Source: Salipaludibacillus daqingensis (lineage in GTDB: Bacteria > Bacillota > Bacilli > Bacillales > Salisediminibacteriaceae). From it: 64,000 nt of DNA. Numbering within the stretch: the first letter of the stretch is position 1; every line of letters begins with the position of its first letter. Positions 1-64,000 of this stretch are shown one piece after another. The translations under genes and the position numbers were made by a program. The notes beneath the pieces are model-generated. The model made no database searches and was not told the origin of the DNA. It worked only from the letters and a program-made list of their open reading frames with translations. The stretch lies in assembly GCF_029891575.1 (NCBI RefSeq), contig NZ_JARZHF010000009.1, positions 124,001 to 188,000 on the forward strand. Direction: 5' to 3'.

Positions 1-1
1 A

Positions 2-727
2 ATTGTTGCTTACGACTTAAATACATTAGAAAAAGTCGAGGAATATCCTGTTGGAAATCATCCTGCTCACGTTACACTTTCCAAAGATGGGAAAACTGTC
101 ATTGTTACTAATTCTGGTGATAATACCGTTACGATTATCGATCGTTTTAACGGAGAATCATGGGATATTGATACAGGCGATTACCCTCATGGTGTGCGCA
201 TCTCACCAGATGAAAAGTTTGCTTATGTTGCCAACATGGATAGTGCTGATATTAGCATTATTGACGTAGAATTGAAAAAAGAAGTGGATAGAGTTCACGT
301 AGGTGACGGAGCCGTTCAAACTGGCTTTTCTCATGACGGGAAGTACGCCTTTGCTGGATTACATTTAGAAGATCAATTAGCTGTGATCGATTCCGAATCT
401 CAAGAACTTTTGAAAACGATTGAGGTTGGCGTTGGACCAGTTCAAATGTACGCTAGCTATGACAATGAATACGTTATCGTGGCCAATCAAGGTAGTGAAG
501 AAAGTCCGTCAGATACAGTATCGATCATCGATATCGAAACACTTGAAGTTGTTGAAGAAATACAAGTTGGTTTAGGGGCTCATGGCATAGTTATTTCTAA
601 AGACAGTCAGTATGCCTTTATTACAAACATGTTCGAAGACACGATTTCCGTTTTGGATTTAAAAACGTTCGAAGAAGTTAATCGCATCGATGTAGGCGCA
701 TCACCAAATGGAATATCTATCAATTAA
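2..727 (+). CDS. YVTN/YncE-like beta-propeller protein, 5' end missing
   Basis: The open frame enters from the left edge, so the N-terminus and any signal peptide are outside the window; about 241 residues are visible. They consist of repeated blades of roughly 40-45 residues, each with a V(D)VG-type turn followed by a YAF/YVAN-type strand and an S(I/V)IDxxxxE strand, for example VANMDSADISIIDVE and ITNMFEDTISVLDLK. This is the pattern of YVTN-family seven-bladed propellers such as YncE. These proteins are usually exported and bind partners or metals; the substrate cannot be told here. The gene ends with TAA at 725-727 and no clear terminator follows. Confidence 0.8.
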   Translation: MVAYDLNTLEKVEEYPVGNHPAHVTLSKDGKTVIVTNSGDNTVTIIDRFNGESWDIDTGDYPHGVRISPDEKFAYVANMDSADISIIDVELKKEVDRVHVGDGAVQTGFSHDGKYAFAGLHLEDQLAVIDSESQELLKTIEVGVGPVQMYASYDNEYVIVANQGSEESPSDTVSIIDIETLEVVEEIQVGLGAHGIVISKDSQYAFITNMFEDTISVLDLKTFEEVNRIDVGASPNGISIN

Positions 728-790
728 CTAGTCATTCTGAGGGGCGTCTAGTCGCAGAGCTTGCGTAAGTATTGGGAACTAAATCACTGA

Positions 791-862
791 GATAGTTCCT
801 TTCAGTTGCTATCGTCCGAGCGAAGGGAACTAAACAGTGGTCATAGTGCCACACGAGCGAGA
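791..862 (+). repeat. Copy A of a 72-bp dispersed intergenic repeat
   Basis: Aligned without gaps to the reverse complement of 42985-43056, 60 of 72 bases match by hand count. The most conserved parts are CCGAGCGAAGGGAA (816-829) and TGGTCATAGTGCC (838-850). The first 23 bases can fold as GATAG...CTATC. It lies between the propeller gene and a chemoreceptor gene and has no open frame of its own. Confidence 0.75.
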
Positions 863-989
863 TCGTGCCATTCACCCCTTTTCTCATACATACGACGAAT
901 TACTTTTGTTTTCAGCAAATTGTTCCACGGTACATTAAAATTCCTTCTCTCCATTCCTCCTTCACCAAATAAGTATCTAATAGTACTAT

Positions 990-1017
990 TTTCACAGATT
1001 TCAAAATATTGTATAAT
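990..1017 (+). promoter_or_regulatory. Candidate housekeeping promoter of the chemoreceptor gene
   Basis: A perfect TATAAT (1012-1017) is preceded at 16 bp by TTTCAC (990-995), a partial -35. It explains why the ATG at 1009 cannot be the start of the downstream gene: that ATG lies inside the -10 region. Confidence 0.55.
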
Positions 1018-1098
1018 GAGAGGGTTGATGTTATATTAAAATATCTTTACTACACTAAGCAATCTGCGTTCCCCCATAATGAGAGAGGAAGTGTTCGT

Positions 1099-2565
1099 TT
1101 GAACAGTATTGAACAATTACGTAATAAAACAATGCGTCAAAAAAATTCATTAGTTTATTATGTGTATAGTGCATCCTTATTAGTCGGTACCTTGGTTTCT
1201 TTTTTTACAGGAGAAATCTTACAGGGGTTGTGTCTAGGTATCCCTTTTGTACTCATGTCTTTGTATCATTGGACATCCCGTTTATCAGGGAAATTTGAAG
1301 CTAGTTTTCCGTTTGTTTTTGTACTTATATCTATTTCTTCTCATGTCGCAACAGCTCTAGTCACTGACACTACCATAACAAATATTTTCATGTTAATTTT
1401 TACTGTTTTACTCGCAGCGATGCATGGTAAGATCTCAGCTTTGGTTTTAAAAACGTTGTTGTCTGGGGGCGTTATTTACCTCATTATCCAAAACTTTGCC
1501 TACCCCGAAACACTTGAGGCAAGTTTACTAACATTTATGTTTGTCACTCTTTTGTATACCATGACACTTTTTATTTTAAGTTATATCAATAACAAGAGAA
1601 ATTTAGAAACGGAACAAATGGTTCTTCATCAAACAGAAGCAATGCAGCAGCAAAAAGAAGCGAAAGAACATGTTCAAACACAAGCAGAAAGGATAGCAGA
1701 GAATTTAGCGAAAATTTTTGATCAAACAGAAGTAAGTTTGGATTCACAAAACCAAGTTCTCACTGTCATCCACGAATTAACTTCTGGAAGTGAACAACAA
1801 AACGAAGAGATTTCCCAAATAGCTCAAATTTTATCGGAAAACACAGAACTAATGGAAAATATTTATCACTCTTCTATTGAATTAAAAGACAAAACGTCCG
1901 CTAACAGCCAACTATCTACAAGCGGATCGGATAGTCTAACTAAATTAACTACTGAAATGAATCGTTTTAAAGAAGAAATGGTTTCTTTGACACAAACTTT
2001 CAGTGAATTAACTGTAAAAATAGACGAAACAAACAGCATGACTACGAGTATAAAGGACATTACAGAACAAACGAACTTATTAGCTCTCAATGCATCAATA
2101 GAAGCAGCCAGGGCTGGAGAAGCAGGAAAAGGGTTTGCTGTTGTTGCTGAAGAAATTCGTAAGCTCGCTACAAACACGGAGTCCATCACGAAATCGATGA
2201 CAATGAATTTACTTAGCATTAAATCAGTCAGCCAAGATGCATCAAAGAAAATTGAACAAAACAACGAATCCATTGATCGCAATGTCTCCATGGCAGAAAC
2301 AGCATCAGGTTATTTCAAACAAATCAATGGTTCATTACAAGAGTTAACAGAACAAATGGATGACTTTACAACTTTTACGTCGAAATCCAAAGATGGGATA
2401 CGTACGATTGAACATTCTACAAATAGTTTCGCAGCATTGTTAGAAGAAGCTTCTGCATCTTTTGAAGAAATGAATGCATCTCTTGAAACCGTTATTCACG
2501 AAAACAAATTAGTTGGTGATTTAATTGGAGAAACAACCAAGTCATCTCAGCGTTTGGTAATTTAA
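1099..2565 (+). CDS. Methyl-accepting chemotaxis protein with multi-span N-terminal membrane sensor
   Basis: The C-terminal half carries the highly conserved MCP hairpin tip ([20 protein letters not shown], about residues 335-355), which contacts CheA and CheW in receptor arrays. The first ~170 residues have about six hydrophobic segments and no large extracellular ligand domain, so sensing is probably within or near the membrane. A coiled coil rich in Q and E follows. I chose TTG at 1099 (488 aa) because it sits 6-7 bp after AGAGGAAG; the upstream in-frame ATG at 1009 overlaps the -10 box. Ligand unknown. No chemotaxis genes are nearby. Confidence 0.85.
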
Positions 2566-2602
2566 TAACTAACTTATGATTATCTTTTTATAGCAAAAGA
2601 TT

Positions 2603-2628
2603 GTTTATTATTCCTTTATTTGTGGTAC
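2603..2628 (+). promoter_or_regulatory. Candidate sigma-B-type promoter for the YdaT-like gene
   Basis: GTTTAT (2603-2608), 14 bp, then TGGTAC (2623-2628) resembles the sigma-B consensus GTTTAA-N12-15-GGGTAT (5/6 and 4/6). B. subtilis ydaT is known to belong to the general stress regulon, so this is plausible but unproven. Confidence 0.4.
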
Positions 2629-2662
2629 ATACAAAACACATCTTAAAGGAGGTGTTCCATTT

Positions 2663-3127
2663 ATGCCATGGGATACAAATGATTACCCTGAATCCTTAAA
2701 AAACTTAAATACACCTATACGAAAAAAAGCGATTGAAATCGCAAATGCTATGGTTGACGAAGGATATAAAGAAGGGCAAGCCATACCTATTGCAACAGAG
2801 CAAGCAAAAGAATGGTATGAAAATGCTAGTAAGAAAGAGATCAATCGTATGACGAATAAAACAAACGAGAAGTTAACAGAACATGATGGAGAAAAGGACG
2901 AATCAAACTCCCGCCCAGAACTTCTAGATAAAGGGGAACATGTTTATCCGCATGATAACGGTTGGGCAGTGCAAGCAGAAGATGCCAAACAACCGTCTCA
3001 CGTTTTTGATAATAAAAAGGATGCGATTTCGCGAGCACGTGAAATTGCTAAAAAGAAAGAAACCCATTTAGTCGTTCATTTAGGTGATGGATCCGTTCAA
3101 CAAAAACAATCCTATGACGAAAAATAG
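2663..3127 (+). CDS. ydaT: YdaT-like DUF2188 protein
   Basis: A 154-residue soluble, highly charged protein. The N-terminal ~55 residues (MPWDTNDYPESLKNL...KKAIEIANAMVDEG) match the opening of B. subtilis YdaT. The C-terminal ~60 residues form a DUF2188 module (HVYPHDNGWAVQAEDAKQ...AISRAREIAKKK), a small alpha/beta fold found singly in other Bacillus proteins, including the one at 31200-31400. The molecular function is unknown; the B. subtilis gene is stress-induced. The ATG lies 9 bp after AAAGGAGG, a near-perfect ribosome binding site. A strong hairpin terminator follows directly, so it is monocistronic. Confidence 0.8.
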   Translation: MPWDTNDYPESLKNLNTPIRKKAIEIANAMVDEGYKEGQAIPIATEQAKEWYENASKKEINRMTNKTNEKLTEHDGEKDESNSRPELLDKGEHVYPHDNGWAVQAEDAKQPSHVFDNKKDAISRAREIAKKKETHLVVHLGDGSVQQKQSYDEK

Positions 3128-3159
3128 AAGGTAGCTATTGGCTGCCTTCTACTTTTTTA
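3126..3159 (+). terminator. Rho-independent terminator after the YdaT-like gene
   Basis: A 10-bp stem (3126-3135 with 3141-3150, one G-U pair), 5-nt loop, then a T-rich run. Confidence 0.85.
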
Positions 3160-3208
3160 GAATCTGATACTTTAGGATATTGTTAGATTTGGTCAAGTAA
3201 TTATTTAT

Positions 3209-3340
3209 ATGCAGTTATCTGGTTGTTTCTTTTCCATTCTCATCTTTGCTGGATATGTATTAATTAACGTTAAAATTCTTGAATACCTAAAACGAACAGG
3301 CTATATTGATGAAAACATAGCAAATCTTCTCAATCAATAA
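3209..3340 (+). CDS. Possible 43-residue membrane protein (weak call)
   Basis: ATG at 3209 opens a 43-codon frame whose first ~20 residues are hydrophobic (SGCFFSILIFAGYVLINV) followed by a charged amphipathic tail (KILEYLKRTGYIDENIANLL). The residue pattern looks protein-like, but there is no convincing ribosome binding site and no relative that I recognise. It could equally be a gene remnant. It fills most of an otherwise empty 300-bp gap. Confidence 0.3.
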   Translation: MQLSGCFFSILIFAGYVLINVKILEYLKRTGYIDENIANLLNQ

Positions 3341-3370
3341 AAAAGCCGCAGAAAATTATTTAATCTGCGG
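3341..3370 (-). terminator. Terminator for mqnB-mqnD
   Basis: On the minus strand CCGCAGA (from 3370) pairs with TCTGCGG, followed by a run of T. It lies 72 bp past the mqnD stop codon. Confidence 0.8.
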
Positions 3371-3441
3371 GTAATCACCATGCGAATTTATTTGTCTCGT
3401 TCATCAATATCCAAATCATCATCCTTTTATAAACTTCGCAG

Positions 3442-4278
3442 TTAGTCTCTCAATTTTTTCATATCAAATGCTGGTATAAGACCTTCTTTCGCCGCTCTAC
3501 CTAGCAATGATTCCACAGCAGCATACCCTTTCTCACCTAACTCACCCGTAAATTCATTTACATATAAATCAATATGGTTTTTGGCAACTTCTGTCGACAT
3601 TTCCTGAGCATGTTCCATCACATAATCCATCGAAGCATCAGGTTTGTCCCACGCATACTGAACAGAACTCTGAATCCACTCGGTTAACTCCTGTTTTTTC
3701 CCTAGTGATCGCTTGGCAATAATTGCACCTAATGGTATTGGAAACCCAGTATCCTCTTCCCACCAGTCACCTAGATCAACGAGCAAATCAAGGCCATAAT
3801 CTATATACGTAAATCGAGCTTCATGGATAACGAGCCCTGCGTCTACCCTACCTTCTTTCACAGCTGGCATAATTTCATGAAACGGCATGACCTTTATTTT
3901 CCCTACTCCATCAGGAATTTTTTGTGACGTCCATAAACGAAATAACATATAAGCGGTTGATTTATCACTTGGTACGGCAACCGTTTTTCCAACAAGATTT
4001 TCTGGACTCCCATTTCCACCACTCGTCAAAACTAATGGGCCACACCCTCTACCTAATGCCCCTCCACAAGGAATGAGACGATAATCATCAATCACATACG
4101 GTAATGCAGCAAAAGAAATTTTCATTACTTCTGGTCCCTCTAAATCCATCGCCCAATAATTTGTTTTATCAATATCAGCATACGTCACGTCAAGTTGTGG
4201 CGCTCCGTCTATGAGTCCATGTGTCCAAGCATGAAAAACAAAGGTATCGTTAGGACAAGGGGAAAAAGCTAATTTCAT
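3442..4278 (-). CDS. mqnD: 1,4-dihydroxy-6-naphthoate synthase MqnD
   Basis: MqnD converts cyclic dehypoxanthine futalosine to 1,4-dihydroxy-6-naphthoate in the futalosine route to menaquinone. The 278-residue length and the periplasmic-binding-protein-like fold are normal for the family. The N-terminal signature LAFSPCPNDTFVFHAW and the later GRGCGPLVL segment are typical. Its ATG directly abuts the TAA of mqnB, and AGGAGG lies 8 bp upstream within the end of mqnB, so the two are translationally linked. The other enzymes of the route (MqnA, MqnC, MqnE) are not in the window. Cytoplasmic. Confidence 0.9.
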   Translation of the reverse strand: MKLAFSPCPNDTFVFHAWTHGLIDGAPQLDVTYADIDKTNYWAMDLEGPEVMKISFAALPYVIDDYRLIPCGGALGRGCGPLVLTSGGNGSPENLVGKTVAVPSDKSTAYMLFRLWTSQKIPDGVGKIKVMPFHEIMPAVKEGRVDAGLVIHEARFTYIDYGLDLLVDLGDWWEEDTGFPIPLGAIIAKRSLGKKQELTEWIQSSVQYAWDKPDASMDYVMEHAQEMSTEVAKNHIDLYVNEFTGELGEKGYAAVESLLGRAAKEGLIPAFDMKKLRD

Positions 4279-4956
4279 TTAAAAAACCTCCTTAAGAATT
4301 GTACTAACTCCCGTTAATGATATAAGAGCTTCGCTAATTTTCCAGGAATCTCGGTCTCTCGGACCAACAGGGTTCGATATTGTCCGAATTTCGTAACAAG
4401 GGATATTATGTATTTGAGCAGCAGTACACACTCCGAAACCTTCCATTGCTTCTGCTGCGGCTCCAGGAACTTGATTTTCTAAAAGCTCTAACGTTTTGGT
4501 TGTCCCTGTCACCATCGATCTCGTTAATATTGGTCCGTAATAAGCTCGCACGTCTGTGTTATTGTTAATTCTATCAACTATTTTCATCGCCATTTCTTCA
4601 TCACATGTAAAACTGGATTGTCCAAACCCAAGCTCTTCAATCGGTTTGAAACCTTCAGCAGACTCTGCCCCCAAGTCAGCTGCAATCATTTTTGAAGCAA
4701 CAACAGCATCTCCAATTCTTGCTACTTTAGGAAATCCGCCTGCGACCCCCATATTAACAACAACATCATACGAACTTTTATGGAGGAATTCCGCTGTTTT
4801 TGCCGCTGCGAACATCGGTCCTACACCAATTGTTTCCACGTGAAAACGAGGATCATCTCCAATCCCTTTCAAAATGGCTTGTTTCTCTGCTTCCACAGAA
4901 GTAACAACAAGAACCGATCTTACTTCATTGTTCCATTTGACATTATTTTTTATCAT
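4279..4956 (-). CDS. mqnB: Futalosine hydrolase MqnB
   Basis: A nucleoside phosphorylase/hydrolase-fold enzyme that removes the base from futalosine (or aminodeoxyfutalosine), giving dehypoxanthine futalosine. Visible family features are SVLVVTSVEAEKQAI near the N-terminus, the glycine-rich NMGVAGGFP, and a C-terminal segment with EAMEGFGV, resembling the substrate-binding ME(G/A) of MTA/SAH nucleosidases. I chose the ATG at 4956 (225 aa) because AAGGGAG lies about 9 bp upstream; an in-frame ATG at 4983 would add nine residues but has no good ribosome binding site. First gene of a two-gene operon with mqnD. Confidence 0.88.
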   Translation of the reverse strand: MIKNNVKWNNEVRSVLVVTSVEAEKQAILKGIGDDPRFHVETIGVGPMFAAAKTAEFLHKSSYDVVVNMGVAGGFPKVARIGDAVVASKMIAADLGAESAEGFKPIEELGFGQSSFTCDEEMAMKIVDRINNNTDVRAYYGPILTRSMVTGTTKTLELLENQVPGAAAEAMEGFGVCTAAQIHNIPCYEIRTISNPVGPRDRDSWKISEALISLTGVSTILKEVF

Positions 4957-5123
4957 TATTAAAAGCTCCCTTTTACCATTCATCTTTTTCTAGTTTACCA
5001 ATCTCTAGCAAAAGATGAAAGCAATGACGTATGGCATAATTTAACAAATGAAAAAGAAGTTATATAGTTTTGCAGATAGGGTAAAGAGATAAGACTGATT
5101 AGTACTTTTGTGCTTAAATAGTT

Positions 5124-5129
5124 TATAAT
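5124..5129 (+). promoter_or_regulatory. Candidate -10 box of the pgs operon
   Basis: A TATAAT lies 38 bp before the pgsB start. No good -35 is visible, so an activator may be required. Confidence 0.4.
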
Positions 5130-5167
5130 AGTAATGTATTTTTCGCCTATTAGGAGGTTAATAACCA

Positions 5168-6430
5168 GTGAATGAACTTATTTATTTATCATTTTTTGCT
5201 GCGATTGTTTTATACATCGGATTTCGTGAACGCAGCAAGCTCGAACGAAATATTCAACGTATCCCAACAAGAATTCTTGTCAACGGCGTTAGAGGAAAGT
5301 CGACTGTGACGAGGTTAATTATGGGAATAATCAAAGAAAATAAACAGCGAGTAGCAGGTAAAACAACAGGAACATCTCCTAGATTGTTTTATTGGGATAA
5401 AGAAGAAGAAGAACCAATTGTTCGAAGTTTACAAGGTGCAAATATCTCAGAACAAAAACAAATTACCAAACAAGTCGCTCGAAAAAATGTGGACACGTTT
5501 GTAACAGAATGCATGGCCGTCAATCCTGACTATCAAACTATTTTTCAAGACCGTTTAGTGAAAGCGAATATTACGGTCATCACAAACGTGATGGAAGACC
5601 ATTTAGATGTTATGGGTCCAACAATCAAACAGATTGCTGAAGCCTTTGGGCGCACGATCCCTTATAACGGGTATTTAGTTATTCCACCATCAACGTACCA
5701 GCGCTATTTCAAAAAAATTGCTGATAGTCGTGGCACAAAAGTAGTCGTTGCGGATCCTAGTTTAATAGAAGAAAGTTATTTGACTAAATTTCCATTCATG
5801 ATGTTTGCAGAAAACGCAGCTTTTGGACTAGCTGTGGCTGATATTCTTGGAATTGACCATGAAGTAGCGCTTAGAGGCATGTTAAATGCTCCTGTCGATC
5901 CAGGTGCCATGAGAGTTCATCAATTTGGTCTCTCATCTTCTCCAAGCTATTTCTTTAATGGGTTCGCTGCAAATGACGCAACGTCCACCATTAATATTTG
6001 GAACAAAATACAAGAACAAGATTATCCTTCTGACAACAAGGTTGTCATGATGAATTGCCGCGATGATCGTGTAGACCGTACTATACAATTTGCTGAAGAA
6101 GTACTTCCTAAGTTTGATATGGATACGCTTATCTTAACGGGAAAAGGTGTATCACCTATTCTACAAGCGATTGAAGATGGCAACCTTAACGTAAGCAACT
6201 TAATTAATCTAGAAAAAGAACCTACGAAAACCGTATTAGACCATATCAAGCAACTACCAAGTGAAAGCATGATATATGGTATTGGAAATATTCACGGTGG
6301 TGGTCAAGAAATTGCTGAAGCTATCGAACAGCTAGATTTAGAAAGTGTTAGAATTGCTAATTACAATTCAAAAGTTAGGCCACGCAAAACAACGATTAAA
6401 AAGCAAGGTTCTTATGCGCAAACACCTTGA
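5168..6430 (+). CDS. pgsB: Poly-gamma-glutamate synthase subunit PgsB/CapB
   Basis: PgsB is the ATP-dependent amide ligase that extends the gamma-linked glutamate chain at the membrane, in complex with PgsC and PgsA. The 420-residue protein starts with one transmembrane anchor (about residues 3-19), then the P-loop NGVRGKSTVTR (residues 39-49), and a Mur-ligase-like core with VTNVMEDHLDVMG. GTG start, with AGGAGG about 11 bp upstream. The C-terminal ~25 residues are basic (KVRPRKTTIKKQ) and may touch the membrane. First gene of pgsB-pgsC-pgsA-capD. The polymer may be capsule, secreted slime or an acidic wall component. Confidence 0.93.
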   Translation: MNELIYLSFFAAIVLYIGFRERSKLERNIQRIPTRILVNGVRGKSTVTRLIMGIIKENKQRVAGKTTGTSPRLFYWDKEEEEPIVRSLQGANISEQKQITKQVARKNVDTFVTECMAVNPDYQTIFQDRLVKANITVITNVMEDHLDVMGPTIKQIAEAFGRTIPYNGYLVIPPSTYQRYFKKIADSRGTKVVVADPSLIEESYLTKFPFMMFAENAAFGLAVADILGIDHEVALRGMLNAPVDPGAMRVHQFGLSSSPSYFFNGFAANDATSTINIWNKIQEQDYPSDNKVVMMNCRDDRVDRTIQFAEEVLPKFDMDTLILTGKGVSPILQAIEDGNLNVSNLINLEKEPTKTVLDHIKQLPSESMIYGIGNIHGGGQEIAEAIEQLDLESVRIANYNSKVRPRKTTIKKQGSYAQTP

Positions 6431-6488
6431 TGGAAGTTTATAAATATTCGGTATGTTTAAAGTTAAATTTTAAGGAGTTGGCAGACAC

Positions 6489-6947
6489 GTGTTTGGAACA
6501 GATTTATATATCGCAATTGTTATAGGTGTTTTATTATCGCTACTGTATGCAGAAAAAACAGGAGTCGTACCTTCTGGTTTAGTCGTCCCTGGCTATTTAG
6601 CGCTCGTTTTTGATCAATTAATGTATGTTGTCGTTGTCGGGATGATCAGTTTATTAACTTACGTTATTGTTACACAATTGTTAACAAGAATAACGGTTTT
6701 ATATGGCAGACGAAAGTTTGCTGCGATGCTAACCGTTGGTATTTTAATGAAAATGGGGATGGATTATGCCTATGGTTCTCCATTTGGGATCCCCTTTGAA
6801 GCGATGGAACTTCGAGGGATAGGGGTTATCGTCCCCGGCTTAATTGCTAATTCAATTCAAAAACAAGGTGTGTTCCCAACCTTCTCATCTACGTTTGTTA
6901 TCTCATTCTTTACTTTTGTTATTATTACAATTTATCACTTGTTTTAG
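6489..6947 (+). CDS. pgsC: Poly-gamma-glutamate synthase membrane subunit PgsC/CapC
   Basis: A 152-residue integral membrane protein with four to five hydrophobic helices and the family segments EKTGVVPSGLVVPGYLAL and GIGVIVPGLIANSIQKQG, each a conserved VP-G turn. It is the membrane partner of PgsB in polymer synthesis and export. The length is normal (about 150). GTG start at 6489 with AAGGAG upstream. It lies 58 bp after pgsB and 17 bp before pgsA. Confidence 0.92.
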   Translation: MFGTDLYIAIVIGVLLSLLYAEKTGVVPSGLVVPGYLALVFDQLMYVVVVGMISLLTYVIVTQLLTRITVLYGRRKFAAMLTVGILMKMGMDYAYGSPFGIPFEAMELRGIGVIVPGLIANSIQKQGVFPTFSSTFVISFFTFVIITIYHLF

Positions 6948-6964
6948 AGTAGGAGCGTTTATAA

Positions 6965-8266
6965 ATGTCGAAAGAATTATCTTTTAAAGAAAAAATGAAA
7001 TTGATGCAAATGCGTCATCGCGAAAAAGCATTGTCGCATTCTCTCATTGCTATTATCATCTTAGCAATTCCTTTTTTTGGTCATCAATGGTTATTTTCAG
7101 CAGAAGCTCCTTCGAACACGAGACCAGATAATGTGGAATATCGAATGTCGATGGTTGGCGATATGATGTTAGGTAGGCACGTACACGATGCTGCCGTTCG
7201 AAGTGGTGAACATGTTGGGCGAACGTTTGATTATGTAACACCTTTTTTTCAAGAGTCTGATTATGTAACTGGTAATTTTGAGTCCCCTATATTGGATCCT
7301 TATCATGAAAGGTATGACGATTCAGATGATCCAGATATCCCAGATTTTTCTACATTGAAGTCTGATTCAGAATTAGACAACAAAGACATTCATTTTTATG
7401 CTGAACCTTGGGCAATTGAGGCCCTTGAAAAAGCAGGTTTTGATAGTGTTACTCTCGCAAATAACCATGCCCTAGATTACGGGGACTTATCTCTAGAGGA
7501 TACATTGGAACATTTCGCTGATTCTTCAATACAAACTCTTGGGATTGGAGATGCGATTAATTTAGATGAAGATGAAATAGAAGACGGCGCAGTTGACGCG
7601 GCAGAAGTATCTTTCTTTGATATTAATGACAACACTCGAGCAGGGATAATCGGATATACAGAAGTAAAAACTCGAGGTTTTGATGCTAGAGAACACGTTG
7701 GTGGAGTCTTAACGTATGAAGAAATTGGAGAACTAAGATCTAGAATAGAAAATGCTAAACTCCCTGAAGAAGAAGGTGGCGGTGGTGCTGACATTATCAT
7801 TGTCCATGTGCATTGGGGAGACGAATATCAAGTAGGTTTTAATGAAGATCAAGAAGAAAAAGCTCAATTTTTAACGAACTATGGTGCAGACATCATTGTC
7901 GGCCATCATTCCCATGTCCTTGAGCCAATTACGATTGTGGAAGGTATTGATGGAAATAAATCGATTGTCATGAACAGTTTAGGAAATTTCGTTTTTGACC
8001 AAGGATGGTCACGTACGAAGGAGTCCGCTATCGCTCAACTAGATTTTCTTGATAATGGATCTAAGCAACTTTCCTTTGTTCCGTTGCATATTACAGATAC
8101 ACGTCCAAAAGAAACTTTCGGTTTGATGAAACCCTATCAGGATTTCAGGATTTTTCGAACGCTAAGGAAAGAATTGGAAAATGACAAGTGGTCCGTTCAG
8201 GACGGTCGATTAATTATCGATTTAGACGAGGCTGGGGTCCTGGAAGGAGTGGACATCACATCATGA
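6965..8266 (+). CDS. pgsA: Poly-gamma-glutamate export/synthesis protein PgsA/CapA
   Basis: A 433-residue protein with a basic cytoplasmic N-terminus, one transmembrane helix (about residues 26-45) and an extracellular calcineurin-like metallophosphatase-fold domain of the CapA type: MVGDMMLGRHV near residue 62, VTLANNHALDYG, and VHVHWGDEYQ...VGHHSHVLEP. CapA proteins are needed for polymer synthesis and transport; any enzymatic activity is not established. An unusually acidic stretch (DLDEDEIEDGAVDAAE) interrupts the domain, consistent with a protein exposed to salt or high pH. Its stop overlaps the capD start (ATGA). Confidence 0.92.
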   Translation: MSKELSFKEKMKLMQMRHREKALSHSLIAIIILAIPFFGHQWLFSAEAPSNTRPDNVEYRMSMVGDMMLGRHVHDAAVRSGEHVGRTFDYVTPFFQESDYVTGNFESPILDPYHERYDDSDDPDIPDFSTLKSDSELDNKDIHFYAEPWAIEALEKAGFDSVTLANNHALDYGDLSLEDTLEHFADSSIQTLGIGDAINLDEDEIEDGAVDAAEVSFFDINDNTRAGIIGYTEVKTRGFDAREHVGGVLTYEEIGELRSRIENAKLPEEEGGGGADIIIVHVHWGDEYQVGFNEDQEEKAQFLTNYGADIIVGHHSHVLEPITIVEGIDGNKSIVMNSLGNFVFDQGWSRTKESAIAQLDFLDNGSKQLSFVPLHITDTRPKETFGLMKPYQDFRIFRTLRKELENDKWSVQDGRLIIDLDEAGVLEGVDITS

Positions 8267-10179
8267 ATAATTACAAAGTGTACTTGAAAATCACCCACAT
8301 CCTTGCAGGTATCATCTTTATTGGCTTAATTTCTTGGAGCGTTTACTTTGAGGGTGAATTTGATCAGTTTAGAGAACCATACTCTGGAAGTGACTTTCAA
8401 GACCGACAAGTGGATTCCGTAGAAGTTAGTCAAAATAATGATACATCTTCAAATGTGAATAATAACGTAGAAGAAACAAATGAATCAGATGAAAACAATG
8501 CTGCGGAAGATTTCCCAGGAATATATGGTGTAAGTTCTATTCATCCGTTAGCCGCAGAAGTAGGGATGAATGTAATTGAAGACGGTGGAAATGCGATAGA
8601 TGCTGCCGTTGCCGTTTCCTTTATGTTAAATGTCGTGGAACCTTATGGATCTGGTATTGGTGGCGGTGGACTCATGCTCGTTCATGACCGTCAAGACGGT
8701 GCTATTACTTATGATTATCGTGAAGCAGCACCGATTGAAGGCGATGTAAATAGTCCTTTTGCTGTTCCTGGACTGGTTAAAGGAATGGAAAAAGCCTTCG
8801 AAGAAAAAGGTTCAGGAAATATATCATGGGAAGATTTATTAGACCCTGCTGTGACAGTCGCAAGAGAAGGATTTGAAGTTGGTCAAGTGTTGCATGAACA
8901 AATTGCCAACTCGACGCGCTATGTTCAGTTCGATGACCCTAATATTCGCGAAATATACTATCCTGGTGGTCAACCTATAGAAATAAATGAGACGCTTATA
9001 CAAGAAGAACTTGCTGACACATTAGAACTGATCAAGGAGAATGGTGCAGCTGGCTTCTACGAAGGAGAAACTGCGATTGCCATGCAAGAAGCGTTCGGTT
9101 TCGATGAAAACGACCTTACGTCTTATGAAGCAATGACTACGGAAACCGTCACTGCAGAAATTGGTGACCAAATACTACACGGAGGGCCATCACCTTCTTC
9201 TGGTACAACCGTTGTCCAAGCGATGCAAATGGCTAACAACCTTGATTTAAGTAGAGTATTATCTGACGAAGTAATATCCGATCTTGAAGAAAAATTAGCT
9301 GAAGATGGCATAGATAGAGAAGCACGTCTAGGTGATCTTATTAACTATGACGAATACACCCATTCTTATATTCACCTTATTACCGAAATTACTCAAAAAA
9401 CGTATTCAGAAAGACTTGATACATTAGGGGATCCTGAATTTGAAATGATTGACCATGCTGAATTTACTTCTCAACAGACGATCGACAGGCTTTTGGATGA
9501 AGTATACAGTCAATCGTCTGGCGCAGCGACCTCAGGAGAAACCGCTCAACTATTTGACTCTCCTGGAGAAGAAAATGATTCTAGGCATACAACTCACTAT
9601 GTCATAGTAGATAAAGAAGGAACAATGGTTTCTGCAACTAATTCTTTAGGTCAATTTTTCGGTTCTGGTGTTTACTCTGATGGAATTTTTATCAATAGTC
9701 AGATGGAAAACTTTAGTGACCGGGAAGAATCCAAAAATAGCTATGCACCTGGTAAACGTCCACGCTCTTTTGTTGCACCGATGATTTTTGAAGAACAAGG
9801 ACAAGCTGTTCTTGGTCTAGGTTCACCTGGTGGACGTCGTATTCCCGCTATGGTCTTTCAAACGATTATGCAGTACCAATATGGTTTGAATGAAGAGAAT
9901 GAAAAATTAACTTTACAAGAAGCCATTCAACAGCCGCGTTTTTATACGGAAGATGGTGTCGTTCACGTAGAACGTAGATTGGATGACGAAATAAATGCAC
10001 TGTTGAGAGATTCTAATGTGGATACTGGGTACTCTGTAATCGAACATGGTTCTCCACTATTTTATGGAGGAATCCAGGGTCTCGGTGTCGTCCTCAATGA
10101 AGACGGTCGCGCAGAGAGCATGTATGGTGGTGGTGACCCTCGTAGACGAGGATCATGGCAAATAGATAGCGAAGATTAG
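8263..10179 (+). CDS. capD: Membrane-anchored gamma-glutamyltransferase, CapD/PgsD-like
   Basis: Fourth gene of the pgs operon, ATGA-overlapped with pgsA; GGAAGGAG lies upstream. The 638-residue protein has an N-terminal membrane anchor (about residues 6-25), a ~60-residue Asn/Glu-rich linker, and a full gamma-glutamyltranspeptidase domain. The motif HTTHYVIVDK places the expected nucleophile and autocleavage residue at Thr443. In Bacillus anthracis CapD the same chemistry attaches the capsule to peptidoglycan; in other bacilli relatives trim or hydrolyse the polymer. Operon position argues for polymer anchoring or release, not glutathione metabolism. Tethering by a membrane helix, with no lipobox, is notable. 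Confidence 0.88.
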   Translation: MNNYKVYLKITHILAGIIFIGLISWSVYFEGEFDQFREPYSGSDFQDRQVDSVEVSQNNDTSSNVNNNVEETNESDENNAAEDFPGIYGVSSIHPLAAEVGMNVIEDGGNAIDAAVAVSFMLNVVEPYGSGIGGGGLMLVHDRQDGAITYDYREAAPIEGDVNSPFAVPGLVKGMEKAFEEKGSGNISWEDLLDPAVTVAREGFEVGQVLHEQIANSTRYVQFDDPNIREIYYPGGQPIEINETLIQEELADTLELIKENGAAGFYEGETAIAMQEAFGFDENDLTSYEAMTTETVTAEIGDQILHGGPSPSSGTTVVQAMQMANNLDLSRVLSDEVISDLEEKLAEDGIDREARLGDLINYDEYTHSYIHLITEITQKTYSERLDTLGDPEFEMIDHAEFTSQQTIDRLLDEVYSQSSGAATSGETAQLFDSPGEENDSRHTTHYVIVDKEGTMVSATNSLGQFFGSGVYSDGIFINSQMENFSDREESKNSYAPGKRPRSFVAPMIFEEQGQAVLGLGSPGGRRIPAMVFQTIMQYQYGLNEENEKLTLQEAIQQPRFYTEDGVVHVERRLDDEINALLRDSNVDTGYSVIEHGSPLFYGGIQGLGVVLNEDGRAESMYGGGDPRRRGSWQIDSED

Positions 10180-10282
10180 TCAAAGGGTAGAAATGATAAT
10201 TGAATCATGGAAATACCTTTCGTATAAATTTTGTTAAAGTAGCGATAGCTGTTGATACCTTACAGAAATAGTTCTTATGAAG

Positions 10283-10313
10283 AAAAACCACCAAATAAAA
10301 TTTGGTGGTTTTT
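10283..10313. terminator. Bidirectional terminator between capD and modC
   Basis: A perfect 13-bp stem (AAAAACCACCAAA with TTTGGTGGTTTTT), 5-nt loop. A and T runs on both sides serve both convergent transcripts. Confidence 0.9.
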
Positions 10314-10339
10314 CGATTTACTACACCTTATAATAACCG

Positions 10340-11413
10340 CTACCCATTCATCAAAATCAACTTTTCTTCTGGAAACAATAAGTAGCAACTGTCTCCTTCT
10401 TTATATATTTCCTTATCGTATCTGGATTGTTCGTTATGATCCACTCTCCAATGAAATCCTGCGTATTCCGCAATGATTGTTCGGCGAGTGATTCCTTCTA
10501 TTACTTTTATCACCGTTGCACTTTTCACATTGTCATCCTTTATTTTTTCCTTAGATACACTAAGATGATGATTGTGAATCCCTAAATATGTTGGAGGGAA
10601 ATCGCTTCCTTCGATTGTCTCGCAAATCAGTGTATCACTCGATTTACCAATCAAAATTTCAGTTCCTTCGACTTTTTTTCTCGCCCCTACTATAGGCACT
10701 ACGTTTTCGCATCCGACAATCTCTGCTGCTTTTTTAGAGCGAGGATATTGTAATATTTGCTTTCGGTTTCCTTGCTGAATAACTTTCCCATCATTAAAGA
10801 GCATAATCGAATCACACATTCGGTACGCTTCTTCGATATTGTGTGTCACTAGGAGAACAACTCCACGGAACGTATCATCAATGAGGTGCTTTAAGTCTTC
10901 TTCTAACGAATGGCGAATATGTTGGTCAAGAGCTGAGAAAGGTTCATCCAATAGCAATAGCTGTGGTTCGGTAATCATTGACCTAGCCAAAGCCACACGC
11001 TGTTGCTGCCCACCCGATAATTTACTTGGGTAACGATTTTTGAACCCTTCTAGCTGAATGATACCAAGCCACCGTTTCACCTTTTTTTCTATCTCGTGTT
11101 TTGGTAGCCCTTTAAGTCCAAATGCAATATTTTGTTCCACAGTTAAGTGTGGAAACAATGCGTAGTTTTGAAATAAATAGCCGACTTTTCTTTTTTGAGG
11201 TTTCCAAAATGTTCGGTCACTTTTATCAAACCACGTTTGCTTGTCCATTGAAATCTTTCCATTCTCAGGCTTAATAATCCCTGCGAGAGACTGTAGGGTC
11301 ATCGTTTTTCCGCATCCAGAAGGTCCTAGAATACCTGTTATTCCTGGCTGTGCTTGAAAGGTAATATCTAAATGAAAAGAAGAATAAGACGACTGTATCG
11401 TTACATCTAACAT
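10340..11413 (-). CDS. modC: Molybdate ABC transporter ATPase ModC
   Basis: The nucleotide-binding subunit of the ModABC importer. Walker A GPSGCGKT is at residues 30-37, the Q-loop segment is LFQNYALFPH, the signature is LSGGQQQRVALAR, and Walker B LLLLDEP follows. The ~140 residues after the ATPase core form a C-terminal regulatory extension that appears to include a TOBE-type oxyanion-binding domain. 357 aa is normal for ModC. It lies 7 bp after modB in the order modA-modB-modC. Its likely client here is the molybdopterin nitrate reductase encoded at 37 kb; a tungstate or sulfate role is less likely given ModA and ModB. Confidence 0.88.
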   Translation of the reverse strand: MLDVTIQSSYSSFHLDITFQAQPGITGILGPSGCGKTMTLQSLAGIIKPENGKISMDKQTWFDKSDRTFWKPQKRKVGYLFQNYALFPHLTVEQNIAFGLKGLPKHEIEKKVKRWLGIIQLEGFKNRYPSKLSGGQQQRVALARSMITEPQLLLLDEPFSALDQHIRHSLEEDLKHLIDDTFRGVVLLVTHNIEEAYRMCDSIMLFNDGKVIQQGNRKQILQYPRSKKAAEIVGCENVVPIVGARKKVEGTEILIGKSSDTLICETIEGSDFPPTYLGIHNHHLSVSKEKIKDDNVKSATVIKVIEGITRRTIIAEYAGFHWRVDHNEQSRYDKEIYKEGDSCYLLFPEEKLILMNG

Positions 11414-11420
11414 TGGGGCA

Positions 11421-12092
11421 TCATCCTTGTATCACTCGTTTTTCTAGTCTGTTTATCAAATATAAAATCACCAAAGATACAGATGTCATAATTAAAACAA
11501 GCGTATTTGCCATCGCACGGTCTCCAGCTAAAAGAGAGTCATAAATCGCAATCGGCATCGTCATCGTTTCATTTGGTATACTTCCGGCGACCATTAATGT
11601 TGCTCCAAAGTCTCCCAGTGCTCTCGCGAAGGACATCGTAACTCCAGCTAAAATCCCTCTCCATGCTAACGGCATCATGATGGTAAAAAAGATATTGAGT
11701 CTTGATCTGCCTAAAATTTCTGCTGAATGAATGTACTCTGGTTGGATCGAACCTAAAGCTGCTTTTGATGATTTAATCATAAAAGGGATCGACACAACTA
11801 AAGCAGCCACGACAGCTCCAGCAGGTGTAAACACAATTGTCAAATTGAAATTGTCTTCAAGAAACCGTCCAACCGCACTATTTCTTCCGAGTAAAACAAG
11901 TAAATAGTAACCGAGAACAGTTGGAGGTAAAACAATCGGCAATGTAATAACTGTATCGATAAAATCTGATAATCGAGAATTAGAACGGTTCAAATAATAA
12001 GCGATCGGTAAACCGATTAATATCGCTAAGAACGTAGCAGTAAGAGAGACACGTAACGATAGAAAAAGCGGAAAAAGGTTAATATCAGCCAT
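11421..12092 (-). CDS. modB: Molybdate ABC transporter permease ModB
   Basis: A 223-residue permease with about five membrane helices and the cytoplasmic EAA loop (AEILGRSRLNIFFTIMMPLAWRG, split by helix ends), which docks on ModC. The conserved RALGDFGATLMVAGSIP follows, characteristic of molybdate and sulfate permeases. Its ATG immediately follows the modA stop. Membrane component of the importer. Confidence 0.9.
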   Translation of the reverse strand: MADINLFPLFLSLRVSLTATFLAILIGLPIAYYLNRSNSRLSDFIDTVITLPIVLPPTVLGYYLLVLLGRNSAVGRFLEDNFNLTIVFTPAGAVVAALVVSIPFMIKSSKAALGSIQPEYIHSAEILGRSRLNIFFTIMMPLAWRGILAGVTMSFARALGDFGATLMVAGSIPNETMTMPIAIYDSLLAGDRAMANTLVLIMTSVSLVILYLINRLEKRVIQG

Positions 12093-12872
12093 TTATTCTT
12101 TACCCTCCGGTACAACAAACCCGTATTTCTCCATGATTTCTTTTCCATTTCCATTCAAGATAAACTCAATAAACTTACGGGCTCCTTCTTCTTCATCTGT
12201 TCCTTCGACGATCCCAATGCTTTGTTCTAGTGGTTCGTGTAGTTCTTCCTCTATAAGCGTAAAATCAAGGTCCTCTTCTTGCGCTTTAAAAAGGGACAAT
12301 GCAATGATTCCTACTTCTGCATTTCCTGTTTCAAGCTGTGTTAGTGCATCCGTAATGTTTCTACCTAAAACAAGTTTTTCACCGATATCATCCCAAATCC
12401 CCACGCTCTGCAAAGCTTCTTTTGCGGCTAAACCATATGGAGCATGATCAGGATTAGCAATCGAAAGAAATCGAATCTCATCAGAAGTTAACTCCTCTAA
12501 CACTTCAATATGGTGGTTATCTTCTTTCATCGTCGTAATCCCAATTCTTCCAAATGCATACGTTTGTTGCGAATCTTCTAACACATATTCCCCTTCAATT
12601 AGCCTATCCATAAAGGAAACATTTGCAGCTGCAAATACATCAAAAGGAGCCCCGTTTTCAATCTGATCCGCTAATTGACCTGTAGACCCAAAGGAGAACG
12701 TAATCGATATATTTTCTTCCTCTTCAAACAGTTCTCCTATTTCATTAAATGCTGGCAACAGATCAGATGCTGCTGCTACCGTAATTTCTGATGATGATTC
12801 TGAAGAACCTCCATTAGAACAACCTGATATCAAAAAACTTAATACAATTAATAAGTTCAGAAAATATTTCAA
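12093..12872 (-). CDS. modA: Molybdate-binding lipoprotein ModA
   Basis: A 259-residue solute-binding protein. A TTG start lies about 10 bp after GGAGG. The signal peptide ends in a lipobox (LISGC, Cys18), so the protein is tethered to the outer face of the membrane. The mature domain opens with ITVAAASDLLPAFNEIG and contains FSFGSTGQLADQI, both standard in ModA, where the backbone and serines bind molybdate. First gene of modABC. No ModE repressor or Moco riboswitch is visible upstream. Confidence 0.9.
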   Translation of the reverse strand: MKYFLNLLIVLSFLISGCSNGGSSESSSEITVAAASDLLPAFNEIGELFEEEENISITFSFGSTGQLADQIENGAPFDVFAAANVSFMDRLIEGEYVLEDSQQTYAFGRIGITTMKEDNHHIEVLEELTSDEIRFLSIANPDHAPYGLAAKEALQSVGIWDDIGEKLVLGRNITDALTQLETGNAEVGIIALSLFKAQEEDLDFTLIEEELHEPLEQSIGIVEGTDEEEGARKFIEFILNGNGKEIMEKYGFVVPEGKE

Positions 12873-13125
12873 CTAACTTTTCCCTCCTATAACAAAAACC
12901 ATCCAAGCTCTATCGCTCTTACCTGTTTTTTAATAAAAATTTTGAAATCGTTCATATTAATTATATCACTTTGTCTGTGACTCACCTATGCTTGCCTGTA
13001 GAACAAATGTCAATTTCTACGAACATTTTCCTTCTACTTATTCATTTATTTTCTTATCTGTTTAAAAGTATTAAAAAACGGTTACCCCTTACAGTATAGA
13101 CGAAATATTAATTGGAGGAATGAAA

Positions 13126-14541
13126 ATGTATTTAAAATATTATTATGATGAGTCACTTTCACAAGCTTCTTATATGGTAGGTTGTCAAAAGACAGGGGAA
13201 GCTGCCCTTATTGATCCTTCAAGAAACATCGAAGAGTATTTGAATACGGCTGAAAAAGAAGGCTTTACTATTACTAAAATTCTTGAGACGCACATTCATG
13301 CTGATTTCGTTTCCGGATCCCGTGAATTAGCAGAACGAGCATCAGCAACGATTTACTACTCTTTAGAAGGAGAAGGAGACCCTAGCTCTGAGTATACGTT
13401 TGATCGTTCCATACGACAACAGGGCGTCCGTCATGGTGATCAGATTAAGCTAGGAAATGTAACATTCGATGTGGTTTTCACTCCTGGACACACACCTGAA
13501 CATATTAGCTTTTTATTAACAGATGGCGCCGCTTCTGCCGAACCATTAGGAATGTTTACCGGGGACTTTATTTTTGTCGGAGATGTTGGCAGACCTGACC
13601 TGTTAGAAAAAGCTGCTGGTGTGAAAGATTCAGCCATAAAAGGTGCCGAGCAAATGTTTCATTCTATTGAGAAAGTAAAATCAATGGATTCTGCATTACA
13701 AATTTGGCCAGGTCACGGTGCTGGAAGTGCATGTGGGAAATCACTAGGTTCTATTCCTACGACAACCTTAGGTTATGAAGTAAAAACAAACCCAGCATTT
13801 CAATTTGATGATAGGAAGAATTTTACCGAGTTTCTTTTGGATGAACAACCTGTCCCACCAGCATATTTTGCTGTTATGAAAAAAGTAAACAAAGAAGGAG
13901 CTCCTCTTTTAAGAGATCAAAAAAATGCCCTTCGATACGGTACTAATGTGGAAAAAATAAATAACTTATTACGAGAAAATGTGACCATTGTGGATTCACG
14001 AAGCCGAGAAGCTTATTCTCAATCACATATCCCTGGAACGGTAAATATTGCTTATGATTCATCATTTACTAATTGGATTGGTGCTCTCGTTTCTTATGAT
14101 AAACCTATATTTTTCATCGCAGACCCTCATCACTTTTCACAAATTACTGAGGCGATGAACGCAATTGGCTTAGATAAAACGGAAGGTTTTTTCTCTCCAG
14201 CAATCGTTGAAAAATACGAAGAGGAACATGGAACCGATCACTATGAAGTTATCTCCCCTGAAAATGCTTATAACATGCAGAAAGAAGGCAACCTTTCGAT
14301 TCTTGATATTCGAGAAGAGCACGAATTTGAGGAAGAGCATGTGAAAGATGCCAAGCATATGGTGATCAACCACTTGCCATCAAAAGCTGAAGAACTTCCT
14401 GATCATACGATGGCGTTATATTGTGGTTCAGGAGCACGATCAGCCATTGCAACGAGTATTTTGAAAGCGAAAGGGTATACCGTCAAAAATATTAAAGGCG
14501 GTTTTATGAGATGGAAAAAAGAAAATTTACCAACAGAATAG
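13126..14541 (+). CDS. CstB-like persulfide dioxygenase fused to two rhodanese domains
   Basis: The three-part layout matches Staphylococcus CstB. It has an N-terminal metallo-beta-lactamase dioxygenase (THIHADFVSGS metal motif near residue 57, later HGAGSACGKSLG), a middle rhodanese-like domain where the active Cys is replaced (FFIADP), and a C-terminal rhodanese with an intact CGSGARS loop. CstB oxidises persulfides and releases thiosulfate, detoxifying excess sulfide. 471 aa against about 444 in S. aureus. I chose the second ATG (13126) because GGAGGA nearly touches the first. No CstR repressor or other sulfide genes are adjacent. Cytoplasmic, monocistronic. Confidence 0.85.
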   Translation: MYLKYYYDESLSQASYMVGCQKTGEAALIDPSRNIEEYLNTAEKEGFTITKILETHIHADFVSGSRELAERASATIYYSLEGEGDPSSEYTFDRSIRQQGVRHGDQIKLGNVTFDVVFTPGHTPEHISFLLTDGAASAEPLGMFTGDFIFVGDVGRPDLLEKAAGVKDSAIKGAEQMFHSIEKVKSMDSALQIWPGHGAGSACGKSLGSIPTTTLGYEVKTNPAFQFDDRKNFTEFLLDEQPVPPAYFAVMKKVNKEGAPLLRDQKNALRYGTNVEKINNLLRENVTIVDSRSREAYSQSHIPGTVNIAYDSSFTNWIGALVSYDKPIFFIADPHHFSQITEAMNAIGLDKTEGFFSPAIVEKYEEEHGTDHYEVISPENAYNMQKEGNLSILDIREEHEFEEEHVKDAKHMVINHLPSKAEELPDHTMALYCGSGARSAIATSILKAKGYTVKNIKGGFMRWKKENLPTE

Positions 14542-14548
14542 TAGGTTA

Positions 14549-14583
14549 GAGGTTGCCATCACATCGGCAACCTCCTCTTTTTA
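14549..14583 (+). terminator. Terminator after the CstB-like gene
   Basis: A 9-bp stem GAGGTTGCC/GGCAACCTC with an 8-nt loop and T-rich tail. Confidence 0.85.
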
Positions 14584-14657
14584 GAGAATTATCACCTTTC
14601 CAATAAATAACTTTAAAGTTCACAGAATATTCACTTTATTTTTTCTGAATAATAGGG

Positions 14658-15067
14658 TATAATATTAATAACAACTAAATAGCTTAACACCGTAGGAGAC
14701 TCAACCACTAGGTTGATTCCGTAATCAAACGCACCCATTCAAAAACTTGTAGCTAGAAACAATGCGGAAAAAGTAAGAACCGATTACTCATTCTGAAAAT
14801 CCCGCCACATTGTGTCATATCTAACTATCAACCTTGTTTTTGAAAAATGCACTAATGAAAGAGCGATGATTTATCTTTGCAATGCCTCTTCATTATTATC
14901 AATGCACATTTAAAATTGATGTAATGAGTAACAGAGACACAAAGACAAACTCACTCATTCAAAAGTTTAGTATCAAAGTAATAAAATTTATCTTCTACGG
15001 AAGCAACTCACTATCTCAGCTGCTAATGAAATCACTTTTGCCCTGTTCATTCAGAAGGGGAATAACT
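14658..15067 (+). other. Gene-free stretch with promoter-like box and self-complementary segments; possible structured RNA or long leader
   Basis: A TATAAT sits at 14658-14663. Downstream are mutually exclusive hairpins TCAACC/GGTTGA (14701-14706 with 14711-14716) and TTGATT/AATCAA (14713-14718 with 14723-14728). There is also a long-range stem TTCAAAAAC/GTTTTTGAA (14738-14746 with 14836-14844) enclosing ACAATG/CATTGT (14759-14764 with 14808-14813). No known RNA family is recognised. The unit runs into the short ORF at 15068 and ends at a very strong terminator. Confidence 0.35.
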
Positions 15068-15142
15068 ATGAAAGCAGATCGAAGAAGTGAAATGGTTGAG
15101 TCCCCTTTGGTGTTAAGCGAAGTTGTTGATTTTATTTACTAG
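15068..15142 (+). CDS. Possible 24-residue protein at the end of an unexplained transcript
   Basis: ATG at 15068 is 7 bp after AAGGGG and opens a 24-codon frame (MKADRRSEMVES...VVDFIY) that stops six bases before a 16-bp terminator stem. The same frame stays open back to 14882, but the upstream ATGs lack ribosome binding sites and the extension has poor coding character. No relative recognised. The tight fit between ribosome binding site, ORF and terminator is the only support. Confidence 0.35.
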   Translation: MKADRRSEMVESPLVLSEVVDFIY

Positions 15143-15147
15143 AAAAA

Positions 15148-15190
15148 GCATCGTTCCTTCATAACTCATGAAGGAACGATGCTTTTTTTT
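15148..15190. terminator. Strong bidirectional terminator
   Basis: A perfect 16-bp stem (15148-15163 with 15168-15183), 4-nt loop and eight Ts; it also has As on the left, so it also serves the minus-strand regulator gene. Confidence 0.92.
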
Positions 15191-15211
15191 GCTTTGATTT
15201 ATTTACTCTAA

Positions 15212-16201
15212 TTAACTCTTCTCCTCATATCTTCTTGCCATTTCCCGGTACTCTTCTGCTAAGCTGTCTCGAACATTTAGCGGTTCTAATACTTCTCCAT
15301 CTGTCCCAAAGGAACGAACCCATCTTAAAAATTCTTGTTTACTTTCCACTGTAACAGTTAAAATAAGTGATCCATCTTGTTGAGATTCACGTTTTGTTTC
15401 CACGTGATACTCTCCTTCTAATACATAACGCGCCGCTTTTTCAGTGAAGCGAACAACAAACGTTGTCTCTTCATCATCCGCAATAATAGACCAACGATGC
15501 GACAAAAAATCGTCAATATTAAAGGAACGCGGCAATTTAAACGTTTCTTCTGTCACCACTACATCTTGAAACCGACTTAATCGAAATACACGTGTATCTT
15601 CACGAAAGTGACAATAAGCAACGAGGTAAAGATGCCCTTCTCTTGGTACTAAATAATAAGGATTTAATCGTCTTTTTGTTTCTTTATCTCGATGAATCGA
15701 GTAATAGTCCACATCTATCGCTTTATTCTCTGAAATCGCAGTTAGAAGGGCCGGCATCACTTTGATCTGCGCAGAATCTCTAGGTCTCGCATGAAGGCGA
15801 ATTCTTTCTCCTAGTCCACCTTCTCCAGAGGACATTCCCCCATCTTTTTGCACGATACTCATGATTTTTTCTACACCTTTTCGGTAAGCTTGGTGAAAAG
15901 GATGGTCCCCTGATGTAATGCCTTCAGAAAGCATAGGAAACAATGTCAGTGCCATCCACTCTTCTTTCGTCAATTTGCCGCCTGTTTGTACCGGTTGATA
16001 AAGAAGTTTATACCCGTTTCTTCCTTCACTTTGATAGTAGACACCTAAATCATCTAATGTTTTCATGTCACGATAAATACTTCGCACCGATGTTTGACAG
16101 TGATCTGCTAATTCGGCTGCCGTTGCTGTTTCTCGATTCGTTAAATATTGTAATATGTAAAATAACCTTTCCGCTCGGAGAAATCCTTTTGCTTTTGCCA
16201 T
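15212..16201 (-). CDS. HTH/WYL-domain transcriptional regulator (YafY/DeoR-like)
   Basis: A 329-residue cytoplasmic regulator. Residues ~5-60 form a winged helix-turn-helix (RLFYILQYL...TAAELADHCQTSVRSIYRDMKTL), with the SxRSIYRD recognition helix typical of the YafY/YobV group. A WYL domain (about 140-210, NKAIDVDYYSIHRDKETKRRLNPYYLV, split by strands) and a C-terminal WCX extension follow. WYL domains bind small nucleic acids or metabolites. I start at the ATG at 16201, 5-6 bp after AGGAGGG, not at an in-frame ATG 36 bp upstream. The regulated gene is not evident; no partner gene is adjacent in the same unit. Confidence 0.82.
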   Translation of the reverse strand: MAKAKGFLRAERLFYILQYLTNRETATAAELADHCQTSVRSIYRDMKTLDDLGVYYQSEGRNGYKLLYQPVQTGGKLTKEEWMALTLFPMLSEGITSGDHPFHQAYRKGVEKIMSIVQKDGGMSSGEGGLGERIRLHARPRDSAQIKVMPALLTAISENKAIDVDYYSIHRDKETKRRLNPYYLVPREGHLYLVAYCHFREDTRVFRLSRFQDVVVTEETFKLPRSFNIDDFLSHRWSIIADDEETTFVVRFTEKAARYVLEGEYHVETKRESQQDGSLILTVTVESKQEFLRWVRSFGTDGEVLEPLNVRDSLAEEYREMARRYEEKS

Positions 16202-16276
16202 GATGACCCTCCTCATTTCTTTATCTTCTTTCATCATAACATTTATCCATTATTTTGAATTAAATGAATAAAAAAT

Positions 16277-16332
16277 ACTCCCCTATAAATAGCCAGATTT
16301 TTGTTTTTTAATCTGCCTACCTAAAGGGGAGC
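16277..16332 (-). terminator. Probable terminator after the DUF4352 lipoprotein gene
   Basis: Outer stem CTCCCCT/AGGGGAG and inner CAGATT/AATCTG flank a T-rich loop; a T run follows on the minus strand. Confidence 0.6.
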
Positions 16333-16356
16333 ATATGATTCTCGACGGGTTTTCCC

Positions 16357-16992
16357 TTATTCCACTAGCTCACTTGCATCAATCATCCAGATCGCTTGCC
16401 CACTTTTGAATGGATCCTCAAAGATGAATTCAAAGTAATCCGCATCTTCCACATCAAAGGAAATCTCGCCTGCCATCGTACGTCCAGCCCCAACTTCTCC
16501 ATCAAGGCTTCCTTTCGTATCGGCCATGAAGTCCATGTCTTGAGCATAACCATTCGGATCAACAAGATCCATTTGGAGCATAGTAGAGACATTCGCCTCT
16601 TCGTCCGTTTTGTTCTCAATACTAATGTCTAATATGACAAAATAGTCACGGTCTGGAACTTCCCAATCGCCATCCCCTTCATATTTCTTAGCCGAATTTA
16701 ACGTAACATGAAGACCATTAAAATCAACAGTTGTGCCAACCCCTAAATCTTCCTTTTCAACGACTTCGTCTTCCGTCCCATCTGCGTCTTCTGACGATTC
16801 CACCGTTTCATTTTCGTTATTGTCTTGTTCCATGTCATTACTATCATTTTCATTTTTTGTTTCTGTTTCAGCTGCTTCCGCAGAGTTTCCCTGATTCTCT
16901 TCTTCATTTACTGGCTCAATCGACGATTCTCCGCACGCTGCTAACACAACGATTAAACTGACGCTCATGACCAACATTGTTATTTTTTTCAT
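16357..16992 (-). CDS. Acidic DUF4352 (telokin-like) lipoprotein
   Basis: A 211-residue exported lipoprotein with lipobox LAACG (Cys20). A ~50-residue linker extremely rich in Glu, Asn and Asp follows. The C-terminal immunoglobulin-like domain (about 85-205) has VDFNGLHVTLNSAKKY, then DYFVILDISIENKTDEEANVS, the pattern of DUF4352. Such proteins sit on the outer membrane face; their role is unknown. The strongly acidic linker is common in alkaliphiles and halophiles. Monocistronic. Confidence 0.75.
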   Translation of the reverse strand: MKKITMLVMSVSLIVVLAACGESSIEPVNEEENQGNSAEAAETETKNENDSNDMEQDNNENETVESSEDADGTEDEVVEKEDLGVGTTVDFNGLHVTLNSAKKYEGDGDWEVPDRDYFVILDISIENKTDEEANVSTMLQMDLVDPNGYAQDMDFMADTKGSLDGEVGAGRTMAGEISFDVEDADYFEFIFEDPFKSGQAIWMIDASELVE

Positions 16993-17091
16993 GATGCACC
17001 TTCCCCTTTTCTAGTTTAATGACTTACAATTACTAGTTTAAGGATAGGAGTGTCAGTAGCTGTCAGGGAATAGAAGTTTGGGTGAACAAAA

Positions 17092-17439
17092 TTACATCGT
17101 CAACATTCGAAAAACAAGGATAAGATAAGAACCAATGATGGCTGAAATACTCAAGATTAACAGTCTTTGTGTCAGTTTTTTTGAAAATGGTTTGAAGTGT
17201 TCGCCTTTATACCAACCAGTGAATTGCAATTTGTTTCGGTAAAAAATTGTCATTAATACTAATAATCCACCCGTTTGTAATAAAAAGAAAACGGTTAGTA
17301 AGTTCGTACCTTCGAATATTTCAAATCCTCCTGCCGTTTCAATAATGAATGTGTTAATGAGGCTATAAAAAAGTAATATTAAAAACAAAATAAAGATTAA
17401 CCTTAGCATTTCTAAAATAAATTGAAGGGATTTTTTCAC
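17092..17439 (-). CDS. Small membrane protein of unknown function
   Basis: 115 residues with three predicted membrane helices (about 10-30, 47-64, 90-112) separated by a basic cytoplasmic loop (YRNKLQFTGWYKGEHFKPFSKK, split by a turn). I do not recognise the family. The ATG is near AGGAAG. It lies between the K+ transporter gene and a lipoprotein gene, all on the minus strand, but a terminator separates it from the transporter. Confidence 0.6.
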   Translation of the reverse strand: MKKSLQFILEMLRLIFILFLILLFYSLINTFIIETAGGFEIFEGTNLLTVFFLLQTGGLLVLMTIFYRNKLQFTGWYKGEHFKPFSKKLTQRLLILSISAIIGSYLILVFRMLTM

Positions 17440-17502
17440 AATTTTCTTCCTTTCGTATATAGAGGTCTTCTCTATTCTAATCGATTCTAAATCAAATCAA
17501 AA

Positions 17503-17532
17503 GGTCACTTCTCAAATGGAACAGAAGTGACC
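17503..17532 (-). terminator. Terminator after the K+ transporter gene
   Basis: A perfect 10-bp stem GGTCACTTCT/AGAAGTGACC with a 10-nt loop, and a T-rich stretch on the minus strand. Confidence 0.8.
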
Positions 17533-17541
17533 AGATCAGGA

Positions 17542-18882
17542 TTAACCTGTGAAGACATCGCCTTTTGGATAGCGAATGTGACTATACTCCGACTTGGCTA
17601 AAGCAAAAGCCAATGTCACAGGACCAATTCGACCTATTACCATTAAGATAATAATCATTTGTTTCCCCATGAATGACAATTCTTCCGTTAAACCCATGGA
17701 TAATCCAACCGTTCCAAAGGCGGAAAAAGCTTCAAATACAATCCACAAATATGGCGCAGATTCCGTAATCGATAAAAGGAATATGCTCGTTACAACCGCT
17801 GTCAAACTAATAAATACGATTGATAAGGCTCGAATAACGATTTGATTATCAATCTTCCGTTCGAAAATGACTGATTCTTTCCTTGCTCTTAAATAAGAAT
17901 AAACAGCTAACACGATGATAATAAATGTCGTTAACTTTATCCCACTCCCTGTTGATGCACTCCCTGCCCCAATAAACATAAGCAGTAAGAAAAATGTTAT
18001 CGTAGCCGGGTTCATGCTTCCAATATCAATCGTATTAAACCCTGCCGTTCTAGGTGTTACTGCTTGGAAAAAGGAAGCAAACATCTTCTCTATAGATGAT
18101 AAGGAACCTAACGTTGCCGGATTTCCATACTCTAACGCGAAGATGAGCAACATAGCTACTAAATTAATAACCAACGTCCCGGTAAGCATGAGCTTCGTAT
18201 GAAGAGATAGTCTCCGAAATGTTTTTGTGACGATCAAATCATAAATAACCGTAAATCCAATCCCTCCTGTTATAAAAAGAAACGGAATAATAATATTAAC
18301 GACTGGATCACCGACATACTTTGACAAACTGTCGTCCCAAAGGGAAAAACCAGCATTATTAAAAGCAGAGATGGAATGAAACAAACTAGTGAAAAAACCA
18401 AATCCCCATCCATATGTGGGAATCCAATAAAAAGATAGTAAAAGAGTTGCTACGGCTTCAACAGAGAAAGCAAAAATGAATAACACTTTTACAAGTCTAA
18501 TCATCCCTCCTAAAGAAGTTTGATTAAATGACTCTTGGACAAGAACTCGCTCTCTTAAGCCAATTCTTCTTCCTAATGCCAACACGATCATAACGGCAAA
18601 CGTCATTAAACCTAGTCCTCCTATTTTTATAAGAAGCATGATAACAATTTGGCCAAATAACGTGAAGTCAGACCCCGTATCTAAAACAACTAGCCCTGTA
18701 ACCGTCGTAGCTGATGTCGATGTAAACAAAGCATCAATAAGCGAAATTGGATTGTGTGTAGAGATGGGCAAAAGTAACAAGATCGTTCCAATCAAAATCG
18801 TTCCTAAAAAACCGAATGCTAAAAATTGCTGCGGGGACATTCGCCTCGCAGAAGGAATTTTTCTATTAGTTACGTTCATCAT
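17542..18882 (-). CDS. Ktr/Trk-type potassium uptake membrane subunit (KtrB/KtrD-like)
   Basis: A 446-residue channel-like transporter with the four membrane-pore-membrane repeats of the Trk/Ktr/HKT superfamily. Pore-loop segments are visible: SATTVTGLVV, ISAFNNAGFSL, TPRTAGFNTIDI and FSAFGTVGLSMG. The flexible gate region IGAGSASTGSGIK before the fourth repeat is as in KtrB. It conducts K+ (with Na+ coupling in Ktr systems) for turgor and pH control. The regulatory RCK partner (KtrA/KtrC) is not adjacent, as for B. subtilis KtrD. AGGAGA lies 7 bp before the first of two ATGs. I saw no c-di-AMP riboswitch upstream. Confidence 0.88.
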   Translation of the reverse strand: MMNVTNRKIPSARRMSPQQFLAFGFLGTILIGTILLLLPISTHNPISLIDALFTSTSATTVTGLVVLDTGSDFTLFGQIVIMLLIKIGGLGLMTFAVMIVLALGRRIGLRERVLVQESFNQTSLGGMIRLVKVLFIFAFSVEAVATLLLSFYWIPTYGWGFGFFTSLFHSISAFNNAGFSLWDDSLSKYVGDPVVNIIIPFLFITGGIGFTVIYDLIVTKTFRRLSLHTKLMLTGTLVINLVAMLLIFALEYGNPATLGSLSSIEKMFASFFQAVTPRTAGFNTIDIGSMNPATITFFLLLMFIGAGSASTGSGIKLTTFIIIVLAVYSYLRARKESVIFERKIDNQIVIRALSIVFISLTAVVTSIFLLSITESAPYLWIVFEAFSAFGTVGLSMGLTEELSFMGKQMIIILMVIGRIGPVTLAFALAKSEYSHIRYPKGDVFTG

Positions 18883-19163
18883 TTCAACATCTCCTAGGAA
18901 TATAAAAACGGACTACGGCTGTCTAAAACTATTAAATCAGTTCAATCATTTATTGTTTCAGATTTTCTCTCCATTTGGATAAACAAAATTTACTCCTGTT
19001 CTCATCGTTTGTCAATAGATAGATTTATTTGGAAATGATCCGGAAATTTGTTTCGTGGTTTCTTTACGTCTTTTTCTTTTATAACCGATTTACTTTGCTA
19101 AAAGAAGGGGATCAGCTATATACTTAATACATTAGAATCTTTACATAATGAAAGGATGATTCC

Positions 19164-20342
19164 ATGGATTTTTTCGAACAAAACATCGATCGTCGCAACA
19201 CCGCTTCCGTTAAATGGGAACGGACAAAAGAAGTATTCAAAACTGAGCAAGACGTTCTTCCAATGTGGGTTGCGGATATGGATTTCCGCCCACCAGAAGC
19301 AGTAACAACTGCATTACAAGAGCGAGTTGAACACGGAATTTTTGGCTACACATTCATTGGAGACAATGTGAGCAAGGCAATCTGCTCTTGGATGAGAAAA
19401 AGGCATGGGTGGACAGTAGAGAAAGAATGGATTCAATATAGCCCCGGTGTCGTTCCTTCGATAGGTAAAATTATACAAGCACTGACTGATCCAGGGGACA
19501 AAATACTCGTCCAGTCTCCAGTTTATCCACCGTTCTTTTCAATGATTAAATCAAATGATCGAGTTGTTGAGAACTGTCCACTCGTTAAATCTGATCATCA
19601 ATATGATATTGATTTTAACGCATTCGAACAGTCTTTAAAAAATGGTGTTAAATTATTTCTTCTTTGTCATCCTCACAATCCAACAGGAAGAGTTTGGAAA
19701 GAGGATGAATTACGGAAAATGGCTGAATTGTGTGTCGCCCATGATGTTGTTATCGTTTCAGATGAGATTCATTCCGACCTCATCCTTAAACCACACAAAC
19801 ATATTCCTATCGCTTCTCTCTCAGACGAGATAGGCGAGCAAACGATCACTTTAGTTGCACCAAGTAAAACATTTAATTTAGCTGGATTACAATCATCTGC
19901 TATTATTAGTTCCAATAATTCTTTCCGTAAAAAAATAACATCGATTGATCAACAACAAGGCGCATTCACATTAAATGCCTTTGGTATCATTGCTATGGAA
20001 GCAGCATACCTACATGGAGAAGAATGGTTAGAAGAACTTCTCACTTATCTTGAAGGAAATATTGCCACTGTTAAAAACTATTTAGTTGAACATATTCCAT
20101 CATTGTCGTTGGTCGAACCTGAAGCAACTTATTTACTTTGGATTGATTGCCGAAAACTGGGACTTTCTGATGCAAAGATTAATCACTTATTTGTGGAAGA
20201 AGGAAAAGTGGGATTCAATCCTGGACCTAGTTTTGGTAAAGGCGGCGAAGGGTTCGTTCGAATGAACGTAGCTTGTCCTCGTGCTACTGTTGAAGAAGGG
20301 CTAAAGCGAATGAAAAAAGCGCTGAAATCATCAAACGAATAA
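19164..20342 (+). CDS. patB: MalY/PatB-type PLP aminotransferase (C-S lyase)
   Basis: A 392-residue fold-type I PLP enzyme. MWVADMDFRPP, VQSPVYPPFF and HPHNPTGRVW match the MalY/PatB subgroup, and the PLP Schiff-base lysine is Lys235 in APSKTFNLAGLQ. Members cleave cystathionine or other C-S substrates; MalY also modulates maltose regulation in E. coli. It sits next to a maltodextrin locus, but its own transcript ends at a terminator and it is not co-oriented with the sugar genes. A degraded second copy of its 3' end lies at 21894-21975. Confidence 0.85.
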   Translation: MDFFEQNIDRRNTASVKWERTKEVFKTEQDVLPMWVADMDFRPPEAVTTALQERVEHGIFGYTFIGDNVSKAICSWMRKRHGWTVEKEWIQYSPGVVPSIGKIIQALTDPGDKILVQSPVYPPFFSMIKSNDRVVENCPLVKSDHQYDIDFNAFEQSLKNGVKLFLLCHPHNPTGRVWKEDELRKMAELCVAHDVVIVSDEIHSDLILKPHKHIPIASLSDEIGEQTITLVAPSKTFNLAGLQSSAIISSNNSFRKKITSIDQQQGAFTLNAFGIIAMEAAYLHGEEWLEELLTYLEGNIATVKNYLVEHIPSLSLVEPEATYLLWIDCRKLGLSDAKINHLFVEEGKVGFNPGPSFGKGGEGFVRMNVACPRATVEEGLKRMKKALKSSNE

Positions 20343-20347
20343 AAAAT

Positions 20348-20386
20348 AAATCCGCATCCCTGTAGAAATAGGTTTGCGGATTTTTT
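20348..20386 (+). terminator. Terminator after patB/malY
   Basis: AAATCCGCA/TGCGGATTT stem followed by six Ts. A decayed copy exists at 21941-21975. Confidence 0.85.
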
Positions 20387-20395
20387 AGTACTATG

Positions 20396-21700
20396 TTATT
20401 GATTCATGACAGAAATGGACTCTTCGATTTGGTCAACTGCTTCTTCTAAAACTTCTCTAGGATCATCACCTTGAGCAATGAAGTTTAACGCGTCTGCCAT
20501 CGGCTCCCACACAAGAGCCATTTCTGGAACATTAGGCATCGGTTCAGCGACTTGAATTTGTTCGAGAACAGGTGCCATAAATTCATCCTCAATGATAGAA
20601 TCGTTATGAGCAGGTAATTCATTAGCTATATCAAAATACGTTTCCCCATTTTCAGCATTTGTCATGTATAGAGCTAATTCGGTTGCCCAATAGTCATAAT
20701 CAGAATAATAGCTCACTAACCAACCTTTATTTCCAGAAAACGAGTTCAAAGGTTGACCATCCCATGCTGGTAATGGAGAAATGGCTAAGCTGTCTCCAAT
20801 TGCTTCTCTGTAATCAGCAATCGCCCAAGGGCCTGTTACGGCCATGCCCACATTTCCTTCGACAAATAATCCGTTTAAAATATCCATGTCTACTCCTGCA
20901 GGAATAAGTCCTTCTTCGTACCACGATTGTATTTCCTCTGCGCCTTCAATGGCACCCTCAGAATCTAATCCAATATCATCCGTATTAAAAATACCATCAT
21001 CGTCTTGATCAAAAATGTATCCGCCTGGTCCTGTTAAAAATGGATACGTAAAATAAAAATCAGCAGCAGTGATCATAAAACCGTATTGTTCATCATGCGT
21101 AGCTTCTTTCGCTTTTTCCAATAATTCTTCCATCGTTTCAGGTGCTTCTTCGATAATATCCGTATTTCTGAATAAAACATATGTTTCAACTACTGCTGGA
21201 ATGCCATACTGAATACCTTCGTAGCTAAACGACGTAACCGCTTCTTCGTTATATTGGTCCAAGCGATCTTGTTGTTCTTCCGTAAGGTCTAATTCAGCTG
21301 CTAATCCTTGTAAATGAATATTCCCCATATGATCATGAGGGGAATAGAATAAATCTGGACCTAGTCCTTGAGGGGCATCTAGAGATAACCCTTCTAGCTG
21401 ATCGGCCATAGAATATGGAACCATCTCAACATCAATTCCGTACTCTTCCGTAAATCCTGTTGTAATTTCTTCATATGCATCCATCTGTACATCATCATCA
21501 TGCACCCATATCGTTAACGCCTCTGGTTTTTCTGGAGCATCTGATGTTAACTGTTCATTAGAATCAATATTAGAAGTTGAGTCATTCATAGCTTCATCAA
21601 TTACCTCCCCTTCCCCTTCACCATCCCCTGAACAAGCGCTTAATACAACAAAAATTAACATGACGATTAGAAAACTTAACGCTTTTTTAAATCTGAACAA
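20396..21700 (-). CDS. Maltodextrin-type ABC solute-binding lipoprotein, copy 1
   Basis: A 434-residue extracellular solute-binding protein. TTG start 7 bp after GAGGAGG; signal peptide with lipobox LSACS (Cys23). A ~35-residue acidic linker is followed by the MalE-like domain (ALTIWVHDDDVQMDAYEEIT; GPWAIADYREAIG; PMPNVPEMALVWEPMADAL), the last being the conserved C-terminal signature of maltose/cyclodextrin-binding proteins. It is clearly paralogous to the protein at 24560-25825. No MalF/MalG permeases or ATPase are in the window, so they must be elsewhere. A perfect LacI-type operator and a cre precede it. Confidence 0.88.
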   Translation of the reverse strand: MFRFKKALSFLIVMLIFVVLSACSGDGEGEGEVIDEAMNDSTSNIDSNEQLTSDAPEKPEALTIWVHDDDVQMDAYEEITTGFTEEYGIDVEMVPYSMADQLEGLSLDAPQGLGPDLFYSPHDHMGNIHLQGLAAELDLTEEQQDRLDQYNEEAVTSFSYEGIQYGIPAVVETYVLFRNTDIIEEAPETMEELLEKAKEATHDEQYGFMITAADFYFTYPFLTGPGGYIFDQDDDGIFNTDDIGLDSEGAIEGAEEIQSWYEEGLIPAGVDMDILNGLFVEGNVGMAVTGPWAIADYREAIGDSLAISPLPAWDGQPLNSFSGNKGWLVSYYSDYDYWATELALYMTNAENGETYFDIANELPAHNDSIIEDEFMAPVLEQIQVAEPMPNVPEMALVWEPMADALNFIAQGDDPREVLEEAVDQIEESISVMNQ

Positions 21701-21719
21701 TTCTGTTCCTCCTCTTTTT

Positions 21720-21737
21720 TGATTAAACGTTTAATCA
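21720..21737 (-). promoter_or_regulatory. LacI-family operator, copy 1
   Basis: TGATTAAACGTTTAATCA, a perfect 18-bp palindrome with a central ACGT, lies between the promoter region and the ribosome binding site of binding-protein gene 1. The identical sequence precedes copy 2. Confidence 0.85.
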
Positions 21738-21775
21738 TATGATATAATTGAATTCTAACACAGAGAGTTTTCATC

Positions 21776-21789
21776 TGCAAGCGTTATCA
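21776..21789 (-). promoter_or_regulatory. Catabolite-responsive element (cre), copy 1
   Basis: TGCAAGCGTTATCA fits the CcpA consensus TGNAANCGNWNNCW at every position. It lies upstream of the operator and the putative -35. Confidence 0.7.
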
Positions 21790-21836
21790 TTTATTTTAAT
21801 TATAATAAGTTTTTTCCAACTTTTTTGGGTAATCAT

Positions 21837-22001
21837 ACTTAGGAGTGTAAGTGAAGGAAGTGATCTGATTAGAAAACCCAAATATTAAATTACAGAAGGA
21901 CTAAAGTGACTGAAAGACGCACTAAATTCATAAAACGAAGAAATCCGCAAACCTGTAGATTAGGTTTGCAGATTTAATTCGTAGCTAAACGACGTAACTG
22001 C
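21837..22001 (+). pseudogene. Scar of a tandem duplication: fragments of lacI start, malY end plus terminator, and binding-protein gene
   Basis: Three fragments lie end to end. 21837-21889 matches 26072-26124 (leader and first codons of the LacI gene) at 46/53 positions, with the TTG start decayed to TTA. 21894-21939 matches 20294-20339 (last codons of malY) at 37/46 and continues into a decayed copy of its terminator to 21975. 21978-22001 matches 21218-21241, inside binding-protein gene 1, at 23/24. Counts are by hand and gap-free. The order fits a former extra copy of lacI-malY-binding protein that was mostly deleted. Confidence 0.75.
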
Positions 22002-22052
22002 GGGGGCAACTAAACGAACACTCTAATACTATTGTCATAGTATTCGCCAAGA

Positions 22053-24419
22053 CTAAATACTTAAATCAACGACTGTACACCCATTTTCTATTGTCATTGA
22101 AGATGTTACATCTACCCCATTGTAGATTGCTTTTTCATATGTGACATCACTATGTATGACTATTGACCGCTGATCCATTGATGGACGAAATGTTCCCTCC
22201 ACGTTGGAGACCAATTCAATCATGCTCTCACTCAATTTAACTTGAATCCGATATAACTCATAGTCACCTTCTTCATAAGAGGTAGTTTCACCATTATCAT
22301 CATATGCTTCGTAAGTCACTTTATCTTCGTTACTAGGATAAACATGAAGCTGCCAGTCCGTTTCTTGTTGTTTTGTATTCGCTTTAATGCTTCCATGTGC
22401 AATAGCGGAACCTTGCTTGATAAAAACAGGGATAATATCAAAGTCAGCATAAACAAGGTGATGTCTATTCCCATCAAATACATCCTCTGTCCAATAATTG
22501 ATCCATTTTCCTTCAGGTAAATAAACAACACGGTGTTTTGTGTCTGGAGTCATAATTGGGGCCACAATTGTATTTTCTCCAATCAAAAATTGATCAAATA
22601 AATGGTGTGTCTCTTTATCATTTGGATACTCTAGCACAAGAGGTCGCATCACTGGTAAGCCAGTTTTATGGGCTTCATAGAACCATTTATAAAACTCAGG
22701 AAACCATTGGTAGCGCAATTGAATGTATTTCTTAACAATTATCTCCGTCTGCTCTCCAAATACCCATGGCTCTTGGCGAATTGTATCGGCCGCACTATGG
22801 TTTCGAAAAAATGGTGTAAACGCGCCAAACTGTGTCCATCTAGCTAAAAGTTGGCCATTCGTGTCATGAGCAAACCCACCTATATCAGATCCACAGAAAG
22901 CTACGCCTGACATTCCTAAATTCATACACATAGGAACAGCCAACTGAAGGTGCTCCCAAAAGCTTCGATTATCCCCTGTCCATACTGCAGCATAACGCTG
23001 GATTCCGGAATAACCAGCCCTTGTCACCAAAAAAGTTCGTTTCGAATCAAGATTTTTTTTCATTCCTTCAAAAGTAGCTTTTCCCATCAGAAATCCGTAT
23101 AAATTGTGTAACTCATTATGTGTTTTAGGATTTCCCTCATTGTCATGTACTACCTTCAAATCCATCGTCATTGTTTCATTAAAAACTGCTGGCTCATTCA
23201 TGTCATTCCAAATACCCTCAATTCCGATGTCTGTGTAATACTGATGAAGATTCCCCCACCACCGACCTACTGTCTCGCTTGTAAAATCTGGGAATGCACT
23301 TTTACCTGGCCACACATTACCATAGAAGACCGATCCGTCAAGGAATTTACTGAACTTATTCTTTCGCATCCCTTCTTGATAGACAGGATAATTAGGATCC
23401 TCTTTTACACCTGGATCCACTATAGGGACAACATGAATTCCTTTTGTTTTCAACGTTTCAACCATTTTTTTAGGATTAGGGAAACGACCCTCATCAAACG
23501 TAAACACTCTATATCCATCCATATAGTGGATATCTAAATATATCGCATCCAATGGAATATTCTTTTCTTCAAATTTATCAACGACTTCCATTACCTCTGC
23601 TTCTGTTTCATAGCTAAATCTCGACTGATGATAACCAATCGCCCATTTTGGTGGCAGAGGCATTCTTCCAGTTAACCACGTATATTGTTGGATCGCATCT
23701 TTCAGCGTTGGTCCAGCAAATACATAATAGTCTAAAGCCCCTGTCTCATTGTGAAAATAATAGGATCCTTTGTCCTCTTTCATATTGAAATGAGTTTTAC
23801 CTGGATTGTCGAAAAAAAGCCCAAAGGCAAGACTTTCTCTTAACGTTAAAAAAAACGGAATTGACTGATATAAAGGATCCGTCTCAGGATTGTGTGGGGC
23901 ATACACATCTGTATTCCACATCGTCATTTTCTCACCTTTTTTATCTAAAAACCCTGTCTTCTCACCAAATCCATAATATCGATCTTGATCGTGTGCTTGT
24001 TTAAAATTAACGAGGTCACCTTGAAAATTATAGGCTAGTCCTTTATCTGACTCTGCTAGCAATGACTCACCATTCGTATTAGAAATGTTAATACGAAATG
24101 GTGACATATTTCCTTCTACAATCAGTTTTTCAGTTTGCATTTTCCACATATGTTCAGTGTGTTCAAACGTAAATAATCCTTTTTTAGATTGCTGAGTAAC
24201 AGCCTGTGTGGGCAGGGGAACTACATTGTTTCTAGCATAAGTTACCCGAACCACTTCTTCATGATAAAACTGAATATGAACAGTTCCACCTTCACAACAA
24301 AAGGTAACGACTCCGTCATCCGACTGTACGTCTTTTACTCTTCCAATATCTTTTAATACTCGTTTATTCTCTTTATTGTTATTTCCTGGATGAATAGCAA
24401 AACTTGTATTCTGTAGCAC
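22053..24419 (-). CDS. Glycoside hydrolase family 31 alpha-glucosidase
   Basis: A 788-residue intracellular enzyme without a signal peptide; it probably hydrolyses imported maltodextrin or isomalto-oligosaccharides. The GH31 nucleophile lies in GIWNDMNEP (near residue 405) and the acid/base Asp in WTGDNRSFWEHL. The substrate-pocket segments DAIYLDIHYMDGYRVFTFD and RPLVLEYPND are also present. Family-normal length. GTG start about 10 bp after GGGAGGG. It lies downstream of binding-protein gene 2 (135-bp gap, no clear terminator between), so the operator and cre of that gene may drive it too. Confidence 0.9.
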   Translation of the reverse strand: MLQNTSFAIHPGNNNKENKRVLKDIGRVKDVQSDDGVVTFCCEGGTVHIQFYHEEVVRVTYARNNVVPLPTQAVTQQSKKGLFTFEHTEHMWKMQTEKLIVEGNMSPFRINISNTNGESLLAESDKGLAYNFQGDLVNFKQAHDQDRYYGFGEKTGFLDKKGEKMTMWNTDVYAPHNPETDPLYQSIPFFLTLRESLAFGLFFDNPGKTHFNMKEDKGSYYFHNETGALDYYVFAGPTLKDAIQQYTWLTGRMPLPPKWAIGYHQSRFSYETEAEVMEVVDKFEEKNIPLDAIYLDIHYMDGYRVFTFDEGRFPNPKKMVETLKTKGIHVVPIVDPGVKEDPNYPVYQEGMRKNKFSKFLDGSVFYGNVWPGKSAFPDFTSETVGRWWGNLHQYYTDIGIEGIWNDMNEPAVFNETMTMDLKVVHDNEGNPKTHNELHNLYGFLMGKATFEGMKKNLDSKRTFLVTRAGYSGIQRYAAVWTGDNRSFWEHLQLAVPMCMNLGMSGVAFCGSDIGGFAHDTNGQLLARWTQFGAFTPFFRNHSAADTIRQEPWVFGEQTEIIVKKYIQLRYQWFPEFYKWFYEAHKTGLPVMRPLVLEYPNDKETHHLFDQFLIGENTIVAPIMTPDTKHRVVYLPEGKWINYWTEDVFDGNRHHLVYADFDIIPVFIKQGSAIAHGSIKANTKQQETDWQLHVYPSNEDKVTYEAYDDNGETTSYEEGDYELYRIQVKLSESMIELVSNVEGTFRPSMDQRSIVIHSDVTYEKAIYNGVDVTSSMTIENGCTVVDLSI

Positions 24420-24559
24420 GATATGATATCCCTCCCATGTATGTGTAACTTTACATCAATATAATACAATTAATGAGCAGAAATGGCAGACCAATTGATA
24501 CGATCTGCCGGCAATTTCTATCATTATTAACATGAAACTTACTTTAAAAACGAAATCTC

Positions 24560-25825
24560 TTATTCTCCTCGTGCAAGTCTGATTTCACTTTCTATAACTT
24601 CTACAGCTTCTTCTAAAACCTCTCTGACATCTTCACCTTGAGAGATAAATTGACCAGCATCTGCCATCGGATCCCATACGTGAGATAGTTCAGCTACGTT
24701 TGGCATAGGTTCACCATAAATAATTTGTTCACCAAAACCAGAAGCTAACGGATCATCAGCAATATCTCCACCTTCTAATAATGCTTCATATGGAGGCATT
24801 TCTCCAGTTTGATTATAATAATATTGAGCAGATTCTTCACTAGTTAAATGTAAAGCTAATTTCGAGGCCCATTCAGGATTTTCGCTATACTCAGATAGCA
24901 TCCAACCTTTAACACCTATGAAGGAAGTAGGTTCCTCATCGTTATTTAATTTCGGTAGAGGAGCAACTCCTAAGCTTTCACCTAATGCATCTCTGTAGTC
25001 CGATATTGCCCACGGTCCATCGAAAACAGCCGCAACGCTCCCTTGACTAAACAATCCCCCAACAATATCCCCATCGACACCAATAGGCAGATACCCTTTG
25101 TCAAACCAACTTTGAATTAGTTCACCACCTTGAATTGCACCATCATTATCAAGACCAATATCGTAAATATCAAAAATCCCTTCCTCATCTTGCCCAAAGA
25201 CATATCCACCGTAACCACCTAAAAACGCATAGTCAAAATAAAAATTTCCTGCATCGTAAAGAAATCCATACTGATCAACTGAGGAATCCGTATGCTCTTC
25301 TGCAATTATTTCAAGCTCTTCTATTGTTGATGGCGCTTCCTCAATTAAATCTTGGTTATAAAACATAGCATACGTTTCAACGACTAATGGCAAGCCATAA
25401 AGTTCTCCTTCATATTTCAAAGCTTCTAGTGAGCTTTCCGTATAATCTTGTAAATCATCTTCGTCAACCATAATAGGTTGAACGAGACCCTGAATAGACA
25501 AATCTCCTACACCCGGTTGAAAAAACAAATCAGGCCCTTGCCCAGAAGGTCCATCTAAAGAAATAGCCTCTGTTTGATCAAGCATTCCAAAAGGCGTTAC
25601 TTCTACCTCAATTCCTGTCTCTTCTGTAAATTCCTCTGCCAAGACTTCCACAGCTTCTAGTTGACTTGCTTCATCATTTGCCCAAACTTCTAAAACTTCT
25701 GGTATTTCATTCCCACTTGATTCATTAGTTGCATTTGAATTACCCTCTCCATCACTTTCCCCAGTGCACGCTGCAAGAAGTGTACTTAATGATAATAATA
25801 AAACAAGATTCTTTTTAACTTTCAT
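24560..25825 (-). CDS. Maltodextrin-type ABC solute-binding lipoprotein, copy 2
   Basis: 421 residues, signal peptide with lipobox LAACT (Cys20), a short Ser/Asn/Glu linker, then the same fold as the protein at 20396-21700. Shared landmarks are GPDLFFQP, EAPSTIEELE, GGYVFGQDEEGIF, FDGPWAISDYRDALGE and PMPNVAELSHVWDPMADA. It delivers oligosaccharide to a membrane permease, but no permease gene is present here. It is the promoter-proximal gene before the GH31 enzyme and is divergent from the LacI regulator. Ligand preference may differ from copy 1. Confidence 0.88.
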   Translation of the reverse strand: MKVKKNLVLLLSLSTLLAACTGESDGEGNSNATNESSGNEIPEVLEVWANDEASQLEAVEVLAEEFTEETGIEVEVTPFGMLDQTEAISLDGPSGQGPDLFFQPGVGDLSIQGLVQPIMVDEDDLQDYTESSLEALKYEGELYGLPLVVETYAMFYNQDLIEEAPSTIEELEIIAEEHTDSSVDQYGFLYDAGNFYFDYAFLGGYGGYVFGQDEEGIFDIYDIGLDNDGAIQGGELIQSWFDKGYLPIGVDGDIVGGLFSQGSVAAVFDGPWAISDYRDALGESLGVAPLPKLNNDEEPTSFIGVKGWMLSEYSENPEWASKLALHLTSEESAQYYYNQTGEMPPYEALLEGGDIADDPLASGFGEQIIYGEPMPNVAELSHVWDPMADAGQFISQGEDVREVLEEAVEVIESEIRLARGE

Positions 25826-25840
25826 GTTTATTCCCCCTTC

Positions 25841-25858
25841 TGATTAAACGTTTAATCA
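25841..25858 (-). promoter_or_regulatory. LacI-family operator, copy 2
   Basis: TGATTAAACGTTTAATCA, identical to the site at 21720-21737, lies between the promoter and ribosome binding site of binding-protein gene 2 and faces the LacI gene. Confidence 0.85.
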
Positions 25859-25888
25859 ACATTCATACTAACAGTTAAATAAATTATT

Positions 25889-25902
25889 TGCAATCGTTTT
25901 CA
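25889..25902 (-). promoter_or_regulatory. Catabolite-responsive element (cre), copy 2
   Basis: TGCAATCGTTTTCA fits TGNAANCGNWNNCW fully, at nearly the same distance from the operator as in copy 1. Confidence 0.7.
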
Positions 25903-26103
25903 TTATTTTTTTCTAACTGAATTTCAACTGCTACATACTTAATTAGTGAAATTGGTTCATGAAAGGATGATATTTTTAAGACAAGGCAAGTTGTTCTACT
26001 CATGTGGGTCACATTTATAATTACTGTTTCAGGAATTTTTAACTTTTAATACGTCGTTTTAGTATAATAACACTAAGGAATGTAATTGAAGGAAGTGATT
26101 TGA

Positions 26104-27132
26104 TTGGAAAAACCAAGTATTAAAGATGTCGCAGAAAAAGCTGGAGTCTCCATTGCGACCGTTTCAAATGTCGTAAACAAGAAAGGACGCGTTTCAGAGA
26201 AAATGATAGACCGTGTTCAATCGATTATTTCTGAAATGGGTTATTCCCCTAATATTTCTGCTCGTGGATTGAAACAACAGCAAAGTTATCTTATAGGTGT
26301 CATTGTTCCATTTCAACAACAAGATGGAAACCTACAAGATAATCCTTTTTATTGGAATCTCGTTTCCGGTATTGAGCTTGGTGCAAGAAATGAAAAGTTT
26401 CACGTTATATTATCCGGAATAAATGAAGAAAATGCTGATGCACTGGATTTTGTGAAAGACCGCCATCTTGACGGTTTAGTTATTGTTGGTACGTACGAAG
26501 ATTCCCCTATTACTCAAAAAATCAATCAGCTAAATATTCCTTGTGTTTATATTGACAGTTATTTGAAAGACAAAAATTGTTATGAGGTCTATCTTGACGA
26601 TGAAAAGGGGGCTTACGAAGGAACAAAGTATTTATTAAATCATGGCCATCAAAATATTGCTGTTATAAGTGGTGAACTAGAAGGTGGTGTCACAACTGCT
26701 AGACTGAGAGGTCATATAGATGCTTTGAATAAAAATGGCTTATTATTCTCAGAAGAAAATCATATTGTGGCACCTGTATCCATAGAAGGTGGTTTACATA
26801 CTGCAAATCAAATACTCGCTTTAAAGGATATTTCTGCTATATTTTGCTTCTCCGACGTCACAGCCTTTGGAGTCATGAAAGGATTGCATGATTTAGGTGT
26901 GAATATTCCTGAAGATTTATCCATTATGGGGTTTGACGATTTGTATTTTTCAAAGTACTTGTCTCCTCCACTAACTACAATCTCTCAAGATATTATTTTA
27001 AAAGGGAAAACTGCTACAGAGTTATTAATTGGACAAATCGATCATAAAGTAAACATAGAAAGAAAAAATACGATACCTATTAAAATCATGGAACGCAACA
27101 GTATTAAACCATTTAATGACAAACTAATTTGA
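26104..27132 (+). CDS. LacI-family repressor of the maltodextrin locus
   Basis: A 342-residue regulator. TTG start with GGAAG upstream. The N-terminal helix-turn-helix (SIKDVAEKAGVSIATVSNVV, residues 5-24) is classic LacI, followed by a hinge and a periplasmic-binding-protein-like effector domain (VIVPFQQQDG; HNPF-type pocket; SIMGFDDLYFSKYLSPPLTT). It most likely binds the two identical palindromes upstream of the binding-protein genes, with a maltodextrin as inducer. Divergent from binding-protein gene 2. A decayed copy of its first codons and leader remains at 21837-21889. Confidence 0.87.
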   Translation: MEKPSIKDVAEKAGVSIATVSNVVNKKGRVSEKMIDRVQSIISEMGYSPNISARGLKQQQSYLIGVIVPFQQQDGNLQDNPFYWNLVSGIELGARNEKFHVILSGINEENADALDFVKDRHLDGLVIVGTYEDSPITQKINQLNIPCVYIDSYLKDKNCYEVYLDDEKGAYEGTKYLLNHGHQNIAVISGELEGGVTTARLRGHIDALNKNGLLFSEENHIVAPVSIEGGLHTANQILALKDISAIFCFSDVTAFGVMKGLHDLGVNIPEDLSIMGFDDLYFSKYLSPPLTTISQDIILKGKTATELLIGQIDHKVNIERKNTIPIKIMERNSIKPFNDKLI

Positions 27133-27140
27133 TAATAAAA

Positions 27141-27172
27141 TATCCGCAAGCCTAAGTCAGCTTGCGGATACG
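27141..27172 (+). terminator. Terminator after the LacI gene
   Basis: A perfect 10-bp stem TATCCGCAAG/CTTGCGGATA with T-rich flanks on both strands; probably also used by the convergent ywbE-like gene. Confidence 0.85.
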
Positions 27173-27202
27173 TTTATTTATTCGAATTTCTCTTGTGTAG
27201 AT

Positions 27203-27406
27203 TTACTCTTCTCTTTTATGGATATTCTTTACACGACCAACTTGGCCGTCTTGCAGACGAACTTTTATTCCATGAGGGTGATTCGACGATTTTGTTAAAA
27301 GGTCTTTCACAGTCCCTCTCGTTAGCTTCCCACTTCTCTGATCTTGTTTTAAAACGATATCAACTTCTAGCCCAGGTTTGATATTGTTTCTGTTTTGTCC
27401 GTTCAT
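27203..27406 (-). CDS. ywbE: YwbE family protein (DUF2196)
   Basis: A 67-residue soluble protein. The core IKPGLEVDIVLKQDQRSGKL, then TRGTVKDLLTKS...HPHGIKVRLQDGQVGRV, is the complete DUF2196 domain, an SH3-like beta barrel found across bacteria and archaea. Function is unproven. AGAGAGGAAA precedes the ATG. Convergent with the LacI gene. Confidence 0.85.
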   Translation of the reverse strand: MNGQNRNNIKPGLEVDIVLKQDQRSGKLTRGTVKDLLTKSSNHPHGIKVRLQDGQVGRVKNIHKREE

Positions 27407-27557
27407 AAAGGTTTCCTCTCTTCCTAATTTACATCTATCGTGCAGTTTCCATTAATTCTTAAATAAATGATTCTTCATTAAACTTTACGGGAATGATGAG
27501 ATAAAAACAAGGAAACTTTTCATTATCTTACTAATCATAGTCCAAGGAGGTTCCCAT

Positions 27558-28355
27558 TTGCTTAAATTACTCATGAAACGTTTCAAAGAACATAGCTTAA
27601 TCGACTTAGCTGCTCAATGTGCCTATTTCTTTTTGCTATCATTATTTCCTTTTCTTCTTTTTATCATCAGCCTTTTAACTTTTTTACCTTTTTCATTCAA
27701 TGATGTCTACAACTTGTTACAAGAAGCTTATGTACCAAGTGACGTTCTTGAAGTAATTGAAGGGCAATGGGAGCTTTTGACGAATCAGCAAAGCACTGGA
27801 GTTTTATCATTTGGGCTTCTCTTTACTCTATGGACGGCGTCGCTAGCGTTGAATTCTATTCTTCGTGCTTTAAACTTGGCATATAACGTCACAGAAAGAA
27901 GAGGGATGGTTCTTGGTAGATTGATCTCCATTGCATTAACTATTGGGATGTTTGCAGTAATCATTGTCGCTCTTAGCTTACAAGTCGTCGGATCCTTTAT
28001 GAAAGACTACTTGATCGTCGATTTTGTCATCTTTAATCTAGACTTACTTCGCTGGATGTTAAGTTCCGCGATTATATTCACTATCTTACTTATTCTTTAT
28101 TTAGTAGGTCCTTACATGCGACTTAAAATCAGAGAAGTATATATCGGTGCTATCTTTGCCACCATCGGCTGGCAATTAACGTCTTTTGGGTTTTCTATCT
28201 ATTTAAATCGATTTGCTGATTTCTCTGCCACTTATGGAACCATTGGAACGGTTATAGCTTTGATGGTTTGGTTTCATCTTTCCTCCATCATTATTCTACT
28301 AGGAGGAGAAATCAATGCGATTTTAAAAGAAGATGTGGTTAGAAAAGTAAGATGA
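27558..28355 (+). CDS. YihY/BrkB-family inner membrane protein
   Basis: A 265-residue membrane protein with six predicted helices. The conserved features are SLIDLAAQCAYFFLLSLFPF at the N-terminus, LWTASLALNSILRALNLAYN, and the C-terminal TYGTIGTVIALMVWFHLSSI. The family was once annotated as RNase BN; the current view is an integral membrane protein of unknown function. TTG start 7 bp after AAGGAGG. A terminator follows. Confidence 0.85.
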   Translation: MLKLLMKRFKEHSLIDLAAQCAYFFLLSLFPFLLFIISLLTFLPFSFNDVYNLLQEAYVPSDVLEVIEGQWELLTNQQSTGVLSFGLLFTLWTASLALNSILRALNLAYNVTERRGMVLGRLISIALTIGMFAVIIVALSLQVVGSFMKDYLIVDFVIFNLDLLRWMLSSAIIFTILLILYLVGPYMRLKIREVYIGAIFATIGWQLTSFGFSIYLNRFADFSATYGTIGTVIALMVWFHLSSIIILLGGEINAILKEDVVRKVR

Positions 28356-28357
28356 CG

Positions 28358-28390
28358 AAAAAGGCGGAAGTTTCCCTTCTGCCTTTTTTT
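28358..28390 (+). terminator. Terminator after the YihY-like gene
   Basis: AGGCGGAAG/CTTCTGCCT stem (one G-U) followed by seven Ts. Confidence 0.88.
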
Positions 28391-28426
28391 ATCTTTAGAT
28401 TAAGATGAACCAAATCAATTTTTTAG

Positions 28427-29074
28427 TTATAACACATAGAAAAAGACACTTAAAAAATGTGCAAAACTTCCTAACAAAATAAAGATATGAAAAATCTCAT
28501 GAAATCCTAAATGTTTCATCTGAAGCCAACGAGGTTTTAATCCGTAAATAACGCCTCCAATAGTATATAAAACACCGCCTACAATAAGCAACAATAGTCC
28601 TTCAGCTTCCAGTACGCCGGATAATGGAGAAATGAAAAAAATGACAAGCCAACCCATAGCAATATAAATTGACGTTGAAAGCCACCTTGGACAATCAAAC
28701 CAAACCATTTTAAAAATAACTCCCATCATTGCCAATGTTGAAATGATTCCAAATAACACCCATCCCGTCACACCATTTAAAGCGATTAAACAAAAAGGAG
28801 TGTACGTTCCTGCAATTAATATATAAATCATCGAATGATCCATTTTTCTAAAAAACGCAATAACCCTGTCGCTTGCCATTACCATGTGATACGTTGCAGA
28901 AGCAGCGTAGAGAAGAATTAAGCTTAATCCGAAGATAATGACAGCTGTCAGATCTAAAGGTGCCGCCCCTTCCATCGATACTTTTACAACCATTGCAAGA
29001 AGTGCTGCAAACGAAAGAATTGCTCCCGCTAAATGAGTCAAACCGTTTATTGGCTCACGGATAAATGTGTTCAA
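28427..29074 (-). CDS. Hemolysin III / TrhA-family (PAQR) membrane protein
   Basis: A 215-residue seven-helix membrane protein of the PAQR superfamily. The usual polar residues are present: REPINGLTHLAGA with His13, SATYHM, MDHSMIYILIAGTYTP and HEIFHIFILLGSFAHF; the His/Ser/Asp set is the likely zinc site. Bacterial members affect membrane lipid homeostasis; haemolysis is not a general property. TTG start 9 bp after AGGGGG. A 25-bp inverted repeat lies between promoter and ribosome binding site and may be an operator. Confidence 0.85.
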   Translation of the reverse strand: MNTFIREPINGLTHLAGAILSFAALLAMVVKVSMEGAAPLDLTAVIIFGLSLILLYAASATYHMVMASDRVIAFFRKMDHSMIYILIAGTYTPFCLIALNGVTGWVLFGIISTLAMMGVIFKMVWFDCPRWLSTSIYIAMGWLVIFFISPLSGVLEAEGLLLLIVGGVLYTIGGVIYGLKPRWLQMKHLGFHEIFHIFILLGSFAHFLSVFFYVL

Positions 29075-29093
29075 AGTAAATCCCCCTATGATG

Positions 29094-29118
29094 ATAAGTA
29101 GTTTTAATAACTACTTAT
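29094..29118 (-). promoter_or_regulatory. Inverted repeat upstream of the hemolysin III gene, operator-like
   Basis: ATAAGTAGTT-N5-AACTACTTAT, perfect 10-bp arms, in the 5' leader of the minus-strand gene. There is no T run, so it is not an obvious terminator. The cognate regulator is unknown. Confidence 0.5.
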
Positions 29119-29246
29119 AATGATATAGTAACGATATCTAATAGTCAACGTTTACGACAAAATGAATTAAGGTTATAATGACATGTGTGAACGTCTCAGT
29201 TAGATAAAGTAAAAATCATTTATCGATGAAACAACGGAGGTTTTAT

Positions 29247-29819
29247 ATGAAATCATTAACAGAGTTAATCCCAACGATGCAGTTGGAACAAAAAATAACA
29301 ATGGAAGATATTCCAGATTTAGATTTATATATGGATCAAGTTATTCAATTATTTGATCGCACATTTCAAAACGCAAAACGAAACGATAAAGAAAAAATCA
29401 TCACAAAGACAATGATTAATAATTATGCTAAGGGAGGACTTCTCCCTCCAATAAAAAACAAGCGCTATTCAAAAGAGCACGTGATGCTTATCAGCCTCAT
29501 ATTTGAGTTAAAGGGTGCCCTGTCGATTAACGATATTAAAAAAACACTCCAACATATTAACGATAAAACTTCCTCAGATGAATATGGCGTCGATGACTTT
29601 TATAAGCGTTATTTAAACATCGCATCTGAAAATGCTTCGTCTTTTGTAAAAGAAACAAACGAGCATACGAAAATCATTACAGAAGAAGTAAAAAGGATGG
29701 AAGGAGATGAGTACGTCCAACAGGTGCTTATGATCCTCTCTATGATAACGATGAGTAATTTTTATCGAAAATCAGCAGAAAAGCTTATTGATGAGTTGCC
29801 CTCAATAAGTGAAATATAG
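29247..29819 (+). CDS. DUF1836 (MerR-like) protein
   Basis: A 190-residue cytoplasmic protein. The DUF1836 hallmark is present: KTMINNYAKGGLLPPIKNKR, then YSKEHVMLISLIFELKGALSINDIKK, a MerR-type winged helix in which the NNY and KxY motifs contact DNA in relatives. The C-terminal third is helical and may mediate oligomerisation. I use ATG 29247, 7 bp after CGGAGG, not an in-frame ATG 21 bp upstream. It is divergent from the hemolysin III gene, so it could regulate it, but nothing proves this. Confidence 0.75.
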   Translation: MKSLTELIPTMQLEQKITMEDIPDLDLYMDQVIQLFDRTFQNAKRNDKEKIITKTMINNYAKGGLLPPIKNKRYSKEHVMLISLIFELKGALSINDIKKTLQHINDKTSSDEYGVDDFYKRYLNIASENASSFVKETNEHTKIITEEVKRMEGDEYVQQVLMILSMITMSNFYRKSAEKLIDELPSISEI

Positions 29820-29933
29820 TATTTCCGTGTCAGTATGTTTAAAATAGTCAAAAAGTATGGATAGCCTTGAATATTACTCCTTATCCATTTAACATGGAAG
29901 TATAAGTCATTTCCCAAAAGGAGTGGATTTAAT

Positions 29934-30278
29934 TTGGGAAACACAATTATTCAAATTAACCCTTACGACAAAAGATTGAACGTTAAAATTGAAGGATCAT
30001 TGTTAGCCGGTGACGATCAGGAGTTTTATTCAGAATATAAAAAAGAGATCACTCTTATTCCAACGTCAGAATTTACTGTTGAAGTAGACTGCACTGATTT
30101 ATATGTCGACGATCTGTCTCAAATGTTGCTATTGGAAAATATATATCATGCATTGAAATCAGAAGATTTTAAGCAAGTTCTATTTATTTTTAAGCAAAGC
30201 TCACATTTAAACAATCGTTTGTTTGTTGATTTTATTAATAAACATCAACTACCTGAAGACCAATTAAAAGCGGTCTAA
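29934..30278 (+). CDS. Unknown 114-residue protein, possibly STAS-like
   Basis: A TTG start lies 8 bp after AAGGAG. The protein is small, acidic and soluble. Alternating strands and helices (RLNVKIEGSLLAGDDQEFYS; FTVEVDCTDLYVDDLSQMLL; FKQVLFIFKQSS) resemble the beta-alpha order of STAS domains, but the phosphorylatable Ser motif is not evident, so the family is unassigned. A strong terminator follows; it is monocistronic. Confidence 0.55.
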   Translation: MGNTIIQINPYDKRLNVKIEGSLLAGDDQEFYSEYKKEITLIPTSEFTVEVDCTDLYVDDLSQMLLLENIYHALKSEDFKQVLFIFKQSSHLNNRLFVDFINKHQLPEDQLKAV

Positions 30279-30322
30279 ACGAAACCTTTCAAACGATTGT
30301 TTGATTAAAACATCCATAAACG

Positions 30323-30360
30323 AAAAGCAGCAGCGGACAATTAATCCGTTGCTGCTTTTT
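30323..30360. terminator. Bidirectional terminator
   Basis: A 15-bp stem (30323-30337 with 30345-30359, one G-T wobble) between convergent genes; T run on the plus side, As on the left. Confidence 0.9.
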
Positions 30361-30379
30361 ATATAAAAAATCTCAACTA

Positions 30380-30973
30380 TTAAATTTGTCTATTGGGCAA
30401 TCTCCATCCAAAGTAAACAGAACATAGTCTTAGGATTACGACAAGGACAACGATCATTATTAGTTCTACAGGTCCTGTTAGCCAACCAAGTCCTACGACG
30501 ATGCCAGGGATTAACGTCCATGCGATGTAAATTTCTTTTTGTAGAAATAATGGTTTCCGTCCAGCCAACACATCACGAATCATTCCCCCTCCTGTTCCCG
30601 TAAGAGCCGCAGCAGCAATACAAGCACTTAGTGGATGCCCCATAGAGTAAGCATATAGCGCTCCTTGAACGGAAAAAGCACCTAACCCTATTGCATCAAA
30701 AAAGACACCTCTTCGAAGCAAAGTCCAGCGGACTATTTTTGGAAACACAAACGCCAATGTCATGACTAAAAAAGCAACCGTAAACAAAGTCCCTTGTTCC
30801 CAAAGCTCCGAAACAGGTACCCCTATTAGCAAATTCCGAACGGCCCCTCCTCCAAAAGCGGTAATAAAACCTAATATATAGACACCCATTAAATCGTATC
30901 GTTCTTCCATTGCTACTAATACACCACTTAAAGCAAATGCGATTGTACCGATTCCGTTTAATATTTCCCACAC
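30380..30973 (-). CDS. UPF0126 / TRIC-like membrane protein (YvgT-like)
   Basis: A ~197-residue membrane protein with seven predicted helices and the duplicated motif GFITAFGGGAVRNLLIG and AALTGTGGGMIRDVLAG. This GGGxxR repeat is the hallmark of the UPF0126 family, structurally related to trimeric intracellular cation channels. Transported ion unknown. I place the start at GTG 30973, 8 bp after AAGAAGG; an in-frame TTG at 31033 would add 20 charged residues without a ribosome binding site. Confidence 0.8.
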   Translation of the reverse strand: MWEILNGIGTIAFALSGVLVAMEERYDLMGVYILGFITAFGGGAVRNLLIGVPVSELWEQGTLFTVAFLVMTLAFVFPKIVRWTLLRRGVFFDAIGLGAFSVQGALYAYSMGHPLSACIAAAALTGTGGGMIRDVLAGRKPLFLQKEIYIAWTLIPGIVVGLGWLTGPVELIMIVVLVVILRLCSVYFGWRLPNRQI

Positions 30974-31128
30974 AACGATAGCCTTCTTTCTTTCACTATT
31001 TATTTTTTTATAAATCTCATACCGACTAATCAAAATACTGTTTAATTCTAGAGGAGTACTTAGAAATGATCAAGCCTTTAATATCATTTGAACAGAATAA
31101 GCGAAATACATTTAATAGGGAATTCAAT

Positions 31129-31154
31129 GTTTATCTTGAAAGCGAGGTGGGAAT
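31129..31154 (+). promoter_or_regulatory. Candidate sigma-B-type promoter for the DUF2188 gene
   Basis: GTTTAT (31129-31134), 14 bp, GGGAAT (31149-31154): 5/6 matches to each half of GTTTAA-N12-15-GGGTAT. The predicted start point is about 35-40 bases before the ATG. Confidence 0.5.
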
Positions 31155-31199
31155 GGCCACAGTATAGTTTCAATCAATAAAAATAAGGAGTGCTCCATA

Positions 31200-31400
31200 A
31201 TGAAAAAATATTCCGTAAGACCAAATAAAGATGCAGACGCATGGTTTCTGAAAATAGAGGACGTAGCACCACAGCAAGATTTTGATAAAATGGATGAAGC
31301 AATAGAAGCCGGAGAAAAAGTGGCTGAAGAAAATAAGCCCAGCAAATTAACTATTTATAACCACTTAAACGAAGTAGTAGATGAAAAGACATTTGGTTAA
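31200..31400 (+). CDS. Small DUF2188 protein
   Basis: 66 residues forming a single DUF2188 module: KKYSVRPNKDADAWFLKIED, then AIEAGEKVAEENKPSKLTIYN, with the conserved tryptophan. The same domain is the C-terminal half of the YdaT-like protein at 2663. Function unknown. AAGGAG is 9-10 bp before the ATG. A sigma-B-like promoter lies upstream and a terminator directly downstream. Confidence 0.8.
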   Translation: MKKYSVRPNKDADAWFLKIEDVAPQQDFDKMDEAIEAGEKVAEENKPSKLTIYNHLNEVVDEKTFG

Positions 31401-31407
31401 ACAATGA

Positions 31408-31444
31408 AACCTGACCTCTTTGAACTCGAGGTCAGGTTTTTTTT
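31408..31444. terminator. Bidirectional terminator
   Basis: A perfect 12-bp stem AAACCTGACCTC/GAGGTCAGGTTT, 8-nt loop and T run; it lies between convergent genes. Confidence 0.9.
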
Positions 31445-32171
31445 ATTCTTTAGTTAATACCGCTACCAAAGCTGGTGAATTCGTCGTAAACTCCCCCATA
31501 TGAAAATTACCGAAAATATTATATTTTTGAAAGGCAGATGACTCTAAGATAGAAACAAAGCTATCTTTCGTTAGCGGACTTAGTGGTGTCTCGCTCTCAA
31601 GTACGTCAGACATCGCTTCATTTTCAATTGTTAATCTCATTCGAAAACGAAAATGATCGTCCTCTGCTTTATAAAATCGCTCAAAAATAAGTCCTTTCTC
31701 CTTATTTTCTATGGTCGGTAATTGATTTATCTTTTGCGAATAAATCCGATCGTAATTAACGACCTGGATAATGAAAACGCCATTTTTATTTAATTTTTCA
31801 TAGGCTGTATTTAACAACCTGATCATCTTTTGTCTATTTTGAAGATGAACAAAGGAGTTTCCGATACAATAAATACCATCAAAACCTGCTTCAGGTGCTT
31901 CCCCTAATAAATTCATATCCATTTTTTTAATAACGAGTGGTAAATTTCTTAATTTTATTTTAGATTTCATTATTTCAACCATCTGATCATTCAAATCTGT
32001 TGCTGTAACTTCGTATCCAGCTTTTGCTAGCTCAATGGCTTCCTCCCCTGTTCCTGCAGCTAAATCCAGCAGACGAGTCCCTTTTACCTTTTTCTTAATT
32101 AGCTGAATCGCTTTTTCATTCGTTTGAAATATATCATCGTAATAGCTACTTAAAGCTGTATAAAAGTCCAT
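31443..32171 (-). CDS. Class I SAM-dependent methyltransferase
   Basis: A 242-residue soluble methyltransferase. Motif I is LLDLAAGTGEEAIELAKAGY (residues ~35-54), the acidic loop after strand 2 is VTATDLNDQMVEIM, and motif IV is FDGIYCIGNSFVHL. The substrate cannot be inferred. GGGGGAGAT precedes the ATG. The downstream terminator is shared with the DUF2188 gene. Confidence 0.82.
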   Translation of the reverse strand: MDFYTALSSYYDDIFQTNEKAIQLIKKKVKGTRLLDLAAGTGEEAIELAKAGYEVTATDLNDQMVEIMKSKIKLRNLPLVIKKMDMNLLGEAPEAGFDGIYCIGNSFVHLQNRQKMIRLLNTAYEKLNKNGVFIIQVVNYDRIYSQKINQLPTIENKEKGLIFERFYKAEDDHFRFRMRLTIENEAMSDVLESETPLSPLTKDSFVSILESSAFQKYNIFGNFHMGEFTTNSPALVAVLTKE

Positions 32172-32649
32172 CGTAATCTCCCCCTTCTCTTCATTTCACT
32201 ACAAAGACAATAATATCGCAGTGAGCTTGCTCACTCAATCTATAGAAGTTTAACAAACATTTTATGAGCTTTCATGATCTTTTATCCAATAACCATATTA
32301 ATGAGACATTAGGCTTCACAACAAAATTTAATTTAGATAGTCTACATAGCCAACAAAACAAATATAAACGGAGATAGAATTATGCCTTAAATAAGTAAGC
32401 GCTATCACCATGTATAGAAGCGCAATTACTTCACTTAAAATGTTGAATTAATTGCCTTTTTATGCGATTTTACCTGTTAAATAATCTTACAAAAATCCTT
32501 TATTTTTGAAAATTCTGTGACATACTCGCCACTAACAAACAAATATTTGAAATAAATCTTTTTGCGTTAAATAATTTGAAAATAATGAATAAACAAACAT
32601 TTCAACGTACGATCAATTATCTTTTAACTATTTGAAGGAGGATCTATCA
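32172..32649 (+). other. 478-bp gene-free regulatory gap before the nitrate genes
   Basis: No credible ORF. It contains a dyad AGTGAGC-TT-GCTCACT (32220-32235) about 50 bp upstream of the methyltransferase start, and an imperfect inverted repeat at 32393-32431 (AAGTAAGCGCT against AGCGCAATTACTT). A cre-like match AGTAAGCGCTATCA (32394-32407) has one mismatch to consensus. I found no convincing TnrA or FNR box. Confidence 0.4.
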
Positions 32650-34188
32650 TTGAAAGTTTCTGCTATCTTTAAATTTAAAAACGAACAGATGAAAGTATTG
32701 CACTTAACATGGCTTGCTTTTTTCATTTCATTCTTCACCTGGTTTAATATGGCTCCTTTGGCAACAACAATGATCGAAACAAGTGATTGGATGACCGGAG
32801 AACATATTGCAGCCCTCGGGATTATGAATGTCGCTTTAACAATCCCTGCAAGAATTGTTATTGGGATGCTACTTGATCGATTTGGTCCAAGAGTCGTTTA
32901 TTCAGGATTACTTATCGTCATGTCCATTCCGACATTCATGTTTGCTTTCGGGGATTCATGGACACAGATGATGATCTCAAGGTTATTGTTAAGTAGTATC
33001 GGCGCAGGGTTTGTAGTCGGTATTCGCATGGTATCTGAATGGTTCCCACCAAAAGATGTTGGCTTTGCTGAAGGCATTTATGGAGGGTGGGGAAATTTCG
33101 GATCCGCAGCTGCTGCAATGCTACTTCCATGGTTTGCCTTAACCATGTTCGGTGGGGAAGAAGGTTGGAGATATGCTGTCGCTTTAACCGGTGTATTTTG
33201 TCTCGTATACGGAGTCATCTATTACTTAGCAGTGCGTGATACTCCTAAAGGAAAAACATTCATAAAATCTAAAAAAGCTGGTGCCATGGAAGTAAGTACT
33301 TGGAAAGATATGATTTGGTTGATTATTTGGACGATTCCTCTAGGAGGAGCGTTAGCCGTTCTCGCTTGGAGAGTTGCCAGTATGGGATTCATTTCAACTT
33401 CCATCTTATATCTTACTTATACAGTGATTGGAATTACAATGGTTTATCAACTTTACAAAATTCTAGCCGTTAATGTTCCCATTTTGAAAAAAGGGGTTCC
33501 AGACGATGACAAATATAGCTTTAAAAATGTTGCCGCATTAAACAGTACGTATTTTGCAAACTTCGGTGCAGAACTAGCAATTATTTCAATGCTACCAATG
33601 TTTTTTCAACTAACATTTTCATTAACACCAACATCAGCTGGGCTTATCGCTGCTTCATTTGCATTTATCAACCTAGTTGCCCGTCCTCTTGGAGGTGTCT
33701 TATCTGACAGAATGGGAAGTCGAAAGAAAGTTATGTTGATTTACATGGTAGGGATTACTATCGGGTTAGCGATGATGGGATTCATTGATTCTGGTTGGCC
33801 GCTTATATTAGCGATCGTCGTCACCGTTTTAACTTCTGTATTTGTTCAAGGCGCTGAAGGAGCAACCTTTGCTATGATTCCAATGGTAAAGAAAAGAATC
33901 ACTGGTCAAGTTGCCGGCATGGCTGGCGCTTACGGGAATGTCGGAGCCACATTGTATTTAACTCTTTATACGCTCGTAACGCCACAGACATTTTTCTTCG
34001 TTTTAGCAGGGGGAGCATTACTTAGCTTTCTCGCATGTTATTTCTGGTTAGACGAGCCAGAGAACGCTTTTAGTAACGATTATTACGAATCATCAGTTGA
34101 TAGAGCACAAGCAGAATCAGAATCTACAAATGAATTAAAGAAAGTCGCATCAGCATCGATGGTTAACTATTCAACTAAAACCAAGTAA
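32650..34188 (+). CDS. Nitrate/nitrite transporter, MFS NarK/NasA family
   Basis: A 512-residue major-facilitator transporter with 12 predicted helices. The nitrate-porter signatures are recognisable: GIYGGWGNFGSAAAAML in helix 5 and GMAGAYGNVGATLYLT in helix 11, each with the GN-G motif lining the anion path. The MFS loop motif DRFGPRVVY is also present. Its position ahead of nitrite and nitrate reductase genes argues for assimilatory nitrate uptake. TTG start at 32650, 8 bp after GAAGGAGG; an in-frame TTG at 32632 overlaps that ribosome binding site. 86 bp separate it from nirB. Confidence 0.9.
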   Translation: MKVSAIFKFKNEQMKVLHLTWLAFFISFFTWFNMAPLATTMIETSDWMTGEHIAALGIMNVALTIPARIVIGMLLDRFGPRVVYSGLLIVMSIPTFMFAFGDSWTQMMISRLLLSSIGAGFVVGIRMVSEWFPPKDVGFAEGIYGGWGNFGSAAAAMLLPWFALTMFGGEEGWRYAVALTGVFCLVYGVIYYLAVRDTPKGKTFIKSKKAGAMEVSTWKDMIWLIIWTIPLGGALAVLAWRVASMGFISTSILYLTYTVIGITMVYQLYKILAVNVPILKKGVPDDDKYSFKNVAALNSTYFANFGAELAIISMLPMFFQLTFSLTPTSAGLIAASFAFINLVARPLGGVLSDRMGSRKKVMLIYMVGITIGLAMMGFIDSGWPLILAIVVTVLTSVFVQGAEGATFAMIPMVKKRITGQVAGMAGAYGNVGATLYLTLYTLVTPQTFFFVLAGGALLSFLACYFWLDEPENAFSNDYYESSVDRAQAESESTNELKKVASASMVNYSTKTK

Positions 34189-34274
34189 ATACATGAAGTT
34201 ACTTTGAATACGCATCGTTATTTTAACCCTTTACCATCTTTAAATCAGTATTTTAATAAATAGGAGGAGTTATC

Positions 34275-36707
34275 ATGGCTAAAAGAAAGTTAATTCTTAT
34301 TGGAAATGGAATGGCAGGTGTCAGATGTTTGGAAGAGATCTTGAAAGAAGATCCCAACAGATTTGAAATAACCGTTTTCGGGACAGAACCTCACCCAAAC
34401 TATAATCGAATCATGTTGTCATCCGTACTACAAGGAGACACAACGATTGATGACATTATTCTAAACAGCTATGAATGGTATGAACAACATGGCATCAAAC
34501 TTTTCACGGGAGAAACTGTTGAGAAAATAAACACGGAAGATAAACTACTTTACACAGATAAAGACAGAGAAGTATCCTATGATGACCTTATTATAGCAAC
34601 GGGATCTAATCCTTTCATGCTCCCATTGCCTGGAGCTGATAAAGAAGGTGTTATTGCGTTTCGAAACATTGAAGATTGTGAACAAATGATACGTTCATCA
34701 AAGAAGTATGAACGAGCTGTTGTTATCGGCGGTGGTTTACTTGGACTTGAAGCTGCAAGAGGATTGCTAAACCTTGGAATGGAAGTCGATGTCGTTCACA
34801 TCATGGATCAATTAATGGAGCGTCAACTTGATGCAACTGCCGGAACGATGTTACAAGAAGAGTTGGAAAAACAAGGAATGAATTTCCTTATGGGTTATCA
34901 AACGGAAGCGATATTAGGCGCAGGAAGAGTTAAAAAAGTTTCCTTTAAAAATGCCAAACCTGTAAAAGCAGATCTTGTTGTCATGGCCGTTGGGATCAAA
35001 CCAAATGTCGCCCTTGCAAAAGAGTCAGGGATAAAAACAAACCGCGGTATTGTTGTCGATGATTACATGCAAACGAGCGCACCTGATGTTTATTCCCTCG
35101 GTGAGTGTGCTGAGCACAGAGAAATGGTTTATGGGCTTGTCGCACCACTTTGGGATCAAGGAAAAGCACTCGCTAAAAAGATATGCGAAATAGATGCCGG
35201 AGATGGTTATCAAGGATCGATTCTCTCTACGAAATTAAAAGTAAGTGGTGTAGACGTATTCTCTGCTGGTGAATTCGCTGATAATCCAAATACGAAAGCC
35301 ATTCGAGTGCAAGATGAGTTTGAAGGGCTTTATAAAAAAGTGGTCGTTCGTGACAACAAAGTTGTCGGAGCCGTTCTATTCGGTGATACGAGTGAAGGAA
35401 CAAGACTGCTGAGTATGATCAATAACGAAACGGACATTTCTGAAATGAGCAAAGTGACGATCTTCCAATCAACAGGTCAAGGTGCTGAAAGTGGTGTTGC
35501 TGAAATGGCTGATAGTGATCAGATTTGTGGCTGTAATGGTGTCTCAAAAGGAGATATCGTCACCGCTATTCAAGAACAAAACTTAACAACTGTTTCTGAA
35601 GTAAGAGGTTGTACAAATGCTTCAAGATCTTGCGGTACATGCGCTGGTCTCGTTGGAGATTTACTGGAACATACTCTCGGTGATGAATTTGAAATTGTTG
35701 ATGAGAAAGCTACCGTCTGCGATTGTACAGACTTGACTCATGAAGAAGTCGTAGCCGAAATTCGCGAAAAAGGTCTTACTCATACCAGGGAAGTCATGAA
35801 TGTGTTGGATTGGAGCTCAGATGAAGGTTGCTCAAAATGTCGTCCAGCACTTAATTATTATTTAGGAATGGTACACCCAATGGAACATGAAGATGAAAAG
35901 GAATCAAGGTTTGTAAACGAAAGAATGCACGCAAACATTCAGAAAAATGGAACATACTCCGTCGTTCCAAGGATGTATGGCGGCGTTACGAACTCAAAAG
36001 ATTTAAGAAGAATTGCAGATGTTGCTGATAAATATGACGTCCCATTGCTTAAAGTCACTGGTGGCCAACGCATTGATATGCTTGGTATCAAAAAAGAAGA
36101 TGTTCCCAATGTTTGGAAAGACTTAGATATGCCTTCTGGTTACGCCTACGGTAAGGCAATTCGAACGGTTAAAACGTGTGTTGGTAAAGATTTTTGTAGA
36201 TTTGGAACACAAGATGCAATCGGTCTAGGTATCGCGATCGAAAAGAAATTCGAAAAACTAAACACCCCTCATAAAGTAAAAATGGCAGTTTCGGCATGTC
36301 CAAGAAACTGCGCAGAAGGGGGTATCAAGGATGTTGGTGTAGTTGGTGTTGAAGGTTCTTGGGAAATCTACGTTGGTGGAAACGGTGGCATTACCTTAAG
36401 AGCAGCTGAGTTGTTATGTACCGTTATTACTGGCGAAGAAGTATTAGAAGTCATTGCCGCCTACCTTCAATTCTATAGGGAGAATGCCAGGTATTTAGAA
36501 AGAACATCCCATTGGTTAGAGCGAGTTGGCTTAGACTATATCAAATCAGTTATTTTAGATGATGAGCAAGAAAAACAAAAGTTGGCCAATCGAATGGAAA
36601 TTGCTCTTTCTAATCTTAAAGAGCCTTGGAGCGAAATTATTAATGATGAAAAACAAAAGAATGACCTTTTTGAAAATTATAAAGCCACAGCTGTTGCTCA
36701 AAAGTAG
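34275..36707 (+). CDS. nasD: Assimilatory nitrite reductase [NAD(P)H] large subunit (NasD/NirB)
   Basis: An 810-residue soluble enzyme reducing nitrite to ammonium. Domains in order: FAD-binding (IGNGMAGVRCLEEIL, residue 8 on); NAD-binding (VVIGGGLLGLEAARGL, ~150); a BFD-type [2Fe-2S] domain (CGCNGVSKGD...GCTNASRSCGTC, ~417-457); a second Cys-containing BFD-like repeat (CDCTDL...GCSKCRP, ~485-535); and the siroheme/[4Fe-4S] reductase domain with CVGKDFCRFG (~635) and ACPRNCAEGG (~674) supplying the four cluster cysteines. AGGAGG precedes the ATG. It works with the NirD subunit 15 bp downstream and needs siroheme made by the methylase at 39266. Confidence 0.95.
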   Translation: MAKRKLILIGNGMAGVRCLEEILKEDPNRFEITVFGTEPHPNYNRIMLSSVLQGDTTIDDIILNSYEWYEQHGIKLFTGETVEKINTEDKLLYTDKDREVSYDDLIIATGSNPFMLPLPGADKEGVIAFRNIEDCEQMIRSSKKYERAVVIGGGLLGLEAARGLLNLGMEVDVVHIMDQLMERQLDATAGTMLQEELEKQGMNFLMGYQTEAILGAGRVKKVSFKNAKPVKADLVVMAVGIKPNVALAKESGIKTNRGIVVDDYMQTSAPDVYSLGECAEHREMVYGLVAPLWDQGKALAKKICEIDAGDGYQGSILSTKLKVSGVDVFSAGEFADNPNTKAIRVQDEFEGLYKKVVVRDNKVVGAVLFGDTSEGTRLLSMINNETDISEMSKVTIFQSTGQGAESGVAEMADSDQICGCNGVSKGDIVTAIQEQNLTTVSEVRGCTNASRSCGTCAGLVGDLLEHTLGDEFEIVDEKATVCDCTDLTHEEVVAEIREKGLTHTREVMNVLDWSSDEGCSKCRPALNYYLGMVHPMEHEDEKESRFVNERMHANIQKNGTYSVVPRMYGGVTNSKDLRRIADVADKYDVPLLKVTGGQRIDMLGIKKEDVPNVWKDLDMPSGYAYGKAIRTVKTCVGKDFCRFGTQDAIGLGIAIEKKFEKLNTPHKVKMAVSACPRNCAEGGIKDVGVVGVEGSWEIYVGGNGGITLRAAELLCTVITGEEVLEVIAAYLQFYRENARYLERTSHWLERVGLDYIKSVILDDEQEKQKLANRMEIALSNLKEPWSEIINDEKQKNDLFENYKATAVAQK

Positions 36708-36722
36708 AAAGGGGTAAAACAA

Positions 36723-37046
36723 ATGAGTAAAGCAATAGAAACACAGTTAATCAAAGTCGCAAATGTCGATGAAATTCCGAATCAAGTTGGGAAAGAAGTC
36801 ATTATTGATAACTTGGAAATTGCCATTTTTAGATTAAGTAGTGGAAAATTCAAAGCTGTTGAAAACAAGTGCCCACACAAACAAGGTCCGTTATCAGAAG
36901 GCATTGTCAGCGGAGAATTTGTCTTCTGTCCGTTACATGATTGGAAAATTGACTTGACGAGCGGTGACGTTCAAAAACCTGATGATGGTTGTGTTCGAAC
37001 GTATCACGTTGAAGTAAGGAATAATGAAGTTTTTATAAAAATATAA
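36723..37046 (+). CDS. nasE: Nitrite reductase small subunit NirD/NasE, Rieske type
   Basis: A 107-residue Rieske-fold protein with CPHKQGPLSEG (residue ~56) and CPLHDWKIDL (~76), which hold a [2Fe-2S] cluster through two Cys and two His. It is the small subunit of the NADH nitrite reductase. GAAAGGGG precedes the ATG; 15 bp after nirB and 30 bp before the nitrate reductase gene. Confidence 0.93.
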   Translation: MSKAIETQLIKVANVDEIPNQVGKEVIIDNLEIAIFRLSSGKFKAVENKCPHKQGPLSEGIVSGEFVFCPLHDWKIDLTSGDVQKPDDGCVRTYHVEVRNNEVFIKI

Positions 37047-37076
37047 AGCATTCTCGTAACTAAAGGTGTGATATCT

Positions 37077-39248
37077 ATGAGTGATTTTCTAAACCATTTT
37101 CGATCAAAAGAGTTACAACAAAGCACGGAAAAAGTCATGCCGGCAGTTTGCCCTTACTGTAGTGTTCAATGTTCTATGGAGTTATTAGAACAAACAGCGA
37201 TTACAACAAGAAAATTTAAACCAAAACCATCTAAAAATGATCCTACTTCTGGTGGAAGAATGTGCATTAAAGGGGCAAACGCTCATCAACATGTCTATCA
37301 CCAAGACCGAGTGACAAGACCTATGCTGAAAATGGATGGAGAGTTTATTTCTGTCCCTTGGAAAGTGGCTATTGAATTTATTACTATCCAGTTCCAATCC
37401 ATTCAAGCACACGATGGCCAAGATGCCCTTGGTGTTTATGGTGGCGGATCCCTTACAAATGAAGAAACATATCTCTTAGGAAAATTTGCTAGAATGGCTT
37501 TAAAAACAAAACATATCGATTATAATGGACGGTTCTGCATGAGTGCTTCCTCATTGGCATCCAATGCAGCACTCGGCATAGACCGTGGCTTAACGAATAG
37601 CCTTTCAGAAATTCCCGATGCAAAATGTATTATCTTAGCTGGAACCAACATCGCAGATTGCCAACCTACAATTATTCCTTATTTTCGAAAAGCCAAAAAA
37701 AACGGTGCATATATCATTGTCATTGACCCTAGAGAAACCACTACAGCAAAATTGGCGGATCTTCATTTAAAAGTGAAGCCAGGTACCGACGCTCATCTGG
37801 CCAATGGTATGTTAAAAGTTCTATTTGATGAGAACTATGTCGATGAACATTTTATGGAGTCGCGCACCGATGGTTATCTAGAAGTTGAGAAACAAGTCGA
37901 ATCCATCGACTTGCAAGAAATATCTGATATTACTGGCGTAAATGTAGATGATTTGAAAGAGGCTTCACGACAATACGGTCAAGCAGAAAACGGTTTTCTA
38001 TTCACTGCTCGAGGGGTTGAACAACATTCGAACGGCTACGAAAATGTTCGACAGTTTATTAACCTTGTTCTTGCAACAGGAAAAATCGGCCGCTATGCCG
38101 CTGGATATGGTTCTATTACTGGTCAAGGAAATGGCCAAGGTGGAAGAGAACACGGTCAGAAAGCTGACCAACTTCCTGGTTATCGTTCCATTGAAAACGT
38201 TGAAGACAGAAAATTTATATCAGATTTATGGGGATTGAAAGAATCCGAATTACCTCGAAAAGGCGTATCGGCGTTTGAACTCATTGAAAAAATTGACCGA
38301 CAAGAAATAACAGGGTTATTCGTTATGGGTTCAAACCCAGTTGTATCAAACCCCGACTCTATTTTTGTAGAAAAGGCATTAAAGAAATTGAAGTATTTAG
38401 TCGTTGTCGATATGTTTATTTCTGAAACAGCTCAATTAGCTGATCTGATCCTCCCTACTTCTTCATATTTAGAAGACACCGGGACGATGACAAACTTAGA
38501 AGGAAGAGTCGTTCTAAGAAGAGGTGAACGACAACCTCCTAAGGACGTAAAGCATGATTGGGAAATACTAGCAATGATCGCTTCAGCATTAGGATATGAA
38601 AAAGCTTTTTCTTATTCATCAGCTGAAGACATATTTGAAGAACTACGTCTAGCAACCAAGGGAGCTAAAGCAGATTATTCAGGAATTTCTTATAAACGAC
38701 TAGATCAAGAGGGAATATTTTGGCCTTGTCCAAACGAAGGACATCCCGGAACAAATCGTTTGTTTGATCAGTCTTTTGCTCATGAGAATGAGCGCGCCCT
38801 CTTTTATCCTTTGCAAGGAAAAAAACAGTCGTCCATGACAACGGTAGAGCATCCTCTTCTTTTAACGACTGGAAGAGTAATGGAGCATTATTTAACTGGT
38901 GTTCAAACCCGTCGGAGTCCAGATCTTAATAAACGATATCCTGAACCGCTATTAGAAATACACCCTGAGACAGGGGCACAATATAACATTTCAGATGGGG
39001 AAATTTTTCAATTAAGTTCCACTAGAGGATCCATGATTATTCGAAGTAAATTCACAGACCAAATACGTAAAGATACGATATTTGCTCCTTTTCACTGGGG
39101 AAATTCTCAATCCATTAATCGAGTTACAAAGGGAAAGTTAGATCCATATTGCAAAATGCCTGAATTCAAACTTACTGCTGTTTCTATTACTCCATTAGTA
39201 AGAAACTCAAGTAAAAATCCAGAAGAATCCGTTAGTATGAAACGATAA
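37077..39248 (+). CDS. nasC: Assimilatory nitrate reductase catalytic subunit NasC
   Basis: A 723-residue molybdopterin enzyme reducing nitrate to nitrite in the cytoplasm. An N-terminal [4Fe-4S] motif CPYCSVQC...RMCIKGAN is followed by the bis-MGD domains. The Mo-ligand cysteine is expected in GRFCMSASSLA. Cofactor-binding segments include LAGTNIADCQP, GSNPVVSNPDS and HPETGAQYNISDGE. There is no C-terminal BFD domain and no adjacent NasB electron-transfer subunit, so the electron donor is encoded elsewhere. ATG at 37077 with AAAGGTG upstream; an in-frame GTG three codons earlier is unlikely. Molybdate probably comes via ModABC. Confidence 0.93.
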   Translation: MSDFLNHFRSKELQQSTEKVMPAVCPYCSVQCSMELLEQTAITTRKFKPKPSKNDPTSGGRMCIKGANAHQHVYHQDRVTRPMLKMDGEFISVPWKVAIEFITIQFQSIQAHDGQDALGVYGGGSLTNEETYLLGKFARMALKTKHIDYNGRFCMSASSLASNAALGIDRGLTNSLSEIPDAKCIILAGTNIADCQPTIIPYFRKAKKNGAYIIVIDPRETTTAKLADLHLKVKPGTDAHLANGMLKVLFDENYVDEHFMESRTDGYLEVEKQVESIDLQEISDITGVNVDDLKEASRQYGQAENGFLFTARGVEQHSNGYENVRQFINLVLATGKIGRYAAGYGSITGQGNGQGGREHGQKADQLPGYRSIENVEDRKFISDLWGLKESELPRKGVSAFELIEKIDRQEITGLFVMGSNPVVSNPDSIFVEKALKKLKYLVVVDMFISETAQLADLILPTSSYLEDTGTMTNLEGRVVLRRGERQPPKDVKHDWEILAMIASALGYEKAFSYSSAEDIFEELRLATKGAKADYSGISYKRLDQEGIFWPCPNEGHPGTNRLFDQSFAHENERALFYPLQGKKQSSMTTVEHPLLLTTGRVMEHYLTGVQTRRSPDLNKRYPEPLLEIHPETGAQYNISDGEIFQLSSTRGSMIIRSKFTDQIRKDTIFAPFHWGNSQSINRVTKGKLDPYCKMPEFKLTAVSITPLVRNSSKNPEESVSMKR

Positions 39249-39265
39249 ATGAGAGGGGTACGAAA

Positions 39266-40051
39266 ATGAATAGGAGTGGAACCGTATTTTTCGTAGGAGC
39301 AGGTCCAGGTGACCCTGAATTAATGACAATAAAAGGGGCAAATGCATTAAAAAAAGCCGATGTGATAGTATACGATCGATTGGTAAACACGAAACTATTA
39401 GAGTACGCTAAGCCATTAGTTGAATTAATTTATTGTGGAAAAATGCCTGATAAACACCTCATTCCACAAAAGCAAATTAATAAAATATTAGTGGAAAAAG
39501 CTTTGAAAGGAAAAACAGTCGTCCGCTTAAAAGGTGGAGATCCTAGTATCTTCGGTCGTGTAGGGGAAGAGGCCGAACACTGTGTAGATCATGGCATTTC
39601 TTTTGAAGTTGTCCCTGGAATTACATCTGGAATTTCTGCTTCTATGTATGCGGGTATCCCCTTAACTCACCGTGATTTCAGCTCTTCATGCGCGTTTATT
39701 ACCGGTCACAAAGGGACAAACAATGAAAGAAAGGAAATTCAATGGGAGACACTCTCAACGTCTGTTGACACTCTCGTGTTTTATATGGGTGTTGGCAACA
39801 TCAAAATGATTCAAGAACAACTTTTATTTCACGGAAGACCCGCACATACTCCTGTAGCTCTTGTCCGCTGGGGGACAACAAAAAATCAAGAAACTTTAAC
39901 AGGAACTTTAGAGAATATTTCTCAGAAAGTAGCTGAATCAACATTTCGTTCTCCCGCAATCATCGTCGTTGGTGAAGTGGTAAAATTAAGAGAGAAATTA
40001 GCTTGGTTTAAAGAGCATAAAACCGAATCATACCAACTAGCTGAAGCATAA
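39266..40051 (+). CDS. nasF: Uroporphyrinogen-III C-methyltransferase (SUMT, NasF/CobA)
   Basis: A 261-residue enzyme that twice methylates uroporphyrinogen III with SAM to give precorrin-2, on the path to siroheme. FVGAGPGDPELMTIKGA at the N-terminus, VRLKGGDPSIFGRVGEEAE, and VPGITSGISASMYAGIPLTH are standard SUMT motifs. It is a stand-alone SUMT without fused dehydrogenase/ferrochelatase (CysG) or HemD domains. Last gene of the nitrate cluster, 17 bp after nasC; it supplies the siroheme for nitrite reductase. A terminator follows. Confidence 0.93.
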   Translation: MNRSGTVFFVGAGPGDPELMTIKGANALKKADVIVYDRLVNTKLLEYAKPLVELIYCGKMPDKHLIPQKQINKILVEKALKGKTVVRLKGGDPSIFGRVGEEAEHCVDHGISFEVVPGITSGISASMYAGIPLTHRDFSSSCAFITGHKGTNNERKEIQWETLSTSVDTLVFYMGVGNIKMIQEQLLFHGRPAHTPVALVRWGTTKNQETLTGTLENISQKVAESTFRSPAIIVVGEVVKLREKLAWFKEHKTESYQLAEA

Positions 40052-40071
40052 ATGAACTTTTAATAAAAAAT

Positions 40072-40106
40072 AAAGATGCACACAATAAACGTGTGCATCT
40101 TTTTAC
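40072..40106 (+). terminator. Terminator of the nitrate assimilation cluster
   Basis: A perfect 12-bp stem AAAGATGCACAC/GTGTGCATCTTT with a 7-nt loop and T run. Confidence 0.9.
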
Positions 40107-40127
40107 ATAGTAATTTTTAGAAAGGCA

Positions 40128-40598
40128 TTACAAAATGTCTAACCTTACAATTAGCGCTAATAGTAATTGTAAAAGAATTTGAATATTCACTGATACTTGT
40201 GTATCTGTCGTTTTTACATCTACATTACGAGAGTTTTCGACAACTGTTTTCTGGAAAGTCATTTGCTTTGTTTTTGCTGTTTGTAAAAGGTCTTGAGTCA
40301 CTTTTTCTGCTTTACTGCTATCGGCAATCGAGATATTAATGACCAATGCAATAGCCGCTTGTAATGCTGCTTGCAATGAAACAGCTGCTTTCGTATCTGT
40401 TGTAGAAACTGTAATGTCACAAGAATCCTTTATAAAAATATATTCTTCGGACGTTTGCACTGTTTTATTTACTTGATCAGCTGCTTGAGTATCATCTGTT
40501 TGCATTGTAGGATGGCACTGATCAGGATCTAACGCAGACCATTCGCTCCTTTTTGACTTGTCATTACCTGAATAATAAATTTCTTGGTTCATGTTCAT
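40128..40598 (-). CDS. cotX: Spore coat protein of the CotX/CotV family, duplicated domain
   Basis: 156 residues. Two CotX-type repeats are visible: ITVSTTDTKAAVSLQAALQA, then AIALVINI (~78-105), and VDVKTTDTQVSVNIQILLQL, then LLALIVRL (~129-155), each a TTDT strand followed by a hydrophobic helix. CotX proteins are in the insoluble crust of the spore coat. The N-terminal ~45 residues are polar with CHPTMQTDD. GAAAGGAGG precedes the ATG, and a sigma-K-like -10 (CATAAGCTA) lies just upstream. It follows the CotW-like gene on the same strand, as in the cotVWX cluster. Confidence 0.85.
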   Translation of the reverse strand: MNMNQEIYYSGNDKSKRSEWSALDPDQCHPTMQTDDTQAADQVNKTVQTSEEYIFIKDSCDITVSTTDTKAAVSLQAALQAAIALVINISIADSSKAEKVTQDLLQTAKTKQMTFQKTVVENSRNVDVKTTDTQVSVNIQILLQLLLALIVRLDIL

Positions 40599-40615
40599 CC
40601 TCCTTTCAGTTACGA

Positions 40616-40642
40616 TAGCTTATGCATCATATCCTCATTTGC
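40616..40642 (-). promoter_or_regulatory. Sigma-K-like promoter of cotX
   Basis: Minus-strand CATAAGCTA (40616-40624) matches the -10 CATANNNTA exactly. At 16 bp upstream there is GC where AC is expected, so it is a partial match. Confidence 0.5.
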
Positions 40643-40699
40643 ATGGACAGCTGGCTGAAGACATTTCACTATTTTGAGAAAGTAATTACCCGTGTAATC

Positions 40700-40927
40700 T
40701 TATCTCCTTTGATTTGGGACATTGTGTTCGGTATACGTTTTATTTGCTTGTTCACTAAATTTTTCCACATCTTCTTGTAATTTTTGTACGACTTCTTTTA
40801 ATCGTTTTTTGTCCTCAAGAGAGAGGTTTCTGTCTTTTTCTACTCCGTGCTTCGTTAATACTTGATCGACCATTAAATCGAGCAATTGCTGTTGTGTTTT
40901 ATCCACCTTGACACTTCCTTTACTCAT
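40700..40927 (-). CDS. cotW: CotW-like spore coat protein
   Basis: A 75-residue charged protein. The segment LLDLMVDQVLTKHGVEKDRN followed by SLEDKKRLKEVVQKLQEDVE resembles the KHGV-and-helix region of B. subtilis CotW. Its place next to cotX and a sigma-K-like promoter (AC-N17-CATAATCTA) strengthen the call. AGGAAG lies upstream of the ATG. CotW is a crust morphogenesis protein partner of CotX. The length is shorter than B. subtilis CotW (about 105), with the C-terminal tail missing. Confidence 0.65.
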   Translation of the reverse strand: MSKGSVKVDKTQQQLLDLMVDQVLTKHGVEKDRNLSLEDKKRLKEVVQKLQEDVEKFSEQANKTYTEHNVPNQRR

Positions 40928-40934
40928 TTAGTAT

Positions 40935-40962
40935 TAGATTATGTCCACCGTTTTTTTATGGT
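40935..40962 (-). promoter_or_regulatory. Sigma-K-type promoter of cotW
   Basis: Minus strand AC (40961-40962), 17 bp, CATAATCTA (40935-40943): full match to AC-N16-17-CATANNNTA. Confidence 0.65.
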
Positions 40963-41096
40963 GATAATGAACGTGCGGATTGTGATAGGATTAATTACTA
41001 TTTTTCCCAAGGATAAGTACTCATAACATCCATATATTAAGGAATGTGGTCATTATTTCAGAGAAGGACCATATTTATAAAATAAGGAGGATGAAG

Positions 41097-41615
41097 ATGG
41101 GTATATTGAGCGGAAATCAAAAAAATGAACCAATGCATTACGGTGAAATATTTAGTACTTGGACGTATTCAACGACTGCGAAATCAGTCAAGTCCATGTA
41201 TCAACTTTATGAGAATCATTGTGGTGATGACGATCTGAAAAAAAATATACGTCAATTAATCGACCAAGTAAGTCAAGAAGAGCAGCAAGTAGATCAATTG
41301 CTCAAAGAAAATGGGATTGGATTACCTCCAAGTCCAGCTGAAAGACCTAAAGCTTCACTTGAAGAAATCCCTCCAGGGGCAAAGATGACCGATCAAGATA
41401 TTTCCTGGCAAGTTTCTACAGACCTTGCAGCTGGACTTCTTGCCTGTAGTAAAGCAATGGCACAAAGCACGAGAGAAGATATTGCCATAATGTATGGACA
41501 ATTCCACCAAGACAAAGCACAATCCGCTTTAAAAATGCTCAGGCTTAACAAAGAAAAAGGTTGGTTAGTTCCACCGCCATTAGAAGTTGGAACACCAAAA
41601 GAACAAATGATTTAA
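41097..41615 (+). CDS. DUF3231 family protein
   Basis: A 172-residue helical protein. The pattern MHYGEIFSTWTYSTTAKSVK, a loop with NGIGLPPSPAERP, then DLAAGLLACSKAMAQSTRED and a closing helix before GWLVPPP is that of DUF3231, a four-helix-bundle, ferritin-like fold common in spore formers, often in two tandem copies; this one has a single copy. Function unknown. I use ATG 41097, 6 bp after AAGGAGG; the ATG at 41091 touches the ribosome binding site. Confidence 0.75.
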   Translation: MGILSGNQKNEPMHYGEIFSTWTYSTTAKSVKSMYQLYENHCGDDDLKKNIRQLIDQVSQEEQQVDQLLKENGIGLPPSPAERPKASLEEIPPGAKMTDQDISWQVSTDLAAGLLACSKAMAQSTREDIAIMYGQFHQDKAQSALKMLRLNKEKGWLVPPPLEVGTPKEQMI

Positions 41616-41621
41616 ACATTT

Positions 41622-41652
41622 CTCCTCCCGTTTTGTCGGGAGGAGTTTTTTC
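41622..41652 (+). terminator. Terminator after the DUF3231 gene
   Basis: A 9-bp stem CTCCTCCCG/CGGGAGGAG with a T run. Confidence 0.9.
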
Positions 41653-41884
41653 CTTTGGCATGAGACTACTTATGTTGAAAAATGATTTATGTAATCGAGT
41701 TTATAGGGGGAATATTTATGTTTTTTCATATGAAGGAATTGTGAAGTGAAAACATCTAGACCTGATAATCGACAGAGGAAGAATAATTTTGACACTTTCG
41801 TAGCCTTCCTCCCCCTAGACAGGTGAACCTTAACAAGTCACAATAATAATATATAATCATATACTCAGGGGAGGTTCTATCTAT

Positions 41885-42868
41885 ATGACTCAGTCATTTA
41901 AAGCATTAGTAGCCAATGAAAACGGTGAAATAAATATTGCAGATCGAACATTTGCAGACTTACCTTCAGGTGAAGTCACCATTCGGGTTCATTACTCCGG
42001 AGTGAACTTCAAAGATGGACTAGCATCACTTAATCCAAAATCAAAAGTATCAGATAAATATCCTCACGTACCGGGAATTGATTTAGCTGGGGAAGTAGTT
42101 GACTCCAAAGATGATCAATTCCGTGTTGGTGACCTTGTTATTGTCACGAGCTATGAACTTGGCGTAGGCCATGACGGTGGTTTTAGTGAATATGCCTGCG
42201 TCCCTGCCAAATGGGTCGTTGCATTACCAAAAGGACTAACGACAAGAGAAGCAATGATCATTGGTACTGCTGGTTTCACTGCAGCCTTATCGATTCACCG
42301 ATTGGAACAAAGAGGATTGACTCAAGATGAAGAACCAATTCTAGTTACTGGAGCTACGGGTGGTGTCGGAAGTATGGCTGTATCCATGCTTTCGAAACGA
42401 GGCTATTCCGTAACGGCAAGTACTGGGAAAAAATCCGAGCACCCATATTTAAAAAACCTTGGAGCTCATTCTATTATTGACCGAGAAGAAGTGACACCTG
42501 AAAAAATCAGACCGCTTCAAAGACAACGTTGGGCTGCTGCAATTGATCCAACTGGCGGAAAACCACTGGCTTCCATATTAAGTGCGACTAAACAAGGGGG
42601 AGCTGTTGCTGTCAGTGGATTAACTGCTGGTGTTGAAATTCCAACAACCGTTATGCCATTTATTTTAAGAGGAGTTGACCTCCTTGGAATTGATTCAGGT
42701 TATTGTCCAATGCCCTTGCGTCAAAAGGTCTGGGATAGAACAGCTACAGACCTTAAACCAGATCATTTAGATGACATCGCAACAGAAATTGGTTTTGAAG
42801 AACTACCAAATGCGTTGAGTGAGATATTACAAGGTAACGTTCGAGGTAGGTATTTACTTAAACTATAA
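41885..42868 (+). CDS. YhdH/YhfP-family quinone oxidoreductase (MDR superfamily)
   Basis: A 327-residue NADPH-dependent oxidoreductase without catalytic zinc. GVNFKDGLASLNP, PHVPGIDLAGEV, YELGVGHDGGFSEYA and the nucleotide motif VTGATGGVGSMAV (~155) are typical of YhdH/AcuI. AcuI relatives reduce acrylyl-CoA; the natural substrate in bacilli is unclear. GGGGAGG precedes the ATG. A terminator follows. Confidence 0.88.
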   Translation: MTQSFKALVANENGEINIADRTFADLPSGEVTIRVHYSGVNFKDGLASLNPKSKVSDKYPHVPGIDLAGEVVDSKDDQFRVGDLVIVTSYELGVGHDGGFSEYACVPAKWVVALPKGLTTREAMIIGTAGFTAALSIHRLEQRGLTQDEEPILVTGATGGVGSMAVSMLSKRGYSVTASTGKKSEHPYLKNLGAHSIIDREEVTPEKIRPLQRQRWAAAIDPTGGKPLASILSATKQGGAVAVSGLTAGVEIPTTVMPFILRGVDLLGIDSGYCPMPLRQKVWDRTATDLKPDHLDDIATEIGFEELPNALSEILQGNVRGRYLLKL

Positions 42869-42884
42869 TGATTTTAGTGTTTGG

Positions 42885-42938
42885 AAGAACCTGATTTGAT
42901 TTGATGAAGCCTTTTTTGGCCAAGTCAGGTTCTTTTTA
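42885..42938 (+). terminator. Terminator after the YhdH-like gene
   Basis: A 10-bp stem AAGAACCTGA/TCAGGTTCTT with T run; the loop holds a second dyad around TTGGCCAA. Confidence 0.8.
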
Positions 42939-42984
42939 GTTTTGATTTCTACTTCGATGGTTTACTGCCTTTCATCGCTGACCC

Positions 42985-43056
42985 TCTCGTTCGTCGGGCA
43001 CTATGACCATCCTTTACTTCCCTTCGCTCGGCTGATAGCAAATAAAAGGAGCTATC
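42985..43056 (-). repeat. Copy B of the 72-bp dispersed intergenic repeat
   Basis: The inverted counterpart of 791-862 (60/72 identical). On the minus strand it begins GATAGC...GCTATC, a perfect 6-bp hairpin, where copy A has GATAGT...GCTATC; the pairing is kept by a G-T wobble. It lies between two unrelated convergent genes. Confidence 0.75.
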
Positions 43057-43128
43057 TAACTCGATTACTGCCTAGCAATTTTCTTGTCAGTAAATCATAT
43101 AACTGCTAAACCTAATACTAATTCCCAA

Positions 43129-43836
43129 TTAGGTACGGCGGTTTTTTTGCCCAAATATTAGCCAGAGCAAAAGGAAAAAAGCAAGCGCTGCAAATTCCAT
43201 CCCTAAAATATACCACGGATGCGGTCCTAAAAAGTCTAACAAACTTCCACCAGAAGGCTTTCGCATAATAAACCAGTAGTTGCCTCCGACTAGAACATTG
43301 ATGAAGTAAATTAACGGTAGTAAGATATTTAGAAACAACATCGTTCTCATCACACTCGTAAGTGTGAATGAAAAGCCACGACACCACAAAAAGTAAAAAG
43401 CAACCCAAATTACCATCATATGTGTGTAGAAAAAATGCCAAAATACAAAATGCGGAAACCCAAAACTTAAAACCGGTGTAATCATTGCCTGCAATGCACC
43501 ACCTATTCCTGCTAAAAAGACAATTTCAAACACCAGTTTACTTCTAGTAAAAAGGAGTACAATGACAAAAATGATACTAAAATTACTTAATTGAAGAGGT
43601 AAAGCATGGCTAGCATCCCACTTATCTGTCACAACCATCCAAAGTTGATAACTTACTTCGAACAAAATCAAGGTGATAGCCAACAGCCATTCCAACCAGC
43701 GCGTTTCTCCTCCCCTCAATTTTTTCCGAGACAAATACAAGGCCATGATCCCTCCAAGGAGGATAGCGACTACAATAGCATGCTCTATGGAATACATCTT
43801 AAATGGGACTTCTGCCGCTACTTCACCAAACCACAC
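43129..43836 (-). CDS. ywaF: YwaF / TIGR02206 membrane protein
   Basis: A 235-residue membrane protein with seven predicted helices. LPLQLSNFSIIFVIVLLF, GGALQAMITP, FWHFFYTHMMVIWVAFYFL and GGNYWFIMRKPSGGSLLDF are characteristic of the TIGR02206/YwaF family. No function established. GTG start with AAGGGAAG upstream. It lies 36 bp downstream of the amidohydrolase gene on the same strand, so co-transcription is likely. Confidence 0.85.
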   Translation of the reverse strand: MWFGEVAAEVPFKMYSIEHAIVVAILLGGIMALYLSRKKLRGGETRWLEWLLAITLILFEVSYQLWMVVTDKWDASHALPLQLSNFSIIFVIVLLFTRSKLVFEIVFLAGIGGALQAMITPVLSFGFPHFVFWHFFYTHMMVIWVAFYFLWCRGFSFTLTSVMRTMLFLNILLPLIYFINVLVGGNYWFIMRKPSGGSLLDFLGPHPWYILGMEFAALAFFLLLWLIFGQKNRRT

Positions 43837-43872
43837 TGGTCTTCCCTTCTTTCTTAGTCGTTTTTTATCTTT

Positions 43873-45297
43873 TTATAATTCCCCTCTCTGCATCATGCCA
43901 ATGACTGGAGAGTGACTTTGAAAATCGGCACTTGCTCGATCACTTAAGCTCTCTGCTGCTTTTTGTGCTTCTCTCACTTTTTCTTTTTCATTTAAAGTGT
44001 TGATCTCCCTATCTTTCATAATAAACTTCCCGTCTACCATGACATGTTCCACTTCACTCCCGTTCGCTGAGTAAACCAAATTAGGGACAATGTTCCTTAC
44101 TGGTTTTCTAATAACAGGACTCATCGAAGGCGATTCTAAATCGATAAAGATTATATCTGCTTTTTTTCCAACTTCAATGGAACCAACTTCATGGTCTAAC
44201 CCTACCGCTTTTGCTGACTCAATTGTTGCTAACCTTAACGCTTTCGTTGCAGGAAACGTTGCTGGGTTTTGCGTTTTCACTTTATTTAAGATGGATACAA
44301 ATTTCATTTCATTAAAGAGATTGTTACAATTGTTCCCTGGCGCTTGATCCGATCCTAGTGCTGCCTTTCCACCAGCTTCTAAAAACTCCAATATAGGAGG
44401 AACAATGCCATCAATAATACCAATGCTTCCCGAACAATTAATCATCGATGCACCAGATTGCGCAACAACTGCTGTTTCAGACTTGGTAGCTTCCGTTAAA
44501 TGAACGGCTAATAAACGATCGTTTAAAAATCCATTTTCTTCTAAAAAGGGGATCGAACGTTTCCTATATCGCATATTCATCTGATGAATTTCTCTGTCGC
44601 CTTGGCATACGTGCATATGTAGTTTTGTATCATACTTCTCTGCTTGATGCTGAACTTCCTTCAATAATTCAAGGCTCATCATATCCGGTCCATGGGGACC
44701 AAATAACACGGTCACTTTTCCATTATTTTCTCCATCCCAATTTTTCATCAAATCAATATTATTTTGAAGCTTCTTCTCTCCTATCGTTGATTCAAACGGA
44801 TAAAGCTCACCTCTAGGTAAATCCCCAATATCTTTCGGGATTTCATTGATCATTTCAGCTAGCCTAGCCCTTGCACCTATTTCGACATAATTGTTCACTA
44901 GCGTCGTCATATTAGCATCATAATCACAAAAAGTTGTCGTCCCTGCTTTGACCCCCTCCATAATGTTTAGCATCGAACCTTTTCTCTGATCATCATCTTT
45001 CACATGTTTCATAAATGGCCAAAGTCCTTCTTCCATCCAATTCCCCATGTCTTGAGCCACGCCACGTAAGATCGCTAAACCCGAGTGAATATGAGCATCA
45101 ATGAATCCTGGCATCACTAATTTCCCTTTAGATTCGTGGATTTCTTCAGCCTGGCATCCTTTCATTACTTCTTCCGTTTTACCTACTTGTACAATACGAT
45201 TCCCTTTAATGGCAACCGCTCCATCTTCTATCATACCAACTCCTGATCCACTCATTGTCATAACATGTGCATGTCTTATTATTAAATCAACTTTCAT
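43873..45297 (-). CDS. Metal-dependent amidohydrolase (deaminase/chlorohydrolase group)
   Basis: A 474-residue cytoplasmic enzyme with a composite TIM-barrel. Expected metal ligands are in GFIDAHIHSGLAILRG (HxH), LHMHVCQGDRE, LLAVHLTEAT and AALGSDQAPGNN (Asp). The C-terminal VGSIEVGKKADIIFIDLESP closes the beta-sandwich. The layout matches the ATZ/TRZ-SAH-deaminase group, which includes 5-methylthioadenosine/SAH and guanine deaminases. The exact substrate is unresolved. AGGAGG precedes the ATG. Confidence 0.82.
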   Translation of the reverse strand: MKVDLIIRHAHVMTMSGSGVGMIEDGAVAIKGNRIVQVGKTEEVMKGCQAEEIHESKGKLVMPGFIDAHIHSGLAILRGVAQDMGNWMEEGLWPFMKHVKDDDQRKGSMLNIMEGVKAGTTTFCDYDANMTTLVNNYVEIGARARLAEMINEIPKDIGDLPRGELYPFESTIGEKKLQNNIDLMKNWDGENNGKVTVLFGPHGPDMMSLELLKEVQHQAEKYDTKLHMHVCQGDREIHQMNMRYRKRSIPFLEENGFLNDRLLAVHLTEATKSETAVVAQSGASMINCSGSIGIIDGIVPPILEFLEAGGKAALGSDQAPGNNCNNLFNEMKFVSILNKVKTQNPATFPATKALRLATIESAKAVGLDHEVGSIEVGKKADIIFIDLESPSMSPVIRKPVRNIVPNLVYSANGSEVEHVMVDGKFIMKDREINTLNEKEKVREAQKAAESLSDRASADFQSHSPVIGMMQRGEL

Positions 45298-45433
45298 CTG
45301 ATTCCTCCTTTTCAGAACAAAACGAAGAAGTTTTCCCTTTTTTTAAGAAAAAATCCTGTTTTTCCCTTTTGTTTCAAGTATAATAGACAGTTGAAATAAA
45401 GAAAACTATTTTCAGATTTATAGGGGGATCAAT

Positions 45434-46477
45434 ATGAAACGGAACATTTTTCTTTTCGGTAGCTTCTCATTCGCTTTTTTGCTATCTGCCTGCGCTGTCG
45501 AAGATACGGAGCAAATCGTCGAAAATGCAGTAGCCGCTCAGGAAGATTTGGAGAGTTACTATGCTGAAGTCACTAGTTCCTTTGTTTTTGACGGAGAAGA
45601 AGAAACGATGAATTACAAAGAGTGGATTATCAAACCTGATCACTACAGAACAGAAATGGATGATGGGCATATTTTTGTTTCAGATGGAGAGCAGTCTTGG
45701 TCTTATGACGAAGAAAACAATACGGTGATGGTAAATGAGAACATCAGTGAAGAATTGCCTGATGAAACACCAGATGAATCAGATATGATTCGTCAAATGT
45801 TAACAGAGATGCTGAACTCAAATGAGGTTATTGCGGAAGGAAAAGAAACAATTGCTGACCGCTCTACTTTTCATCTTTCTCTAACTCCAATAGAGGATAA
45901 GGAAGATTCTATTTATAGCAACAACTATGAAATCTGGATTGACGAAGAAACATATTTACCTTTGAAAATGATATGGGAAGATGATGACTTCCGTTCTGAA
46001 ACGATTTATCACCACATCGAATACAATATCGATATAGATATGGAAAAGTTTACTTTTGATATACCAGAAGACGCAGAGATTCAATCAATGGACAATTATA
46101 TGCCTGAAAGCCTTACGCTTGACGAATTAGATGAAGCTACTGATTTTGACTTACCTGACTTTGATGGCATTCCGGAAAGTTATCAATTCCAAGATGCTAT
46201 GCAGTTCGACAATGTCAATGAAAGCATGATTGAGTTTATCGATAACTCAGGGAACTACTTGATGCTTTCGTTATTCAAAGAAGGAGACAGTCATCCTATA
46301 GAGAATGATGATTCTGAGGAAGACGTGGAGATAGGACGCTATGAAGGATCATATTCATACATGTATGATATGCAGTTTCTTCGCTGGGATACAGGTCAAT
46401 TCACTATAGAATTGATAGCTTCAGATGATGAACTGTCTCAAGACGAATTAATTGAAATTGCAGAAGGAATAAGATAA
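45434..46477 (+). CDS. Very acidic LolA-like lipoprotein
   Basis: A 347-residue lipoprotein with lipobox LSACA (Cys20). The mature part has an unclosed beta-barrel pattern like LolA/outer-membrane-lipoprotein-carrier folds in Firmicutes (YYAEVTSSFVFDGEEETMNY; WIIKPDHYRTEMDDGHIFVS; YEIWIDEETYLPLKMIWEDD) and a second domain resembling the DUF4367 region of sigma-factor regulators (about 240-345). Asp and Glu are in large excess, suiting an exposed protein in alkaline or saline medium. Function unknown. TATAAT lies ~50 bp upstream and AGGGGG before the ATG. Confidence 0.7.
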   Translation: MKRNIFLFGSFSFAFLLSACAVEDTEQIVENAVAAQEDLESYYAEVTSSFVFDGEEETMNYKEWIIKPDHYRTEMDDGHIFVSDGEQSWSYDEENNTVMVNENISEELPDETPDESDMIRQMLTEMLNSNEVIAEGKETIADRSTFHLSLTPIEDKEDSIYSNNYEIWIDEETYLPLKMIWEDDDFRSETIYHHIEYNIDIDMEKFTFDIPEDAEIQSMDNYMPESLTLDELDEATDFDLPDFDGIPESYQFQDAMQFDNVNESMIEFIDNSGNYLMLSLFKEGDSHPIENDDSEEDVEIGRYEGSYSYMYDMQFLRWDTGQFTIELIASDDELSQDELIEIAEGIR

Positions 46478-46502
46478 TTAATAAATAATGACAATTATTT
46501 TA

Positions 46503-46528
46503 AGCTGACTAGAGTCGGCTTTTTTCTT
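46503..46528 (+). terminator. Terminator after the LolA-like lipoprotein gene
   Basis: AAGCTGACT/AGTCGGCTT stem with minimal loop and a T run. Confidence 0.8.
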
Positions 46529-46544
46529 TTATATAATGATTATT

Positions 46545-46727
46545 TTATTGACACGCCATCATTTTAATCGAACAATCTGGGTACTTCCCTTTCATGTCTT
46601 CATAAAAATATATTTTGCTTTCTTCTGAAGAAAAATTAATCTCCATTATATCTTCTTCAACCTCACCTGAAGATACTGTCCTCACATTGCCTAACTGGTC
46701 CAATACAATCACCTTAAATTTTTTCAT
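46545..46727 (-). CDS. Unknown 60-residue protein
   Basis: AGGAGG lies 8 bp before the ATG, which makes translation likely. Strand-rich, no membrane segment: KKFKVIVLDQLGNVRTV, then EINFSSEESKIYFYED and a Cys-containing end. I do not recognise the family. It is convergent with the lipoprotein gene. Confidence 0.55.
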   Translation of the reverse strand: MKKFKVIVLDQLGNVRTVSSGEVEEDIMEINFSSEESKIYFYEDMKGKYPDCSIKMMACQ

Positions 46728-46895
46728 ATAAATAACCTCCTCTTGTAAATATTTATTTATATTTGTTATACCCGGTTTATATAAACTTAATCATCGTAAA
46801 AGTATGATATGTTTTGGTAATTTTTTTTGATCTTTTTATCCTTTCCCTAATGTCGTACTATGAGGCATTGGTTCTAAAACATCCCATAAAAACTA

Positions 46896-46925
46896 AAAAA
46901 CAGCCTAACGATATCGGCTGTTTTT
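46896..46925 (-). terminator. Terminator after the DUF2294 gene
   Basis: A 10-bp stem AAAAACAGCC/GGCTGTTTTT; works on the minus strand and could also act on the plus strand. Confidence 0.85.
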
Positions 46926-46929
46926 GTCT

Positions 46930-47631
46930 TTATTCTTTTTTAGCCCCAGTAACAAAAATAAAATAACCAATGTCCTCTGAAAAATCCCACTCTACAAACG
47001 TATCAAGAATTTTTCGATCGATAATTTTTTCTAACCGTTGTTGATCAACTATCGCTTTTTCCATTGGACGTTTTGTAATTTTCAACTCTTTCACAAAGTC
47101 ATTTTTAATCAGTTCTTGCTCAATGGTAACTAAGATTCCAGTTCTTTTTGTAAGTATTGTTCGTTCATTTAGCCAAAATACTTCTGTTTTTTCAGGCATC
47201 TTTTGCCCTTTTTGACTAGCTCTATTAATTTCTTCATAGAACTTTTCTTCCTCCACTTTAGATAATCCTGAATCACCTAATGTTGGCTGGACATCTTTAA
47301 TCCAACCAAATACGATACCAGTACGGTTATCTAGATTCCAATCGTAATGAAGTTTTCCTATGTCAATGCCAGCAATGACTTTTAATTCTTTTTGTATTTC
47401 AGGTATCAACTCTTGCATCAAGACATCCCGAGTTTCTTCTAATCGTTTACGTTCTCCTTTATCTAGCAACACACGTTCCATTGGCGCTAAAAAATCGCGT
47501 AAGTAAACCGTAATATATGGATTATTTATCGTAACGTAAACAGAAGTTGGCCCTTTTCCAAATTTTTCTCTTAGCAAACGTCCCATATAGCTTGATATTT
47601 GCGAGTAAATGTTCGACTCATTATTTTTCAT
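46930..47631 (-). CDS. Tandem DUF2294 (MpsC-like) protein
   Basis: 233 residues containing two copies of DUF2294. The first (about 5-110) has ISSYMGRLLREKFGKGPTSV, then GKLHYDWNLDNRTGIVFGWI; the second (about 115-230) has ERTILTKRTGILVTIEQELI and FVEWDFSEDIGYFIFVTG. Pfam links DUF2294 to the MpsC component of a cation-translocating membrane-potential system, but stand-alone soluble copies like this one have no proven role. I place the start at ATG 47631 with GTGGGA upstream; a TTG four codons earlier touches its possible ribosome binding site. Confidence 0.75.
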   Translation of the reverse strand: MKNNESNIYSQISSYMGRLLREKFGKGPTSVYVTINNPYITVYLRDFLAPMERVLLDKGERKRLEETRDVLMQELIPEIQKELKVIAGIDIGKLHYDWNLDNRTGIVFGWIKDVQPTLGDSGLSKVEEEKFYEEINRASQKGQKMPEKTEVFWLNERTILTKRTGILVTIEQELIKNDFVKELKITKRPMEKAIVDQQRLEKIIDRKILDTFVEWDFSEDIGYFIFVTGAKKE

Positions 47632-47762
47632 ATATTCCCACAACCTTAGTAAATTAATATTAGAATCCCTAAAAATACATAAATATCGTGTGTTGGTTGT
47701 CTATGTCTATAATTATACTCAAATCTGCTAATAAATCATAGGTGCATTCTTCATGGTGGAAC

Positions 47763-47963
47763 TTAAATTCCTTGCGGTTTCGCTGCCAAAATATTACAGA
47801 ATTCGCACTCCTCATAATTCCCCTCTATTTTTAACCTTTCAATATAGGTTAAATCGATAGTGAATTCCCTTTTATCTACATGTGTATCATTAAAACGGCA
47901 CTTATCGTTTGCATACGTTGTGCGATGAATAGATTTTTTTTCATGATCAACTAAGTATTTCAT
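47763..47963 (-). CDS. Unknown 66-residue Cys-containing protein
   Basis: AAAGGGG lies 6-8 bp before the ATG. The soluble protein has KSIHRTTYANDKCRFND near the N-terminus and ECEFCNILAA near the end; the CxxC with an earlier Cys/His set could bind zinc. It is reminiscent of short unnamed proteins in Bacillaceae, but I cannot assign it. A terminator-like hairpin stands in its leader, 30 bp upstream, suggesting attenuation or an independent upstream transcript. Confidence 0.55.
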   Translation of the reverse strand: MKYLVDHEKKSIHRTTYANDKCRFNDTHVDKREFTIDLTYIERLKIEGNYEECEFCNILAAKPQGI

Positions 47964-47989
47964 CTCATTCCCCTTTCAAAACTAAAAAC

Positions 47990-48075
47990 AAAAAAGCCGA
48001 AAAGGATACACACACCTTGCGCGTAAATCCTTTTCGGCTTATGCACGGCTCTTTTGTCCGAGTCATTCCCACCTA
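47990..48075 (-). promoter_or_regulatory. Leader with intrinsic terminator upstream of the 66-residue gene
   Basis: On the minus strand a perfect 14-bp stem (48027-48040 with 47994-48007) encloses a 19-nt loop and ends in a T run, in the leader of the small gene. Before it, ACTCGGAC...GAGCCG can form a short hairpin whose TCGG could alternatively pair with CCGA of the terminator stem, an arrangement seen in attenuators. No known riboswitch class recognised. Confidence 0.45.
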
Positions 48076-48277
48076 TTAATAAATGATGTTTATATTTTGA
48101 TAATTAATTTGTATGATTTCTCTATTATTCTCAGAAACACTATCGTTTTCCAAGCATAGTCAATGCTACAGGATAATTTAAATAAATTCAACCCCCCCCC
48201 TCTACTTAAAACACTTCGTATAGTATGATAAAATGACACGCAAACAATGTCATCACTTCATAAAGGAGATATTTATT

Positions 48278-48685
48278 ATGATTAAAGGACTTGCTCACAT
48301 TGCATTAACAGTAAGTGATATGGAATCATCTCTTCGGTTTTATCGGGATATTCTTGGTCTAAAACATGTTTTTGACGTTAAAGATAAAGAAGGAAATCCT
48401 TGGATTGAGTATATTCAAGTTGGCCCTCAGCAATTTATTGAACTTTTTCACGGGGGTGAAAACGACCATGAACCATTAGAAAAAGAGATCGGTGTTCACC
48501 ACCTTTGTATTCGTGTTGACGACATCGATGGTATAGCGGATCATTTAAAATCACATGGTATCACTCTTGAAGTACCTCCCAAACGTGGTATTGGTCAAAA
48601 TTATCAATGCTGGGTGAGAGACCCTGATGGAAATCGAATCGAATTCCTTTATCCTGACGATGATTCTCCTCATATGGCCGAGTAA
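48278..48685 (+). CDS. VOC/glyoxalase-family protein
   Basis: A 135-residue cytoplasmic protein with two beta-alpha-beta-beta-beta modules: LAHIALTVSDMESSLRFYRD at the start and IGVHHLCIRVDDIDGIADHL mid-protein. The likely metal ligands are the His in each (HIALTV, HHLCIR) and the Glu in FIELFHGG and IEFLYPDD, as in glyoxalase I and methylmalonyl-CoA epimerase. The substrate is open. ATG at 48278, 9 bp after AAAGGAG; the upstream in-frame ATG at 48233 has none. A run of nine C (48192-48200) lies just before the promoter. Confidence 0.82.
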   Translation: MIKGLAHIALTVSDMESSLRFYRDILGLKHVFDVKDKEGNPWIEYIQVGPQQFIELFHGGENDHEPLEKEIGVHHLCIRVDDIDGIADHLKSHGITLEVPPKRGIGQNYQCWVRDPDGNRIEFLYPDDDSPHMAE

Positions 48686-48752
48686 GATCTACTACGAGAA
48701 GCATGAAAGATAATTCCAATAGTAAGACAAAGCGAACAGATGAATTCTTCCG

Positions 48753-49676
48753 CTAGAAAGGCTCCCATTTAATCAATCGAGCTTTTTCATACCGCTCATT
48801 TACGTTGTTCCAATTTATAATTTTCCAAAATTCATCAACGTATGATTTCCGGTCATTTTTATATTGTAAATAGTAAGCATGCTCCCAAACATCAAGGCCT
48901 AGTAATGGAATCATATCTTGCTGACTTAGTAGGTGATGGAATTCAGCTTGAAGAATCTCTAATCTCCTTGGTCTTGGTGCCCAAACTAACAAAGCCCAAC
49001 CTACTCCCTGCACTTTATTAGCAGCTTCGCTAAAGTGTCGTTTAAACGCTGCAAAACTTCCAAAATCCTTATCCATTTGTTTTCTTAATTTCCCGGAAGG
49101 TTCTCCGCCACCTTCCGGACTCATATTGCTCCAAAACATCGTGTGCAAGTAATGTCCTGCGCCATGAAAGGCTGCTTCTCTCTCCCAATGCCGAATAAGA
49201 TCAAAATTAGTGCTTTCTCTCGCTTGTTTCATTTCTAATTCCGCTCGATTCAAACCATCGACGTAACTTTGATGATGTTCTTGATGGTGTAACCGCATAA
49301 TTTCTTCTTTAATCACTGGTTCTAATGCATCATATCCGTATGGTAGTGGAGGTAATTTATGTTTACCAGGAGCGATAGAAGACGAATTCCCCATGATTGT
49401 TTCTTTTCGATCACCACTGGCGACATGATTCCGCCAATTTTCATACGCTCGGTAAACTCGATCAACCTGCTCTTCAAAAGCCCTCTCCAAATTATCATCC
49501 TGTTTATCTTCTAAAAGTTTTCCCCTTAATACTTTTAAATTTTCTAATTCATTAAACAGCTCATTATTATCTATTGAAGTACTTTCGCTCGATCGAACTT
49601 GCATATTATCTTCCATTTTTGTCATCCATTCATCTACTTCACCTACGTAAGCATGCCAATCCTTACTTGTATCCAT
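48753..49676 (-). CDS. sodF: Fe/Mn superoxide dismutase with N-terminal extension (SodF-like)
   Basis: A 307-residue protein. The C-terminal ~200 residues are a full Fe/Mn-SOD domain: LPPLPYGYDALEP, HHQEHHQSYVDGLN, HYLHTMFWSNMSP and DVWEHAYYLQYKNDR, which supply three His and one Asp for the metal. An N-terminal ~100-residue helical extension is unusual for SodA (about 200 aa) but matches the longer SodF form of bacilli. ATG 49676 is 7 bp after AGGAGTG. It has no signal peptide, so it is cytoplasmic. Confidence 0.9.
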   Translation of the reverse strand: MDTSKDWHAYVGEVDEWMTKMEDNMQVRSSESTSIDNNELFNELENLKVLRGKLLEDKQDDNLERAFEEQVDRVYRAYENWRNHVASGDRKETIMGNSSSIAPGKHKLPPLPYGYDALEPVIKEEIMRLHHQEHHQSYVDGLNRAELEMKQARESTNFDLIRHWEREAAFHGAGHYLHTMFWSNMSPEGGGEPSGKLRKQMDKDFGSFAAFKRHFSEAANKVQGVGWALLVWAPRPRRLEILQAEFHHLLSQQDMIPLLGLDVWEHAYYLQYKNDRKSYVDEFWKIINWNNVNERYEKARLIKWEPF

Positions 49677-49784
49677 ATTTTCACTCCTATACATGATTTA
49701 CAGTATTTTTCACATAATTGAGTCTCCTTGTTTTTCAAGATCATCCTATGTATTAATTTAAAATGGGTGCTTGTTGTTACTGAC

Positions 49785-49820
49785 ACAAAAAAAGACTGAA
49801 GCTTTATTCAGCTTCAATCT
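49785..49820 (-). terminator. Terminator after the 67-residue gene
   Basis: A 10-bp stem with one mismatch and seven Ts on the minus strand; it overlaps the stop codon of the gene it serves. Confidence 0.75.
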
Positions 49821-50017
49821 TTTCTATCTGTGGAAGATCGATCTTTTGATTTCGGTTTATTTTTTTGTTTTTGTTCTTCTTCTTCATACTTCACATCTTC
49901 AAGTGGAATCTCGTCTACCGGCATCACCGATTGATCTCTTTCCATTTGTTTTTCTCTATCTTTTTTAAATGTGTTTTCTTTCCTACTAGATTCAGTTGTC
50001 CTTTCACGTCTATTCAT
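49814..50017 (-). CDS. Unknown 67-residue, highly charged protein
   Basis: AGGAGG is 9 bp before the ATG. The composition is almost entirely Arg, Lys, Glu, Asp, Ser and Gln (RRERTTESSRKEN; VKYEEEEQKQKNK), so it is probably disordered. No family recognised. Such short hydrophilic proteins are frequent in spore formers. Monocistronic. Confidence 0.55.
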   Translation of the reverse strand: MNRRERTTESSRKENTFKKDREKQMERDQSVMPVDEIPLEDVKYEEEEQKQKNKPKSKDRSSTDRKD

Positions 50018-50090
50018 AAGTGAAATTCCTCCTGTACTTTCAATTCAAAACTGTATTTGATTTGTCTAAGATTTGTTAACGTTTTATCGT

Positions 50091-50159
50091 TTATAGTAAA
50101 GTTAATAAAAAGCTTATAACGACGATAGCACCAATTACCATAAGTATTGTTCGAACCAT
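50091..50159 (-). CDS. Possible 22-residue single-span membrane peptide
   Basis: AAGGAGATGAG precedes an ATG opening MVRTILMVIGAIVV...LLTLL, one transmembrane helix with a positive N-terminal residue. The frame ends with TAA at 50091-50093. Tiny membrane peptides of this type are common in bacilli and easily missed. I know of no named relative. Confidence 0.45.
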   Translation of the reverse strand: MVRTILMVIGAIVVISFLLTLL

Positions 50160-50343
50160 TAATTCTCATCTCCTTAATCTAACGTGATACTTGGATGATT
50201 CCCACTGACAGAAAAAAATAAACGGATAACTAAAATCCTATACTTTAGTCTCATTGCTTCACTTAAATTAATGGAACGATTCCTGCATTACGTATCTCCT
50301 ATATAATAATAAAAAATGAACAACTAGAGGGAGGCATCTCATT

Positions 50344-51189
50344 ATGATTAAAAAACAAACAATCGCTCTTGTCACAGGAGCTAATTCTGGTATGGGGAAA
50401 GCCACAGCATTTGCATTGGCTAATCAAGACTCCCAAGTTATCATGTTATGCAGAAACGAGGTCAAAGGAAAACAAGCTCAAGAAGAAATCGTTAATAAAA
50501 CCGGAAATACGAAAGTTGATCTTCTACTCTGTGACTTTGCTGATCTCACTGATGTTCGACGATTCGCTTCCCATTTCAATAAAACTTACGGTCAGTTAAA
50601 TGTATTAGTTAACAATGCTGCGATTATTTCTACGAAACGACAAGAATCAAAACAGGGGTATGAGCTTCAATTTGCCGTCAATCATCTAGCACCATTTTTG
50701 CTCACAAATCTCTTGATGGACAAATTGATTGGAGGTGCTCCAGCAAGAATCGTTAATGTGTCCTCAGGAGCGTATAAATTTGGGCGTCTCCACTTTGACG
50801 ACCTGCAATCTGAAAAGAAATATCGGACTTTTAAAGCATATGCACAAACCAAGTTAGCAAATATCTTATTTACTTATGAATTATCTCGTCGTTTCCAAGA
50901 AAGGCATGTAACAGCTAATTGCTTGCACCCTGGTGCTGTATCCACTAATTTAGGAATCGATCGAGACACAGGATTTGGTAAAACCATCGTCAAACTCTTA
51001 AAACCTTTTTTTAAAACACCTGAAGAAGGTTCACAAACAGCCGTTTATTTAGCCACTTCCGCAGAGATCGAAGACGTTACGGGTAAGTACTTTGAAAACA
51101 AAAAAGAAGTGAAAACAAAAGATATCACTCATAACGAAAAGCTTTCATCCCGTTTATGGAGCGTTAGTGAAGAATTAGTAGGACTTTGA
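50344..51189 (+). CDS. Short-chain dehydrogenase/reductase
   Basis: A 281-residue SDR. Cofactor motif TGANSGMGKA (~10-19), NNAAI (~91), and catalytic YAQTK with an upstream Ser in VNVSSGAYK. The retinol-dehydrogenase-like layout (ELQFAVNHLAPFLLTNLL; CLHPGAVSTNLG) is common in Bacillus enzymes with unknown substrate. GAGGGAGG precedes the ATG. Confidence 0.88.
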   Translation: MIKKQTIALVTGANSGMGKATAFALANQDSQVIMLCRNEVKGKQAQEEIVNKTGNTKVDLLLCDFADLTDVRRFASHFNKTYGQLNVLVNNAAIISTKRQESKQGYELQFAVNHLAPFLLTNLLMDKLIGGAPARIVNVSSGAYKFGRLHFDDLQSEKKYRTFKAYAQTKLANILFTYELSRRFQERHVTANCLHPGAVSTNLGIDRDTGFGKTIVKLLKPFFKTPEEGSQTAVYLATSAEIEDVTGKYFENKKEVKTKDITHNEKLSSRLWSVSEELVGL

Positions 51190-51227
51190 ACAAATTACCA
51201 TCTTACGAAAGAAGAGCCAATATTAAA

Positions 51228-51274
51228 AAACAAGGACTTACCAATCAGCATTGCGAAAGGTCAAGTCCTTGTTT
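51228..51274. terminator. Bidirectional terminator
   Basis: A perfect 12-bp stem AAACAAGGACTT/AAGTCCTTGTTT with a 23-nt loop between convergent genes. Confidence 0.85.
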
Positions 51275-51284
51275 CATATTTATA

Positions 51285-52835
51285 TTAAGCTGCATTTTTC
51301 TTTGATTTTTCTTCAATATGAATGATTCCTTGATCACGCGCCATCTTACCTGCAACCCTTGGTGCTAGCCATAGCATAGGTAAAAGAATAAGAGAGACAG
51401 GAACAGCTGTAAACACAATAAATGATTGGAGGGCATCGATACTTCCTTGTCCAATAAAGAGAAGAACTGATGCAACAGCCCCCATGATTACTGCCCAAAA
51501 TACACGAAGACCACTTGGTGGGTTTCCACCACCAGTAACAGCCATTGAAATCGTATAAGACATAGAATCACTTGTCGTGGCAACAAATACAATTGTCACA
51601 AGTAAAAATGCTGCAGCTAATGCTGTACCAAATGGAATCTGTTCGACAATAGCTATCATTGCAGCCGGCATTCCTCCACTTTCAAGTGGCCCCGATACAG
51701 ACCCTTCTGTTTGTAACTCATAAAAGATTCCTGAACCACCAACCACGGAGAACCAGAAGTTCGTGACAATAGGTGCAATAATCGCAACTGCTGTAACTAA
51801 CTGGCGAATCGTTCGACCTCTAGAGATTCTGCTAATAAAAATAGCCATCATTGGACCGTAACCGATAAACCAACCCCAGAAAAAGATTGTCCAGAATGAT
51901 AACCATTCTGCATCGCCACGATATAAACTATTTACAAAGAAATCATTTATATAAACCCCAAATGATCCAACAAATGAATCAAAAATAAATGCGCCTGGTC
52001 CTAATAAAAGAACGAGTACTATGAGAATAAATGTGAAAATAACGTTGAAGCGACTTAAGATTTGAATTCCTTTGTGGACGCCTGTCACTGCAGAAATCGT
52101 TGCAATTGTAATAAGTCCAAAAATAATGAGCAATTGTGTCAAGAACGTGTTTGGAATTCCAAATAAAGAATCTAACCCATATGCAGCTTGAAGCCCAAGA
52201 AATCCTATCGGACCAATCGTACCAGCAGCTACTGCAATAATAGAAAAAGCATCAACTAAAGTGCCTAGTACACTTTTTTCCATAATCTTTTCTCCAAAGA
52301 TTGGATAAAGAAGAGTACGTGGCTTAAGTGGCATCCCTTTGTGAAAATGACCATACATCATCACAATGGCGCTCAATGTACCTAAAATTGCCCATGCAAG
52401 AAATCCCCAATCTAAGAATGACTGTGTAAGAGCTGGAACAACCGCTTCTTGCGTACCAGAAGCAACATCATCATACATAGGTGGTGTCGATAAGAAATGG
52501 TACATCGGCTCTGCGGCTGCCCAAAAGACTCCACCTCCAGCTAATAATGTACACATAATAATGGAAATCCATTTGAATGTGCTCATTTCAGGTTTGTCCA
52601 ATTTGCCTAGTTTGACTCTTCCATATTTTGAAAAAGCGATCGCTAATGCAATTAAGAAAGTAAGTAACATTAGCACCTGCCAAAATGCTCCGAAAAACGT
52701 TGCCGAAAATTCAAATGATATATTTACTAAGTTCCCTACCATTTCAGCATTAAAAATAGATGCGAGGACGAACACAAGAAGTAGTCCCCCACTAATAGCC
52801 ATTACTGGCCAGTCAATTTTACTTTGATATTTCAA
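51285..52835 (-). CDS. BCCT-family transporter (betaine/carnitine/choline)
   Basis: A 516-residue transporter with 12 predicted helices. LAGGGVFWAAAEPMYHF, WAILGTLSAIVMMYGHF and SFWTIFFWGWFIGYGPMMAI are the helix 2, 4 and 8 family segments; the Trp-rich helix 8 forms the aromatic box for trimethylammonium groups in BetP. It imports compatible solutes, probably Na+-coupled, for osmoprotection. The exact substrate is not readable. The short C-terminal tail (RDQGIIHIEEKSKKN) suggests limited osmosensing compared with BetP. Confidence 0.9.
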   Translation of the reverse strand: MKYQSKIDWPVMAISGGLLLVFVLASIFNAEMVGNLVNISFEFSATFFGAFWQVLMLLTFLIALAIAFSKYGRVKLGKLDKPEMSTFKWISIIMCTLLAGGGVFWAAAEPMYHFLSTPPMYDDVASGTQEAVVPALTQSFLDWGFLAWAILGTLSAIVMMYGHFHKGMPLKPRTLLYPIFGEKIMEKSVLGTLVDAFSIIAVAAGTIGPIGFLGLQAAYGLDSLFGIPNTFLTQLLIIFGLITIATISAVTGVHKGIQILSRFNVIFTFILIVLVLLLGPGAFIFDSFVGSFGVYINDFFVNSLYRGDAEWLSFWTIFFWGWFIGYGPMMAIFISRISRGRTIRQLVTAVAIIAPIVTNFWFSVVGGSGIFYELQTEGSVSGPLESGGMPAAMIAIVEQIPFGTALAAAFLLVTIVFVATTSDSMSYTISMAVTGGGNPPSGLRVFWAVIMGAVASVLLFIGQGSIDALQSFIVFTAVPVSLILLPMLWLAPRVAGKMARDQGIIHIEEKSKKNAA

Positions 52836-52983
52836 AATTAGCCTCCTAAAAAAGATTATATACAGATTTTTATCATGTCGAAATCACATAAGTTTTTATT
52901 ATAAAGAAAAAGAACTATAATTTCAACGAACAATATTTGTAAGTGACGTTTTTTCATCTAAACATTGTAAAAGCCCTATGCAA

Positions 52984-53010
52984 ACCATAACCGATCAATC
53001 GCATATGCTA
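52984..53010 (+). promoter_or_regulatory. Sigma-K-type promoter of the 110-residue gene
   Basis: AC (52984-52985), 16 bp, CATATGCTA (53002-53010): full match to AC-N16-17-CATANNNTA, 33 bp before the ATG. Confidence 0.6.
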
Positions 53011-53042
53011 TAAAAAAATGATTGAAAGGTGGGTTCTTTTGG

Positions 53043-53375
53043 ATGTTTTACTACCCTTTGTACACATCTATCGGTTATCGTAATCCATATCCCCCTGTGA
53101 ACATATCGATTTTTCAAGAATCTTTACAAATGTCCCCTCAACTCCTCCAACAAGCGATACAATTTATGAATCAACTTAATCAATCACCAGAAAATATTCA
53201 CGATTTAATGGAAGCTGCACAGGCCGGACAGGATGAGGAAGTGGATAAAATTACGAACCAAGCTTCGGGGGACCTAGATGTTAAAACTTCTTATACACCG
53301 ATGTCTGTTACATTTCGTTTGACACACGACGACATCCCATGTTGTACACTTACATTGAACTTAATATGGGGGTGA
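53043..53375 (+). CDS. Unknown 110-residue protein, candidate spore coat component
   Basis: The ATG follows AAAGGTGGG by about 9-10 bp. The N-terminus is rich in Tyr and Pro (MFYYPLYTSIGYRNPYPPVN), the middle is helical with LQMSPQLLQQAIQFMNQLNQ, and the C-terminus has paired cysteines (IPCCTLTLNLIWG). Tyr-rich ends and cysteines are frequent in coat proteins. The sigma-K-like promoter suggests expression in the mother cell late in sporulation. No family recognised, so the coat role is inference. A terminator lies at 53445-53470. Confidence 0.55.
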   Translation: MFYYPLYTSIGYRNPYPPVNISIFQESLQMSPQLLQQAIQFMNQLNQSPENIHDLMEAAQAGQDEEVDKITNQASGDLDVKTSYTPMSVTFRLTHDDIPCCTLTLNLIWG

Positions 53376-53444
53376 AATTGATTCTAACTTTCTCTTTTTA
53401 TCGATAAGAGGTTGCACAATTTCATATCGAGCTTCACACAGTAA

Positions 53445-53470
53445 AGGCCACTTATATGTGGCTTTTTTTC
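53445..53470 (+). terminator. Terminator after the 110-residue gene
   Basis: GGCCAC/GTGGCT stem with a 6-nt loop and seven Ts. Confidence 0.75.
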
Positions 53471-53625
53471 AATTTCTTTCTCAGATATCCCATTTCTAGC
53501 TGTTGTGATTGTGCTTTCAGGGTCTTCAACCTCAATTAATTCCTCTTCATTTATAGCGAAAAGAATTGTTTATTGCTTTGCATAAAGGGAAGCAGTTTTA
53601 GAACAGTGAAAGGAGCTATTTTTGA

Positions 53626-54042
53626 ATGCTGACACCCTTGTTAATTGGTTTTACAATTATTTTTGTCATTGGAAATCTTATTTACTTCTTCACAAACAAA
53701 ACGTATAAAGAAACTTATTTTCACGCTGCCCTTTTCTATAAATTATTTTTTGTTCTTCTCGGCTTAACTTTTGGATTTGCAGGCCTTTACTACTTTTTAT
53801 CATTGGAAGAAGCCGTATTGAAAATCAATGATCCAACAGATGATTCTGTAGAAGTAACGTTTTGGAACGCACTCTATTTTAGTGGAGTAACGATGCTTTC
53901 AGTCGGTTATGGTGACCTTGTTCCTGTTGGAAGTGCCAGATTTTTTTCCCTTATTCAAGCTAGTCTCGGATTATTACTCCCTGCTGCGTGTTTTCTAAAG
54001 GCCTTTGGACAATCAAACGACAAAAAATACGACAACAACTGA
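53626..54042 (+). CDS. Two-transmembrane potassium channel
   Basis: A 138-residue membrane protein. Two or three N-terminal helices are followed by the pore helix and selectivity filter TMLSVGYGDLVPVGSARFF (GYGD), then the last helix. It is a minimal K+ channel subunit, expected to form tetramers, with no cytoplasmic RCK domain. AAAGGAG lies ~10 bp before the ATG. It may help with K+ homeostasis together with the Ktr system at 17.5 kb. Confidence 0.85.
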   Translation: MLTPLLIGFTIIFVIGNLIYFFTNKTYKETYFHAALFYKLFFVLLGLTFGFAGLYYFLSLEEAVLKINDPTDDSVEVTFWNALYFSGVTMLSVGYGDLVPVGSARFFSLIQASLGLLLPAACFLKAFGQSNDKKYDNN

Positions 54043-54105
54043 AAATAACCAATTTTTTTTACACGAATGATCCTTTCCCGGTTCGTAAAAACTATTGATA
54101 TGAGA

Positions 54106-54113
54106 GGGGGGGG
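54106..54113 (+). promoter_or_regulatory. G8 homopolymer forming the ribosome binding site of the DUF1540 gene
   Basis: Eight consecutive Gs sit 7 bp before the ATG at 54121, so length changes in the run would alter Shine-Dalgarno spacing. Confidence 0.5.
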
Positions 54114-54120
54114 ATTGCTG

Positions 54121-54276
54121 ATGGCTGTTGACGTTCTTTGCGAAGTTAACAACTGTGTCTATTGGGCAAACGGAAATAAGTGTGCCGCAGATCAAATATA
54201 CGTTGTGAGCCACACAGGACATGAAGCATCAAACCAAGAAGAAACAGATTGCAAAACATTCGAACCCGAATATTAA
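54121..54276 (+). CDS. DUF1540 protein
   Basis: A 51-residue Cys-rich protein. VLCEVNNCVYWANGNKCAAD followed by QIYVV, and a later DCKTF, form the complete DUF1540 pattern with four cysteines, probably binding a metal. DUF1540 proteins are common in Clostridia and Bacilli, often two domains per protein; this is one. I start at ATG 54121 after the G-rich ribosome binding site, not at an ATG 54 bp upstream. Function unknown. Confidence 0.78.
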   Translation: MAVDVLCEVNNCVYWANGNKCAADQIYVVSHTGHEASNQEETDCKTFEPEY

Positions 54277-54574
54277 CGGTGGCAACAGTTTTGCAAATCT
54301 CTTTCGACTCTAAGAAATCAGCCTGACGCTTTAACATCATTCTCATTTTAGAAAATCATCATTGATGGGGGGAGGCAGGGTTCTTTCCCCTCTTTTACTA
54401 ATTCTTTTTCATTCGCCATTTCCCAGGAAATTCTCCTATATTTCTTCTTTATTACTTATTTTCTGCATCAGGAACTACCTTTGTCACCTACTGACGGAGA
54501 TTATTCCTCGCTTCTCTTACATCCTATGTTAAAATGACAGCTAACATATTTATTAGTGAGAGGAATGACTGTCA

Positions 54575-54760
54575 TTGAAAGATTATCACTGTTGTGCCAC
54601 TTGCATTCATTTTGTACCTCTTAAAACGAATCACAGAACGAAATTTTACTGTGCTCGTCTAAGGTTTGAAACAAAGTCTCACTATCAATTCAATTGCTGG
54701 GAACCAAAAGAACATATTCAACGGTTAATCAATAAAGAAGAAAGGGCATCTCAAAAATAA
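54575..54760 (+). CDS. Unknown 61-residue Cys-rich protein
   Basis: A TTG start lies ~10 bp after GAGAGGA. The sequence DYHCCATCIHFVPLK, then FYCARLRFETKSHYQFNCWE, has five cysteines in CxxC-like spacing, suggesting a small zinc-binding protein; close relatives appear widespread in Bacillaceae, but I know no function. A strong terminator follows. Confidence 0.65.
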   Translation: MKDYHCCATCIHFVPLKTNHRTKFYCARLRFETKSHYQFNCWEPKEHIQRLINKEERASQK

Positions 54761-54777
54761 TCCTGAGATGCCCTTAT
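54742..54777. terminator. Bidirectional terminator
   Basis: A perfect 12-bp stem AAGGGCATCTCA/TGAGATGCCCTT between convergent genes; it overlaps the last codons of the 61-residue gene. Confidence 0.88.
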
Positions 54778-54779
54778 CC

Positions 54780-55589
54780 TTACCTTGAACGTTTTCTATC
54801 TTCTTTAATCGTTTTTGTAGCAAAGTCCACTGCTTCGTTAAGCTTAAATAACCGGCATGTTGCTTGTCCGATCTTTCCTGTTTCAACAATATAATACTTT
54901 TCAAATAAGTCCCCTATTTGCTCAAACTGATCATCACTAAACAGTATATCTCGATAATTCTTCCAAACCCTATCACCGTTTTCTTTCATTGGTGCTCCTC
55001 TATCCTCGATGATGTTGTTCCGCGCACGATACTCCCCCAAGTGGAAACATGTATTACTGTCATAACTCGTTCCGATAAATAAAACAAACGCCTTCTTTTT
55101 ATATAACCTAGCTAAAGGTGAGGTTTCGCCTAATCCAAAGTCCAATTTGTGATTAGCAACAATCTCCTGTTTATATCGCCCCCAGGCTGCAAAGGAAAGG
55201 GCAGGGTGCTCACTACGAACGACTTCAGGAAATGTGCGAAATAATTCTGGAATGTGACCCATCCTAAACGTTGGTGTCGTATTAGGATCGTAAGGTGGCA
55301 TCGTCATTCTAATCGTTTCCCACCACTCTTTTGGAACTGGAGGATCTTCCCATTCCTCAGGGTCACTTAAATCCCCACTGTGTGTTGGCATCACAACCGT
55401 CCCTTCTTCTGTCACAACGTTCATTAAAGCATGGATAACAGCAACTGCTCCACCGCTCGTCCAACCAAGAGATGAAAGGGAAGAGTGAACCAATACCGTC
55501 ATTCCTTTCTGCAAACCTAACTGTTTCAATTCCTTTTCGAGCGTTTCCTGTGTATTAAGTTCTTTTGTTTGATTAATTATTTTTTTCAT
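54780..55589 (-). CDS. Aminoglycoside N(3)-acetyltransferase family protein (YokD-like)
   Basis: A 269-residue enzyme of the AAC(3) fold. VLVHSSLSSLGWTSGGAVAV near the N-terminus, TVVMPTHSGDLSDPEEW, HPALSFAAWG and LGLGETSPLARLYKK-like text (here GLGETSPLARLYKK) mark the acetyl-CoA and acceptor regions. Chromosomal relatives such as YokD need not give antibiotic resistance. I use the second of two adjacent ATGs, because AAGGGAG is only 2 bp from the first. Confidence 0.85.
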   Translation of the reverse strand: MKKIINQTKELNTQETLEKELKQLGLQKGMTVLVHSSLSSLGWTSGGAVAVIHALMNVVTEEGTVVMPTHSGDLSDPEEWEDPPVPKEWWETIRMTMPPYDPNTTPTFRMGHIPELFRTFPEVVRSEHPALSFAAWGRYKQEIVANHKLDFGLGETSPLARLYKKKAFVLFIGTSYDSNTCFHLGEYRARNNIIEDRGAPMKENGDRVWKNYRDILFSDDQFEQIGDLFEKYYIVETGKIGQATCRLFKLNEAVDFATKTIKEDRKRSR

Positions 55590-55655
55590 CATTTCTCCCT
55601 TTTACCATGTTTGACTTTGTTTCCTTGTTATTTAATGGCTTCCTCAAACAAACCG

Positions 55656-57395
55656 TTACTTGAATTGCTGTTTAGCAAATTTCCTATACAACTCATGTGA
55701 CGAGATTAATTCCTCATGAGTTCCTACCCCTGTGACCGTTCCTTTTTCAATAAAAATAATCTTGTCTGCATCAACAATGGTTGATAAACGATGGGCAATC
55801 ACAAATGTTGTTCTTCCTTCCATTAATCGGAACAAGGCTCGTTGCACAATGCCTTCTGATTCGCTATCCAAACTGGCCGTTGCTTCGTCCATCATAAGAA
55901 TCTTCGGGTCCCTTAAGAACGCTCTCGCAATTGCTATTCGTTGTCGTTGCCCACCAGATAACTTCACGCCACGCTCTCCTATTTCCGTATCTAAACCAGA
56001 AGAATAGCTTCGAATAAACTGATCAGCATACGACATTTCTGCCACTTCCCATAGCCGTTTATCCGTTATGTTTTCTGCGTTTTCCATCCCATAACATAAG
56101 TTCTCACGAATCGTCCCCGCCATCATCGCACTTTCTTGCGGTACATAACCAATTTGCCTTCTCCAAGACTGGATAGACAACTTGTTGATAGGCGTATTCC
56201 CAATTCTTATATCTCCTGTAGTAGGTTCGTAAAAACGTTCAAGTAACGCAAACATCGTTGTTTTTCCTCCACCACTCGGACCAGCTAGAGCAATCATTTC
56301 TCCAGGCTGAGCTTTGAAGGAAACATTCTTTAATATTGGCTCATCTTCACTATACGAAAAGGACAGATCCGACACTACAATTGCCTCATTTGAAATATCT
56401 TTCTCTTCTCCGTCTTGCCCTTCTTCTGAAGGGACGTTTAAAATCCCAATGATCCTCTCCGTAGCTCCTTTTGCTTTTTGTAGTTGGGTAAAAAACGTCG
56501 CAAAGGATGTGATCGGCATAATGATCTGAAACAAATAGAGTAGAAAAGCAACAAGCGCCCCCATCGTCATTGTTTCATTTGATACCCTTATTCCTCCATA
56601 TCCGATAATCATGACAATAACCAGCATGACAACGAGGTACATTAATGGAGAGATAAGTGCAAAAATCTTAGCTTCTTTCATTCCATATTTCCGTAGCGTT
56701 TCAATTCCTTCTAACCCTTTAATCTGTTCATTTCTTTCTGCATTTGACGCTTTCATTAAGCGAATTTCACTTAAGGTCTGCTGGATTTCACCTGTAAACA
56801 GAGCGGTTTCATCTTGCAAACCACGCGAGATTCTAGCCATTTTCCGTCCTAGTGGAATCATGATTGCTAATGTCACTGGAACGGAAACAAACATTAAAAT
56901 TGTCATTTTCCAGTCCATAATAAGAAGGATAGTCACAGCTCCAAGAATAGAAATAATTCCCGTAACAAATTGAGGGAAACGGTCTGATATAAGGCTTCTA
57001 ACAACACTCGTATCGTTAACAACACGACTCACGGTTTCCCCACTGGACCGGTCATCAAAGTATCGAACTGGAAGTCGAATTAATTTTTCCCACATAAGAT
57101 TTCTCAGTCCTGCGACAATTTTTTGACCAACATAACTTAATAAATAGATCGATATTCCATTAACAATCGCTTGCACAATAAAAGCAATCAAGATAACGAC
57201 AATAATCGTTACACTAAACATGTCTACAGAAAACCCATCGACTAACTCTCTTGTCAAAAGTGGAACGACCAATCCTGCAAGCGTCGTCACTAAACTGGCT
57301 ATTAGTCCACCAAAGAGTGGCCATTTCGGAATTTTTGCTTTTAGAATGAGAGAAATAAATGGTTTTAGGCTTGTATTTTGTTTGTTTTCATCCAT
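55656..57395 (-). CDS. BmrA-like multidrug ABC exporter (half transporter)
   Basis: A 579-residue protein with six transmembrane helices fused to an ATPase. LAGPSGGGKTTM (Walker A), YVPQESAMMAG (Q-loop), LSGGQRQRIAIARA (signature) and ILMMDEATASLDSES (Walker B) are intact, so it probably works as a homodimer. The membrane part (VVPLLTRELVDGF; RYFDDRSSGETVSRVVNDT) matches the BmrA/YvcC group. AGGAG precedes the ATG. It may share a transcript with the AAC(3)-like gene 63 bp downstream. Confidence 0.88.
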   Translation of the reverse strand: MDENKQNTSLKPFISLILKAKIPKWPLFGGLIASLVTTLAGLVVPLLTRELVDGFSVDMFSVTIIVVILIAFIVQAIVNGISIYLLSYVGQKIVAGLRNLMWEKLIRLPVRYFDDRSSGETVSRVVNDTSVVRSLISDRFPQFVTGIISILGAVTILLIMDWKMTILMFVSVPVTLAIMIPLGRKMARISRGLQDETALFTGEIQQTLSEIRLMKASNAERNEQIKGLEGIETLRKYGMKEAKIFALISPLMYLVVMLVIVMIIGYGGIRVSNETMTMGALVAFLLYLFQIIMPITSFATFFTQLQKAKGATERIIGILNVPSEEGQDGEEKDISNEAIVVSDLSFSYSEDEPILKNVSFKAQPGEMIALAGPSGGGKTTMFALLERFYEPTTGDIRIGNTPINKLSIQSWRRQIGYVPQESAMMAGTIRENLCYGMENAENITDKRLWEVAEMSYADQFIRSYSSGLDTEIGERGVKLSGGQRQRIAIARAFLRDPKILMMDEATASLDSESEGIVQRALFRLMEGRTTFVIAHRLSTIVDADKIIFIEKGTVTGVGTHEELISSHELYRKFAKQQFK

Positions 57396-57586
57396 GAATC
57401 ATAGCTCCTGTTCGCTCAAAAATATCTTCTTTTCTATTATATAGTAAATGAAGCTTAATGAGAGCTTTGCCAAGGGATTCATTTAATATGAAATTTCACA
57501 AAATATTCGGTTTATACCTCAACGGGTTAGGGTAGTAAAATGATGTATGTATTAATACTAAATTTTTCTAGTTTAGGGGGAATTTT

Positions 57587-57790
57587 ATGAAATCAAACGT
57601 AGGTTCATCAGACAAAGTTGTTCGCATCGTTTTGGGTATTGTTTTATTATCTCTTCTTTTTTTAGTTGATGGTGCTCTCAAATGGTTTGGACTTATAGGC
57701 ATTGTCCTCATTCTCACAGCACTCGTTAACTTTTGTCCGCTTTACAGATTGTTCGGCATCAACACATGTAAAATTCAAAGTCGAACGTAA
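57587..57790 (+). CDS. DUF2892 small membrane protein
   Basis: A 67-residue protein with two helices: SSDKVVRIVLGIVLLSLLFL and WFGLIGIVLILTALVNFCPL, then YRLFGINTC. The RxxxG-CPLY-GxxTC pattern is diagnostic for DUF2892 (as in the membrane tail of rhodanese YgaP). Function unknown. GGGGG precedes the ATG. Confidence 0.85.
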   Translation: MKSNVGSSDKVVRIVLGIVLLSLLFLVDGALKWFGLIGIVLILTALVNFCPLYRLFGINTCKIQSRT

Positions 57791-57808
57791 AACAAAACGA
57801 ACCAAAAA

Positions 57809-57843
57809 GATCTCTGTAACACGCTTATGTGTTACAGTAGATC
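57809..57843 (+). terminator. Terminator-like hairpin after the DUF2892 gene
   Basis: A 9-bp stem CTGTAACAC/GTGTTACAG extended by GATCT/AGATC; weak T tail. The rest of the gap to 58098 holds no gene that I can support. Confidence 0.65.
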
Positions 57844-58097
57844 AATCTATTTAGAAGAATTCAGCCCTTTTCCCCGTCTCCATCATTAGAATCTTTCAAA
57901 TGAAACAAATCTTATGATCTTCCATGATGAAAACGATTGTTCGCTTGTCGAGCCCCTCCAACTAATCCTTTTGTCCGCCCTTCGATCATTTTTACTATCT
58001 CATTTTATTTTCATAGCAAAAACCTATTAGAAAACCCAGTCATTTATAAAGAAAAATTCGATTACTAATTTATGAATTATGATGGGAGGAATGTGCC

Positions 58098-59096
58098 ATG
58101 AAAAAGTTTCTCGCCCCCATAATCATTCTTTTATTATTATTCACTTTACAAATTCCCACAGCATCAGCTGCTAGTGAACAATTAATCATTATTAACAAAT
58201 CAAACAATGAACTTGCTTTTTACGATAATAGTAAATTAATAAAAAAGTTTGATGTTGCTACGGGAAAAAGTTCCACGTTGACACCAGAAGGGAAATTTAA
58301 AATTGTTAATAAAATTGTCAATAGACCATACTACAAGGAAAACATTCCTGGCGGAGACCCTAGAAATCCTTTAGGGAACCGTTGGTTAGGCTTAAATGCA
58401 AAAGGAACAAATGGGAACACATACGCTATACATGGTAATAACAACCCTAGTTCTATCGGACAATATGTAAGTGCAGGCTGTATAAGAATGCATAACAATC
58501 AAATTCTATGGTTATTTAACAGAGTAAAAGTTAATACAACAGTTATTATTACTAGCTCAAATCAGTCTTTTAATCAGATAGCGAAGGCAAATGGTTACAA
58601 GCTAAGTGGAGAAAATGTATCTACTGCGCCTAAATTCACTTCTATTTATAGACTAGGAAGTAAAGGTGACGGAGTTAAAAGTATGCAGAAAGAACTTACA
58701 TCTCTCGGATACAACCCAAAAGGAGTTGACGGTATTTTCGGTCCTGCTACTAGATCGGCTGTTATGACATTCCAACGTGATCATAAGCTAAAAGTAGATG
58801 GCATTGCAGGTCCTCAAACGTTAAAAAGTATCTCTAATAAACAAAATAACATAAAGCAAAATTCATCTAAAACTTCCACTTCTCCCAAAGTAACGACACT
58901 TAAAATAGGTAGTCGAGGCAGCGCCGTCACGACCCTTCAACAAAAACTCAATAAAGCAGGTTATAACACAAAAGGAGTCGATGGTATTTTCGGTCCTGCT
59001 ACTAGATCGGCCGTTATCAAATTTCAACGTCACCACAAATTACAAACAGATGGAATCGCAGGTCCAAAAACACATCAAGCATTAAATAAAAAGTAA
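58098..59096 (+). CDS. Secreted L,D-transpeptidase with two peptidoglycan-binding domains
   Basis: 332 residues. Signal peptide (1-24, cleavage near ASA), a YkuD catalytic domain (~25-155) with the active site HGNNNPSSIG...SAGCIRMHN (His and Cys visible), then two PG_binding_1 domains (~190-250 and ~270-330). The enzyme cross-links meso-diaminopimelate residues in peptidoglycan. The two binding repeats share a 47-bp segment differing at only three silent sites (58719-58765 and 58971-59017), a sign of recent duplication or gene conversion. GGGAGG precedes the ATG. Confidence 0.9.
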   Translation: MKKFLAPIIILLLLFTLQIPTASAASEQLIIINKSNNELAFYDNSKLIKKFDVATGKSSTLTPEGKFKIVNKIVNRPYYKENIPGGDPRNPLGNRWLGLNAKGTNGNTYAIHGNNNPSSIGQYVSAGCIRMHNNQILWLFNRVKVNTTVIITSSNQSFNQIAKANGYKLSGENVSTAPKFTSIYRLGSKGDGVKSMQKELTSLGYNPKGVDGIFGPATRSAVMTFQRDHKLKVDGIAGPQTLKSISNKQNNIKQNSSKTSTSPKVTTLKIGSRGSAVTTLQQKLNKAGYNTKGVDGIFGPATRSAVIKFQRHHKLQTDGIAGPKTHQALNKK

Positions 59097-59100
59097 CCAA

Positions 59101-59139
59101 AGAACGCTTTCCTTAATATGAAGGAAAGCGTTCTTTTTC
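59101..59139 (+). terminator. Terminator after the L,D-transpeptidase gene
   Basis: A perfect 14-bp stem AGAACGCTTTCCTT/AAGGAAAGCGTTCT with a 6-nt loop and T run. Confidence 0.92.
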
Positions 59140-59185
59140 ATTGTTGAAAGTAAATATAGCTAAAAACGAGACAGTGGAAGCGTGG

Positions 59186-59280
59186 GAAGAATGAATCGGT
59201 CTAACCGGCTAGATTGGAGCGATTCAACCAAGGAAAGAAGAATGTATCCGTCTAACCGGCCAACTTGGAATTCCAAGTTG
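59186..59280. repeat. Pair of 32-bp direct repeats ending in a 20-bp palindrome
   Basis: 59186-59217 and 59237-59268 match at 27/32 positions around GTCTAACCGGC. The second copy runs into the perfect palindrome CAACTTGGAATTCCAAGTTG (59261-59280), followed on the plus strand by CTTCTTTTT, so it may act as a terminator. No ORF. Confidence 0.6.
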
Positions 59281-59352
59281 CTTCTTTTTATTCTTAACTT
59301 CGAATGTATCAGTCTTAAGCGAAAGTACTCCTTCCTCAAAACACTTAGGCGT

Positions 59353-60747
59353 TTATGTGGGGTTAGGAAATGAAACAGTAAACGCTGTTCCTATGTTTGG
59401 CTTGCTCTCTATCTGAATTTTTCCAGCATGGGCCTCTACTAAAGCTTTCACAATTGCTAAACCAATCCCTAAACCACCTCGTTCAGGATTACGAGATTTC
59501 TCTCCACGATAAAAACGGTCAAACGCATGGTTAATTTCTTCTTCCGACATTCCTTTCCCTTCATCTAAAACGGTAAAGTGTGTAAACTGGTTATCCTGAG
59601 TCACACTAATTTCAACTTTATTTCCTGGCATAGTGAACTTCCATGCATTATTAAGTAAATTAGTCATGACTTGAATAAATCGATCATGGTCCGCCTCGAA
59701 TGTAAAAGATTCTTCTAAAGGAACAATGAGTGAGATGTCTTTTTCTTGAAAAGAAGGTTCAAATCTTTCCTTAATGGAAGATAATACTTTCATCGAATCT
59801 AACCTTTTTATATCTAATTTTTTACGCGGATTTTCCGCAGCATGCAGTTGTTCCATTTCATTTACAAGTCTCACGAGACGCATCAGCTCATCATAACTTT
59901 GTTCCAATCTTTCAGGAGTTGGTTCTAAAACACCGTCTTGAAAGGCTTCTAGTTGACTTCTCAACGTAGACAGAGGGGTTCTCAACTCGTGAGCCAAATC
60001 ACTCGTAAATTGCTTTCGAAGTTGTTCTCCTTTTTGCAGAGACTCCGACAAGTCATTCACTCCTTCTGATAACTCTTTCAGTTCTTGTATATGGTGATTT
60101 GTCGATAACACTTGATGGCGATGACTTTTCAACCTTTGAACTGCTCCACCAATTTCTTTGATACCTTTTGTTAACTGCTTAGAAAAAACAAAGCTAAACA
60201 AGATAGCCAAACTTGTCATGATAATAATGGCAATAATGACATAACGAGTGAAATCAGCAAGAAATTGATTTTCTGTTCCAGCAAACGAAGGTGGGAATTG
60301 AACGTTCATTGTTCCTACAAATGTGTCATCAACATAAAGCTCATATGTTTCTGAACTCATATGATTTCCGCCCATCATGTTTCCCATCATACCCATCATC
60401 CCATTGCCTTTCCCACTTCCTCCTCGTCGTTCATCCATATGATTGTCTGTTTGTGCACTATTGATTAGAAGCTCATCATCTGTAGAATATAATTGAAAAA
60501 CGACATTTTCTTGCATCGTCACTCGATGAAGGATCGATTCTGATTGCGAAGTAAACGATCCATGTTGTCTATAGTCTTCTTCCACTTGTTCTAACGTCTG
60601 TATAATTTGTTCTTCCCTTCGATTTTCTACATAGCTACTAAAGGATTCTTGAAAACCAAAAAAAGCAGCAACGCCTACAAATAAAATGCCCCCTAGTGAC
60701 AAGACGAGAGAAAAAAAGAGAAGTCGGCTATAAAGAGTTCGAAACAT
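59353..60747 (-). CDS. Sensor histidine kinase with Met-rich extracytoplasmic loop
   Basis: 464 residues. TM1 (~9-31), an extracytoplasmic domain (~32-168) containing the Met/Gly/His segment NHMDERRGG...GMMGMMGNMMGGNHM (103-130), TM2 (~169-188), HAMP, then the kinase core: H-box LAHELRTPLS, N-box NNAWKFT, DEGKGMS and GGLGIGLAIVK. Met-rich loops bind Cu(I) or Ag(I) in other systems, so the stimulus is probably copper or silver; that is inference. GGAGG is 8 bp before ATG 60747, which lies 20 nt inside the regulator gene, giving translational coupling. Confidence 0.85.
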   Translation of the reverse strand: MFRTLYSRLLFFSLVLSLGGILFVGVAAFFGFQESFSSYVENRREEQIIQTLEQVEEDYRQHGSFTSQSESILHRVTMQENVVFQLYSTDDELLINSAQTDNHMDERRGGSGKGNGMMGMMGNMMGGNHMSSETYELYVDDTFVGTMNVQFPPSFAGTENQFLADFTRYVIIAIIIMTSLAILFSFVFSKQLTKGIKEIGGAVQRLKSHRHQVLSTNHHIQELKELSEGVNDLSESLQKGEQLRKQFTSDLAHELRTPLSTLRSQLEAFQDGVLEPTPERLEQSYDELMRLVRLVNEMEQLHAAENPRKKLDIKRLDSMKVLSSIKERFEPSFQEKDISLIVPLEESFTFEADHDRFIQVMTNLLNNAWKFTMPGNKVEISVTQDNQFTHFTVLDEGKGMSEEEINHAFDRFYRGEKSRNPERGGLGIGLAIVKALVEAHAGKIQIESKPNIGTAFTVSFPNPT

Positions 60748-61438
60748 CGCGTTTTCCTCCAAATTTGTAGCCCATTCCAAACACCGTTACAATAAACTCC
60801 GGATGACGAGTGTCTTTTTCAATTTTTTTGCGTAAATTCTTTACATGAACATCAACACTTCGTTCATACCCTTCATAAAATCGATCTTCCTGAATTTTCT
60901 CTAGTAAGTCTGCTCGGCTAAACACTCGTCCAGGTTCTTTCGACATGGCTATCAACGTATGAAATTCAATGGGAGTTAACGTGATTTCCTCATCGTGGAG
61001 TGTGACTTGCTTTTTCTTATTGTCGATCACTAATATTCCTTTGTTAAATGATTGGATACTTTTTTTGCTCAACAGACCCGTTCTTCTTAATATCGCTTCC
61101 ATCCTGACAATAACCTCTTTTGGACTGAAAGGTTTCGTAACATAATCATCCGCACCTAGCATCATTCCCTGAATACGCTCTTCTTCCGTCGATTTAGCAC
61201 TTAATATTAAGATAGGTACTTCTGATTTTTGACGAATGCGCGTACATATCTCTTCCCCAGTTAAATCGGGTAACATCAAATCTAATATGAGAAAGTCAGG
61301 CTGTTTTTCCCAAAATAAGTCCAATCCTTCTTTGCCGTTTTTAGAAGAAGATACTTCATACCCTTCCTTTTCTAAATAGGCGGTAAGAACATCGATCATC
61401 ATCGGTTCATCTTCCATTACCATGACGTGAATAGACAT
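60728..61438 (-). CDS. OmpR-family response regulator
   Basis: 236 residues: receiver domain with acidic pocket MEDEP, phospho-acceptor Asp in PDFLILDLMLPDL (~53), Lys in DDYVTKPFSPKE, and a C-terminal winged helix (ERSVDVHVKNLRKKIEKD). Partner of the overlapping kinase. GAGGTG is 7 bp before the ATG. A TATAAT lies about 50 bp upstream. Two 11-bp direct repeats in the divergent promoter region (61525-61546) are a likely binding site. Confidence 0.9.
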   Translation of the reverse strand: MSIHVMVMEDEPMMIDVLTAYLEKEGYEVSSSKNGKEGLDLFWEKQPDFLILDLMLPDLTGEEICTRIRQKSEVPILILSAKSTEEERIQGMMLGADDYVTKPFSPKEVIVRMEAILRRTGLLSKKSIQSFNKGILVIDNKKKQVTLHDEEITLTPIEFHTLIAMSKEPGRVFSRADLLEKIQEDRFYEGYERSVDVHVKNLRKKIEKDTRHPEFIVTVFGMGYKFGGKRDVSNSL

Positions 61439-61524
61439 AGGCTACACCTCTTCAATTATCTCGGTCTCTTTTAAAAAAATTATATCATATGGTAATGATT
61501 TCAAAGGGATACATCCAAAAAACA

Positions 61525-61546
61525 CATAACTTCTTCATAACTTCTT
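61525..61546 (+). promoter_or_regulatory. Tandem 11-bp direct repeat, predicted response-regulator binding site
   Basis: CATAACTTCTT occurs twice in immediate succession, one helical turn apart, 24 bp before a TATACT -10 (61571-61576) that lacks a good -35. This is the geometry of promoters activated by OmpR-type regulators. Confidence 0.65.
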
Positions 61547-61607
61547 TATCCTGATCTCACAAGTTCAATTTATACTGAAGGTAGATCAAAACAAGGAGGA
61601 GATTATA

Positions 61608-61955
61608 ATGAAAAAGGGCTTTATCGTAGGAATTGTCGTTCTTTTATTAACTGCAATAGGAGGAACAGTTCTAGCATCTGAGAGCAATGGTGATTGGAAT
61701 TTCGAAGACCGTCTTTCATTTATGCAAGACAGACATCCAGATTTAACAGATGAAGAGCTAGAAAAAAGATTTAATGAATGTACGATCAGACATGAAGAAG
61801 GAGAATTCGGTCCTGGAATGATGAGAGGCGGAATGATGGGTCAAGGGAAAGGCATGGGTATGGGACAAGGGAATGGTCCTGGAAATGGCTTTGGTCCAAA
61901 TAATGGTCAAGGGAACGGGTTTGGCCCTGGTTCCGACCAAGAAAATGATAAGTAA
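61608..61955 (+). CDS. Secreted Met/Gly-rich protein
   Basis: 115 residues. Signal peptide (1-24, cleavage after VLA), then FEDRLSFMQDRHPDLTDEEL with a Cys-containing helix (FNECTIRHEEG). The tail is low-complexity GMMRGGMMGQGKGMGMGQGN followed by NGFGP repeats. The MxxMH/C-style and Met-rich patterns suggest extracytoplasmic binding of soft metals, perhaps Cu(I). Divergent from the two-component system, with its predicted binding site in the promoter, so it is probably the main target. AAGGAGG precedes the ATG. I know of no characterised homologue. Confidence 0.7.
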   Translation: MKKGFIVGIVVLLLTAIGGTVLASESNGDWNFEDRLSFMQDRHPDLTDEELEKRFNECTIRHEEGEFGPGMMRGGMMGQGKGMGMGQGNGPGNGFGPNNGQGNGFGPGSDQENDK

Positions 61956-61999
61956 ATGAACTTATTTTGATTTGAGTTTTAGAACAGACCTTCGTAAAA

Positions 62000-62034
62000 A
62001 AGTGTTTTCTCGCCTTAGAGAGAGCACTTTATTT
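62000..62034 (+). terminator. Terminator after the Met/Gly-rich gene
   Basis: AAGTG...TTCTC against GAGAG..CACTT with a 6-nt loop and T-rich tail; imperfect stem. Confidence 0.65.
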
Positions 62035-62084
62035 CATTATTTTTCTTTCAATACAATATATTTTTTTAATAAGGAGAGGTTAAC

Positions 62085-62315
62085 ATGATGTCAGGAAACT
62101 GGATAAACAGTGGATTTTTCGGATATGGTTTCTTTAGTATTTTCATTATTATAGCAATATTTTTTATTATCCTTTGGTTAGTTAAACCAAATCAATCTTC
62201 ATCAGTTTCTTATTCCAGTAATGGAGCACTCGATACGTTGAAAATGCGCCTTGCAAAAGGAGAAATGACAGAAGAAGAATACGACCGATTAAGACGAAAA
62301 ATAGAGCAATCATAG
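62085..62315 (+). CDS. SHOCT-domain membrane protein
   Basis: 76 residues. One membrane helix (~16-33, FFSIFIIIAIFFIILWLV), then a C-terminal SHOCT module (ALDTLKMRLAKGEMTEEEYD) with the ERLAKGEIxxEEY signature. SHOCT peptides are thought to drive oligomerisation. AAGGAGAGG precedes the first ATG. Same strand as the Met/Gly-rich gene, but a terminator lies between. Confidence 0.8.
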   Translation: MMSGNWINSGFFGYGFFSIFIIIAIFFIILWLVKPNQSSSVSYSSNGALDTLKMRLAKGEMTEEEYDRLRRKIEQS

Positions 62316-62369
62316 TAATAAAAATAACTTCTAAATTTACTGTCTCGATTACTCTTCATTTTAAGTAAG

Positions 62370-62405
62370 AAACTCCCTCACCTTTTAAAGATCGTCGGGG
62401 GAGTT
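62370..62405 (-). terminator. Probable terminator of the AbrB-like gene
   Basis: AAACTCCC/GGGAGTTT arms, overlapping the last codons of the gene on the minus strand. Confidence 0.6.
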
Positions 62406-62765
62406 TCCCACTTCTTCTCTCCTTTCATAAGCTAAATGATTTTTCTTTAATATTACCCCATTAAATTCATTATCCACAAAAATAGATAAGCGGTCGCCTT
62501 CTTTTAATTTCACAAGATTTTTTATTTCTGATGGAATTCGAACCGCGCCATTTTGAGTAATAAGCATCCGATTTTCGACCGTTTGAGTATCTGATCGATA
62601 AATCGTAATGTCATTTGACTTCTCATCAAATCTAACAAACACTTCATCTCTAGGAAAAAAAGATACTAGTTTCCTTATCCCGGCTGGTACTAATATCGTT
62701 TGATCCTTTTTAAACTTACAGACGCGCTTTGTATCATATATTGACCTTTTTATAACTCCATTCAC
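62385..62765 (-). CDS. Tandem AbrB/SpoVT-like DNA-binding protein
   Basis: 126 residues with two swapped-hairpin AbrB modules: KKDQTILVPAGIRKLVSFFP (~19-60) and ITQNGAVRIPSEIKNLVKLK, then EGDRLSIFV (~69-112). The Ix(I/V)P and GD turns are the AbrB core. Most AbrB-type regulators have one such domain and dimerise; two in one chain is less usual, and the first is more diverged. GTG start with GAGGTGAG upstream. No antitoxin/toxin partner is next to it. It may regulate the metal cluster or be a bystander. Confidence 0.7.
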   Translation of the reverse strand: MNGVIKRSIYDTKRVCKFKKDQTILVPAGIRKLVSFFPRDEVFVRFDEKSNDITIYRSDTQTVENRMLITQNGAVRIPSEIKNLVKLKEGDRLSIFVDNEFNGVILKKNHLAYERREEVGNSPDDL

Positions 62766-62856
62766 ATTTTCTCACCTCTATGTTTTCACTATCGCTTCAT
62801 TGTAATCTTATTATTTGAAGAAAGTTTGAAGTTTGTATGTGAAATTTCCCTAAATC

Positions 62857-62900
62857 AATAAGTAAATGAACACCAAAATTTTGGTGTTCATTTACTTATT
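62857..62900. repeat. Perfect 44-bp palindrome
   Basis: Every base from 62857 pairs with its mirror to 62900; the centre is CACCAAAATTTTGGTG. It lies between two divergent genes, where a terminator is not expected. There is no T run beyond the palindrome itself. Confidence 0.85.
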
Positions 62901-63064
62901 ATCTTTCTGTACCTTTCATATTTATAAAAAATGGGACATACCTTTAATCAATAGAGTTAAAAAGGGAGGGCAAGATGCTGGAACACTTCTCTACTTAATT
63001 TTGAAGGTAAATCAAATCACTTTTTATTTCAGTTATGGTTTAAAATCGATCAGGAGGTATAATC

Positions 63065-63628
63065 ATGCTTAGTATTATCATTTTTTTCAGCTTAACAATA
63101 ATCATTCTATATCGTTTACTGACAATGATCAAAAACAAAACGGATGCCATGGAAGGCATGGTTCTCACCATGTCACTCAGCATGGCTCTCGGTTTAATCG
63201 TTGGCATCATTGTCGCCCTTCCACTAGAAGGTCACTTACTCTTATCTACTCTTGTAAGTGTTGCAATTGCCTCATTAATTGGCCTCCTGATCGGTCTTCT
63301 TTTCAGCTACCATGCTAGTTTCGAAGGTGTGTTTAGTGGATTAATGTCCGCAATGATGGCTGTCATGATTGTTGAGATGATACCTATGGAGCATCGGTAT
63401 ATTTTCCTTTTTGCTAGTAGTATGTTTTTCATTTTGACTACCGTCTTTTGTTTCATGTTTCTCCTTTTTAGGAAAAATCAAAAAAACAACATGTCGATTG
63501 TATATTTTGGCGCGATCATATGGGTTATTTTCGCTTTTTTTATCCTTCTAACGAACACTCCTACATCATTTGAACAGATTGAGGATGAACATGAGTACCA
63601 TACCTTTTCGATCGAGCGTTTTCGTTAA
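63065..63628 (+). CDS. Met-rich multi-span membrane protein of unknown function
   Basis: 187 residues with five to six helices. Methionines cluster in and beside helices: TDAMEGMVLTMSLSMALGLI and FSGLMSAMMAVMIVEMIPME, a pattern suggestive of soft-metal handling and seen in unnamed Firmicute proteins near copper genes. The C-terminal tail is His/Glu-containing (EQIEDEHEYHTFSIERF). CAGGAGG precedes the ATG. It is convergent with the copper-type ATPase gene. Substrate not established. Confidence 0.65.
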   Translation: MLSIIIFFSLTIIILYRLLTMIKNKTDAMEGMVLTMSLSMALGLIVGIIVALPLEGHLLLSTLVSVAIASLIGLLIGLLFSYHASFEGVFSGLMSAMMAVMIVEMIPMEHRYIFLFASSMFFILTTVFCFMFLLFRKNQKNNMSIVYFGAIIWVIFAFFILLTNTPTSFEQIEDEHEYHTFSIERFR

Positions 63629-63639
63629 TTGGATCTACT

Positions 63640-63692
63640 CTGAAGAAAAAAAGAAAGAGAAGGGATAAACTTCCCACTCTCTTCTTTCCGAA
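63640..63692. terminator. Bidirectional terminator between the Met-rich membrane protein and the ATPase gene
   Basis: An imperfect stem GAAAGAGAAGGG/TTCCC-ACT-CTCTTCTTTC; T run on the minus strand after AAGAAAAAAA. Confidence 0.65.
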
Positions 63693-63705
63693 ACAATTTC
63701 ATTGA

Positions 63706-63999
63706 TTAACTTTGCGGAATAGATTTAAACTTTTTTAACCTAAGTGTATTTAGTACAACCGAAACGGAACTAAACGCCATAGCGGCACCCGCTAACGCTG
63801 GATTAAGAAATATACCGATGAAAGGATATAAAACACCCGCTGCCACTGGGATGAGTACGATATTATATCCGAAAGCCCAACCAAGGTTTTGCCAGATCAT
63901 CCGCATGGTTGCTTTTGATAACCTTAAAGCTGTGACGACACTCATGACATCACCTCTCATCAATGTGACGTTTGCTGTTTCTACCGCCACATCTGTTCC
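63706..63999 (-). CDS. copA: Copper-type P1B ATPase (CopA-like), C-terminal 97 residues
   Basis: Only the 3' end is inside the window; the gene continues past the right edge. Visible are [18 protein letters not shown] of the hinge, the helix 7 motif [12 protein letters not shown] (YN) and helix 8 [15 protein letters not shown] (MxxSS), which together form the Cu(I) transport site in CopA pumps. It exports Cu(I) from the cytoplasm. It ends the putative metal-response region. Confidence 0.88.
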
Positions 64000-64000
64000 T

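Follow-up and report, generated by a model that had tools for sequence, protein, structure and literature searches.

We propose, with a probability of about 0.6, that the genes at positions 59353–63999 of the window (the whole 64,000-nucleotide stretch of Salipaludibacillus daqingensis DNA analyzed here) include an extracytoplasmic Cu(I)/Ag(I) sensor that switches on a secreted metal sponge, SGM, via the response regulator RR1, with METM, CopA and other proteins handling copper nearby. The proposal draws on the genes and the conservation of their layout, an operator-like box, conserved ligand-type residues, a neighborhood of copper genes, and fusions of METM to cupredoxins. What we infer is which metal is sensed, that RR1 binds the box and activates SGM, and that SGM acts as a sponge: the kinase HK1 would use a Met/His-rich sensor loop to detect surplus Cu(I) or Ag(I) on the outer side of the membrane and would phosphorylate RR1, which would bind 11-bp direct repeats between RR1 and SGM and activate SGM, and perhaps also its own operon, from an apparently single strong operator in the genome. 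The exported SGM would bind metal extracellularly via conserved Met, His-Pro, and Cys/His residues and a Met-rich tail, in a role comparable to that of SilE/PcoE, and copper in or across the membrane would be handled by METM and CopA, joined at related loci by DUF326 (Csp-like) and other proteins.

The kinase-regulator-SGM unit and its putative operator

S. daqingensis is a salt-loving bacterium. The kinase, regulator, Met/Gly-rich protein, SHOCT protein, AbrB-like protein, METM and ATPase listed for this region in the initial annotation were all found in place. HK1, a 464-residue sensor histidine kinase (59353–60747, minus strand, ATG at 60747), is overlapped by RR1 (60728–61438, minus strand), an OmpR-family response regulator. 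Divergent to these lies SGM (61608–61955, plus strand), a secreted 115-residue Met/Gly-rich protein with a terminator-like hairpin on its 3′ side (61999–62030, plus strand), the latter a consensus match only. Sequence comparison indicates that kinase, regulator, and SGM form a conserved divergent unit across genera. The genes for a small SHOCT-domain membrane protein (62085–62315, plus strand; 76 residues, 33.0 bits against the Pfam PF09851 cutoff of 27) and an AbrB/MazE-like protein (62385–62765, minus strand; 126 residues) are loosely linked to this unit: among the fetched loci the SHOCT gene recurs patchily near SGM, and the AbrB-like gene is close to it in four Salipaludibacillus loci only, with weak copies in two others. 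PF04014 covers one half only of the AbrB-like protein, and its tandem nature, like the membrane segments assigned in this work, is a reading by eye. METM (63065–63628, plus strand) is followed by the 3′ end of copA (63706–64000, minus strand; whole gene G000:C9:187706-190174, L007:5707-8175), the last gene of a row, RR2-HK2-SGM2-copA, just beyond the window, which is a second two-component gene cluster and a putative operon. The initial annotation had grouped all these genes in one module and proposed the order of kinase/regulator, Met/Gly-rich protein, and CopA as its check; the first three are indeed conserved together across genera, but CopA belongs to the separate row.

The HisKA and HATPase_c domains of HK1 exceed the Pfam cutoffs. 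Against the heavy-metal sensor kinase model TIGR01386 (CztS/SilS/CopS) HK1 scores 200.1 bits, below the cutoff of 292.55, and RR1 scores 135.6 bits against the heavy-metal response regulator model TIGR01387 (CztR/SilR/CopR), below the cutoff of 279.2. The sensor loop, as read from the sequence, is Met/His-rich (MMGMMGNMMGGNHM) and is a low-confidence part of the predicted structure. In a structure search the HK1 sensor model (pLDDT 75) matched many PDC/PAS-like sensors, which supports the assignment of a sensor domain but points to no particular metal. After removal of 15 loci as duplicates (also for the box count below), the maximum number of Met per 30 residues had a median of 5 in HK1-type sensors (n = 25, minimum 4), compared with 2 in the other kinases of the loci (n = 39, maximum 4; p = 1.2e-11).

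The putative RR1 operator (61525–61566, plus strand) was delineated by pattern searches, its third and fourth units by eye. Half-sites CATAACTTC at 61525 and 61536 are followed, with an 11-bp period, by a degenerate unit at 61547 and by CACAAGTTC at 61558; TATACT at 61571–61576, after the repeats, is a candidate −10 element, also assigned by eye. The direct repeat upstream of SGM has the consensus CATAASTTC-N2-CATAASTTC. Because the promoters scored had also supplied the half-site consensus, the decisive tests are those using shuffles, other spacings, the group without a regulator, and the reversed pattern. At ≤3 mismatches the 22-bp box (61525–61546) is the sole match in the window, with 0 in 100 shuffles, and the sole match in its own 4.58-Mb genome; the reversed control of the 22-mer also has one genome site at this threshold, so that it is the exact match and the conserved place that carry weight. 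Across 60 genomes, the 20-mer at ≤1 mismatch gave nine sites, eight of them just upstream of SGM, and the reversed pattern gave 0. Of the 24 loci where a regulator diverges from SGM, 23 have a box scoring at least 15/18, versus 9 of 52 without a divergent regulator; the region upstream of SGM2 has no box (10/18).

A looser pattern gave 27 sites in the S. daqingensis genome compared with 29 for its reversed control, and so represents background except for the perfect site. Of the remaining sites, 23 have three mismatches and three have two; the latter three were inspected one by one, and two of them fall within reading frames, the third in an intergenic gap whose neighboring genes have no copper link. 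Direct control of CopA or METM by RR1 was rejected, as the genome contains no further 22-mer site at ≤3 mismatches; since the looser two-mismatch sites also lie away from copper genes, CopA and METM may be under control other than RR1.

The SGM and METM families and their copper-gene neighborhood

SGM has a core conserved around FMQDRHPDLTDEELEKRFNEC, followed by a Met/Gly-rich tail, which SGM2 (beside CopA) lacks. Among 21 sequences, F32, H43, and P44 are invariant and M39, C58, and H62 nearly so. The window SGM contains two His and has C-x3-H where most relatives have CH; the Cys position is missing in L038 and is Met in L051, with similar departures in several further loci. The core is helical in the predicted model, which is of low confidence (pLDDT 57). 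No Pfam or NCBIfam family was matched by the 21 members searched, and the SGM profile found no convincing match among PDB chains; placement in a known family was rejected, since these searches returned weak matches only (centrin, signal peptides, and similar). A profile search located SGM in 53 of 397 genomes of the order, a count that, like that for METM below, includes its own genome and those used to build the profile. No relative was found by a contig scan with one SGM sequence, and a scan with the SGM alignment gave 28 loci, of which L079 has no SGM match in the profile scan. The window SGM found no match in a plasmid search; with the paralog SGM2 as query, four Cytobacillus plasmids were matched, and in both of the two that were opened the SGM relative is divergent to a regulator and kinase and near a CsoR-like gene, copZ, a P-type ATPase, and YdhK.

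CpxP acts on CpxA, and ZraP on ZraS, as a co-sensor or brake, and SGM might likewise act mainly on HK1, as co-sensor or as feedback brake, by keeping the sensor occupied until SGM is displaced by metal or damage. Although SGM is small and secreted with a predicted (low-confidence) helical core, is divergent to the kinase genes, and is preceded by the only strong RR1-type site in the genome, none of the 21 members matched Spy (NCBIfam PRK10455), CpxP, or ZraP at the cutoff (one reached Spy with E 0.027), and many SGM copies occur without an HK1-type kinase, which is present above 240 bits in 12 of 40 loci and in 16 of 40 at a looser limit. We consider this role less probable than that of a sponge.

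The surroundings of SGM are consistent with the copper reading. Copper genes occur near SGM homologs at 24 of 40 loci (from 36 genomes, taken in near rank order from order-level matches not yet fetched, with weaker matches absent) compared with 0 of 20 control stretches, which lie on contigs from a subset of these genomes; the Fisher test on these assumes independence of the loci, nine of which are from one genus, and some flanks end at contig ends. The Cu/Ag-type neighborhood proposed in the initial annotation is thereby borne out. The kinds that recur near SGM and are missing from the 20 controls are CopA/CopZ, CsoR-like, Csp, multicopper oxidase, and YdhK. S. aurantiacus has a DUF326 Csp-like gene ~0.6 kb beyond SGM and, ~0.9 kb from a multicopper oxidase, another SGM copy that also has a box. 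At the other 16 of 40 loci the fetched flank has no copper gene; nine of these (L106, L107, L109, L110, L111, L113, L115, L117, L120) belong to one genus and carry TlpA-like genes, with F510-like genes in eight of the nine.

TlpA/ResA-like thiol protein genes, found near SGM at 11 of 40 loci compared with 1 of 20 controls, could point instead to a Met-oxidation or general envelope-stress system, in which the Met-rich loop and tail would be oxidant scavengers or sensors; hypochlorite systems with Met-rich scavengers exist, SGM tails are Met-rich, and HK1 resembles BaeS (235 bits, below the NF012163 cutoff of 500). We find this improbable given the recurrence of copper genes near SGM and their absence from the controls, and because scavenging leaves the conserved His and Cys unexplained.

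METM, a 187-residue Met-rich membrane protein, belongs to a family with nine invariant Met residues that was found in 177 of 397 genomes of the order by profile search. It has no Pfam or NCBIfam match, and membership of a known family was rejected as for SGM, profile searches including PDB giving weak matches only; the initial description of the Met-rich proteins as uncharacterized thus holds for both families. A search of openly accessible journal articles found no description of a METM-like protein among the papers listed. Of 33 METM relatives, 18 are fused to a cupredoxin domain, and the fused relatives scanned exceed the Pfam copper-domain cutoff (10/10 and 2/2); the 20 METM loci were selected by hand from the match listing. 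The window METM has the membrane domain and ends without a cupredoxin tail, i.e. it is the stand-alone kind of family member.

Resistance islands combine different metals, and another metal (Zn, Hg, or Cd) could be the signal, with the copper genes as mere island neighbors. This is very unlikely in our view, since Met-rich sites favor Cu(I)/Ag(I), METM relatives are fused to cupredoxins, and the adjoining ATPase is of the copper type, the whole 822-residue protein passing the TIGR01511 (copper-translocating ATPase) cutoff of 397 with 615.3 bits. An extended form of the sponge reading, which we put forward tentatively, is that SGM also tunes its own kinase and that METM has two Met-lined helices that pass Cu(I) across the membrane or along it, in many relatives to a cupredoxin tail; these two undescribed families would then constitute a joint extracytoplasmic copper arm parallel to CsoR.

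Comparison with known copper systems

Accounts of copper handling in bacilli usually center on cytosolic CsoR and CopZA, against which the initial annotation had set a two-component route. The two-component genes are present, but another contig of the same genome carries a CsoR-like gene (its protein scoring under the cutoffs of the listed family models) next to copA and an HMA (CopZ-like) gene, so the two-component route is an addition and not a replacement. The Bacillus CsoR-CopZ-CopA system shares the copper response, but employs a cytosolic one-component repressor without a secreted protein or kinase.

CopRS of Corynebacterium glutamicum is an experimentally tested Gram-positive copper two-component system. 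Its direct repeat (the CopR box, TGAAGATTTgaTGAAGATTT), with an 11-bp period and 2-bp linker, lies in the gap that divides copR from the divergently oriented gene of a secreted protein and is reported to be the sole CopR site in the genome; a P-type ATPase, a multicopper oxidase, and TlpA are nearby (PMC3140484). At the window locus, too, one direct repeat of this period separates the regulator gene from that of a secreted protein oriented the other way; on the opposite strand it reads TGAAGAAGTTA twice. C. glutamicum is of another phylum, and the likeness drawn here between Cg3286 and SGM and between CopR and RR1 is one of layout; the CopR site is a long way upstream of the cg3286 start site, whereas the window box adjoins the candidate −10 element.

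SilE/PcoE are also small extracytoplasmic Met/His-rich metal-binding proteins tied to a Cu/Ag two-component system, but are Gram-negative, and SilE, which contains ten His and ten Met, is disordered (PMC5008109). In contrast, the core of SGM is conserved as HP...C(H), the window copy has two His, and the likeness drawn here is one of role. The CusS sensor domain (PDB 5ku5) is also among the closest known systems. Csp3/DUF326 copper storage proteins are represented by a metal-storage gene in some SGM neighborhoods but are cytosolic Cys-lined bundles, whereas SGM is secreted and Met/His based. For Bacillus/Bacillaceae, the papers listed by searches of openly accessible journal articles included no description of a two-component copper system that has a Met-rich protein or a small secreted one, and the 12 of 25 places covered in PMC10141476 describe none in Bacillus either.

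Implications for copper defense in bacilli

If the proposal is correct, extracellular Cu/Ag sensing with a secreted metal-binding protein adds to the known copper defenses of bacilli. Such a sensor, conserved and equipped with an operator and output of its own, would reveal how these Gram-positive bacteria detect copper beyond the membrane, for which the SGM unit provides a single testable promoter, and the METM-cupredoxin fusions raise the question of Cu(I) movement at the outer face of the Gram-positive membrane. Since both SGM and METM are widespread in the order, a function for them would annotate many unnamed proteins.

Gene content and genomic neighbourhood

The module is real, conserved and copper-associated, and it includes two unnamed protein families, SGM and METM. 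Each gene that the initial annotation had grouped into a copper or silver response module in the window (G000:C9:124001-188000; genome size 4.58 Mb) was found in its place, including those for the sensor histidine kinase HK1 (59353..60747, − strand), the OmpR-family response regulator RR1 (60728..61438, −), the small secreted Met/Gly-rich protein SGM (61608..61955, +), the Met-rich membrane protein METM (63065..63628, +) and CopA (3′ end at 63706..64000, −). The CopA gene extends beyond the window end; past it, in the same orientation, come the gene of SGM2, a small paralogue of SGM, those of a second kinase–regulator pair, HK2 and RR2, and further on those for a CW_binding_2-domain protein, Lgt, an F510_1955-family protein and a ResA/TlpA-like protein. 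HK2/RR2 form a second two-component system (L007 8600-10739), whose genes line up with SGM2 and copA. Relatives of the pair turn up again in other copper loci, and the HK2 sensor, judged by eye, has no Met loop. On a different contig, copA stands together with a CsoR-like and an HMA (CopZ-like) gene; the CsoR-like protein scores under the cut-off of each family model listed. A second copper-type cluster of the same genome (L081 7120-10518, G000:C10) encodes a 165-aa two-domain SGM relative, a DUF326 Csp-like protein and a lipoprotein that looks cupredoxin-like by eye and has no Pfam copper-domain match.

A search of 60 relatives with HK1 gave 16 kinase places at E ≤ 1e-80, 11 of which adjoin an SGM by coordinates, as do 10 of the best 11. 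We compared 40 SGM loci, drawn from 36 genomes of the order, with 20 control stretches, counting as copper genes those for CopA/CopB-like ATPases, CopZ, CsoR-like proteins, YdhK, Csp, multicopper oxidases or cupredoxins at E ≤ 1e-10. Such genes lie near SGM at 24/40 loci versus 0/20 controls (Fisher p = 2.4e-6), with CopA/CopZ at 17/40 versus 0/20, any two-component gene at 33/40 versus 3/20, F510_1955-like genes at 19/40 versus 0/20, and TlpA-like genes at 11/40 versus 1/20; CsoR-like, YdhK, Csp and multicopper oxidase genes each occur at 4 to 6 of the 40 loci and are singly not significant. No copper gene was present at 16/40 loci; nine of these come from a single genus and carry TlpA-like genes, accompanied at eight by F510-like genes. 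Among the loosely linked parts, AbrB-like proteins are encoded near SGM in four Salipaludibacillus loci (L007, L033, L034 and L035), with weakly similar ones at two more loci and SHOCT proteins at five others; in L034 a DUF326 (Csp-like) protein lies between AbrB and HK2.

The SGM and METM families

SGM is a secreted protein of 115 aa with no fitting family in Pfam or NCBIfam. Across 21 relatives, Phe32, His43 and Pro44 of its core are invariant, Met39, Cys58 and His62 are nearly so, and the tail following the core usually contains Met. The SGM profile matches 15/35 genomes of the family and 10/398 of the phylum (E ≤ 1e-3), and 53/397 of the order and 34/398 of the class (E ≤ 1e-6), all four counts including the own genome. 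Named hosts include Evansella, Anaerobacillus, Neobacillus, Litchfieldia, Niallia and Paenibacillus, as well as Cytobacillus plasmids, where copies of the module adjoin a Tn3-family transposase (L031 1766-4711, L032 1766-4711), which suggests module mobility. In an SGM relative from Alkalicoccus saliphilus (L038 17512-18081) the conserved Cys is absent and the tail is made up of repeats around MHRGPYWNEDDE.

METM (187 aa) has no relative in Pfam or NCBIfam and no convincing one in the PDB; its profile is positive in 177/397 genomes of the order (E ≤ 1e-6). Nine Met residues are invariant in eight sequences (Met29, 32, 36 and 40; Met94, 97, 98, 101 and 105), mostly spaced 3–4 residues apart within two hydrophobic segments. 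After removal of duplicates, a sequence pattern identified a cupredoxin-like C-terminal domain in 18/33 members, and the tails scanned (10/10 and 2/2) exceed a Pfam copper-domain cut-off; the window copy has no such tail. Copper genes lie nearby at 14/20 hand-picked METM loci. Between METM and the divergent AbrB-like gene is a perfect 20-bp inverted repeat with a 4-base loop (window 62857-62900), terminator-like, yet with no obvious gene end there.

The HK1 sensor and the putative RR1 operator

In HK1-type kinases the extracytoplasmic domain has a Met/His-rich stretch whose position is roughly constant. The richest run of 30 residues contains a median of five Met in 25 HK1-type sensors versus two in 39 other kinases encoded at the loci, some of which reach four, the HK1-type minimum. 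The sensor is predicted to adopt a PDC/PAS-like fold with the Met/His-rich stretch as a low-confidence loop. Fold matches include CusS with silver; equally good or better matches come from WalK, a further kinase PAS domain and chemoreceptor domains, and the fold therefore does not name the HK1 ligand. HK1 and RR1 both fall outside the known heavy-metal TIGRFAMs when the curated cut-offs are applied.

Where the regulator is divergent to SGM, the region upstream of SGM contains a direct repeat with an 11-bp period, the "box", a putative RR1 operator scored as CATAASTTC-N2-CATAASTTC with shuffles as control. It reaches at least 15/18 in 23/24 such loci (shuffle fractions ≤ 0.01), the single exception, L089, having an RR2-type regulator. 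Nine of 52 loci without a divergent regulator also reach 15, among them two Paenibacillus loci with regulator and kinase after SGM on the same strand, a second SGM in S. aurantiacus with a multicopper oxidase ∼0.9 kb away, and G007 (L035), where SGM and box are kept and RR1/HK1 were not found. In L035 (9810-10400) AbrB is also kept, and the upstream stretch resembles a kinase remnant by eye. Allowing one mismatch, the box 20-mer has nine sites in 60 genomes, eight of them before SGM, and reversing the pattern gives no site; the 22-mer, at up to three mismatches, has one site in the own genome, an exact match, as against one for the reversed control. A TATACT at 61571 directly follows the repeats, an arrangement that may correspond to the geometry of a PhoB-like activator.

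Proposed mechanism and relation to known systems

We propose that the HK1 loop would bind excess Cu(I)/Ag(I), and that RR1, then phosphorylated, would bind the box repeats and switch on SGM, perhaps also its own operon. SGM would sequester metal on the outer side of the membrane, with possible feedback on HK1 as well.

The nearest tested system is CopRS of C. glutamicum, deletion of which renders cells sensitive to copper and not to other heavy metals (PMC3140484). As described there, a single CopR binding site, TGAAGATTTgaTGAAGATTT, lies in the gap that separates copR from a divergently encoded secreted protein, in a region adjoining copO, tlpA and copB (PMC3140484). On its other strand the window box reads TGAAGAAGTTA twice. 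For SGM, the closest analogue in function is SilE (PMC5008109). A copper two-component system plus an extracytoplasmic metal binder is already known in kind; as far as literature searches show, the module is new in its parts, and new for bacilli.
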